Below are positions 1-39,559 of a stretch of DNA of 39,559 nucleotides, piece by piece. The DNA comes from Deltaproteobacteria bacterium (GTDB lineage Bacteria; UBA10199; DSSB01; JACPFA01), in NCBI GenBank assembly GCA_016183235.1, contig JACPFA010000003.1, forward strand, positions 1 through 39,559, read 5' to 3'. Positions within the stretch are counted from its first letter, which is position 1. Every line of letters starts with the position of its first letter. The position numbers were made by a program, and so were the translations under genes. The notes beneath the pieces are model-generated. The model was given only the letters and a program-made list of their open reading frames with translations, was not told the DNA's origin and did no database searches.

Positions 1-1019
1 AGTTCTTCACCATTGGCAGTAACCCCTATTGATAGGATTTCTTCTCTTCCACAGGCAATGCCCTTTAATTGGATAGTCCCTTCTAGTTCGGCATTTTCTT
101 CAGGTTCTGTAAAAACAAAGGCTGGGCGATTTTCATTACCGCTGGGTTTATCAAATTGTTTATCCACGCCAGTGGATTGTATGGTCGTTACCCCATCACT
201 AATGGTTCCCTGTAGTAGTCTGGTTGTTAAATCTTTGTTCACACTCAATAGATCTAAACGATAAATGATTTGTTTCGTCACTTTGCCATTGGCGCTTCCC
301 GTTACCTCGCTCAGTTTCGTAACTCCGCAGATCGGGTCCGTGAGCTTCATGTCTTCCACATGCGCGTTGTCTTCGCCATCGAGGGTGATGATGAGATCGG
401 GCCCTTGCTGGGGATCGGTGCTGATCTTGAGGGTTGGTGGTTGGGGGACGCTTGTCTTATCGGTTGGGCTGACTTTGTCTTTCAATTCTTGGTAAGTACT
501 CCAGCCATCGTTGTCGGGGTCTAAATCGGGCAAAATGCCTTGGCTTATCGATGCGCTGATATTGGGGTCTTGTTTGTCGACTTCATAACGAATGTCTGAG
601 CTGGTGAAGCTTACGGTTTCGGGGTTACCATCGCCGATCTCTTTTTCTACTTCAGCGTAGGCAAAGGCGATTGGCTGGCCTGGGGTTAAATATTGAAACT
701 CGATGATGAATTTATACGTCTTGCCGCCGGGGAGTTTGAAGCTCTTTGCTTTGACGGTGCCGGTGATTTCATCGACCTGCATGGTAGTATCGTGGACTTT
801 GGTTTGGGTGGGCAATTCGTAAACGCGTAGTTGGGCGGCTAGCCAGGGGGTGGCTTGAGCGCTTAGGTCTTGGCTCCATCGGCTGGGGATGGGTATGGAT
901 AGGGTGTCATGGGGTGTTGAGGGGGTGGTGCAGGAAGTGAAGAAAAGAAGAAGAAAACAGAAGTAAAACGGAAGATTCTTCGCCCTGCTGGGCTCTGAAT
1001 GACATGATAGGCTTGACAT
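1..1019 (-). CDS. Lipoprotein with Ca-binding-like Asp motif (3' end outside window)
   Basis: The reverse frame is open without a stop from the ATG at 1019 to the window edge (339 codons), so the C-terminus is missing. A ribosome site GAGGGAG lies about 9 bases before the ATG. Residues 15-29 are hydrophobic and end in a lipobox (FFTSC, lipid Cys30), so export and lipidation are expected. A segment near residues 155-165 (DLDPDNDGWSTYQEL) resembles thrombospondin-type-3 or EF-hand-like calcium loops. The rest is Thr/Asp-rich and probably beta-structured. Residues about 5-16 are encoded by a family B repeat (971-1005), which supplies the n-region of the signal peptide. The next in-frame ATG lies beyond the lipobox, so the repeat must be translated if the protein is exported. 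No family was recognised. It is divergent from the peptidase gene at 1126. Confidence 0.8.
   Translation of the reverse strand, partial: MSSLSCHSEPSRAKNLPFYFCFLLLFFTSCTTPSTPHDTLSIPIPSRWSQDLSAQATPWLAAQLRVYELPTQTKVHDTTMQVDEITGTVKAKSFKLPGGKTYKFIIEFQYLTPGQPIAFAYAEVEKEIGDGNPETVSFTSSDIRYEVDKQDPNISASISQGILPDLDPDNDGWSTYQELKDKVSPTDKTSVPQPPTLKISTDPQQGPDLIITLDGEDNAHVEDMKLTDPICGVTKLSEVTGSANGKVTKQIIYRLDLLSVNKDLTTRLLQGTISDGVTTIQSTGVDKQFDKPSGNENRPAFVFTEPEENAELEGTIQLKGIACGREEILSIGVTANGEE
971..1005. repeat. Family B half-element inside a signal peptide
   Basis: GAAGATTCTTCGCCCTGCTG followed by GGCTCTGAATGACAT is almost the same sequence as 2093-2128. It lies inside the coding region of the lipoprotein that starts at 1019. 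Confidence 0.75.
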
Positions 1020-1125
1020 GGCACTTTGCTCCCTCGTTGCCTGCTATATATGGTTCCATAGCGGGACTCAAGGGGGTTTTGTGGCATTGTATTGATTCTG
1101 TGGGGCGGCTTTGCTAGGGGGGTAC

Positions 1126-2028
1126 ATGTTTAAAATACGCTTTATTTGCGTTATTTTTTTAGTTGTACTTATAAGTGGAGCGGCTCAAGGTTTTTCGATA
1201 AAGCAAAGCCGGTTTTTTTATGCTGGGGATGGAGTTTTGGTGCTTGATCGTAAGATTCGGTTTCGGGATGTGCAAGGGAATTATCTTGAACCAGGGTTAA
1301 AGGAAATTCACCGGGCTTTTGGGGCGCCTTGGGCCCTGCCTTATGAAAGGCTTTCGCTGCGTTTCATTGAAATGCTCGATTATTTGCAAGAGCAATTTAA
1401 TCATGGGGCCTTCTCGATACGCTCGGGGTATCGTAGCCCCAATGCAAATCAGAGCTTGCGAAAAAAAGGCAAACTGGCGGCCATGAGTAGCATGCATATT
1501 GAAGGGGCGGCGGCGGATTTATATTTGCAAGGTGCTTCTTCGCAAAAAATATTTGCCACCGTGCGAGATTGGCAATGTTGTGGGATTGGATATTACGGGT
1601 CACAGCATTTTCATCTTGATACGGGCCCGGCGCGCTGGTGGGATCAAAACACCTCGAAAACAGAATCCCAAGCGCCACAAGAAAATGAAAAAATTATCAT
1701 TCAAACCACCCAAGATATTTATTTTTTGGGTGAAAAAATTGATCTGCAATTTATGCGGGTCACTAATTATCCGATTGATGTTAATAAAACTGTAACGGTA
1801 GAGTCAAAAAATAAATCTCTTAAACTTGATTTGCGAAGTGATATGACAAACTTGAATGCTTGTATGACGTTGAAGAATCGATCGGAGGGAAGGCAATTAT
1901 CTATTCATTTGCCTGAAAAAAAATTGGAAGCTGGGCGATATCAAATCAAAATTACTTTTTGTAATAAGCGTGATTATGCAAAGATGCCGGGGGAGATTGT
2001 TTCGAACGTGTTTGAGGTTGGGAGATGA
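1126..2028 (+). CDS. Secreted M15/DUF882-type peptidase (YcbK-like)
   Basis: Probable zinc D,D- or L,D-carboxypeptidase-type enzyme acting on peptidoglycan peptides in the periplasm. A signal peptide covers residues 1-22. The metallopeptidase core spans about 55-172: SGYRSPNAN at 100-108, SMHIEGAAADL with His124 and Asp131, and HFHLD with His163. These are the ligand positions of the DUF882/M15 fold. Residues 185-300 form an additional beta-rich C-terminal domain that was not recognised. The start is the ATG at 1126, placed about 6 bases after an AGGGGGG ribosome site, rather than the ATG five codons upstream. The stop codon lies at the edge of a family A repeat. Other wall enzymes nearby (UppP, the DUF1343 muramidase) fit a wall-turnover role. 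The family call is good; the exact bond cleaved is unknown. Confidence 0.8.
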   Translation: MFKIRFICVIFLVVLISGAAQGFSIKQSRFFYAGDGVLVLDRKIRFRDVQGNYLEPGLKEIHRAFGAPWALPYERLSLRFIEMLDYLQEQFNHGAFSIRSGYRSPNANQSLRKKGKLAAMSSMHIEGAAADLYLQGASSQKIFATVRDWQCCGIGYYGSQHFHLDTGPARWWDQNTSKTESQAPQENEKIIIQTTQDIYFLGEKIDLQFMRVTNYPIDVNKTVTVESKNKSLKLDLRSDMTNLNACMTLKNRSEGRQLSIHLPEKKLEAGRYQIKITFCNKRDYAKMPGEIVSNVFEVGR

Positions 2029-2079
2029 TGGATCCCGGGTCCCCGGATCGGGGTCCAGGGCAGGCAAGCCCGGGATGAC
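2024..2079. repeat. Family A palindromic repeat (expanded copy)
   Basis: The edges GATGATGGATCCCGGG and AGCCCGGGATGAC flank a second inner palindrome around CCCCGGATCGGGG. It begins on the last codons of the peptidase gene and supplies its stop. Confidence 0.75.
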
Positions 2080-2092
2080 GAAAGACTGAAAT

Positions 2093-2128
2093 GGAAGATT
2101 CTTCACCCTGCTGGGTTCAGAATGACAT
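2093..2128. repeat. Family B half-element
   Basis: GGAAGATTCTTCACCCTGCT followed by GGGTTCAGAATGACAT matches the copy at 971-1005. It lies between convergent genes. Confidence 0.7.
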
Positions 2129-2131
2129 CTA

Positions 2132-2353
2132 TTATAAATTCAATAGTGGATCTTCGCTTTCGGTTGAGGGGCCGGCGTCTTCTGGTTTTACGCCCGGGGG
2201 TAACACGTTCACGTTGCCATCTGGTGCATTGTTATCAACTTTTTGTTGATCGTGATCGTCGGGTGGCGTAACCTGTTGCTCAGCTTCGGTGCAAGCTATG
2301 GTTCCACCTAAGAGGAACAAACTCAAACCTAAAAGAAATAATTTTTTCTTCAT
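2132..2353 (-). CDS. Small Asp-rich lipoprotein
   Basis: 73-residue protein with a KKK n-region, a Leu-rich hydrophobic stretch (residues 5-20) and a lipobox-like TIAC at 18-21. After processing about 53 hydrophilic, Asp/Pro-rich residues remain. The ATG is preceded by AGGGAGA at good spacing. It resembles the small uncharacterised lipoproteins common in diderm genomes, and no function can be assigned. It is convergent with the peptidase gene, with repeats on both sides. Confidence 0.65.
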   Translation of the reverse strand: MKKKLFLLGLSLFLLGGTIACTEAEQQVTPPDDHDQQKVDNNAPDGNVNVLPPGVKPEDAGPSTESEDPLLNL

Positions 2354-2387
2354 TGGAATCTCCCTATCGGCTTTTAGTCCATACCCA

Positions 2388-2420
2388 TCATCATGGATCC
2401 CGGGTCAAGCCCGGGATGAC
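2388..2420. repeat. Family A palindromic repeat
   Basis: Canonical copy: ATCATCATGGATCCCGGG, loop, then CAAGCCCGGGATGAC. A near-identical copy lies at 3868-3900. Confidence 0.8.
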
Positions 2421-2547
2421 GGGATGACAGGGGAACGACGACAACTGTAATTATGACAACTAATAAGCATAGATTGAAGGGTAAACTTGGCTTTGTGTGA
2501 CTTTTTATGCTTTACAAATATAACATTTTGAATTTATTAAAGATTTC

Positions 2548-3345
2548 ATGACTCCTTTTCATGCCATTTTACTGGGAATTATCCAGGGTTTGAGTGAATT
2601 TTTACCTATTTCGAGTTCGGGGCACTTAATTTTATTGCCCTGGGTATTGCACTTTGAAGATCCGGGGCTCACCTTTGATGTCGCTCTGCACTTTGGAACC
2701 TTGCTGGCTTTGCTGCTCTATTTTTATAAAGATTGGTGGAGATTAGGCCAGGCCTGGGTGCGTTCTCTTAAAAAAAATCCTAAAAATTATGGCTACGAAG
2801 AAAAGATGATTTGGTATCTTATTCTTTCTACTATTCCAGGGGTCATTGGGGGATTATGTTTAGAAGATTATGCTGAAACGATTTTCCGCAGCCCCATCCT
2901 CATTGCTACCCAATTAGCTCTAGCCGGCATTTTGCTCGCGGTAATCGATCGCTACTTGCCGCAATCGAGAACAATGAAAGATATGAAATTGAAAGATGGC
3001 CTCTTGATCGGTACTGCACAAGTGCTAGCCTTAATCCCAGGGACAAGCCGATCGGGCATTACCATCACTATGGCACGGGGGTTAAAAATTGATCGGGTTT
3101 CGGCAGCTCGGTTTTCTTTTTTACTCTCTACCCCCATCACCGCTGGCGCGGTGGTATTGAAGCTCAAAGACTTTCACCCCGATTTTAATGCCACGCTTGC
3201 CATTATCATGAGTGCGTTATCAGGCATGTTGGCAATTAAGTATCTACTTTATTTTATACAGAAATATTCTTATCGGATCTTTGCGTATTATCGGGTGGTG
3301 ATTGCGGTGCTTATCTTGATTGGTGTGTTTGTATTTGGAAAATGA
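2548..3345 (+). CDS. uppP: Undecaprenyl-diphosphatase UppP (BacA family)
   Basis: Integral membrane phosphatase that recycles undecaprenyl diphosphate to the monophosphate carrier for peptidoglycan and other envelope polymers. It has 265 residues, the usual size. Family motifs are visible: QGLSEFLPISSSGH at 13-26, containing the first catalytic segment, and PGTSRSG at 164-170, containing the conserved arginine. About eight hydrophobic segments are present. Low-level bacitracin resistance is the classic phenotype of the family. The ATG at 2548 follows an AT-rich stretch with only a weak ribosome site (AAAGA). It is a stand-alone gene with opposite-strand genes on both sides. Confidence 0.95.
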   Translation: MTPFHAILLGIIQGLSEFLPISSSGHLILLPWVLHFEDPGLTFDVALHFGTLLALLLYFYKDWWRLGQAWVRSLKKNPKNYGYEEKMIWYLILSTIPGVIGGLCLEDYAETIFRSPILIATQLALAGILLAVIDRYLPQSRTMKDMKLKDGLLIGTAQVLALIPGTSRSGITITMARGLKIDRVSAARFSFLLSTPITAGAVVLKLKDFHPDFNATLAIIMSALSGMLAIKYLLYFIQKYSYRIFAYYRVVIAVLILIGVFVFGK

Positions 3346-3360
3346 CGAGGATACACGACA

Positions 3361-3762
3361 TTAAGGCCGAATTTTTTCTACGTCGTCCCAGGTAATTTTA
3401 GGATTACGAGGTTTACCGGCAGGGGTGTAGGGGCTGAATGGTGGGATGCCCTGGTAATAGTAATTTTGCATGCTTTTATAATCTTCGATTTGTTGGTTGC
3501 GTTGCATGAGTTGTTGTTCAAAGGCTTGGTGGCGTTGATAAGTGCCAACCGCATAATCAACCGTATTAAAGAAGGTATTGACGGCCACATAGGCTTTATC
3601 GGTTTTAGACATTTGGCTCCAAATTGAGGGGCCGTAGGCACCATAATAAGCGAGCGGATAGGGGTTGAAGCCTCCGTAATAACCGTAGGTTTGGGCATGG
3701 GAAGTAAAACTAAATCCCACGAAGAGACTCAGGAAAATCATTGTATTTTTAATAAGTTTCAT
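3361..3762 (-). CDS. Tyr/Gly/Pro-rich secreted protein, unknown function
   Basis: 133-residue protein with a clear signal peptide (residues 1-23, ending SHA-QT). The mature N-terminus is unusually rich in Tyr, Gly and Pro (YGYYGGFNPYPLAYYGAYG). It is followed by a Gln-rich, probably helical segment (about 75-100, QAFEQQLMQRNQQIEDYKSM) and a Pro-rich tail. The ATG at 3762 has the ribosome site AGAGGGA. No family was recognised. It is probably a periplasmic or surface protein. Convergent with uppP. Confidence 0.65.
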   Translation of the reverse strand: MKLIKNTMIFLSLFVGFSFTSHAQTYGYYGGFNPYPLAYYGAYGPSIWSQMSKTDKAYVAVNTFFNTVDYAVGTYQRHQAFEQQLMQRNQQIEDYKSMQNYYYQGIPPFSPYTPAGKPRNPKITWDDVEKIRP

Positions 3763-3867
3763 AAGATCCCTCTATAAATTTGCCTTGACCATCTAACCTG
3801 TTATCGTCATTAAGAACAAGAAGTTTCGGGTAGTTAAGAAATTTTAAAGATAGGGAAGATTGCTTTA

Positions 3868-3900
3868 TCATCATGGATCCCGGGTCAAGCCCGGGATGAC
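3868..3900. repeat. Family A palindromic repeat
   Basis: TCATCATGGATCCCGGGTCA followed by AGCCCGGGATGAC, 18 bases before the next start codon. It is preceded by GGGAAGATTGC, a short lead-in also seen before the copies at 6130, 9849 and 26411. Confidence 0.8.
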
Positions 3901-3918
3901 ATGGATTGCACCACAAAC

Positions 3919-4944
3919 ATGAAAAAGAAGACACTAGGTTTATTCTTTATTGGATTGATCATTGCCATAGGCATTGGTTATTTCGTTTTTTATAAAAAAC
4001 CAGCCAACCCCTTAGTTGAAATGACGAAACATGAAATTTTAACCCTGGCTAAGGCCTTTCAGAATTATCACCGGGGGGATTTAATTTATCGTTTTGGGAA
4101 AGACTATGCCTCGCTACAAGAGGCCAGGGATCGTTTACACGAGGTTAAAAATATATTGCAAGGGATGTTGGCGCGTCTCGATGACCCTCAATTGCCCGAT
4201 CAACTTTTGTTTGACCAACTTTTTGATTGTGCCAATTCTTTGCTCATCGCCACGCAAACCTATCTGCGGGATGCCGAAAATATACCTACGCTTACCAACC
4301 GGCGGCTTAATCATGAAGTGCTACAACTTTACAACCAAGCTGAGACCGATTTAGAAAATGTGTTAACTAATTTAAGTGAATTTAAAAAAACGACCCGAGA
4401 TTTTGACGATGATACTTTCATCTTTTTATTCAAAGAACTCATGCTAAGTACTTACAAACTAGATTCTTACGAGGCTCGTCACGACATTTATCTACACTTG
4501 GCTAAACAACTAAATCATGAAATTTCTCCCTCCCCTGCTACGATCATCGGCAAAAATATTGATGCGCAAATGAATCTTTCTTTTGTCATGCGAAAAGCAA
4601 AAGACCCTTTATTTGATAAAATTTTTACCGACCTGGTGCAAAAATTTCCGCTCTATGCTTTGGTGCCCTATAGCCCTGATGAAGAAAAAAAAGTTGTCGA
4701 TGAATTACAAAAATTAAATCAAACATGGGTACACGGTAAGAAATTGTCTTTTTTAGCCTTACAGCCAGTGGATTCTTCTGAAGAACCGCACGCCATTGTA
4801 ATGGCCGAAGATGGCAGCACCCTCCAAGAACACTTGTTGCGTACCGGGCTTGCAAAATTAGATGTTCAATATCAAAGTTTACCAGCAAAATGGTTAGAGC
4901 TTAACGATCGTTCTCAAAATCTTAAACTAGGAATTTTTCAATGA
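3919..4944 (+). CDS. Membrane-anchored protein with SNase-like C-terminal domain
   Basis: 341 residues from the ATG at 3919 (MKKKTLG...). I prefer this to the ATG at 3901, which would add six residues from the edge of the repeat. An N-terminal anchor (residues 6-24) is followed by a long helical region. The last 90 residues, with EDGSTLQEHLLRTGLAKLD and a terminal LKLGIF, resemble the end of the staphylococcal-nuclease (TNase) fold, where a short domain closes with 'xxGLW/IF'. The Arg/Glu/Arg catalytic set was not identified, so a non-catalytic version is likely. Its stop overlaps the start of the DUF1343 gene (ATGA), implying translational coupling. The SNase-like call is a motif-level inference. 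Confidence 0.65.
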   Translation: MKKKTLGLFFIGLIIAIGIGYFVFYKKPANPLVEMTKHEILTLAKAFQNYHRGDLIYRFGKDYASLQEARDRLHEVKNILQGMLARLDDPQLPDQLLFDQLFDCANSLLIATQTYLRDAENIPTLTNRRLNHEVLQLYNQAETDLENVLTNLSEFKKTTRDFDDDTFIFLFKELMLSTYKLDSYEARHDIYLHLAKQLNHEISPSPATIIGKNIDAQMNLSFVMRKAKDPLFDKIFTDLVQKFPLYALVPYSPDEEKKVVDELQKLNQTWVHGKKLSFLALQPVDSSEEPHAIVMAEDGSTLQEHLLRTGLAKLDVQYQSLPAKWLELNDRSQNLKLGIFQ

Positions 4945-6113
4945 TCCTCACCGGCCTTGATCGTTTGTTGAAACAATTTCCAAAATTACTCCCTGGCAAA
5001 CGAGTGGGATTGCTTTGTCACCCAGCCTCGATCAATAAAAAACTCTTTTCCGCCATCGAAGTTTTGAAAGCCGCACATATTAATGTGGTGCGATTATTTG
5101 GCCCTGAACATGGCCTGCATGGTGAAGCCCAAGACATGGAAGGGGTGGAAAGTTGTGAAGTCAAAAGTTTGTATGGCAAAGATTTAGCTTCGTTGCGGCC
5201 CAAAAAAGAATGGTTAGAAGATTTAGATGTTTTAGTGGTTGACCTGCAAGATGTTGGCTCACGGTATTACACCTTTATTTACACCATGGCCTTTTGCATG
5301 GAAGTGGCGAGCCTTACCCAAACGCAGGTGTGTGTGTTGGATCGGCCTAATCCCATCAACGGGCATCATCTAGAAGGTAATTTAATTAAACCTGGTTATC
5401 ATTCTTTTGTCGGGGCCTATAACCTGCCAAACCGGCATGGAATGACGATTGGAGAGCTGGCACAATTTTTTAATACTGAGATTGCTTCGGCGGGCTTGCC
5501 TCGCAATGACAAGAAATGTGAATTAACCGTAATACCCATGAAGGGTTGGCATCGGCGCCGTTATTTTGATGAATTAGATTATCCCTGGGTGGCGCCCAGC
5601 CCTAACATGCCCACAGTAGACACCGCCGTGGTGTATCCAGGCATGTGTTTATTAGAAGGCACCGAAATTTCAGAAGGCCGAGGCACCACGCTGCCCTTTC
5701 AAATTTTTGGTGCACCTTTTATCGACCCACAAAAGTTAGTGAATCGGCTTAACGAATTTCGATTACCTAGTGTAAAATTTCGACCGGCTTTTTTTAAACC
5801 TCAATTTCAAAAACATGCAGGTGTCGTTTGTGGTGGCGCACAAATCCATGTGACACGGCGCCGTTCATTTTTGCCTTTGCTAACCGGGATGGCGGTTATT
5901 AAAGCCATTCATGATTTGTGGCCCAAAAATTTTGCCTGGCGCGTAGGAGCCTATGAATTTGTCGAAGATAAACCAGCGATTGATTTGTTAATGGGGGGGC
6001 TTGAGTTTCGTGAACAAATTGAACGAGGGGCTACGTTGAAGGAGATGTGTGCGGGGTTTGGAGAAGAAATTGAAAAGTTTAAAGCTGTTCGGAAGAAATA
6101 TTTACTTTATTAA
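4941..6113 (+). CDS. Exo-beta-N-acetylmuramidase NamZ-like (DUF1343, GH171)
   Basis: 390-residue DUF1343 protein. Characterised members (NamZ of Bacillus and Tannerella) release terminal N-acetylmuramic acid from peptidoglycan fragments. Diagnostic segments are FGPEHGLHG (53-61), DLQDVGSRYYTFIYT (101-115), LDRPNPI (about 133-139) and EGTEISEGRGTT (about 237-248). No signal peptide is visible, which would suggest a cytoplasmic recycling role or an unusual export route. The ATG overlaps the upstream stop by four bases. MurNAc-recycling partners such as MurQ or NamK are not in the window. Family confident; substrate inferred from the family. Confidence 0.9.
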   Translation: MILTGLDRLLKQFPKLLPGKRVGLLCHPASINKKLFSAIEVLKAAHINVVRLFGPEHGLHGEAQDMEGVESCEVKSLYGKDLASLRPKKEWLEDLDVLVVDLQDVGSRYYTFIYTMAFCMEVASLTQTQVCVLDRPNPINGHHLEGNLIKPGYHSFVGAYNLPNRHGMTIGELAQFFNTEIASAGLPRNDKKCELTVIPMKGWHRRRYFDELDYPWVAPSPNMPTVDTAVVYPGMCLLEGTEISEGRGTTLPFQIFGAPFIDPQKLVNRLNEFRLPSVKFRPAFFKPQFQKHAGVVCGGAQIHVTRRRSFLPLLTGMAVIKAIHDLWPKNFAWRVGAYEFVEDKPAIDLLMGGLEFREQIERGATLKEMCAGFGEEIEKFKAVRKKYLLY

Positions 6114-6129
6114 AGTGGAAGATTGCTTC

Positions 6130-6162
6130 ATCATCATGGGTCCCCGCCTTCGCGGGGATGAC
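6130..6162. repeat. Family A repeat forming a protein C-terminus
   Basis: CATCATGGGTCCCCGCCTTC followed by GCGGGGATGAC. Read on the minus strand it encodes the last residues (CHPREGGDP) and the stop of the DUF971 gene. Confidence 0.8.
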
Positions 6163-6481
6163 AGTGATCGCAGATGCAAAGCTTGCGCAGATAGTCGAAA
6201 CTAAAAATCCCATCTTTATGCCCATCGGAAAATTCAAACTGCAAGGCGTAATGGCCTACGCGTTGATAAGATTTGAAATGGATTGGTTCTGTTAAATGTT
6301 CGTCTATTTCGATGGTACCATCATGAGATGCTCCACGCAGTTGCTTACATTGAGCGCATGGGCACTTGCGGCGCAGGTAACTCACCGTTAATTCACTTTG
6401 ATGCCCATCGGCCCATTCGATTTTTAATGAATAATTTTCTCGTGTGATCTTTTTAGGGTTCACAATGTCACTACTCACCAT
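6134..6481 (-). CDS. DUF971 (GBBH-like N-terminal domain) protein
   Basis: 115-residue protein of the DUF971 family, the small domain found alone in many bacteria and at the N-terminus of gamma-butyrobetaine hydroxylases. Some members occur near iron-sulfur or Mrp-like proteins. It shows two tandem half-motifs, each ending in a Cys pair: YLRRKCPCAQC and YLRKLCICDHC, which could bind metal. The final nine residues (CHPREGGDP) and the stop come from a family A repeat, so the ancestral C-terminus may have been different. The start at 6481 overlaps the end of the upstream protease gene by 11 bases. It probably forms one transcript with that gene. Confidence 0.85.
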   Translation of the reverse strand: MVSSDIVNPKKITRENYSLKIEWADGHQSELTVSYLRRKCPCAQCKQLRGASHDGTIEIDEHLTEPIHFKSYQRVGHYALQFEFSDGHKDGIFSFDYLRKLCICDHCHPREGGDP

Positions 6482-7691
6482 TATCGTCGTGATTCTTCTT
6501 GCCTTTGGGGGCTTTGCTCACCCATTCTCTGGGAATTTTGTGAGTTGTAAGATAGGCAATGGCGGCAAGGCGTTGCTGGTCTAACTTAGTTTGGGGTTGG
6601 GTTTCTACGGCTTGTTCAAATTCTTTAGGATTGGTGACATAAAAATTAGGCTTGATGCCTATGCCATGAATCGATTTGCCGCTGGGGGTATAATATTTAG
6701 CGATGGTGAGTTTCAAACCACGTTGACCTTCCAACTCAATGACCGTTTGCACACTCCCCTTACCAAAAGAAGTTTCGCCAATGATGGTCGCTCGTTTGTG
6801 GTCTTGCAAGGCCCCAGCCAAAATTTCAGAGGCCGAGGCTGAACCTTTGTTGATCAAAATCACGATGGGATAATGGGGCTCAGTATCTTCGGCCACCGCA
6901 GCATGCACTTCTTCGGGTTGTCGCCTACCCTTGGTTGAAACAATAACGCCTGAGGTTAAAAATAAATCGGACACTTGTACGGCCTGTTCTAAAAGACCGC
7001 CTGGGTTGTTGCGCAAATCTAAAATCAATCCTTTAAAATCACTATCTCGCGTTTTGAGTTCATTTAAGGCCCGCTTGAGTTCAGAAGTTGTATCGGTTTG
7101 AAAGGCCACCAAACGAATCAATCCAATCCCATTTTCCAATTTTTCAAACTTGACGCTTTTAATGCGAATAATTTCGCGGGTAATGTGGATTTCTTTGAAG
7201 TCGGGGGCGCCTTCGCGATAAATGGTTAAAGTAATCTTGGAACCCTGCGGCCCTCGCAACAAACGCACGGCCTCTTGAATGGGCATATTTTTGGTGCTCT
7301 TGCCGTTAATGCGAATAATTTTGTCACCTGCTTTAATCCCCGAACGGAAGGCTGGAGTATCTTCAATGGGGGAAACGACTGTTAAAATATTATTTTTGCT
7401 ACCCAGCTCAATGCCAATACCACCAAACTTTCCTGTGGTATCGACTTGTAGTTCTTTAAAGTATTCCGGAGATAAATAAATTGAATGTGGATCGAGGGAG
7501 TTGAGCATGCCTTGAATGGCACCCTCGATGAGCTTTTGCTCATCGACGGGTTCAACATAATCGCTCTCGACTAAATATAAAATTTTGGCGAAGAGAGAGA
7601 GTGGCTCGTAGAGTTTAGAGGGAATAGCGTGGGCTAAAGGGGGAACGCTAATAGAACAAATTAATAACAATTGAAGAATGATTTTTTTCAT
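6471..7691 (-). CDS. C-terminal processing protease CtpA-type (S41)
   Basis: 406-residue periplasmic serine protease of the CtpA/Prc family, which trims or degrades envelope proteins and wall hydrolases. It has a signal peptide (1-22), an N-terminal helical segment, a PDZ domain (about 83-160) and an S41 core with GLILDLRNNPGG (221-232). The catalytic Ser286 sits in GSASASE and the general-base Lys311 in SFGKGS, so the enzyme looks intact. The ATG at 7691 is chosen because it begins MKKIILQ and a signal peptide. The frame stays open 40 codons further upstream, but that stretch is repeat sequence (7703-7803). It follows the transketolase genes and overlaps the DUF971 gene. Confidence 0.93.
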   Translation of the reverse strand: MKKIILQLLLICSISVPPLAHAIPSKLYEPLSLFAKILYLVESDYVEPVDEQKLIEGAIQGMLNSLDPHSIYLSPEYFKELQVDTTGKFGGIGIELGSKNNILTVVSPIEDTPAFRSGIKAGDKIIRINGKSTKNMPIQEAVRLLRGPQGSKITLTIYREGAPDFKEIHITREIIRIKSVKFEKLENGIGLIRLVAFQTDTTSELKRALNELKTRDSDFKGLILDLRNNPGGLLEQAVQVSDLFLTSGVIVSTKGRRQPEEVHAAVAEDTEPHYPIVILINKGSASASEILAGALQDHKRATIIGETSFGKGSVQTVIELEGQRGLKLTIAKYYTPSGKSIHGIGIKPNFYVTNPKEFEQAVETQPQTKLDQQRLAAIAYLTTHKIPREWVSKAPKGKKNHDDNGE

Positions 7692-7702
7692 GAACTCTCT
7701 CT

Positions 7703-7803
7703 TGTCATTGCGAGGAGACCCTTCGTAAAACCTCAGGGCAGGCTCCGCAATCTTTCCGTGTATAACCGGTGAGATTGCCACGCCCGTTGGGCTCGCAATG
7801 ACA
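7703..7803. repeat. Family B full element (diverged centre)
   Basis: Begins TGTCATTGCGAGG and ends CTCGCAATGACA. Internal half-sites GCAATCTTTCC and GAGATTGCCACGCCCG are arranged as inverted halves. It separates the transketolase C gene from the protease gene. Confidence 0.75.
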
Positions 7804-7807
7804 AATG

Positions 7808-8731
7808 TCATAAGACCGCTAAAATTTGTTTTTCAATTCCTTCGGGATCTAGTTGATAATAATGCAATACATCTTGATAAGTGCCTGATTGACCAAATTG
7901 ATCACGCACTCCGATACGCTTAATTTTTACGGGTTGAACTTCGGAGAGTGTTTCAGCTACAGCTGAGCCTAAACCACCGATAATCGAATGTTCTTCTACG
8001 GTCACCAACAAAGAAAATTTTTGGGCCAATTGTTTTAGTAACGCTTCATCGATGGGTTTGATGGTTGACATGTTCACCACCGTTGCTTCAATGCCCCGCT
8101 GACTTAAATTTTTAGCCACTTGCAAGGCATAGGCCACCATTAAACCCGTTGCTACTATGGCAAAATCTTTGCCCTCCCGCAACACTTGACCCTTGCCAAT
8201 GGAAAAATCGCAACCCCCTTCATGAATCACGGGCACTTTGGCTCGGCCTAAGCGCACATACACAGGCCCGGGATAATCAACGATCTTTCGAATCATGGCT
8301 TCGGTTTCAGGGCCATCCGATGGAACTAAGACAGTCATATTAGGGATGGCGCGCATGAGAGCCACATCAGCAATGGCTTGATGGCTCGCCCCATCTTCAC
8401 CCACCGTTAGGCCAGCATGTGAAGCACAAATTTTTACATTTAACTTAGGGTAAGCGATTGAATTACGCACGACTTCCCAAGCCCGCCCGGTTGCAAAGAC
8501 CGCAAAGGTTGAGGCAAAGGGAATTTTGCCAGCTAGGGCTAACCCGGCTGCCGTGCCCATCATGTCTTGCTCAGCCACCCCCATATTAAAAAAACGTTCG
8601 GGAAATTTTTGCGCAAAGATTTGTGTTTTGGTGGAACAAGACAAATCAGCATCGAGCACAATAATCCGCGGATCTTCTGCCCCAATTTCAGCTAATGTTT
8701 TGCCATAGGCGTCGCGGGTTGCGATTTCCAT
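7808..8731 (-). CDS. Transketolase, C-terminal subunit
   Basis: 307-residue second half of a split transketolase, with the pyrimidine-binding domain followed by the transketolase C domain. Key segments are AEQDMMGTAAGLALAGKIPFAS near the start, where the TPP-activating Glu lies, and THEE-like VTVEEHSIIGGLGSAV near residue 245. With the adjacent N subunit it moves two-carbon ketol units between pentose-phosphate sugars. The start is the ATG at 8731 (MEIATRD), which overlaps the upstream stop as TAATG and has an AGGAGA ribosome site inside the upstream gene. The further-upstream ATG at 8788 would translate repeat sequence and is rejected. Related split 1-deoxyxylulose synthases are excluded by the partner's sequence. 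Confidence 0.92.
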   Translation of the reverse strand: MEIATRDAYGKTLAEIGAEDPRIIVLDADLSCSTKTQIFAQKFPERFFNMGVAEQDMMGTAAGLALAGKIPFASTFAVFATGRAWEVVRNSIAYPKLNVKICASHAGLTVGEDGASHQAIADVALMRAIPNMTVLVPSDGPETEAMIRKIVDYPGPVYVRLGRAKVPVIHEGGCDFSIGKGQVLREGKDFAIVATGLMVAYALQVAKNLSQRGIEATVVNMSTIKPIDEALLKQLAQKFSLLVTVEEHSIIGGLGSAVAETLSEVQPVKIKRIGVRDQFGQSGTYQDVLHYYQLDPEGIEKQILAVL

Positions 8732-9609
8732 TAAATTTCTCCTAATTTGAGATCGCCACGTCGCCCTACGGGCTCCTCGCGATGACAAGATAATTCCTTT
8801 AAGGCAATTTTTAATTCTTCATCGCTCGGGGTTACGCCATGATACTTAGGTTTATTTTCAAAAATTGAAACCCCTTTGCCTAAAATAGTTTTGGCTACGA
8901 TCATTTTAGGTTTGCCTTTGATTTGTTTGGCCTCGGTCAATGCTGACAGAATTTGTGCCATATCGTGGCCATCAATCACTTGCACATGAAAACCAAAGGC
9001 CTGTAATTTTTCATCTAAGGGAGAAACGTCTTTGATTTGATCGTTGTAACCGTCGATCTGAATGTTGTTCCAATCGAGTAGGCAAATGCGGTTGTCGAGT
9101 TTTCTAAAACCTGCGAACATGGCACCTTCCCAAAACATCCCTTCTTGGGCCTCACCATCGGAGTGCATGGAATAAACCGTATAGTCTTTGCGATCAAGTT
9201 TAGCCGCCAAGGCAAGGCCATTGCCAACCGACATGCCTTGGCCCAAAGAACCCGTTGACATTTCAATGCCCCACTCCACTTTAAGCTTAGGGTGGCCCTG
9301 CAAGGCAGAACCTAATTGACGTAGATGACTGAGCTCGTCTGCTGGGAAATACCCAAGCTTGGCCAAAATAACATAAAGGGCAGGACAAGTGTGGCCATTG
9401 CTTAAGATAAAACGATCGCGATCGGGCCAAGTGGGATTTTTTGGATCTTGCCGCATGACTTCAAAATACAACGCCGTCATCATATCCATAATGCCTAGCG
9501 GCCCACCGGTATGACCGCTCTTGGCCTTATGAAGCATTTTAAGACAATCGATCCTTAAGTGGCGGGCGATTTCTTTGAGTTCGTCGATGCGGGCTTTGGA
9601 AATTTGCAT
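8731..9609 (-). CDS. Transketolase, N-terminal subunit
   Basis: 292-residue TPP-binding half. HSDGEAQEGMFWEGAMFAG (about 149-167) followed by LLDWNNIQIDG (about 176-186) is the diphosphate/Mg2+ motif. HTGGPLG (about 32-38) contains the conserved substrate-site His. The enzyme is completed by the downstream subunit, translationally coupled through TAATG. After the normal end of the fold (about residue 272), a tail containing SCHREEPVGRRGD is encoded by a family B repeat at 8751-8788. This is a repeat-derived extension of a housekeeping enzyme. The ribosome site at 9609 is weak. First gene of a probable tktN-tktC transcript. Confidence 0.92.
   Translation of the reverse strand: MQISKARIDELKEIARHLRIDCLKMLHKAKSGHTGGPLGIMDMMTALYFEVMRQDPKNPTWPDRDRFILSNGHTCPALYVILAKLGYFPADELSHLRQLGSALQGHPKLKVEWGIEMSTGSLGQGMSVGNGLALAAKLDRKDYTVYSMHSDGEAQEGMFWEGAMFAGFRKLDNRICLLDWNNIQIDGYNDQIKDVSPLDEKLQAFGFHVQVIDGHDMAQILSALTEAKQIKGKPKMIVAKTILGKGVSIFENKPKYHGVTPSDEELKIALKELSCHREEPVGRRGDLKLGEI
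8751..8788. repeat. Family B half-element inside the transketolase N gene
   Basis: GATCGCCACGTCGCCCTACG followed by GGCTCCTCGCGATGACAA. It is translated in frame as the C-terminal tail of the transketolase N subunit. Confidence 0.75.
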
Positions 9610-9665
9610 GGAAGGCAGTCTTAACCTGCCTAAATTTTTAGGTAAATAATTATTTTAGGAGGTAG

Positions 9666-9700
9666 GAGATTGCTTCGCCCTGCTGCGCTCGCAATGACAT
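9666..9700. repeat. Family B half-element
   Basis: AGATTGCTTCGCCCTGCTGC followed by GCTCGCAATGACAT. It is the first of several repeats filling the 300-base gap 9610-9909, which contains no gene. Confidence 0.7.
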
Positions 9701-9720
9701 GGATAGCATTATCATTAATT

Positions 9721-9838
9721 GCACGAAGTCTTTCTGAAGCGGGAAGAGGCTACCCGAAACCACTTCGCTGTGGTTGAGGGAGTCTCTGCCCGATTCAGAA
9801 AGACGTGACGAAAATTGGCAGAATAAAAAGGAAGATTG
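9721..9838. repeat. Family C large hairpin, short copy
   Basis: Long imperfect inverted repeat. The left arm from GCACGAAGTCTTTCTGAAGC pairs with the right arm ending GATTCAGAAAGACGTGAC. A tight inner stem AACCAC/TTCGCT/GTGGTT sits at the centre. It is followed by a tail ending AGAATAAAAAGGAAGATTGC, shared with the copies at 12530 and 26137. This copy has no embedded family B element. Confidence 0.75.
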
Positions 9839-9848
9839 CCACGCTCGG

Positions 9849-9882
9849 CATCATGGGTCCCCCGGTCAAGCCGGGGGATGAC
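9849..9882. repeat. Family A palindromic repeat
   Basis: CATCATGGGTCCCCCGGTCA followed by AGCCGGGGGATGAC, directly after the tail of the family C hairpin. Confidence 0.75.
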
Positions 9883-9909
9883 ATTGCTCGCAATGACAGA
9901 CTATTTATT

Positions 9910-10947
9910 TTATGGCACGTCAGCAATACCTTCGGGGTGATCCAGGCTCACTGAGCTACCCAAAAGATTTGAACATGTCGAGGTTGATAAACCTGTCAAT
10001 AATGGGCAATTCATCACACTGCCTTGAGTGTATTCGGTAATAAAATAAGGATAATTTTCTTTGCCAGTCGGCAAAATATCTCGGGGATTATCGAGGCCGT
10101 CTTGCACCAGAGCCGTGCCGGTACCTGATACGTGTCTAAAAATCATCCCATCAACACCCGTTAGGTTGGCATCGACAATAAGAATACTTCCGTTGGAATC
10201 GATGGTCATATCTTTGAGGTTGGAAGAATAACAGGTTGCACCAAGACATGAATTGGAATCGGAGAGAAGATCTGCGGTAAGCGTTGCAACGTTGTACTGT
10301 GTTAAGCCCCCCACGGTGGAATCGCTGGGTTGTTTGCCTACAGCCACAAAGACACTCTCTGATTGAAAAGCAACGCCTCGTGGATTTTCTAAAACCGAAC
10401 TGGCTACAATCCCATGAAGCTCTGCATCAGTAACACATAATGCCCAAATGGTACCGCCATCCGTGGGACCTTCATCGGCAATGAGAACCACGTCTTGCAC
10501 GGTTGCGCTACAACCATAATTAGTACCCGTAATATTGGCTTGAACATCAATTCCTTTAGGACAAACAAGAGAGGTGGTATCGGCAACAGTGACTTTGGTA
10601 TTAGTTTCAAAGTCCACCCGCCATACTTGCCCTCCACTCGTGCCATCAAGGGCACCGGGGCAAGCGGATAAATAGCCATAGCTACTGGTTGCCACCACAA
10701 AATCAATGGGGTTGGTGAGGCCACTCACTACGGTTTCTTTACTCGGAACGCTGGGGTCAACTCGCGAAAGTTTGCCCGCATCAGCAGTTCCATCAAAATT
10801 TTCAACGACAAAGAAATCGCAATCGGTACAACCGGTGCTGCCAGTCGTTGTGGTGCCACCGCCACAACCGATAGAACCATTAATTGTTATTTGTAGGATT
10901 AAAGCTGCTAAGACTAAAGAAAATCGGAAATAATTTGACCCTTTCAC
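9910..10947 (-). CDS. Lipoprotein, beta-propeller-like (NHL/SMP-30-like pattern)
   Basis: 345-residue putative lipoprotein starting at GTG 10947, preceded by AAAGGGGG. The signal peptide has lipobox GSIGC (lipid Cys28), followed by a Gly/Thr-rich linker and a CTDCDFF segment. The body shows repeated blocks ending in 'xxNPRG/DI', 'LDHPEGIADV' and 'PKGIDV', each about 45-60 residues apart. These resemble blades of NHL/SMP-30-type propellers, in which a Pro-(R/E/K)-G-(I/V) turn recurs. Many Cys pairs suggest disulfides. Enzyme or binding function unknown. Flanked by repeat-rich gaps, so probably monocistronic. The propeller call is pattern-based. Confidence 0.7.
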   Translation of the reverse strand: MKGSNYFRFSLVLAALILQITINGSIGCGGGTTTTGSTGCTDCDFFVVENFDGTADAGKLSRVDPSVPSKETVVSGLTNPIDFVVATSSYGYLSACPGALDGTSGGQVWRVDFETNTKVTVADTTSLVCPKGIDVQANITGTNYGCSATVQDVVLIADEGPTDGGTIWALCVTDAELHGIVASSVLENPRGVAFQSESVFVAVGKQPSDSTVGGLTQYNVATLTADLLSDSNSCLGATCYSSNLKDMTIDSNGSILIVDANLTGVDGMIFRHVSGTGTALVQDGLDNPRDILPTGKENYPYFITEYTQGSVMNCPLLTGLSTSTCSNLLGSSVSLDHPEGIADVP

Positions 10948-10986
10948 GCTAACCCCCTTTAAGGTGCCCCATAAAATTTAAAACGC

Positions 10987-11014
10987 CTGGATCCCGGCTC
11001 AAGGCCGGGATGAC
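10987..11014. repeat. Family A palindromic repeat
   Basis: CTGGATCCCGGCTCAAGGCC followed by GGGATGAC, between the propeller-like lipoprotein gene and the rimO gene end. Confidence 0.75.
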
Positions 11015-11086
11015 GTATAAGTATTCTAAAGATTACCTGGGGTTAAGGCAAGTTGTTAGTGTTAAGTATTTGATTTTATTTATATT

Positions 11087-12460
11087 TTAAGAGACAGGTT
11101 GGGCGACCAGATCATATTCATGGGCTTCGGTGATTTTGACCTTAAGAAATTCGCCTTGTTGGGCTGAACCAGGCACACATTCCGAAAGATAGGTCACCCC
11201 ATCAACCTCAGGGGCTTGACAGGTTAAGCGGGCTTGCATGACCCATTCGTGCTCGGGGCTTACGCCTTCGGAAAGCACTTCAAAAACTTTGCCTACCTTT
11301 TCACGATTTTTAGCCAATGAAATGTCGCTTTGCGCCTGCATAAGCTGAGTGTAGCGCTCTTGTTTGACTTCGTCGGGAATACGACCGGGTAATTTGGCTG
11401 CAGCAGTGGTTTCTTCATCGGAATATTTGAAAGCACCCACGTGTGCAAAATGCCCTTCATTGATAAAATCTAAAAGTTCTTGAAACTCGGTTTCGGTTTC
11501 GCCCGGATAACCCACAATAAAAGTGGTGCGCAATGTAATTTCAGGAATGGCCTGATTAAGTTTGGCCAATAATTGGCGAATGTAACGAGAACCTGAGCCT
11601 CGCTTCATAGAAAGCAAAATGCGATCACTCACATGTTGCAAGGGCATATCAATGTAGGGAACAACTTTAGAAGAATTTTTGATGGCTTCAATAAGTGGGC
11701 CGGTAAATTCTAACGGATACATATAATGAAATCGCACCCAAAATTTGCCGGGAATTTTTTCAACTTCAGCAATGAGACGTGTGAGATTGGTTTGGTCTTT
11801 TAAATCAAAACCATACTCGTTTAAATCTTGGGCGATAAAATTAAATTCTTTGACCCCCATTGCATGCTGACGGCGCATGTCTTCTACAATTGAATCGATG
11901 GGGCGGCTGCGTAAATTGCCACGAATATGAGGAATCACGCAAAAACTACAGCGATGATTGCAACCTTCAGAAACTTTCACGTAAGCGTAATGCCGCGGGG
12001 TTGATAAAACCCTGGGGGCATCAGGGTCAGGCAAAATTTGCTTATCGCTTACATAACTGCGAGCAATAATTTCACTGCCGCCCAATTTTTGTTTGAGCAA
12101 TTTGCCAATTTTATTAAACTCACCCAAGCCCACAAATAAATCTACTTCGGGAATTTCTAACTCGAGCTCTTTTAAATAGCGCTGCGTTAAACACCCCGAA
12201 GCCACCAATAGTTTAGCTCGCCCTTTAGCTTTGTGTTCTGCCATTTCTAAAATTTGATTGATCGATTCGCGTTTGGAATCTTCGACAAAACCACAGGTAT
12301 TCACCACAATTACATCGCTCTTTTCGGGCTGAGTAGAAAGATGAAACCCTTCTTGTTTTAAAAACCCCAACATCATTTCAGAATCGACAAGATTTTTGGA
12401 GCACCCCAAGGTTACCAAACACACGGAAGGTTTTTTTGTCGAAGAACTTACACTTGGCAT
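11087..12460 (-). CDS. rimO: Ribosomal protein S12 methylthiotransferase RimO
   Basis: 457-residue radical-SAM methylthiotransferase that adds a methylthio group to an Asp of ribosomal protein uS12. The N-terminal cluster cysteines are Cys20 (LGCSKN), Cys56 (NTCGF) and Cys90 (SGCL). The radical-SAM triad Cys167/171/174 sits in EGCNHRCSFCVIPHIRG. The C-terminal TRAM domain occupies about 385-455. RimO rather than MiaB is favoured by the LGCSKNLVDSE start and the FIAQDLNEYG segment. The ATG at 12460 has a weak ribosome site. Stand-alone gene. Confidence 0.95.
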   Translation of the reverse strand: MPSVSSSTKKPSVCLVTLGCSKNLVDSEMMLGFLKQEGFHLSTQPEKSDVIVVNTCGFVEDSKRESINQILEMAEHKAKGRAKLLVASGCLTQRYLKELELEIPEVDLFVGLGEFNKIGKLLKQKLGGSEIIARSYVSDKQILPDPDAPRVLSTPRHYAYVKVSEGCNHRCSFCVIPHIRGNLRSRPIDSIVEDMRRQHAMGVKEFNFIAQDLNEYGFDLKDQTNLTRLIAEVEKIPGKFWVRFHYMYPLEFTGPLIEAIKNSSKVVPYIDMPLQHVSDRILLSMKRGSGSRYIRQLLAKLNQAIPEITLRTTFIVGYPGETETEFQELLDFINEGHFAHVGAFKYSDEETTAAAKLPGRIPDEVKQERYTQLMQAQSDISLAKNREKVGKVFEVLSEGVSPEHEWVMQARLTCQAPEVDGVTYLSECVPGSAQQGEFLKVKITEAHEYDLVAQPVS

Positions 12461-12529
12461 GATGCAGAACTCTTACAAAAAGATTTTCGCACGTCAAGAT
12501 GCGGAAATGAAATTGAGAAATATTTGTGC

Positions 12530-12798
12530 GAAGTCTTTTCGAGGTAGGGAGAGGCCAATGGAGAGCCCGCGCCCGGTCGGCCTATGAGGGTCTCTGTCAT
12601 TGCGAGCGAGCATCGTTTGCGAGCGTGGCAATCTCCAACATTTTAAAATTGAAGATTGCTTCACCCCTAAAGGGGTTCGCAATGACAGAGGCCCTTCTAG
12701 GCCGACCGGGCGCGAGTTCTCCAGTGGTTTTGAGCCTACTTCAAAAAGACGTGACTCTATTTGCAGATGAAATGAAGAATAAAAAGGAAGATTGCCAC
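12530..12798. repeat. Family C large hairpin with embedded family B element
   Basis: The outer arms are AAGTCTTTTCGAGGTAGGGA... and ...CTACTTCAAAAAGACGTGAC. Inner arms GCGCCCGGTCGGCCTA and TAGGCCGACCGGGCGC pair perfectly. A family B element (TCTGTCATTGCGAGC to GCAATGACAGA, about 12593-12688) occupies the centre. The tail TCTATTTGCAGATGAA, then AATAAAAAGGAAGATTG is shared with 26137. It fills the gap 12461-12834, where I see no gene. Confidence 0.8.
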
Positions 12799-12828
12799 GC
12801 TCGCCAATGGGGCTCGCTCGCAATGACA
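12790..12828. repeat. Family B half-element
   Basis: AGATTGCCACGCTCGCCAAT followed by GGGGCTCGCTCGCAATGACA, directly after the family C tail and just before the gltD stop. Confidence 0.7.
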
Positions 12829-12834
12829 GTATTA

Positions 12835-14268
12835 TTATAAGAGGTCGGTGGAACCCATGAGGTATTTGTCTACTTCACGGGCAGTTTGGCGCCCATCGGC
12901 AATGGCCCATACCACGAGTGATGCCCCCCGCGATACATCGCCAGCTGCAAAAACTCCTGGAACGGATGTCATGCGTTGACTGTTGATTTTCACTGCACTT
13001 TTTTCATTGTATTGCACCCCGAGCTGCTCAAGTAACCCGTTCTTAACGGGCGACACAAAACCCATGGCAAGCAACACGAGATCGGCTTTTATTTCAAATT
13101 CGCTCCCTGGGATTTCTACCAATTGCATTTTGCCCGAAGCATCTTTTTTCATCTCGACTTTAACCCCATGCAACTTTTCGACTTTGGCCTCCCCTGAGAA
13201 TTTTTTGGTCAACAAACTCCATTGTCGCTCGCAACCCTCTTCTTGGGAAGAAGAAGTACGCAACATATAAGGCCAATAAGGCCAGGGAGTGCTGGGATCA
13301 CGGGCTTCGGGTGGCCGCGACATAATTTCAAACTGATGAACTTCTTTGGCACCCTGACGGTTGGCAGTACCCACACAATCCGAACCGGTATCGCCGCCTC
13401 CAATGACAATCACAACTTTGTCTTTGGCGAAGATGGCTTGAGCAGTATCAAGCTTATCACCAGCAACGCGTTTATTATTTTGGGTTAAGTAATCCATGGC
13501 TAAATGAACCCCGGGCAAGTCTCGGCCTGGAATATGCAATTCGCGAGGAGCTTCGGCCCCCATGGCCAATACCACGGCGTCAAACTGCTTTTTTAATTCA
13601 TCGGCCTTGAGTTGCGCCCCAATATGAACATTGGTTTTAAATTGTACCCCTTCTTTTTGCATTTGGGCCATGCGACGATCGATGATGGCCTTTTCCATTT
13701 TAAAATCGGGGATCCCATAACGTAATAAACCACCAATCCGATCGCTTTTTTCAAACACGGTCACATCATGGCCAGCCCTGGCCAATTGCTGAGCACAAGC
13801 TAACCCCGCAGGCCCCGAACCAATCACGGCCACTTTTTTGCCCGTTTTACGGATAGGCAGCACGGGTTTAATGATGCCTAAACCAAAGGCTTTGTCGGCA
13901 ATAGATTTTTCAATATTTTTGATGGTCACCGGCGGTTCAATAATTCCCAACACACAAGCGGTTTCGCAAGGTGCGGGGCAGACCCGCCCGGTAACTTCCG
14001 GGAAATTATTGGTGGAATGTAAACGAATGGAGGCCTCTTCCCATTCGTTGCGATAAACTAAATCGTTCCACTCAGGGATAATATTACCCAGCGGGCAACC
14101 GGTGTGGCAAAAGGGAATGCCACAATCCATACAACGTGCCCCTTGCTCGCGAATTTTTTCTTCGGATAATTTTTGAGCAAACTCGTGGTAGTGCTTGACC
14201 CGTTGTTTGGCCGGCTCTTCAGGGGGTAATTCCCTTGGAAATTCTAAAAATCCTGTTAACTTTCCCAT
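12835..14268 (-). CDS. gltD: Glutamate synthase small subunit GltD
   Basis: 477-residue NADPH-oxidising subunit of glutamate synthase, which passes electrons to the large subunit for the glutamine + 2-oxoglutarate reaction. N-terminal Fe-S cysteines are Cys46, 49, 54 and 58 ([13 protein letters not shown]) and Cys97, 101 and 105 (CPAPCETAC). An FAD-binding GSGPAG lies at 150-155, an NAD(P)-binding IGGGDTGSD near 289, and a closing FAD motif [11 protein letters not shown] near 440. The length is typical. Four bases separate it from the upstream gltB stop, so the two are one operon. Confidence 0.96.
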
Positions 14269-14272
14269 TGCT

Positions 14273-17200
14273 TTAAGCCACCTTTGTATCTGTCTCGCCT
14301 TCTTCTTCTAGTTCTTTTAAGGCCAGCTTATAGTCGGTGGGCATGACCTTCAAAAACTTCGCTAGGTAATGATCCCAATCTTTTAAAATTCTTTTTGCCA
14401 CTGTGCTGTCAGTATATTGCTCATGACGCATGATAAGCTGTTTCACAAATTTTTCATCGTTACTATCAAGGGTTTCTAACGCTACCAATTCCAAGTTACA
14501 TTTTGAGCGAAAATCCCCCTGCTCATCTAACACATAAGCGACCCCACCACTCATGCCCGCTGCAAAATTACGCCCCACCGGGCCAATCACTACCACGCGA
14601 CCACCCGTCATATATTCACAACCATGATCGCCTAATCCTTCGACAATGGCCGTGGCCCCTGAGTTGCGCACACAAAAACGCTCGCCCGCTAAGCCACGAA
14701 TAAAGGCCTCTCCACGGATAGCACCATACAATAGCACATTGCCCACAATAATATTTTGTTCAGGCACAAACTTCGAATCTTTAGGTGGATAAACAATAAT
14801 GCGGCCCCCAAACAAACCCTTGCCCATATAATCGTTGGTATCGCCTTCAACCGTAAATTCAACCCCGCTCATTAAAAAAGCCCCAAAACTTTGGCCGGCC
14901 GAACCTTTGAATTTAACTTTGATGGTTGCATCGGGTAGCCCTTGCGGCCCATATTTTTTGGCTAAAATTCCACTGAGCATGGCACCCGTGGTACGATGGA
15001 TGTTACGGATGGGCATTTCCCACTGCACAAATTCACCCTTTTCAATGGCGGGTTGGGCCTTGGCAATAAGTTCATGATCTAAAATTTTGTCGATGCCATG
15101 GTCTTGTTTCATCTGACAATGGGTGCCCACCTCACTGGCTGCACGCGGGCGATAGAGCACTGGGCTTAAATCAAGACCTCTTGCCTTCCAATGATTAACC
15201 GCTGCGTCAACATCTAACACATCGGTTCTTCCCACCATATCCACCAAGCGGCGAAAACCCAATTGAGCCATCAGTTCTCGAATTTCTTCTGCTACAAAAA
15301 AGAAATAATTAATGACGTGCTCAGGGGTCCCGGTAAATTTTTTCCTTAATTCAGGATTTTGTGTGGCAATGCCCACGGGGCAAGTATTGAGATGGCATTT
15401 GCGCATCAAAATACAACCGGTAGCCACGAGCGGTGCCGTGGCAAAACCAAACTCTTCGGCCCCTAACAAAGTTGCAATGATCACATCACGGCCGGTTTTT
15501 AATTGGCCATCGGTTTGAATGGCGGTTCGGCTACGCAAATTTTGTGCAACTAAAATTTGTTGGGTTTCGGCTAAACCAATTTCCCAGGGAATCCCTGCGT
15601 GCTTGATCGAAGAAAGCGGGCTTGCTCCGGTACCACCATCGTAGCCTGAAATTAAAATCATGTCGGCATGAGCCTTGGCCACGCCAGCCGCGACCGTCCC
15701 TACTCCTGATTCCGCCACTAATTTTACCGTAATGCGCGCTTGAGGATTGACATTTTTCAAATCAAAAATAAGCTGAGCTAAATCTTCAATCGAGTAAATA
15801 TCGTGATGCGGGGGTGGCGAAATAAGCCCAACCCCCGGGGTTGAATAGCGAGTTCGTGCAATGACCCGATCAACTTTGTGGCCCGGCAACTGACCCCCTT
15901 CGCCAGGCTTTGCACCCTGAGCCATTTTAATTTGCAACTCATCGGCATTCACTAAATAATGGGTGGTTACACCAAAACGCCCGCTGGCCACTTGCTTAAT
16001 GGCACTACGTCTCGAATCACCATTGGGTAAGGGAATAAATCTTTCGGGTTCTTCCCCACCCTCACCGGTATTGCTTTTGCCGCCGATGCGATTCATCGCA
16101 ATCGCTAAAGTTTCGTGGGCTTCTTTGCTAATGCTGCCAAAAGACATGGCACCCGTGGCAAAACGTTTGACAATTTCACTAACCGGTTCAACCTCTGCTA
16201 AAGGAATTGATTTTTGCGGTTTAAATTTTAACAAACCCCGTAAGGTGCAAAGATGTTGATTTTGCTCATTGATGATCTGTGAAAATGTCTTGAAAGTTTC
16301 ATAACGATTTTCTCGCACGGCCCGTTGCATGATCGCCACACTCTCAGGATTCCAAGAATGATATTCACCGCGAACCCGAAAATGGTATTGCCCACCCACC
16401 GGAAGTTCAGCGACATTCATAGCCACTTGGGGATAGGCCACACGGTGGCGCAAATAAGCCTCTTTGGCCAGCACCTCAAGACCCACGCCTTCTAAACGAG
16501 AAATAGTGCCCGTAAAATATTGATCGATCACTGAGCGATTTAAACCAATGGCCTCAAAGATCTGGGCACCATTATAACTTTGAAAAGTCGAGATGCCCAT
16601 TTTAGAAAAAACTTTATATAAACCCTTATTAACCGCCTTACGGTATTTTTCAAAAATTTCTGGGGTTTTATATTTAGGATCTAAGTAACCTTCGCGTTGC
16701 AGATCTTCTAAAGATTCTAAAGCCAAATAAGGATTGATGGCATTGGCACCATAACCAATGAGCAAGGCAAAATGCGACACTTCGCGTGGCTCGCCGCTCT
16801 CAACAATGATAGAACAGTAAGTACGCAAACGCTCCTGAATGAGAAAATGATGCAGCCCTGAGGTTGCTAACAGAGAAGGAATGGGGATATGCTTTGCATC
16901 AGCGCCTCGGTCACTGATGATAATGAGATTACACTTTTCTTCCAAAATAGCGCGTTTGGCTTGAGCAAACAAATTCGCCAAGGCTTCTCTAAGATTTTTA
17001 TGAAGTATTTTAGCATCGTCATTTTTTTCAAACAAAATGGGTAAGGCTTTAGACTTAAACCCATTAGTAGCTACTTCACGCAATTTCTCAAGATCCGGGT
17101 TAAACAACAGTGGTTCTTTCAAACGAATCCGATGACAATGACTAGAACCCACATCCAGCAAATTCCCCTCTGAACCTAAATAGCCAACGAGCGACATCAC

Positions 17201-18823
17201 CAATTCTTCGCGAATGGGATCGATGGGCGGATTCGTCACTTGCGCAAAGAGTTGTTTAAAATACCAAAAAAGCAACGGGGCTTGGTCTGACAAAACCGCA
17301 ATGGGCGTGTCGGTGCCCATAGAACCAATAGGCTCCTGACCTGCTTCTACCATGGGCTGGAGGATCATGCGTAAATCTTCGGTGGTGTAACCAAAAATCT
17401 TTTGCCGAGTCAGTAAACTGTTAAAATCGGTTGGAGCGCCACTTTGTTTTGCCGCAGGCAGATCTTTAAAATCCACAACCTGACGGACCCATTCATCATA
17501 AGGATGGCTTTGCGCCAGTTCTTGTTTAATTTCTTCGTCACTCACCAATCGACCTTTGGCAATATCAACCAACAACATTTTGCCAGGTTGGAGCCTCCCC
17601 TTTTGCACCACCTTTTCATCGGGAATATCTAAAACCCCGGTTTCGGAGGCCATAATCAAAACATCATCGCTTGTTACCATGAACCGCGAAGGTCTAAGCC
17701 CGTTGCGGTCTAACACCGCGCCAATCACCTGCCCATCGGTAAAGGCCACACAGGCTGGCCCATCCCACGGTTCCATCGTGGTGGCATGGTATTCGTAAAA
17801 ATTTCTCTTTTTAGGATCCATACCAGGATTACCTTGCCATGCCTCGGGGATGAGCATCAGCATCGCATGAGGCAAGCTTCGCCCTCCCATATGGAGAAGT
17901 TCGAGGGCATTATCTAACGAAAATGAATCGCTGCCATCGGGAGTAATGATGGGAAATAATTTTTTGATGTCTGCGCCAAAATATTCTGACTGAAACATTT
18001 GTTGGCGAGTAGCCATCCAATTGCGATTACCCTTTAAGGTGTTAATTTCACCATTGTGAGCCAAATAACGATAAGGGTGGGCCAAGCCCCAAGCGGGAAA
18101 TGTGTTGGTGCTAAATCGCGAGTGCACCAAGGCTAAGGCGCTTTCTAACGCTGGATTTTCAAGATCTGGGAAGTAGTCCTTAAGTTGATCGGCCAACAAC
18201 ATGCCTTTGTAAACCAAGGTGCGACTGCTTAGGCTCACGATAAAAAATAATTTAGCTTGTTTTAAAGTAGAACCATGGATTTCGTGCTCAGCCCGTTTAG
18301 AAATTAAATAGAGTTTGCGTTCAAAGGCATCTTGCCCAAGATTTGGCGATTTGTTTTGAATAAAGGCCTGGCGAACCACCGGCTCGACGGCTTTAGACTC
18401 TTTGCCCAAATCAGAATTATCGGTTGGCACATCTCTAAAACCCAGCAAGACCTGCCCTTCTTCTTGAATAATATTTGTTAAAATTTGCTCGCATTGCGCA
18501 CGCTCTTTGGGATCTTGGGGCAAGAAGAGCATGCCCACGGCATAGTTGCCAGGTTCCGGCAAAGAAAACCCCAAGGCCTTTTCTTGTGCCTTGAAAAGGC
18601 GATGCGGGATTTGAATAAGAATGCCCGCCCCATCACCGGTTTTAGGGTCACAACCACAGGCCCCACGGTGGGCAAGATTTAATAAAATTTGCACCCCATC
18701 GGTAACAATCTTATGAGATTTGCCACCCTTCATGTTGACCACAAAGCCCACCCCACAAGCTTCGTGTTCGAAGCTTGGGTCATAAAGCCCATGATTTTTC
18801 AGCTCTTCCTGAATAGGATGCAT
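14273..18823 (-). CDS. gltB: Glutamate synthase large subunit GltB
   Basis: 1516-residue ferredoxin/NADPH-type glutamate synthase large subunit, the glutamate-forming step of ammonia assimilation. Domains in order: class II amidotransferase starting at Cys23 (EACGVGF), which must be exposed by removal of a 22-residue propeptide; a central domain (about 480-770); the FMN-binding synthase domain (about 830-1200) with 3Fe-4S cysteines near 1135-1147 ([12 protein letters not shown]); and a GXGXG beta-helix (about 1265-1460). No frameshift or missing core motif was seen. The start has the ribosome site TTGAGGT. It is followed by gltD four bases later. Confidence 0.97.
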
Positions 18824-18916
18824 GACTCATACCTCAACTAATTCCAAAAATTGGGGAACTCGTTTGTTTACTCCCCTTTGTGGGACGTTTTCAAGGCTAA
18901 ATTCCACGATCGAGGC

Positions 18917-19012
18917 TGTCATTACTGTCATTGCGAACCCCTTTTAGGGGTGAAGCAATCTCACACATTACGAGAGATTGCTTCGCTGCTGCTCGCAATG
19001 ACAGTAATGACG
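18917..19012. repeat. Family B full element with extended outer arms
   Basis: TGTCATTACTGTCATTGCGA at the left mirrors CGCAATGACAGTAATGACGA at the right. Inner half-sites GAAGCAATCTC and GAGATTGCTTCG are present. It lies between the yajQ end and the gltB start, in the expected gltB 5' region. Confidence 0.8.
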
Positions 19013-19014
19013 AA

Positions 19015-19500
19015 TTAATCCTTAAAATTATTAAACTGGAGTGGCACATTTAATTCATTGGTGCGCAACAAGGCCATCACTTCTTGCAAATCATCTTTTT
19101 TCTTGCCTGTCACCCTTAGTTTTTCTTCTAAGATTTGGGCTTGAACTTTAAGCCCTGCGTCTTTGATTTTTTTCACCAAGGCCTTGGCCTTTTCGGTAGG
19201 AATCCCTTGTAGAATTTTGACTTCACAACGTAAGGTGCCACCACTGGCCCCCTCGGGCGTGCCAAATTCTAAGGCATTGGGGGCAATGCTACGTTTCACG
19301 GCTTTAGCCAATACAATATCTTTGACTGCCTTTAATTTATAATCATCGTCACTGATAATGACGATTTTATCTTTTTCTAAAGTGATTTGGGTTTTAGAAC
19401 CCTTAAAATCATAGCGATTTTGAATTTCTTTGATCGCTTGATTCACGGCATTATCAAGTTCCTGGTTGTTGACTTCAGACACTGCATCAAAGGATGGCAT
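19015..19500 (-). CDS. yajQ: YajQ-family nucleotide-binding protein
   Basis: 161-residue cytoplasmic YajQ (DUF520) protein. Family members bind nucleotides or RNA, and in some bacteria they are cyclic-di-GMP effectors. Diagnostic segments are the MPSFDAVSEVNNQELDNAVNQ start, RYDFKGSK (29-36), and SIAPNALEFG... leading to an LRCEVK strand. Two ferredoxin-like halves are expected. The length is typical. The ribosome site TAGGAG lies inside the eight-base gap after lolA, so the two are co-transcribed. No GGDEF or EAL gene is in the window, so a c-di-GMP role is not testable here. Confidence 0.93.
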   Translation of the reverse strand: MPSFDAVSEVNNQELDNAVNQAIKEIQNRYDFKGSKTQITLEKDKIVIISDDDYKLKAVKDIVLAKAVKRSIAPNALEFGTPEGASGGTLRCEVKILQGIPTEKAKALVKKIKDAGLKVQAQILEEKLRVTGKKKDDLQEVMALLRTNELNVPLQFNNFKD

Positions 19501-19508
19501 AGGGGCTC

Positions 19509-20189
19509 CTAATCAATAGAATTGCGATTAATCTCTTTAACTCCCTTTTCTTTAAATTCAAACACCTCGTCCGCAATACCAGAATTAAAGGCAATGTCTC
19601 TAAAAAAATATTGGGTGCGATTCCCCGATTTGTTAAAAAAAACGGCTTGCCTAGTTAAATAACTTTTGCCCTCAAAACCCATCCAAATTTCTTGAAAAGA
19701 AGTATCGGGATTCAGGGGGGTAAGCTTTAACCACTTCAACTTAGAGTCTAAGCCCAGCACTTGCTTAAAGGTTTTTTGATCGAGGTTGTCAATTTTAAAT
19801 TCGCGAGTCAGGTTACCCAAGCCCCCTAAAAAACTCAAGGCCTCGGGGGTTAGATTAGCACGATTCATCTTAACCACACTCACTTGAGTATCGCCGGGTT
19901 GGTAAAACCAAATCTTCTTGCCATTGGCCAAATAAATCCTGCCACGGGGGCCGGTGTATTCGATCTTAAATTTATTTTGGCGTTTGAGTTGGGATTTGCC
20001 GGTTTTGTTAATCTCTTTTTCTAAAGATTCAATATAGGTGGTTTGCTCAAAAGAAAAAGTCATGTCTTGAATACCCTCATAAACCCTTTGCACGTTTTTA
20101 CCCAACTCAACTGAGGTTTCGGCATCAAGAGTAAAACTGCAAAACATCAAGCCCATGAATAAAAAAAAATTTATTAACCGTCCCATCAT
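19509..20189 (-). CDS. lolA: Outer-membrane lipoprotein carrier protein LolA
   Basis: About 226 residues: the periplasmic chaperone that ferries lipoproteins from LolCDE to the outer membrane. A signal peptide (MMGRLINFFLFMGLMFCSF, ending LDA) precedes a LolA beta-barrel body with the family segments MTFSFEQTTYIES, GPRGRIYLANGKKIWFYQPGD and a hydrophobic LDSKLKWLKLTP strand. The start is ATG 20189 or 20186 (MM). The first codons lie inside the left arm of an inverted repeat (20173-20199), so the element defines the translation start. The frame is open further upstream to 20276, but that is repeat. It is followed by yajQ after eight bases. The many lipoproteins in the window are its natural cargo. 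Confidence 0.9.
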   Translation of the reverse strand: MMGRLINFFLFMGLMFCSFTLDAETSVELGKNVQRVYEGIQDMTFSFEQTTYIESLEKEINKTGKSQLKRQNKFKIEYTGPRGRIYLANGKKIWFYQPGDTQVSVVKMNRANLTPEALSFLGGLGNLTREFKIDNLDQKTFKQVLGLDSKLKWLKLTPLNPDTSFQEIWMGFEGKSYLTRQAVFFNKSGNRTQYFFRDIAFNSGIADEVFEFKEKGVKEINRNSID

Positions 20190-20349
20190 AGTATGGACAT
20201 ATGACATAAGATCATGAGCCGAGACAAGGAAGATGAGCAAAAAGCGCGAAGGCGTAGCTATAGCTACGTTGAGCACTTTTTGCGAAATCTGACGCAGTCG
20301 CAGGCCATGAGCTGAAGTCAGATGTCTATACTATGATGGGACGGTTAAT
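20173..20349. repeat. Inverted-repeat element with 27-base arms (MITE-like)
   Basis: The arms 20173-20199 (ATTAACCGTCCCATCATAGT...) and 20323-20349 (...ACTATGATGGGACGGTTAAT) are complementary with one mismatch. Weaker pairing continues inward. The centre holds the perfect 16-base palindrome CGTAGCTATAGCTACG (20253-20268). No protein is encoded. The left arm supplies the lolA start codons. It may be a miniature transposable element or a large structured RNA. Confidence 0.75.
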
Positions 20350-20416
20350 ATGCCTCTTGATATCATTTGAATTATCTTTTAACACAACACCATTGTCATT
20401 GCGAGTGTGAATGAAT

Positions 20417-20526
20417 GGATGCTGGATCCCCGGATCAAGTCCGGGGCAGGCTCGTCCGGCATGACGGCGCTACGTCATCCCGGACCAAGCCTGCCCCGGC
20501 CAGCGAGCCGGGGATCCGGGATCCAT
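20417..20526. repeat. Family A repeats, two copies facing each other
   Basis: GCTGGATCCCCGGATCAAGT..., then GGCATGACGG, GTCATCCCGGACCAAGCC, and finally GAGCCGGGGATCCGGGATCC form a compound palindrome. It occupies the gap before the dehydrogenase gene. The gap 20350-20549 otherwise holds only a partial family B edge at about 20394-20405. Confidence 0.75.
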
Positions 20527-20549
20527 ATATGTATGATAGTGTTAAAATT

Positions 20550-21341
20550 ATGGCTTTAACTAAAATAATTCTCATCACCGGCGCCTCTATGGGGATTGGT
20601 GCAAGCCTTGCCAAGGCCTTTGCCAAACCCAATCATCATTTAATTTTAGTGGCCCGCAGTGAAGACAAATTAAAAAAGCTTGCCTCAAGCCTACAAGGGA
20701 AATGCGCGAAGGCTGATTATTTTGCAACCGATCTAACTTCAGCCTCAGGTAGGCAAGCCCTTTTAGATTGGTTTACCACTTACTTTCAAGATTTGCATGT
20801 CTTGATCAACAATGCAGGCATGGGCATTTATGGGCCTTTAGTGAAAAACGATTTTGATTCAATACGAAAATTGTTCGAACTTAACTTTTTTGCCTGTGTA
20901 GATCTCATTCAAAAATTCACCCCTTTTTTATCGGGCCGATCCAAAGCCACGATCATTAATACCTCTTCAATTGCCGGCCACCGTGGGGTGCCGCTCATGA
21001 GTATTTATTGTGCCAGCAAGTTTGCCCTCAATGGTTTGGTTGAATCGATCCGCCCTGAACTTAAATCTTTAGGGATTCATTGCTTGAATATTTACCCAGG
21101 TGTTACCAATACACCTTTTTCAGAAAATGCCATTGAGCGCGGTTGGCAACCCACCCCGGCTAACAAACGTTTTTCGGATAGCCCTGATAAGGTCGCCCGC
21201 AAGACCTATCGAGCTTATTTAAAAGGATCGCGCGAACATTTTATCAACTTCACCAACCCTTGGGTCCGGGGCATGAATTTTATCGCGCCCCGTTTGGTCG
21301 ATTGGATATTGTCGCGTTTTTATCGTCGTAACTATAGTTAA
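20550..21341 (+). CDS. Short-chain dehydrogenase/reductase (SDR, classical type)
   Basis: 263-residue NAD(P)-dependent oxidoreductase of unknown substrate. The cofactor motif TGASMGIG lies at 10-17, the LINNAGMGIYG strand near 85-95, and the active-site pair Tyr153/Lys157 in YCASK, with a Ser about 13 residues earlier (NTSSIAG). A hydrophobic C-terminal helix (WVRGMNFIAPRLVDWIL) may contact membranes. The ATG at 20550 (MALTKIILITG) is preferred. An ATG at 20529 would add seven residues next to the family A repeat, and the frame is open to 20415 only through repeat. No strong ribosome site is visible. The next gene begins 17 bases downstream. Confidence 0.88.
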   Translation: MALTKIILITGASMGIGASLAKAFAKPNHHLILVARSEDKLKKLASSLQGKCAKADYFATDLTSASGRQALLDWFTTYFQDLHVLINNAGMGIYGPLVKNDFDSIRKLFELNFFACVDLIQKFTPFLSGRSKATIINTSSIAGHRGVPLMSIYCASKFALNGLVESIRPELKSLGIHCLNIYPGVTNTPFSENAIERGWQPTPANKRFSDSPDKVARKTYRAYLKGSREHFINFTNPWVRGMNFIAPRLVDWILSRFYRRNYS

Positions 21342-21358
21342 AATCTAGAGGTCTTTCT

Positions 21359-22141
21359 ATGGCTGACCCTCCTATCCCCTGTCAAAAATTGCCCACGACA
21401 CGTTCTACAGACGAAATGATTTTTCAAGACCCCTTTGATCCTTGTAAAGCCAGTCCCGTGCCTCCTGCACAACCCGAGTCTCATCCCGATTTTTTCTTAC
21501 TCATTGATCAACCCACCGACACTCAATTGTCTCTCCTAATGTTTCCTTCTATTCCTCAAACAGATTCTGCCGATCTTGGTAACATAGCCAATAAGGGATT
21601 GACCTTCAAAAGCAGTTTCGATCAAATTACTTTACGCTATGTGGGTGCTGACCGAATCCACGACACCTTACATTCAGCCACCCTTACTTGGAGCCACGAA
21701 CCTCTCAACCAATGGGCAACGGAGCAGGTGGTCACGGCAATGCGTGCTGTATTGCCAGAGGATTTTTTTCTCACCCGACCTGATTGGAAACTGCGTTTAA
21801 TTACCGGAGGCTATGCCGACTACTTGCAAAAAAAGAATTCTTCTGCGGAAGAAAATAAATCCTTCGCCATTGACGCTGGCTTCTTGGTGGGGGGAAACCT
21901 TGATTTTTCTTTCGCTTACTTTGACTCGACACTACTGATTCAATCAAAGTTTCCTATGATTCAAAGTTCGACCGTTAACAAAGAACTGCGCCCTGAAGAT
22001 TTGTTAACTGAAATTGCCTTAACTTATCATCTTTTCGAAAACCAATTAAGGGTTGGCACACGAGTTTATGTGAATGGCGGCCTCACCATACAAGATTTGT
22101 TGTTTAACAATTGGATCTTCACACTAGAAATGGACATCTAA
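21359..22141 (+). CDS. Unrecognised protein, beta-rich C-terminus, no signal peptide
   Basis: 260 residues with the ribosome site AGAGGT before the ATG. The N-terminal 50 residues are Pro/Asp-rich with Cys8 and Cys29, and probably unstructured. The C-terminal half alternates hydrophobic and polar residues (AIDAGFLVGGNLDFSFAYFDS, LRVGTRVYVNGGL, WIFTLEMDI), as in beta-barrel strands, and ends close to the terminus with aromatic/aliphatic residues. There is no N-terminal signal. It lies between the SDR gene and trmL on the same strand, with a five-base gap before the trmL start. No family assigned. It shares the 'barrel-like without signal' character with the gene at 24053. Confidence 0.6.
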   Translation: MADPPIPCQKLPTTRSTDEMIFQDPFDPCKASPVPPAQPESHPDFFLLIDQPTDTQLSLLMFPSIPQTDSADLGNIANKGLTFKSSFDQITLRYVGADRIHDTLHSATLTWSHEPLNQWATEQVVTAMRAVLPEDFFLTRPDWKLRLITGGYADYLQKKNSSAEENKSFAIDAGFLVGGNLDFSFAYFDSTLLIQSKFPMIQSSTVNKELRPEDLLTEIALTYHLFENQLRVGTRVYVNGGLTIQDLLFNNWIFTLEMDI

Positions 22142-22146
22142 GATTC

Positions 22147-22596
22147 ATGCCCATTGTCCTTCACCAACCCAAAATTCCACCCAACACTGGTAATATTGCT
22201 CGCCTCTGTGTGGGCACCCAAACAATTTTACATTTAATTGGGCCTTTAGGTTTTTCGATTGGTGATAAAGAATTAAAACGTGCCGGGCTCGATTATTGGA
22301 AAGACCTTACTTGTTTTTACCACGACAATTTTGAGCATTTTTTAAAAAACACTCAGCCCCAACGCATGTTTTTTTATTCTACGAAAGGGCAACGCCCTTA
22401 CACCCAAGCAACTTATACTGCGAATGATTTTTTAATCTTTGGTTCTGAAACCCAAGGCCTGCCCGCCTCACTATTAAAAAAATATGCTGAACACGTTTAC
22501 ACCATTCCCATGTACGGACCCATTCGTAGCCTGAACCTATCAACCGCTGTAGGCATCGTGCTTTATGAAGCCCTTCGCCAAATTAAGAAATTTTAG
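22147..22596 (+). CDS. trmL: tRNA (cytidine/uridine-34-2'-O)-methyltransferase TrmL
   Basis: 149-residue SPOUT-class methyltransferase that 2'-O-methylates the wobble base of tRNA-Leu isoacceptors. All three knot motifs are visible: MPIVLHQPKIPPNTGNIAR at the start, FGSETQGLP near residue 100, and IPMYGPIRSLNLSTAVGIVLYEA near 120-142. The start is the ATG at 22147, five bases after the upstream stop. An earlier in-frame ATG at 22111 would overlap that gene and is not needed by the family. It is convergent with the next gene, with only six bases between. Confidence 0.94.
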   Translation: MPIVLHQPKIPPNTGNIARLCVGTQTILHLIGPLGFSIGDKELKRAGLDYWKDLTCFYHDNFEHFLKNTQPQRMFFYSTKGQRPYTQATYTANDFLIFGSETQGLPASLLKKYAEHVYTIPMYGPIRSLNLSTAVGIVLYEALRQIKKF

Positions 22597-22602
22597 AGAC
22601 CC

Positions 22603-23286
22603 CTAAGGATGAATTTCATCGTTGGGATCGGCATCAATCGTATCACCCTCCCCATGCGTATAAATCACATCTTTTGCCCCATCGTTAGCTTCAACCTCAT
22701 CACCATCTTCTCCGGTATGAATCACGCTGCCCCCACCGTGAGTTTGTATGCTGTCTTGACCCTGGGACGTCCAAATTTCAGCCACCCCTCCACCCGCACG
22801 GACTTCGTCATCGCCTTCGCAGGTATTGATGAGATGCGCTCCATCCCCTCTTACTTTGACACTATCATTCATATGCCCAGTCGTAATTCTTGTATCGCCT
22901 TCACCATAAGAGATTACCGTTAAAGGACAGTTTTGATGACCTTCGACAAAGGCATCGTAAGTATGCTCATAGGTTTTACCTGGACCTACTTTAATAACCC
23001 CAGGGCATTCTTCAACCGGTGCCTTAACATCTTTACACGCACCCAGCTCAGGGATGGGAGGTGGAGGCGGTGGAGGTGGAGGTGGAGGTGGAGTTTTGCA
23101 ACTCCCATCTTGGACTATTGTGGGATAAGCACAATTTTTTGGGATACCCACTTTAACTTTTACGGGATTAGTACCCTTTTGGATTGTTTTTGAATCAATG
23201 ATAACTTTTTTAGGAATTTTTTCTTCCCCATAGGCCAAAGGATTAAAAATCAATAATAAGGCCAAGAAACCCAGAAAATTCTTCAT
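22603..23286 (-). CDS. Secreted poly-Pro/RTX-like beta-roll protein
   Basis: 227 residues with a signal peptide (1-20) and the ribosome site AAGGGGG. A Lys-rich stretch and CAYPTIVQDGSC are followed by twelve consecutive prolines (66-77). From about residue 124 to the end, short repeats (EGDTRITTG, NDSVKVRGDG, GDDEVRAGGG, GQDSIQTHGG, DGDEVEANDG, EGDTIDADP) recur every 18-20 residues with the pattern G-(E/D/Q)-D-x-(I/V). This resembles degenerate hemolysin-type (RTX) calcium-binding parallel beta-rolls. It is highly acidic. There is no C-terminal type I secretion sequence or ABC exporter nearby. Function unknown; probably periplasmic or surface calcium binding. Confidence 0.7.
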   Translation of the reverse strand: MKNFLGFLALLLIFNPLAYGEEKIPKKVIIDSKTIQKGTNPVKVKVGIPKNCAYPTIVQDGSCKTPPPPPPPPPPPPIPELGACKDVKAPVEECPGVIKVGPGKTYEHTYDAFVEGHQNCPLTVISYGEGDTRITTGHMNDSVKVRGDGAHLINTCEGDDEVRAGGGVAEIWTSQGQDSIQTHGGGSVIHTGEDGDEVEANDGAKDVIYTHGEGDTIDADPNDEIHP

Positions 23287-23459
23287 AGCATACCCCCTTT
23301 TGAATTTTCATTATAAGGGTAATTTACAAAAAGGTAAAAAGAATTTGTTTTTTAAAATCTTGCTGATGCCTTTCTTATAACTCATTGCTTTCTCAGGCAT
23401 AATTATAGACATGTTGCAGCAAATACAATATTCATGCATATTTGCTGGCAATTCGTCTA

Positions 23460-23487
23460 TTGAGATTTCCGATAATTTTAATATAAT
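23460..23487 (+). promoter_or_regulatory. Sigma-70-like promoter
   Basis: TTGAGA (23460-23465), a 16-base spacer and a perfect TATAAT (23482-23487), in an AT-rich gap about 65 bases ahead of the membrane-protein ATG at 23552. Confidence 0.5.
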
Positions 23488-23551
23488 AGAATAGAATCAG
23501 CAAGTTACGTGACGGGTTGCGTCAGAGACTTTGCTGGTGGAGGAGGTAAGT

Positions 23552-23953
23552 ATGTCGAAGTCTTTTACTAAATTAATGGTAGCGGGGTTCTTGGCAACCT
23601 TAGCCATGGCAGTCTTTACCCTGTTGGGCCGACATTTCAGCCTACCCATTCACTTTTGGGTTAACACCTTTAGTGATCGGTTTGGGCAAAATACCCTTTA
23701 TGGTTACCTCGCGTTCTTTGGCGCTGGGGTCATCATGGCGGTACTTTACAGTCGGGCCTTTCATGGGCGGCTTCCGGGCACATCGTATCGCGCTGGGATT
23801 CTGTATGGCGTAATGATGTGGCTGGTAAGCGTTGTTGCCATTGCGCCAGCGCTTCACCTTGGATTCTTTTTGGGATCTGCTGCCACAGCGGTAGGCACAC
23901 TGGCGGCCTATGCGGTGTATGGTGGAATTTTGGGCTATATCCACGACGCTTGA
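23552..23953 (+). CDS. Four-helix integral membrane protein, unknown
   Basis: 133 residues from the ATG at 23552, preceded by a strong GAGGAGGT ribosome site. Four hydrophobic helices lie at about 9-28, 48-67, 79-100 and 105-125. It has a small, Gly/Ala-rich composition and few charged residues apart from Arg/His in the loops. It superficially resembles small uncharacterised membrane families such as DUF6789/DUF1440, but I cannot assign one. Preceded by a good sigma-70-like promoter and followed by a terminator hairpin, so it is monocistronic. Confidence 0.7.
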   Translation: MSKSFTKLMVAGFLATLAMAVFTLLGRHFSLPIHFWVNTFSDRFGQNTLYGYLAFFGAGVIMAVLYSRAFHGRLPGTSYRAGILYGVMMWLVSVVAIAPALHLGFFLGSAATAVGTLAAYAVYGGILGYIHDA

Positions 23954-24007
23954 ACTTAAGAGACCTTAGAGTTTATTTCGGGGCAATCACCCGGTAGCCC
24001 TCCTTGG

Positions 24008-24045
24008 AATCGATGGGGAGGAAATCTCTTCCTCCCCCATTGATT
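24008..24045. terminator. Bidirectional terminator hairpin between convergent genes
   Basis: AATCGATGGGGAGGAA pairs with TTCCTCCCCCATTGATT around a five-base loop (ATCTC), giving a 16-bp stem with one bulge and a mismatch. It sits between convergent stops. It has no long U-tract, so termination efficiency is uncertain. Confidence 0.5.
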
Positions 24046-24052
24046 CTACAAT

Positions 24053-25069
24053 CTACCATAGGGCAAAAATTCTTGCGCCTGGGACCCAAGCCACATCGGT
24101 GTTAGGTTGAAACAAGGTTTGTAACCCAGCGGTAAGACCCAACTTAACTTCTTCACCTACCTGAACATCGCGGCGATAAAAAAACTCAACGGCTTGCACA
24201 TGCCCCTCTTCACCTTCACCGGTTTCTGCATTTGGGATCAAAGTGTCCCCTTGATCATAGGCGTAGGCAAAGCCAAAAACATTCTCACCAAAAACACCTA
24301 ATAATTGCGGGCTGAGACCAAAAGAATCTTTGTTGGCTTCATCAAAAATATACCCTAATTGGAGGCCAAAACGCATATGCTCACCCAATTGTTGCTCGAT
24401 AAAACCACCCACCGTCGTGCCGCCATGGGGCACATTAACTTGATTTTCTTCATCGAGAGTGCTGCCGTGAGTATTCACAACGACAAAATGAATTGCTCCT
24501 TCCCAATGCGAACCGCGAGCCCAAGGCACCCCCAAACGGGCAAAGCTCATCACATCTTGGGAACCAAAGGCATCCCAGCCAAAACCAGCAGCTACGATCA
24601 GAAAATCGGCATCATAGCTCCCCCCAAACCCAGGCATAACGAGTGAGGCCGGTAGTTGAAAGGTTCTAGGCCGCCAAATACCACCATTTAAAAACAAACG
24701 ATTTTCATCACGAGTGGTATTCGAAGGAAAAATATAACGAGCAGGGTCGGTAATCCCCAACTTAAAATCAGCGCCATGTGCTTTGTAACCTAAGGCTGCT
24801 TCGTAACGGCGAACCGTTTCATCGAGCTCACCCACAAAGTCCCCATTGGTGCCCAGCAAATAGCCTTCGGGCAAATCTTCGCCAAAGCCTACTTCAAAAG
24901 ATAACAATAAATTCAAATCTTTAAGTACAAGGTGCTCTACCCCCATGTCCCCAAAGGGGGCTTCAAAAATAGCGTCCATTGAACCATTGAGGGTACAGGC
25001 ATCACTTGCAGTTTCGATGTTTGGATTACATTGACCAATCGTTACAATATCTAATGTCGGTCGAACCAT
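24053..25069 (-). CDS. Porin-like beta-barrel protein lacking a signal peptide
   Basis: 338 residues from the ATG at 25069, with the ribosome site GGGAGA seven bases ahead. Amphipathic strands with aromatic girdles run throughout (LLLSFEVGFGEDLPEGYLL, ADFKLGITD, FLIVAAGFGWDAF, HWEGAIHFVVVN, MRFGLQLGYIFDE, VFGFAYAYD, VKLGLTAGLQTLF). The chain ends in an aromatic residue (FALW), typical of outer-membrane barrels recognised by the BAM machinery. The N-terminus (MVRPTLDIVTIGQCN) is not a signal peptide, and no upstream start that would add one was found. Function unknown. The barrel call is pattern-based. Confidence 0.6.
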   Translation of the reverse strand: MVRPTLDIVTIGQCNPNIETASDACTLNGSMDAIFEAPFGDMGVEHLVLKDLNLLLSFEVGFGEDLPEGYLLGTNGDFVGELDETVRRYEAALGYKAHGADFKLGITDPARYIFPSNTTRDENRLFLNGGIWRPRTFQLPASLVMPGFGGSYDADFLIVAAGFGWDAFGSQDVMSFARLGVPWARGSHWEGAIHFVVVNTHGSTLDEENQVNVPHGGTTVGGFIEQQLGEHMRFGLQLGYIFDEANKDSFGLSPQLLGVFGENVFGFAYAYDQGDTLIPNAETGEGEEGHVQAVEFFYRRDVQVGEEVKLGLTAGLQTLFQPNTDVAWVPGARIFALW

Positions 25070-25194
25070 AATTTTCTCCCAGGCTTAAATTGGGGCAAGA
25101 GAAATAAGGCGAGTGGCGAGCGCAAACACTTATTTCGTACAAGCCTATGACAAGTTGCGTTATTTTTATAAAATATTTATCTACGTTTTAAGGC

Positions 25195-25222
25195 TTGTAA
25201 TATACATATTTATACATATAAT
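25195..25222 (+). promoter_or_regulatory. Promoter/operator candidate for brnTA
   Basis: TTGTAA (25195-25200), 16 bases, then TATAAT (25217-25222). Two direct copies of ATACATAT (about 25202 and 25212) lie between and over the boxes, a plausible BrnA-binding operator. The -10 ends five bases before the brnT ATG, so the transcript would be almost leaderless. No Shine-Dalgarno is seen. Confidence 0.4.
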
Positions 25223-25227
25223 AACAT

Positions 25228-25506
25228 ATGACATACACTTTTGAGTGGGATTTTGAAAAGGAGCTCCAGAATATTCAAAAACATGGGGTTACCTTTGATG
25301 AGGCTTTGCAGGTGTTTACAGATCCTAAGGTTATCCACCTTGAAGATGAATCTCATTCTAGTGAAGAAGATCGTTATTATGCTGTTGGTAAAACCTATCA
25401 AGGGTGCGTATTAACAGTGAGATATCCGTGGCGAAAAAAAGTGATCCGTATTTTTGGTGCTGCTTATTGGCGAAAATGGAGAAAATTTTATGAAAAAAAT
25501 ACCTGA
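25228..25506 (+). CDS. brnT: BrnT-family toxin
   Basis: 92-residue member of the BrnT family (RelE-like fold ribonuclease toxins that block translation). FEWDFEKELQNIQKHGVTFDEAL at 5-27 is the family start, followed by DRYYAVG. The end RIFGAAYWRKWRKFYE replaces the usual 'RIISAR...ER..Y' segment. The Ser-Ala-Arg is therefore changed to Gly-Ala-Ala, which may weaken or change activity. The antitoxin gene overlaps by 17 bases, the usual toxin-first order. Autoregulation by BrnT-BrnA at the upstream AT-rich repeats is expected from the family. Confidence 0.88.
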   Translation: MTYTFEWDFEKELQNIQKHGVTFDEALQVFTDPKVIHLEDESHSSEEDRYYAVGKTYQGCVLTVRYPWRKKVIRIFGAAYWRKWRKFYEKNT

Positions 25507-25756
25507 TCCAACGAAACTTAAAAAGATTGCCCGTCCTATTTTATCCAAAACTGATCTAGCTAAGGCCAAAGTAAGAATTACGACCTATCTTGATCAAGAT
25601 GTTTTGCAAAGCCTACAGGGCATGGCCAGGCAGATGGGCGGGAAATACCAATCCATCTTAAACCAACTCTTACGAAATACATTATTTGGAAAACCCGTTG
25701 GCATTTTGACTAGAATAGAAAAACTTGAAAAGGCTGTTTTTAAAAAAGTAGCTTAA
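25490..25756 (+). CDS. brnA: BrnA-family antitoxin
   Basis: 88 residues from the ATG at 25490 (MKKIPDP), whose ribosome site TGGAGA lies inside brnT. The C-terminal half (VRITTYLDQDVLQSLQGMARQMGGKYQSILNQLLRN) is the ribbon-helix-helix DNA-binding and dimer domain of BrnA, which neutralises BrnT and represses the operon. A longer frame from 25454 would lie within brnT and is rejected. The next gene starts four bases downstream. Confidence 0.85.
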   Translation: MKKIPDPTKLKKIARPILSKTDLAKAKVRITTYLDQDVLQSLQGMARQMGGKYQSILNQLLRNTLFGKPVGILTRIEKLEKAVFKKVA

Positions 25757-25760
25757 GATC

Positions 25761-26129
25761 ATGAAAAACTCATCGCAATGGATTTTATTAGTAAGCCACG
25801 GCTCTCGACTGAAAACTGCCAATACTGCCATGGTTGATTTAGCCAAATTTTTGCAGCAAAAGCTTGGTAAATCCAAAATCATCGCTGCCTTTTTAGACCT
25901 AGCCTCACCTTCAATCCCCGAGGCCATTGACCAAGCCGTGGCAGGGCAGGCTGAAAGCATTAAACTCTTCCTCTATTTTCTGGTAGAGGGGCGCCACAGC
26001 CAAGAAGACATTCCGAAAATTGTTGCGCTTAAACAAAAACAATACCCGAGCGTCAAAATCGAAATTTCCCCCATCTTCGGCTCCCACCCTGATTTAATTA
26101 AAACACTGATTGAAATGCTAAAAGATTAG
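25761..26129 (+). CDS. Small CbiX-like sirohydrochlorin chelatase
   Basis: 122-residue single-domain CbiX-S/SirB-type chelatase. The metal and substrate site is formed by His13 in VSHGSR and His79 in FLVEGRHSQEDIP, which matches the family's 'FL.pGRH...DIP' box. The family inserts Co2+ or Fe2+ into sirohydrochlorin or closely related tetrapyrroles; small forms act as dimers. No other cobalamin, siroheme or heme gene is in the window. It follows brnA by four bases, so it is probably read through from the toxin-antitoxin promoter, an odd pairing. Confidence 0.85.
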   Translation: MKNSSQWILLVSHGSRLKTANTAMVDLAKFLQQKLGKSKIIAAFLDLASPSIPEAIDQAVAGQAESIKLFLYFLVEGRHSQEDIPKIVALKQKQYPSVKIEISPIFGSHPDLIKTLIEMLKD

Positions 26130-26136
26130 TTGAAAC

Positions 26137-26404
26137 AAAGTCTTTTCGAGGTAGGGAGAGGCTAATTGAGAGCCTTTTACCAAGAGGTTGGCCTATGATA
26201 GTTTCTGTCATTGCGAACCCCTTTAGGGGTGAAGCAATCTTCAGTTTTAAAATGTTGGAGATTGCCACGCTCGCCAATGGGGCTCGCTCGCAATGACAGA
26301 GGCCCTCATAGGCCGACCGGGCGCGGGCTCTGAATTGGCCTCTCCCTACCTCGAAAAAACGTGACTCTATTTGCAGATGAATTGAAGAATAAAAAGGAAG
26401 ATTG
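26137..26404. repeat. Family C large hairpin with embedded family B element
   Basis: The outer arms AAAGTCTTTTCGAGGTAGGG AGAGG and CCTCTCCCTACCTCGAAAAA pair almost perfectly. A complete family B element (TCTGTCATTGCGAAC to CGCAATGACAGAGG, about 26203-26303) sits in the middle. The tail ACGTGACTCTATTTGCAGAT, then TGAAGAATAAAAAGGAAGAT is shared with 12530. It fills the gap between the chelatase and kinase genes, where no gene is seen. Confidence 0.8.
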
Positions 26405-26410
26405 TTTTTC

Positions 26411-26442
26411 CATCATGGATCCCCGCCTCCGCGGGGATGACA
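26411..26442. repeat. Family A palindromic repeat
   Basis: CATCATGGATCCCCGCCTCC followed by GCGGGGATGAC, immediately after the family C tail. A family B fragment follows (about 26446-26485) and abuts the kinase stop. Confidence 0.75.
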
Positions 26443-26487
26443 CCGCTCGCAATGACAGGGAGCGCTGCTGGATTCAGAATGACATGG

Positions 26488-27924
26488 TTAGCGTGGGATT
26501 TTTTTAAGCATGACTTCTTTGATTTGGTCGGGCTTTTCGACAGTAAGCTCGCCTTCCCATGGTTCATAGCCTTCTTTTTCCAAACGCACCCGATAATTCA
26601 TCTTAGGATTTAACTCCACACTGGCGGGGGTCAGATAAACTGTCTGCACTCCATTGAGAAATACCCACGCCCCGGCAGGTTTCGAATAAAGATACAGTTT
26701 TATTTTAGGCTGAATGAATCGATCTAAACGCGCAACCAAGATCGACGGAACCCCGCCCTTCAGCATGGGCGCTTGCTGCCACGGTTGCCATTGCCAAAGC
26801 CCTATCCCTCCACCCAATATCATGAGCAACACCGCGCCTATCCACCAACGCATTGAACTTCGAAATTTTTTACCTTTAACATCGGTCACTACTGAAATAT
26901 TAGAAACAAAAGAGACTGAACGATCCCCTAGTGCAGATTGTGAACCAGTCCAGGTAATCTCAGCGATCTTGGTGGTTTTCTCCTGAAGAATTTTAATGTC
27001 TTCTCGAAATAAATCTTCTACCAAACTGGTAAATCGCCTACGACTAAACCCGGTATAATTGGAATGCAAAAATTTCAAAAGATCATCGGCCATGTCGCCA
27101 GCATTTTGATAACGTTGTTTGGCATCTTTGGCCATGGCTCGAACTACAATTTTTTTGAGTTCTAAGGGGACATCTTGGGGCAAGGCATCTGCTTGCATAG
27201 CTATATTCACAATCGCCGACAATACTTCGCCAATACTTTCACCATCAAAAAATTTTTTCCCGGCCAGCAATTCATACAACACTAAACCCGTTGCAAAAAT
27301 ATCTGCCCGGTGATCCACCACCCCGCCACTTGCTTGTTCGGGTGACATGTAACTTAATTTACCTTTTAACACGCCGGTTTGAGTGAGGTTGGCTGATAGG
27401 GCGGCCTTGGCAATACCAAAATCGGTAATTTTAATTTCGCCGTTAAATCCAACCAAAATATTGTGGGGGCTTATGTCGCGATGAATAATACTTAAGGCCT
27501 GTCCATTGGCATCTTTTTTATGGTGGGCAAAATGCAGCCCGGTGCAAACTTCGCTGAGCAAGAACGCCACGACATCGTAGCTTAATTTTAACCCCCGAGC
27601 CTGCACCCGTTGCAATAATTTCTTTAAATCAACCCCTTCGACAAGTTCCATGGCAAAATAATAACAGTCGGCTTCACAACCCAGGTCGTACACTTCAATG
27701 ATGTTGGGGTGAAAGAGTTGCACAATCACCTTGGCCTCATTCACCAACATATTAATAAAATCAGCTTGATTGGAAAATTCGGGCAAGACTTTTTTGATAG
27801 CTACAATCTTCTCAAAACCTTTGGCCCCATAGGTCTTGGCCTTGTAAATTTCGGCCGTACCACCTACCCCAATCTTTTCTAACAAAATATACTTACCAAA
27901 AATTTGAGGCTGAAATTCCGACAT
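26488..27924 (-). CDS. Membrane Ser/Thr protein kinase with PEGA domain
   Basis: 478-residue Hanks-type kinase. The kinase domain spans about 11-290, with a Gly loop IGVGGTAEIYKA (18-29), Lys44 (VAIKK), catalytic Asp150 in HRDISPHN, Asp168 in DFG and SPEQ activation-segment end at 194-197, so it looks active. A juxtamembrane linker is followed by one transmembrane helix (360-379) and an outer PEGA domain (about 408-476, YLYSKPAGAWVFLNG). The architecture is common in Myxococcota-like bacteria. The start at 27924 lacks a clear ribosome site. It is downstream of the sigma/anti-sigma/Spy block but separated by a family B repeat. Confidence 0.92.
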   Translation of the reverse strand: MSEFQPQIFGKYILLEKIGVGGTAEIYKAKTYGAKGFEKIVAIKKVLPEFSNQADFINMLVNEAKVIVQLFHPNIIEVYDLGCEADCYYFAMELVEGVDLKKLLQRVQARGLKLSYDVVAFLLSEVCTGLHFAHHKKDANGQALSIIHRDISPHNILVGFNGEIKITDFGIAKAALSANLTQTGVLKGKLSYMSPEQASGGVVDHRADIFATGLVLYELLAGKKFFDGESIGEVLSAIVNIAMQADALPQDVPLELKKIVVRAMAKDAKQRYQNAGDMADDLLKFLHSNYTGFSRRRFTSLVEDLFREDIKILQEKTTKIAEITWTGSQSALGDRSVSFVSNISVVTDVKGKKFRSSMRWWIGAVLLMILGGGIGLWQWQPWQQAPMLKGGVPSILVARLDRFIQPKIKLYLYSKPAGAWVFLNGVQTVYLTPASVELNPKMNYRVRLEKEGYEPWEGELTVEKPDQIKEVMLKKIPR

Positions 27925-27968
27925 ATGATCATTATGTTAACTCAAAATGGAAGCTGTGACAAACTGTC

Positions 27969-28050
27969 TGTCATTGCGAGCCCAGCAGGACGAAGCAATC
28001 TCTTCTGTTTAAGCGATGGGATTGCCACGCCCGTTGGGCTCGCAATGACA
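27969..28050. repeat. Family B full element
   Basis: TGTCATTGCGAGCCCAGCAG to GTTGGGCTCGCAATGACA with inner halves GAAGCAATCTC and GGGATTGCCACG. It is nearly the same unit, in opposite orientation, as 30015-30096. Confidence 0.85.
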
Positions 28051-28064
28051 GATTTATGATCGTC

Positions 28065-28616
28065 CTAATATCCCCACGGGTTACCCAAATGAATCGTATC
28101 CTGCCCATGTTCTTGATAAGCACCAGGATAAGGTGGTGGTACATTCTTGCGATTACCTCCCGTGTCACCCTCCAGGCCACCCCGGCGCAAACTTTGAATC
28201 TCTTTGCGAATGTCATCAACGACCAACAAATATTTAGCTTGTTGGGTAGGGGTTAAAAACTGCCCCAATTCTTGCATCTGAGCATCGTCAATGCCTTTGA
28301 GTTCGGAACGACTTTGGCGAATGGCATTTAAGATGCGCTCGGTTTCTTGCTTATTGCCCGCCTTGGTAGCCATTTGCAATTGTCGGGTAAGGTCAGCGGT
28401 TTGACGGCGCAATTCTAATTTTCTTAATTGATATTTTTTCAATACAAACCGCAAGCGATCGGCTTTGTGAGGTTCTAAATCCAACACATCGGCAATCCGG
28501 GTGGCAATGAGCGAATTGACCCTCTCTAGCTTGTCTACCGGTTCAGCCATCACCCAGCCTGGAATCATCACCACACTCAAAACAACCATCAACCAAAACC
28601 CAATCCACTTTTTCAC
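28065..28616 (-). CDS. Spy/CpxP-like periplasmic protein (LTxxQ-type)
   Basis: 183 residues starting at GTG 28616, one base after the upstream stop, with AGGGGGA as the ribosome site. A signal peptide (1-24, VMA-EP) precedes a long helical region with hydrophobic heptads (LDLEPHKADRLRFVLKKYQLRKLELRRQTADLTRQLQ). It ends in LTPTQQAKYLLV (about 132-143), the LTxxQ motif of Spy/CpxP proteins. The C-terminal 40 residues are Gly/Pro-rich. In enteric bacteria such proteins are envelope-stress chaperones or sensors. Here it is cotranscribed with an ECF sigma factor and its putative anti-sigma, suggesting a sensor similar to RsrA/CnrX-type partners. Confidence 0.8.
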   Translation of the reverse strand: MKKWIGFWLMVVLSVVMIPGWVMAEPVDKLERVNSLIATRIADVLDLEPHKADRLRFVLKKYQLRKLELRRQTADLTRQLQMATKAGNKQETERILNAIRQSRSELKGIDDAQMQELGQFLTPTQQAKYLLVVDDIRKEIQSLRRGGLEGDTGGNRKNVPPPYPGAYQEHGQDTIHLGNPWGY

Positions 28617-28617
28617 T

Positions 28618-29163
28618 TTAGGTCCCCCTTCCGACTTTAGTTTCTAGAAATTTAATATAAACATCTAATTCGTCATCTTGTAAATCGGGGATATCCAGCT
28701 CTTCGTCTACCGCTGATCCAGAAAGGTCGATCTTTCCTGCAAGATTATAGGCTAGTTTGTCGAGTTGCTGATCGTTCAATTCTTCTAGGGGCAGATCTTG
28801 ATCTTCTTCAAACCAGCCCGTTTCTTGCAAAGTTTGTAAGGTTGCCAACCATTCGCGTTGATTGCCACCGGGCCGATTAAAAAAATCAAACTGTAAAGTT
28901 AAGGCCAAAATTAAAACTGCAGCCATGGCCAAGAGTGGTTTGGCAAAATATTGCCAGCTGCGAGTAATTTTAGTAATGCGTTGCGGCTCTTCGGCAATTT
29001 GTTTCATGATGGCGCGCCGTTGGCGTGCAAAGAACAATTCACCGGGATCTTGCAACTCAGAATCTAAGGCCTTTAATTCTTCAATCAAGGCCCCATATTC
29101 GTTTAAATCACGGATCGACTCCATGATTTGCTGTTTTTGTTGGTTCCAAAATTCCGGTTTCAT
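28618..29163 (-). CDS. Putative membrane anti-sigma factor
   Basis: 181 residues from the ATG at 29163, which overlaps the sigma stop (ATGA); an ATG three codons earlier is also possible. The N-terminal cytoplasmic part is helical and charged (residues 1-72), then comes one transmembrane helix (about 74-92), then an acidic periplasmic tail with many Asp/Glu/Leu. Size, topology and position directly after an ECF sigma gene are those of anti-sigma factors. No zinc-type HxxxCxxC motif is present, so it is not of the ZAS class. The function is inferred from context. Confidence 0.75.
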   Translation of the reverse strand: MKPEFWNQQKQQIMESIRDLNEYGALIEELKALDSELQDPGELFFARQRRAIMKQIAEEPQRITKITRSWQYFAKPLLAMAAVLILALTLQFDFFNRPGGNQREWLATLQTLQETGWFEEDQDLPLEELNDQQLDKLAYNLAGKIDLSGSAVDEELDIPDLQDDELDVYIKFLETKVGRGT

Positions 29164-29681
29164 TGTATCCACTCTTTTAGACTTTTCATGGCATGGTGAA
29201 AGTTAACTTTGACAGCCGTTTCTGTACTTTCTAAAACTTCCGCAATCTTTTTAAACGGCATCTCCTCATAAATTCTCAACATCACCACCTCTTTTTGTCG
29301 CTCCGGCAAATTTTCTAAAGCCTTTTTTAACTGGCTTTTGCGATCCCCGGCTTCTTCTGCCTCTTGTCGTCGTTCTTCGGAACCGTCACTCAAAGCCTCC
29401 GGCACCTCCACCATGATGCGTCGCGCACGCACCACGTTTTTGCATAAATTCACCGCAATCGTCGTTAGCCATGTTTTGAAAGAGGATTCAAAGCGAAAAC
29501 TACCCAAAGCTTGGTAAGCGCGAAGAAAGGCCTTTTGGGTAATATCGTCGGCCTCTTCCTGATTTCTCAAAAACCGTAAAGCGGTGAAAAAAACCGAACG
29601 CTGGTATTTTTCAACCAGGGGTTCAAAGGCTTCTTGGCTACCTGCCAACACGGCTTCAATGTATTTTCGATCCTCTTCCAA
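29160..29681 (-). CDS. ECF-type RNA polymerase sigma factor
   Basis: 173 residues. The sigma-2 region spans about 20-88 (YQRSVFFTALRFLRNQEEADDITQKAFLRAYQAL) and includes the DDITQ core-binding segment. A flexible acidic linker follows, then the sigma-4 helix-turn-helix (about 118-170, LPERQKEVVMLRIYEEMPFKKIAEVLE). The start is TTG at 29681: the only in-frame options between the TAA stop and the domain are weak codons, with AGGGG about 15 bases upstream. It is coupled to the anti-sigma gene by ATGA. A rare start codon may keep sigma levels low. An ECF-like promoter lies on the opposite strand at 29744. Confidence 0.93.
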   Translation of the reverse strand: MEEDRKYIEAVLAGSQEAFEPLVEKYQRSVFFTALRFLRNQEEADDITQKAFLRAYQALGSFRFESSFKTWLTTIAVNLCKNVVRARRIMVEVPEALSDGSEERRQEAEEAGDRKSQLKKALENLPERQKEVVMLRIYEEMPFKKIAEVLESTETAVKVNFHHAMKSLKEWIQ

Positions 29682-29743
29682 AATAAAAACACACAGAACC
29701 CCTATTGATTAGGACTCAGTGCGCTCCAAAAAAGTTAAAATAA

Positions 29744-29781
29744 TGAACCACTTATTTAACCTTAAACGTCTAAGTGGGTTC
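29744..29781 (+). promoter_or_regulatory. ECF-like promoter overlapping an inverted repeat
   Basis: TGAACC (29744-29749), 17 bases, then CGTC (29767-29770), close to the Bacillus sigma-M/W type TGAAAC-N16/17-CGTC. The same bases form the stem GAACCACTTA / TAAGTGGGTTC (29745-29754 and 29771-29781), a possible operator or RNA hairpin. It faces a 29-codon ORF starting at 29816. Confidence 0.4.
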
Positions 29782-29815
29782 TAAAAAGCAAATAAACATT
29801 AAAAGGACTCAAAAA

Positions 29816-29905
29816 ATGATGCCAGAATCGCTAACTATTCGAAAACTCTTAGGAATCATCTGTGGCCATCTCTTTTTGTTGGGGTTTACTTTACTACTTG
29901 CATAA
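29816..29905 (+). CDS. 29-residue putative membrane peptide
   Basis: MMPESLTIRKLLGIICGHLF plus LLGFTLLLA, read from ATG 29816 to TAA 29905. After a short charged N-terminus, residues 10-29 form one hydrophobic helix with a single Cys and His. AAAGGAC lies just upstream as a fair ribosome site. An ECF-like promoter/hairpin lies upstream and a hairpin with a T-run downstream. No family recognised. It could be a small regulator or leader peptide linked to the divergent ECF sigma factor. Short ORFs arise by chance, hence moderate confidence. Confidence 0.5.
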   Translation: MMPESLTIRKLLGIICGHLFLLGFTLLLA

Positions 29906-29921
29906 CCCAATGGTACTTTAA

Positions 29922-29965
29922 CTCAGGCGAATGCCTGGGGGCAAGGATAGGGTTTTCCTTTTTTT
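29922..29965 (+). terminator. Intrinsic terminator candidate after the small ORF
   Basis: A CTCAGGC/GCCTGGG hairpin with loop GAAT (29922-29939) is followed by AAGGA...TCCTT and seven T residues (29959-29965). The distal stem is short, so confidence is limited. Confidence 0.4.
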
Positions 29966-30014
29966 AAAACCGCGGCTCCCTTATAATCGTAACTTATGTC
30001 CAACATAGTAATGG

Positions 30015-30096
30015 TGTCATTGCGAGCCCAACGGGCGTGGCAATCTCACCGGTTAAACAGAGGAGATTGCTTCACCCTAAAGGGTTCGCAATGACA
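30015..30096. repeat. Family B full element
   Basis: TGTCATTGCGAGCCCAACGG to AAGGGTTCGCAATGACA. Inner arms GTGGCAATCTC and GAGATTGCTTCACCC flank a short centre. It ends six bases before the ATG of the DUF58 gene, occupying its ribosome-site region. Confidence 0.85.
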
Positions 30097-30101
30097 GAAT
30101 C

Positions 30102-31370
30102 ATGCAGTCATTAGGCCGCGCAATAGGTTATGCAAAAGGTCTGTTACAAATCCTGTGGGGCGTTATACCTTTGAGTGGGTTGGGGCTCTTTTTGACGCTC
30201 ATCACTTACGCACTATGGCGTTTTTATGTTGCCGGCCGCCAAGATTTTTTATTGCTCGTTTTGTGCATAGGCCTTGGCATTCTTTTGGCGGTGTCACTTT
30301 TGCAACTTTTGATTGGCATCCTCCTTTTCTTTTTCTCCTACAAAAAACAATCTCTCAAACCCATTCAAGGCGAGACTCAAACTACTTTTTGGACTAACTT
30401 TAAACTCAAACGTTTGTTTTTTACACCCAGCCTAGAATATTCCATTCGCTGGCTTTCCCCTGAACAAATCGAAGCCAACCTCGAGCAACGTTGGAACCAA
30501 CTGCATGAATATGTATTGGCCAAAAGACGTGTCGAAGCAACCCAAGTCACTCGCCAAATTTATATTCGAGATTTATTGGGCTTAGTAAAATTTGCGTGGC
30601 GTTTTACTTTAAACCAAACTGTATTGATACGACCCAACGTTCAACGCATTGGGATCAACGAGGCATTGAAATTATTTTCGATGGGTGATGAAATTTCTCA
30701 CCCCGAGGGTTCACCCGTGGGAGATTATATTGAGATGAGGCGCTACGGGCCCGGGGACCCTGTCAACCGCATCTTGTGGCGAGTCTATGGGCGCAATCGC
30801 AAATTGATGGTGCGCACCCCTGAAAAGGCCATCTCCCATCGTAAAAAAACTTTTGCTTATCTTATTAGCGGCCCCCGCGATGAACCCTCTGCCCAAACCG
30901 CTTGGTATGCCTTAGAAAAAGGTTTGTTGGGTGAAGAATTTGTTTTTTCTACCGATGGGCACAACTTGCCCACCACTGAAAAAACTCAAGCCAAAAAAAT
31001 GATCATCACTTCAAGTCATGCCCCAACACCTGCCAACAACCTAGAATCCTTCTTTTCAAAAGATCCCGACACTAACAAAGCCAACTGCATTATCTTTGCA
31101 CCTCCAGAACCAGGGCCGTGGCTTGCAACGGCTTTGCATTTGGCCAAAAACCGCAGCCAACCCCTGACGGTGTTGATCTCGATCGATGGCTTTCGCGATC
31201 AAAAATTAAAAAAACACTGGAAGAGTTATTTTTTAGAAACCGACGAACACTTTCAACGTCAAACTCAAAGGTCTAAAGATATTTTTCAAGCCTTGCGCGG
31301 GCACCGTATTAATGTTGATGTCGTTGATTATAAAACTGGAACCTTAGTACCCCATCAACAATTGGAATAA
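30102..31370 (+). CDS. DUF58-domain protein
   Basis: 422 residues with two N-terminal transmembrane helices (about 15-40 and 45-73). The DUF58 core (about 205-240) contains EMRRYGPGDPVNRILWRVYGRNRKLMVR, equivalent to the family's 'REYRPGDDPRRIDW' signature. No complete von Willebrand MIDAS (DxSxS) was recognised in the C-terminal part, although DUF58 proteins are normally vWA-related. MoxR-DUF58-transglutaminase gene sets are widespread and linked to envelope or metal-cofactor maturation, but mechanistic roles are unsettled. The start at 30102 lacks a Shine-Dalgarno because a family B repeat precedes it. Next gene after two bases. Confidence 0.85.
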   Translation: MQSLGRAIGYAKGLLQILWGVIPLSGLGLFLTLITYALWRFYVAGRQDFLLLVLCIGLGILLAVSLLQLLIGILLFFFSYKKQSLKPIQGETQTTFWTNFKLKRLFFTPSLEYSIRWLSPEQIEANLEQRWNQLHEYVLAKRRVEATQVTRQIYIRDLLGLVKFAWRFTLNQTVLIRPNVQRIGINEALKLFSMGDEISHPEGSPVGDYIEMRRYGPGDPVNRILWRVYGRNRKLMVRTPEKAISHRKKTFAYLISGPRDEPSAQTAWYALEKGLLGEEFVFSTDGHNLPTTEKTQAKKMIITSSHAPTPANNLESFFSKDPDTNKANCIIFAPPEPGPWLATALHLAKNRSQPLTVLISIDGFRDQKLKKHWKSYFLETDEHFQRQTQRSKDIFQALRGHRINVDVVDYKTGTLVPHQQLE

Positions 31371-31372
31371 CC

Positions 31373-33631
31373 ATGAATACCCCTCAATACCGAGAACCTT
31401 GGTTTTTATTTTTACTCAAGGTGATGCTTTACACGGTCGTCACGGGGGCAACCTTAAGAGACTTTACCAGCCCGCTCGGAACCGTGGCTGGCGTATTGGG
31501 TGCCATCAGTGCTGCAACACAAGTTCCTTGGATTATTCGCACCCACCTAAAACCGATTGCCGTATTTGCCATTGGATTAGGCCTATTGTTTTTAGGCATA
31601 GGCCTAGAAAGTCTGCTGTTAAATTCAGAAAGTTTAGCTCATGCCATTGGCGTAGAAAATACTTTCAAAGTGAGTGAATTCGTCAATATTGGGCTCACGA
31701 CGTTTGGGTTTTTATTTTGTCTACGGGCGCTGGCCCTTTATTGGCCAGTATTTAATGTTTTAGAGGCAAGCTTGTTAGCCGGCTTCTTCGTCTGGAAGCT
31801 CTCGACCCATCGAGATTTTTCTTTGCATCGCCCACGTTACTTGTCTGACTTTGCGTGGGATTTGGGCATTAACCCCGTCATTATTTTATTGGTGATTGGT
31901 GCGCTCTTATTCACCGGCGCTGCCATGATGATGATTAAAACCCGCCGCTTCTTGCGAGCGACGGCACAAGTTCTGATGATTCTCATCATCGGGTTAAGCG
32001 TATTTTTGATTTTCAAAGACAAAAACATCAACATGATTCCACGCGACGACACCTTTGGCCTAACCGCCAATGACCCACGCAGCTTGCACCGCGGCCAGGG
32101 CCAAGACTCTTCTGGAAAAAACGGAGGTAATCAGGGTGGACAAGACCCCAATCAAGATGGAAACCAAGGCGGGCAATCTCAAGGCGGTTCGGGGCGCAAC
32201 AACCCCAACGAAATGCCTTTTAAAAATAGTTATGCCAGTCAAAATCAAAATTTGCCCATTGCCCTTGTGCAGTTTGAAGATGATTACACGTCACCGCTGG
32301 GGGTTTATTACTTTCGCCAAACGGCCTTTAGTCAATTCAATGGTCATCGTTTAGTGCAATCTTCCGAAGACAAAGATATTTTTTTGAGCCTGCCCACAAA
32401 AGGTTCCAGCAAAGTTGCAACCACTTACTATAAAAATCCTGAAGAATATTTTTACCTACCTACCAAAATCTTTTTATTAGTCGATCCCACCAAGCCCTTT
32501 GGTTTGGCCAATGCGGTGGAGATGGGGCGCTTGGATAATCCCAACCCAACTTTTTTTACCGGGGCGTATCAGGTTTATTCTTGGGCACCCAACACCGATT
32601 TAGAAAACCTACTTAAAAATGATTTGCGAATCCCCCAATGGGACGAAGCTAAAATGAAGCTGTATTTGGAAGTCCCCAAAGACAATCGTTATAAAGACCT
32701 CGCTGATGAAATTATTAAAACGCTTAAACCCGAATATCGCAACAAACCCTTTGCGAGGATGTTAGCCATTGTCTACTACTTGGGAAAAAATGGTTATTAC
32801 AGTTTACAAAGCGACCACGCCGACGCTCAAGACCCCACCGCTTCTTTTTTATTTGGCAATCGCACCGGTTATTGCGTGCACTTTGCTCATGCTGCTGTTT
32901 TTCTGGCCCGTACTTTAGGGATCCCCGCGCGGGTAGGTGCCGGCTATGCCGCGCCTAATAAGCGCCGCGAAAAAGGCGAAAATTTAGCGCTCATGGAAAG
33001 AGACGCCCATGCCTGGCCCGAAATTTATTTAGAACCCTTTGGCTGGATTGTCATGGACATCCCTCTACAAAACTTTTTGGACCCTCCCACATCTGAACCC
33101 AGTCAATCTTTACAAACCACTTTAGGGCAAATCGCTAAAACCGGCAAAAATAAACCCCCGGAAGATGAAGTCACCAAAGAAGAAAAAAAAGAATTAGAAA
33201 AAAAATTAGCCTGGCTTAAAAGTTTGGCCCAATACCTTTGGAAAGGTCTACTAGCTTTGGCAGTCACTGGGCTTAGTTTTTGCTATGCCTTTAAGATGTA
33301 TCGCTTATGGGGATGGAATTGGGGCGAACCTCGCGACAAAATACGCAAAGCCTATCGTAGCACCTTAGACCGTTTACTTTATTTAGGAGTACGTCGCCCG
33401 TTTGGAGAATCCCGAGAAGAATTTGCCATGCGGCTAGCCGCCCAAATCCCAGCGTTAGAAAAACTCACCTGGAGTTTTTTACAATTAAAATTAGGCAAAC
33501 CGCCCCATTTGCCCGAAGCATCTTTGCATCAACTCATGAAAGAAATTAAAACCGAAATAAAAGCTAAAAAAGTTTGGTGGAAGATGATCCTTACGATCAT
33601 CAATCCATTGTCATGGATTCGAATTAAATAA
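31373..33631 (+). CDS. Transglutaminase-like membrane protein (TgpA type)
   Basis: 752 residues. About six N-terminal transmembrane helices (15-215) are followed by a Gly/Gln/Asn-rich linker (about 238-280) and an external domain with a transglutaminase-like core. The catalytic triad is Cys501 (RTGYCVHFAHA), His546 (RDAHAWPEIYL) and Asp562 (WIVMD). A further helix lies near 620-640, followed by a cytoplasmic DUF4129-like tail (KAYRSTLDRLLYLGVRRPFGESREEFAMRL). This is the TgpA/DUF3488 layout; such proteins cut or crosslink peptides outside the membrane. All catalytic residues are present. Cotranscribed with DUF58 and MoxR genes, as in many genomes. Confidence 0.88.
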   Translation: MNTPQYREPWFLFLLKVMLYTVVTGATLRDFTSPLGTVAGVLGAISAATQVPWIIRTHLKPIAVFAIGLGLLFLGIGLESLLLNSESLAHAIGVENTFKVSEFVNIGLTTFGFLFCLRALALYWPVFNVLEASLLAGFFVWKLSTHRDFSLHRPRYLSDFAWDLGINPVIILLVIGALLFTGAAMMMIKTRRFLRATAQVLMILIIGLSVFLIFKDKNINMIPRDDTFGLTANDPRSLHRGQGQDSSGKNGGNQGGQDPNQDGNQGGQSQGGSGRNNPNEMPFKNSYASQNQNLPIALVQFEDDYTSPLGVYYFRQTAFSQFNGHRLVQSSEDKDIFLSLPTKGSSKVATTYYKNPEEYFYLPTKIFLLVDPTKPFGLANAVEMGRLDNPNPTFFTGAYQVYSWAPNTDLENLLKNDLRIPQWDEAKMKLYLEVPKDNRYKDLADEIIKTLKPEYRNKPFARMLAIVYYLGKNGYYSLQSDHADAQDPTASFLFGNRTGYCVHFAHAAVFLARTLGIPARVGAGYAAPNKRREKGENLALMERDAHAWPEIYLEPFGWIVMDIPLQNFLDPPTSEPSQSLQTTLGQIAKTGKNKPPEDEVTKEEKKELEKKLAWLKSLAQYLWKGLLALAVTGLSFCYAFKMYRLWGWNWGEPRDKIRKAYRSTLDRLLYLGVRRPFGESREEFAMRLAAQIPALEKLTWSFLQLKLGKPPHLPEASLHQLMKEIKTEIKAKKVWWKMILTIINPLSWIRIK

Positions 33632-33643
33632 AGGAGTCAAGTC

Positions 33644-34660
33644 ATGAATCAGGTAGCCGCTTCAAAATGGAACCCGTCTGCTAAAATTAATTCTTTAGAT
33701 ACGGTGCGAGAAACCGCCCGCATTTTACACGACCGCATGAAGGCTGCGGTGCAGGGACGCGACGACGTCATTGATATCATCCTCTATGCCCTTTTAGGCG
33801 ACGGCCACGTGCTATTAGAAGATTACCCAGGTTCCGGTAAAACGACACTCGCCAAGGCCTTAGGAGAATCCATCTTTGATGATGTCAAAGATGACATTCC
33901 CCATTTTCGCCGAGTTCAATTCACCCCTGACTTGCTTCCTTCCGACATCACCGGAGTTATGGTTTTTGATTCTACCAAAAATGAATTTTATTTTCGGGCG
34001 GGGCCTTTATTTTCGTATGTTGTGTTGGCCGATGAAATCAACCGCACCTCACCTAAAGTTCAATCCGCCCTTTTAGAAGCCATGGCTGAAAAACAGGTAA
34101 CCGTTGATAACACCACCCACAAACTTGATAACCTCTTTTTCGTCATCGCCACCCAAAACCCCCTTGATCTAGTGGGGACCTATCCCCTGCCCGTGGCACA
34201 GCTCGACCGTTTCCTTTTCAAAGTACGCATGCAGCACATCACCCGCGACGCTGAATTTGAAGTGTTGACCAAATGGAACACCGATCGCTTGGCGCCCGAT
34301 CTCCCCAAAGTAAGCCGCACAGAGATTCTCAATATGCGGGCATTTATTCGAGAAAACGTGCGGGTTTCGGATGCGGTAATGGCTTGTCTGGTCGATATCT
34401 TTAGGGCCTTGCGCGAAGAACCGAGCATCTTACAAGGGGCCAGCACTCGCGCCATGGTATTGGCGATCCCCGCCCTACAAGCCAGGGCTGTGCTGGATGG
34501 CCGCGACTTCATCTCAGCCTCTGATATTGAGGCCCTCCTCATCCCTTTACTCATCCATCGTTTGGAATTCAAACATGGCGTTACCGAAAAAGAAAAAATC
34601 ATTCATCAAGCTGCAAAACCAGTGTTGGAACATTTAGCACGGAGTACTTTAAAGAAATGA
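33644..34660 (+). CDS. MoxR-family AAA+ ATPase
   Basis: 338-residue cytoplasmic ATPase. Walker A is PGSGKTTL at 62-69, Walker B VVLADEINR with Asp130/Glu131, sensor ATQNP near 166-171, and the C-terminal lid spans 235-335. MoxR ATPases act as chaperones that assemble or activate vWA/DUF58 partners, here presumably the DUF58 product two genes upstream. The start has the ribosome site AAGGAG at 33632-33637. The stop overlaps the next gene (ATGA), so translation is coupled. Confidence 0.95.
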   Translation: MNQVAASKWNPSAKINSLDTVRETARILHDRMKAAVQGRDDVIDIILYALLGDGHVLLEDYPGSGKTTLAKALGESIFDDVKDDIPHFRRVQFTPDLLPSDITGVMVFDSTKNEFYFRAGPLFSYVVLADEINRTSPKVQSALLEAMAEKQVTVDNTTHKLDNLFFVIATQNPLDLVGTYPLPVAQLDRFLFKVRMQHITRDAEFEVLTKWNTDRLAPDLPKVSRTEILNMRAFIRENVRVSDAVMACLVDIFRALREEPSILQGASTRAMVLAIPALQARAVLDGRDFISASDIEALLIPLLIHRLEFKHGVTEKEKIIHQAAKPVLEHLARSTLKK

Positions 34661-36675
34661 ACGGCTCATGTCATAGATGGATTCCGGGACAAGCCCGGAA
34701 TGACGTTTTGCCGTCATGCCGGACTTTGATCCGGCATCCATTTGTCTATCTTTCACTTGTTTTGTTCTTTTTCTTCACCCTACCCCTTTACGCCAAAGAA
34801 CAAGACATGAAGGTCTATCCCGAAGAGTTAGACGCCTATAATGCTTATTTAAAATTCAAAGATGTCAAGGCCCGCACGTTGATCAACGATGTGCTTAAAA
34901 AAGATAGCAAAAGCCCGGTGTCTTACTTTGTATTAGGCTTACTCACGCGCGAAGATGAGGGCGACACCACCCGCGCCCTGCATTATTTTAAAAAATCAAT
35001 CGAATTTGCCGAAGCCCAATGTGGAAAAACTCCCTTAGCCACCAATTGTGTCAAATGGCATTCGCTTGCTTATCAAGAAAAAATCGAGGCCCTCAAGAGC
35101 CTTGATCGCGCTCAAGAGGCTTATGAAAGTATTATGCACTATGACACTTTATATAATCCTAAACTTGATCAACAAAAGATTTGGCCTTTAATCAAAATGC
35201 GCCGCCTTGACGAAGCTGAAGTTTTTGCCAACAAAATACTCAAAGAAGGAGTCACGGCCGATCGACTTCATGGTTTAAATTCCCTTTGTGTTTTATCTTC
35301 TGAACGCAATCAAAGAATTTTAAGCGATCAAGTCTGCACCGAAGCCGGTGGTAAAATTAATTCGATGGTGATTCAATATAACACCGCCATTGCAAAGTTT
35401 TCGATCTTTGATCTACCCGCCGCTGAAATAGTGGCCCGCCATGGCACTACTTTGCCCAATGACATGTATGGCAGTGCGTGGGAAATTCTCATTTACCAAT
35501 ACACCTTAGAAAATCGATTTTCAGAAGCCCTCTCGGCTGCTAAACAGGCCTCGGAAGTTCATCGCGGGTTTAGTGGTTTAAAAGAAGAATTAAGCCGGGC
35601 CCATTTTCTTAATGCCATCTCGCAATTGCTTTTCGCCCTCGGGCGCCCTGAAGATGCCTATCGGCTGGCTCACGAAAGTCATGAATTGCCCGACCGCACC
35701 GGGAAAGTGAGTGGCAACCCGCGCTTTGACCAACTCATGAATGATGCCTATTATTCCATGGTGCTCAAAACCTATGCCGAATATTTGAACGAGGCCTATC
35801 CTCAACTGACCTGGAAAGAAAAATTAAAAACCATGGGCAAACAACTCGAAATCAAATTCACCCGTTATTTACTGCAAAAGAAAATCAAAAAATTGTTGCA
35901 AGAACAAGATTTGTTAGTTCGGTTGGTCACGCCCTACCCACCGTCTTTAGGCCCTTTAGAAACTTTACCCTATTGGTTGGTAGGGAGCTTATGTGAAATT
36001 ACTGGCGACGGAGTTTTCGAACACGCCCTCCAAACTTCCCAGGCTCGCGAAACCGAATTGCTGGATAAAAGCAAAGGCTATTATCTAGCCGCTTTAACTC
36101 AAGAAAGATTCTTAAACGGCGATTACTCTAAAACTGTAGAAATGGCAAAAATCAGCCTAGAGAACCTCCCGATTGAAGAAAGATTGCAACGTGATTTACT
36201 AAAAACTTTGCTGGCCTACTCCAATTATCAATTGGGGCAATATGAGGTTATGAAAGGCCAATACATTGAACTGCTTCGTTCCACCCCAAGTTTTTTGCGG
36301 GTTTTTCAACTGAAACTTCCCGTAAAATTTACGGTGGAACCTGGAAAATATTCAAATACCGCTTATCAATTACTCAAACAAAGCCCTCGTTTTAAAAATG
36401 ATGCGCATGGTATCAATCTTAATATTCAATCGGGTGAAGATTTTATTTTTATCTGCTTGATGGACGATTATCATTCGATGATTCATTGTACTCGCAGCGA
36501 TGTTAAAAACGATAAAAATGGGCAATTCACAGTAGAAAAAGGAGTGCAATCGTTTTTGGTTGAAGCCTTTGCCCCAAAAATTGACCTCTCTCAACTCGAT
36601 GTAAATACCTTAAATGGCGTCCCCACCAAAGGCATTGGTTCTGAACAAATTCAAAACTTACTAGGTACCCCATGA
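34657..36675 (+). CDS. Exported helical-repeat (TPR-like) protein, paralogue 1
   Basis: 672 residues starting at the ATG coupled to the moxR stop. The signal peptide core is FVYLSLVLFFFFTLPLYA (about 29-46), giving a mature protein starting KEQDMKVYPEEL. The n-region (HRWIPGQARND and CRTLIRHP) is encoded by two family A repeats. The body is helical, with TPR-like pairs (ARTLINDVLKKDSKSPVSYFVLGLLTREDEG) and a C-terminal globular part with FICLMDDYHSMIHC. It ends with IDLSQLDVNTLNGVPTKGIG, shared with the neighbour. About half of all positions look identical to the next gene, so these are tandem paralogues. The role is unknown, probably a periplasmic partner of the MoxR/DUF58/TgpA set. Confidence 0.8.
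   Translation: MNGSCHRWIPGQARNDVLPSCRTLIRHPFVYLSLVLFFFFTLPLYAKEQDMKVYPEELDAYNAYLKFKDVKARTLINDVLKKDSKSPVSYFVLGLLTREDEGDTTRALHYFKKSIEFAEAQCGKTPLATNCVKWHSLAYQEKIEALKSLDRAQEAYESIMHYDTLYNPKLDQQKIWPLIKMRRLDEAEVFANKILKEGVTADRLHGLNSLCVLSSERNQRILSDQVCTEAGGKINSMVIQYNTAIAKFSIFDLPAAEIVARHGTTLPNDMYGSAWEILIYQYTLENRFSEALSAAKQASEVHRGFSGLKEELSRAHFLNAISQLLFALGRPEDAYRLAHESHELPDRTGKVSGNPRFDQLMNDAYYSMVLKTYAEYLNEAYPQLTWKEKLKTMGKQLEIKFTRYLLQKKIKKLLQEQDLLVRLVTPYPPSLGPLETLPYWLVGSLCEITGDGVFEHALQTSQARETELLDKSKGYYLAALTQERFLNGDYSKTVEMAKISLENLPIEERLQRDLLKTLLAYSNYQLGQYEVMKGQYIELLRSTPSFLRVFQLKLPVKFTVEPGKYSNTAYQLLKQSPRFKNDAHGINLNIQSGEDFIFICLMDDYHSMIHCTRSDVKNDKNGQFTVEKGVQSFLVEAFAPKIDLSQLDVNTLNGVPTKGIGSEQIQNLLGTP
34675..34704. 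repeat. Family A repeat translated in a signal-peptide n-region
   Basis: AGATGGATTCCGGGACAAGC followed by CCGGAATGAC. It is in frame within the gene at 34657, encoding HRWIPGQARND. Confidence 0.85.
34713..34741. repeat. Second, opposite family A repeat in the same signal peptide
   Basis: GTCATGCCGGACTTTGATCC followed by GGCATCCAT, opposite in orientation to the copy at 34675. It encodes CRTLIRHP just before the hydrophobic core. Confidence 0.85.
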
Positions 36676-38651
36676 GGTTTACGACACCTCGTCATCCCGG
36701 CCCTGAGCCGGGATCCATCTTAATCTTATTTTCCATTTTTATCATCTTAACCAGTCAACTTTGTCATGCCGAAGGAGGCGACCTCAAAGTCTACTCTGAA
36801 GAACTGGCCAGCTACGAAGCTTATCTAAAAGGCAAAGACGTTCAGGCCCGCAAACTGATTCAAGAAGTCATGGCCAAAGATGCAAAAAGCCCGGTGGCTT
36901 ATTTAATGTTGGGGCTACTCACTCGCACGGATGAAGGCAACACCACCCGCGCCTTACTTTATTATAATAAGGCCATTGAATACACCGAAGCGCAATGCGG
37001 GGTAACTCCGCTTACCACCAACTGTGTGAAATGGCATTCGATTGCCTATCAAGAAAAAATCGAGGCCCTCACCAACCTCGACCGCCCGCAAGAGGCTCTT
37101 GATATGATTGCCCACTATGATAGTTTGTATGATCCTAAACTCGAAGTTCAAAAAATCTGGCCACTTTTAAAATTACATCGCCATGCAGAGGCCACGGCGG
37201 TGGCTGAACAAGTCATCGCAACTGATACACCTGAAAACAAATCGATCGCCCTCAATGCCTTATGCGCCATTGCCGCCGACCTCAACGACCGAATAAAAAG
37301 CGACCAAGTTTGTAGTGAAGCCACTGCGCAATCAGAATCGATGGTCATTTATTCCAACACCCACATCGCCAAATTTGCTATTTTCGATCATGAAGGTGCA
37401 GAACAAATCGCTAGAAAAGGGGCCCTTTACCCCACCGATTTTTATGGTTCCGTTTGGGAACATCTTGTCTCTCAATATACCCTCGAACAACGCTATGCTG
37501 AGGCCCTTTCAGCCGCTACTCAAGCTGCCAACGTACACCGTGGGTTTAGCGGCCTAGAAGAAGAACTAAGCCGCGGCGATTTTTTAGAAGGAGTATCACA
37601 ATTATTATTGGCGCTGGGCCGTATGGAAGAGGCCTATCGTTTTGCCAAAGAAAGCTACGAATTACCTGATCGCACGGGCAATACCAGTGTGACCCCTCAA
37701 TTTGATGAATTCACCCACGAAGGGTTTTACTATCTCATGCTAAAACTTTATGAAGAACAATTAGCAGCTCAAATGCCACAACTTAGTTATCGAGAAAAAT
37801 TCAAAACATTTTTTCATCTTTTAGAAATTCGCTTCACTCGCTTTACGGTCGCAAGAAAATTAAAAAAATTATTACAGGTCAAAGATCACCTTGCCTTAAT
37901 AGTTACGCCCTATCCTTCTTACTCCGGCATCAGTGGCACCATACCCTTTTGGCTCGTTGGTGGCCTATTAGAGGTGACAGGCTCAGGGCCTTTTCTTAAA
38001 GCTATTGAACAAAGTCTCTCCCATGAAACTGGGTTGCTGGACAAAAGCGAACCCTATTATCTGACCCTTAAGGCCCAAGTTAATTTTTATGAACATAATT
38101 ATTCGGAAACCATCCGCTTAAGCGAAGAGGCTCTAGCCAAATTTCCACCCCAAGAAGCCATGCTAAGGGATTTACTCAAAACGCTATTGGCCGTTGCCAA
38201 TGGCAAACAAGGTGAGCTGGCTTCGCAAAAAAATCTTTATATTGAAATTTTGCGATCCAATCCCCTTTACTTACGTTTTTATCAAATCCCCATTCCTGTT
38301 CACTTCACCACTGAGCCAGGCACACACACCAAAAAAGCTTTGAATTTATTAAAGCAAAGCCCTCGCTTGCAATCTAACCGTCAAGGCATTGAATTACACA
38401 TTCGTTCGAATGAGCATGCACTTTCGCTATGCTTGCAAGACGATTACCACTCGGCCATTCACTGCACCGAAAGTGAAATTAAAGTTGGCAGCAAAGATCA
38501 ATCCGTTGAAAAAACTGTGAGCCAATTCATTCAAGAGGCCTTTTCCCCCAAAGTCGACTTGTCTCAACTCGACGTCAACACCTTAAACGGTGCCCCCACC
38601 AAAAGCTCTGGCACCGAAGCTATTCAAGATTTGTTAAAATCCACTCATTAA
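36672..38651 (+). CDS. Exported helical-repeat (TPR-like) protein, paralogue 2
   Basis: 659 residues. The start overlaps the paralogue-1 stop (ATGA). The signal peptide n-region MRFTTPRHPGPEPGS includes a family A repeat (36691-36718), followed by the core ILILFSIFIILTSQLCHA and the mature start EGGDLKVYSEELASYEAYL. Its body aligns to paralogue 1 over the whole length. Shared blocks include PVAYLMLGLLTRTDEGNTTRALLYY, TTNCVKWHSIAYQEKIEAL, VHRGFSGLEEELSR, and a C-terminal VDLSQLDVNTLNGAPTKSSG. Conserved Cys/His near FSLCLQDDYHSAIHC correspond. The duplicated pair may form heteromers. Last gene of the operon, with a giant palindrome touching its stop codon. Confidence 0.8.
   Translation: MRFTTPRHPGPEPGSILILFSIFIILTSQLCHAEGGDLKVYSEELASYEAYLKGKDVQARKLIQEVMAKDAKSPVAYLMLGLLTRTDEGNTTRALLYYNKAIEYTEAQCGVTPLTTNCVKWHSIAYQEKIEALTNLDRPQEALDMIAHYDSLYDPKLEVQKIWPLLKLHRHAEATAVAEQVIATDTPENKSIALNALCAIAADLNDRIKSDQVCSEATAQSESMVIYSNTHIAKFAIFDHEGAEQIARKGALYPTDFYGSVWEHLVSQYTLEQRYAEALSAATQAANVHRGFSGLEEELSRGDFLEGVSQLLLALGRMEEAYRFAKESYELPDRTGNTSVTPQFDEFTHEGFYYLMLKLYEEQLAAQMPQLSYREKFKTFFHLLEIRFTRFTVARKLKKLLQVKDHLALIVTPYPSYSGISGTIPFWLVGGLLEVTGSGPFLKAIEQSLSHETGLLDKSEPYYLTLKAQVNFYEHNYSETIRLSEEALAKFPPQEAMLRDLLKTLLAVANGKQGELASQKNLYIEILRSNPLYLRFYQIPIPVHFTTEPGTHTKKALNLLKQSPRLQSNRQGIELHIRSNEHALSLCLQDDYHSAIHCTESEIKVGSKDQSVEKTVSQFIQEAFSPKVDLSQLDVNTLNGAPTKSSGTEAIQDLLKSTH
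36691..36718. repeat. Family A repeat translated in the paralogue-2 signal peptide
   Basis: GTCATCCCGGCCCTGAGCCG followed by GGATCCAT, in frame within the gene at 36672, encoding RHPGPEPGS. Confidence 0.85.
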
Positions 38652-38864
38652 ATCAGAAATTAAGTAAAAGAATTGGGGCAGGCTTGTTTCGTCGGCCGGC
38701 GCTCCAGCGGCGACCTTCATGGGGTCAGCGGGCACGGAAGCCTTCCGCGTTCCCGCCAGGCGGGCCGCGGTTTTCCATGCCCGCTGACCCACATGAAGGG
38801 CCCGCCGCTTCCGCGATGGCCTCCTCAACAAGCCCACCCCAATTCTTTTACTTAATTTCTGATT
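38651..38864. repeat. 214-base near-perfect inverted repeat
   Basis: The arms 38651-38678 (AATCAGAAATTAAGTAAAAG AATTGGGG) and 38837-38864 are 28-base exact complements. The inner part, GC-rich, pairs imperfectly around the palindrome CCCGCCAGGCGGG (38752-38764). The left arm begins on the last base of the upstream stop codon. It could be a structured RNA, a MITE or a strong transcription barrier. No ORF of interest lies within. Confidence 0.8.
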
Positions 38865-38911
38865 ACCCCGTTTATGTTGACACCAAAATCTTGTAGGAGT
38901 ATTTGAGCAAC

Positions 38912-39148
38912 ATGTCTTTACCCAATCGCCTCGAAACCCAATGGCCCGAATTAAAACTTAAGCTTCAAAACAAATGGGATCGCCTAAGCGACACCGATTT
39001 AGAAAAGATCAACGGCCATTTTGACCTCTTAGTCAAAACCTTGCGTAACTTGTATGGTGGCAGGATAGAAATCATTCAAGAAGCCGCAATTCGCGATAGT
39101 TTAAACGAAATGCTCACAGAACTCGAAACCAATAAAAACATTGTTTGA
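38912..39148 (+). CDS. CsbD-like small stress protein
   Basis: 78 residues from the ATG at 38912; a TTG three codons earlier is also possible, and AGGAG lies at 38895. The sequence QWPELKLKLQNKWDRLSDTDLEKINGHFDLLVKTLRNLYGG matches the CsbD pattern (WxxxKxxxKxKWGxLTDDDLxxIxGxxDxLVxxLQxxYG), although the family's Gly-Lys residues are replaced. CsbD proteins are general-stress induced, cytoplasmic and of unclear mechanism. Preceded by the large palindrome. Confidence 0.75.
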   Translation: MSLPNRLETQWPELKLKLQNKWDRLSDTDLEKINGHFDLLVKTLRNLYGGRIEIIQEAAIRDSLNEMLTELETNKNIV

Positions 39149-39200
39149 CACCCCTGCTGCTAAAGAATAAAATCTGGAGGGTTGTTGTTGCAAGTTCCAT

Positions 39201-39231
39201 GTCATCCCGGCCTTGAGCCGGGATCCATGAT
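39201..39231. repeat. Family A palindromic repeat
   Basis: GTCATCCCGGCCTTGAGCCG followed by GGATCCATGATG, between the CsbD-like gene and the truncated gene at 39272. Confidence 0.8.
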
Positions 39232-39271
39232 GGCCGAAGCGATTTTCCGTATTAAACAAAAGGTTTTAACC

Positions 39272-39559
39272 ATGAAAATTTTTGCTTGTCTTTTCCTAAC
39301 TTCTTTATTCCTCTGGCCCACTATGTCCCATGCCGATTCTTGGGCTTGGCATAATAAATACATGCGCGAACGCGGCTTGGTGACACTCTCCGAAACCACC
39401 ACCAACAATCAATATGCCCGCATCGAAGAAATCGTTTTTACCGACGATTACGCTCAACCGGATTCCACTTATGTTAAACAACACCTCCAACTTATTTCCT
39501 GGTATCCTACCCAACCCGCAAAAAAATTCTTAAACCGAATAAAAATTGGTCAGACTAAC
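39272..39559 (+). CDS. Secreted protein, N-terminal fragment (window edge)
   Basis: Ninety-six codons are visible before the window ends. The ATG at 39272 follows AAAAGG at suitable spacing. The signal peptide MKIFACLFLTSLFLWPTMSHA is followed by the mature start DSWAWHNKYMRERGLVTLSET. Not recognised: the sequence has Thr/Asn-rich and Tyr/Asp-rich segments and no visible motif. The true gene continues beyond 39559. Confidence 0.7.
   Translation, partial: MKIFACLFLTSLFLWPTMSHADSWAWHNKYMRERGLVTLSETTTNNQYARIEEIVFTDDYAQPDSTYVKQHLQLISWYPTQPAKKFLNRIKIGQTN

Follow-up and report, generated by a model that had tools for sequence, protein, structure and literature searches.

A candidate 29-residue membrane peptide behind an ECF-type promoter motif, opposite an ECF sigma factor gene of an uncultured deltaproteobacterial lineage

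Does the 420-bp divergent region that separates an ECF sigma factor gene from the next plus-strand operon contain a short gene of its own? A preliminary description had proposed that a 29-codon open reading frame (smORF) in this region encodes a membrane micropeptide with an ECF-like promoter, opposite the sigma factor gene. This proposal was followed up in the window (the whole 39,559-nucleotide stretch of DNA analysed; Table 1), in the genome to which it belongs and in a phylum set of 46 genomes, with seven same-order genomes as the nearest relatives compared. Background statistics were computed on 436 kb, made up of the window and a genome sample. A translated membrane micropeptide under an ECF promoter is the single best reading of the locus, with a probability of roughly 0.4.

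Table 1. Features of the sigma factor locus and its surroundings (window positions)
Feature	Position	Strand	Basis
Spy/CpxP-like small exported helical protein	28065..28616	-	Position and layout as in same-order and Omnitrophota loci (by eye)
Single-TM protein in anti-sigma position	28618..29172	-	Homologues directly 3' of sigma gene in relatives
ECF sigma factor, TTG start	29160..29681	-	TIGR02937 1.9e-32; Pfam Sigma70_r2, r4_2
Candidate ECF promoter of short transcript: -35 TGAACC 29744-29749, N18, -10 GTCTAA 29768-29773	29744..29773	+	
Imperfect inverted repeat GAACCACTTA / TAAGTGGGTTC; arms hold the GAACC core of both candidate -35 boxes	29745..29781	.	
Candidate opposing ECF promoter of sigma operon: AGAACC 29782-29777, N16, GTTAAA 29760-29755	29755..29782	-	Pattern scan; predicted
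Shine-Dalgarno-like AAGGA, 8 nt 5' of ATG	29803..29807	+	Sequence
29-codon smORF MMPESLTIRKLLGIICGHLFLLGFTLLLA, one hydrophobic helix	29816..29905	+	
Weak terminator-like region: CTCAGGC-GAAT-GCCTGGG stem, then AAGGA...TCCTT and T7 run	29922..29965	+	Fold
REP-like palindromic element between smORF and next operon	30016..30095	.	Fold z -8.6; TCATTGCGAGC motif
Downstream operon: DUF58-like, transglutaminase-core (TgpA-like), MoxR AAA ATPase	30102..34660	+	Pfam
CsbD-like gene	38912..39148	+	51% identity, E 3.6e-20, to same-order gene opposite sigma

The sigma factor module and its neighbors

The gene opposite the smORF is indeed an ECF sigma factor gene: its product contains the sigma2 and sigma4 domains only, and its orthologues in the seven same-order genomes show 55-65% identity. 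The protein in the anti-sigma position matched no Pfam family above the cut-off and no anti-sigma family; in Omnitrophota loci its place is taken by a zf-HC2-like anti-sigma, as judged by eye. No Pfam family was matched by the Spy/CpxP-like protein. The gene order sigma / putative anti-sigma / Spy-like is conserved in same-order and Omnitrophota loci, and all seven same-order genomes keep the sigma gene, together with the anti-sigma and Spy-like genes where these are readable.

In five of the seven same-order genomes, the gene immediately facing the sigma gene is CsbD-like. In the genome studied here, the orthologue of that gene is intact (NCBIfam PRK10428, 2.7e-5, below the cut-off) and is separated from the sigma gene by a stretch of about 9 kb that holds the smORF, a REP-like element and the DUF58-like, transglutaminase, MoxR and TPR genes. 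Thus, the divergent side of the module turns over, and the locus illustrates such turnover opposite a conserved ECF module, with a CsbD-like gene in most relatives versus the smORF and the 9-kb operon here. Since the CsbD-like orthologue is intact, the idea that the smORF is a decayed CsbD gene was rejected. In the downstream operon, Pfam matches were obtained for Transglut_core (2.9e-22) and AAA_3 (3.1e-56), and DUF58 (0.0017) was below the cut-off; a search of 19 relatives for the DUF58-like gene was negative.

Repeats are a further feature of this window. REP-like elements with TCATTGCGAGC inverted ends occur at 27970-28049, at 30016-30095 and in many other places, and the TCATTGCGAGC motif was counted 23 times against 2.9 expected; the two copies named flank the segment made up of the sigma, anti-sigma and Spy-like genes and the smORF. 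A near-perfect palindrome of about 200 bp (38650-38868; AATCAGAAATTAAGTAAAAGAATTGGGG ... CCCCAATTCTTTTACTTAATTTCTGATT; -148 kcal/mol) separates the TPR-protein operon from the CsbD-like gene and may be either a giant terminator or a mobile palindromic element. The string TGAAACTCGATGATGAATTTATACGTC (positions 694-720) is present in five identical genome copies (C3, C9, C27, C32 and C48) and seems to be part of a repeated gene; its copy in the window falls within a minus-strand lipoprotein-like frame.

The ECF-type promoter motif and its palindrome

The TGAACC-N17-CGTC motif of the preliminary description was recovered at 29744-29770, and is better written as TGAACC-N18-GTCTAA, or GAAC-N20-GTCTAA when counted from GAAC. 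It ends 42 nt 5' of the smORF start codon. Recognition of AAC in the -35 element and of CGT in the -10 element is typical of ECF sigma factors, and autoregulation is common among them (PMC8103513). Of 26 distant homologues of the sigma factor, mostly from Omnitrophota, 14 have their own gene preceded by GGAACT-N16/17-GTC(TAA), compared with a rate of 0.25% in shuffles. The window site has the same -10 and the same GAAC core, and its spacing is close to that of the homologous sigmas, the spacer being one base longer than the commonest homologue spacing. In many Omnitrophota genomes (loci L047-L069), a clear GGAACTTTT-N-GTCTAA promoter stands 5' of the sigma / anti-sigma / Spy-like operon, and this operon with its promoter is an ECF regulon ready for study.

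In 3,000 dinucleotide shuffles of the 420-bp region, a post hoc test, the exact TGAACC-N17-CGTC string was never obtained and the looser GAAC-N17..20-CGTC appeared in 0.9%. The exact string occurs only twice in the genome, and the other copy, on C24, coincides with the beginning of a transporter-like ORF. GAAC-N17..19-GTCTAA was not enriched in the same genome (11 sites versus 17 in the reversed control); the signal is therefore the position of the motif, not its frequency. The window site is the only intergenic, gene-facing one among the eight sites in this genome whose loci were inspected. A 16-nt repeat of AAGTGGGTTCTAAAAA at C34 was rejected as a second promoter, as it lies inside a tryptophanyl-tRNA-synthetase-like ORF. 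The seven same-order genomes contain no comparable motif in the sigma direction and lack the GAACC...CGTCTAA site opposite the sigma gene; G005 alone among them has a short-spaced GGAACT...GTCC in the divergent direction. Taken with the promoters of the distant homologues, the position of the site supports the ECF-promoter reading of the preliminary description, and we lean towards regarding the window site as an ECF-type promoter.

The 10-bp stem that had been placed ahead of the ORF exists as an imperfect inverted repeat (arms 29745-29754 and 29771-29781; 10 pairs, one bulged G), but it lies on the promoter itself, not 3' of it, and is marginal as an RNA hairpin (-8.2 kcal/mol; z -1.9; equalled by 10 of 200 shuffles). 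Since its arms cover the promoter, the stem would not be transcribed whole. A simpler reading of the palindrome would be that its two arms supply each strand with a GAACC -35 core. Between the minus-strand copy and the sigma TTG are 73 nt, a distance like that of the homologues' promoters. Because its -10 is poor, matching GTCTAA at four of six positions, this minus-strand promoter remains putative; the plus-strand copy is the better match. With its weaker opposing copy, the palindrome may hold two overlapping divergent ECF promoters. A more elaborate proposal is in our judgment decidedly improbable as a whole: it has two divergent ECF promoters overlap completely within the 38-bp palindrome, sets the sigma operon and the gene of a lineage-specific 29-residue membrane peptide in competition for one and the same sigma, and lets the peptide feed back on the membrane anti-sigma.

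The 29-codon frame and its transcript

The encoded peptide has two basic residues followed by about 19 hydrophobic ones, and the single hydrophobic helix attributed to it agrees with a Kyte-Doolittle maximum of 2.33 over 19 residues. Its ATG is preceded by AAAAGGACTCAAAAA. The ribosome site described for it is also plausible, as AAGGA-class sites precede 15% of ATG-started long ORFs and 1% of internal ATGs, and are thus about 15-fold commoner at starts. Starting from an in-frame GTG at 29774, the product would have 43 residues, but a better ribosome site precedes the ATG at 29816. ATG-started smORFs of 20-60 residues with a Shine-Dalgarno (SD) site and a TM-like helix were found in 0.43% of 3,000 dinucleotide shuffles of the 420-bp region, again post hoc. 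In a 57.6-kb intergenic sample, smORFs of this type were about as frequent as the shuffle rate predicts; thus the frame alone would be unremarkable in a genome scan, and what stands out is its place beside the sigma gene and behind the motif. The codon statistics of the smORF (log-likelihood ratio, -1.4 bits) are lower than those of 93% of gene windows and higher than those of 78% of intergenic smORFs.

Homologues of the peptide were found neither in its own genome nor in 45 other genomes of the class, plasmids, Pfam, PHROGs or the PDB, and the peptide is absent opposite the sigma gene in all seven same-order genomes. For the conservation in relatives that the preliminary description had put forward as a check, the nearest genomes compared were those of the same order. 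Weak tblastn matches in the class (E 0.07-0.39) were rejected, the best of them (G006, C57) having an internal stop and running antisense to a mutY-like gene, and the plasmid, PDB and PHROG matches included nothing credible. Because no relative of the peptide was found in any genome searched, the smORF is a reasonable small-protein candidate and not a proven gene; by these comparisons, it would be either lineage-specific or not a gene. Of the proposed membrane micropeptide gene, the ECF-promoter reading is thus supported, but no homologues were found, the frame is absent at the locus in the seven same-order genomes, and codon statistics do not separate a gene from chance.

The lack of conservation, together with the chance-level frequency of such smORFs in the genome and the lack of motif enrichment, would speak for there being no gene here, the ORF and the promoter-like string having both arisen by chance or the plus-strand motif being the palindromic shadow of a real minus-strand sigma promoter. 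However, the promoter motif, SD site and TM frame follow one another correctly ordered and spaced in a stretch of 160 bp, the distant homologues of the adjoining ECF sigma use GGAACT-N16/17-GTCTAA, and the plus-strand copy matches better than the minus-strand one. We consider the absence of a gene unlikely.

We favor instead a lineage-specific short sigma-dependent transcript that is probably translated. Its main rival is a non-coding stress RNA: a sigma-dependent product some 180 nt long, made from a real promoter, in which the 29-codon frame occurs only incidentally. MicA, RybB and MicL are sigma-E sRNAs of E. coli. Sigma-E-dependent sRNAs form an established class (PMC12249550), the codon statistics are undecided, no homologues of the peptide were found, and an end at the T7 run (29959-29965) would keep the transcript compact. 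Against this, a near-optimal SD site and a clean TM helix frame are combined in only 0.4% of shuffles, the transcript folds no better than shuffled sequences (z -0.08), and an Rfam search with it matched no family. A non-coding product is accordingly possible but, on balance, doubtful.

The good downstream terminator of the preliminary description was not confirmed: the terminator scan listed none, the CUCAGGC-GAAU-GCCUGGG stem has no T run after it, the T7 run is preceded only by an AAGGA/TCCTT stem, and the fold shows no strong terminator. This weakness would suit a transcript that runs on as a 5' leader into the DUF58-like / transglutaminase / MoxR operon, with the promoter belonging to that operon and the smORF serving as a leader peptide or being incidental. 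The operon is on the same strand, with its genes beginning 328 nt from the -10, and it sits between the sigma gene and the ancestral CsbD-like neighbor, so promoter and operon may have arrived together. Nevertheless, a stable 80-bp REP-like palindrome and the T run intervene, and we hold the leader explanation to be improbable.

The size and single hydrophobic helix of the peptide would also fit a type I toxin-like membrane peptide of the TisB/TimP kind, checked by an antisense RNA; type I toxins of E. coli comprise 18-51 aa, and TimP has 38 aa (PMC7667032). But there is no second copy in the genome and no family match, and a scan for sigma-70-like promoters found none near the smORF on either strand (29682-30100) from which an antisense RNA could be expressed. 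A type I toxin is thus very improbable.

Proposed mechanism and comparison with known systems

For the favored reading of a translated micropeptide, we infer that the RpoE-like ECF sigma, encoded in an operon with the putative single-TM anti-sigma and the Spy-like protein, would fire the short divergent transcript from TGAACC-N18-GTCTAA, and that the weaker opposing copy may serve the sigma operon itself. As both copies lie in one palindrome, the promoters would overlap almost entirely, each -35 box being near the start site of the other. The transcript would most likely be translated from the AAGGA-preceded ATG, and the peptide would be inserted into the inner membrane, its R/K-bearing end on the inner side. 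Sigma released by envelope stress would raise both its own operon and the peptide, which could then be a small membrane-stress effector or exert feedback on the membrane-bound anti-sigma; any such regulatory role is conjecture. The sequence elements, the family of the sigma factor, the conservation of its operon and the motif class in homologues are shown, whereas use of the site by this sigma, transcription, translation, membrane insertion and any function are predictions. If expressed, the peptide would add an unannotated small membrane protein to the envelope-stress regulon of an uncultured lineage, and autoregulation of the sigma could be coupled to the peptide through the promoter layout. 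As a class of small membrane proteins linked to stress is already known, the candidate would be only moderately surprising and would belong to known kinds, either a small stress-linked membrane protein or a dual-function RNA.

The RpoE/ECF operons of Omnitrophota and same-order deltaproteobacterial metagenome-assembled genomes share with the window the order sigma / membrane anti-sigma (putative in the window) / Spy-like, and the Omnitrophota loci share the GAAC...GTCTAA promoter class. Unlike the window, both groups lack a smORF with an SD site and a TM-like helix opposite the sigma gene, apart from weak TTG- or GTG-started frames in L047 and L060; the same-order genomes are also without the motif, and five of the seven have the CsbD-like gene in that place. 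The sigma-E sRNAs MicA and RybB are, as is proposed for the window transcript, short ECF-driven transcripts of an envelope-stress response, whereas the candidate transcript carries an SD-preceded ORF and matches no Rfam family. TisB and TimP differ in having no sequence relation to the smORF, for which no antisense RNA was found, but resemble it in their length of about 30 residues, one hydrophobic helix and a stress-linked promoter, which is a candidate in the window. Finally, the dual-function RNA VcdRP of Vibrio cholerae (PMC8672173) has another regulator and another sequence, and dual function is only a possibility for the window RNA; in V. cholerae, a short RNA encodes the 29-residue protein VcdP, and the window RNA would likewise encode a peptide of 29 residues.
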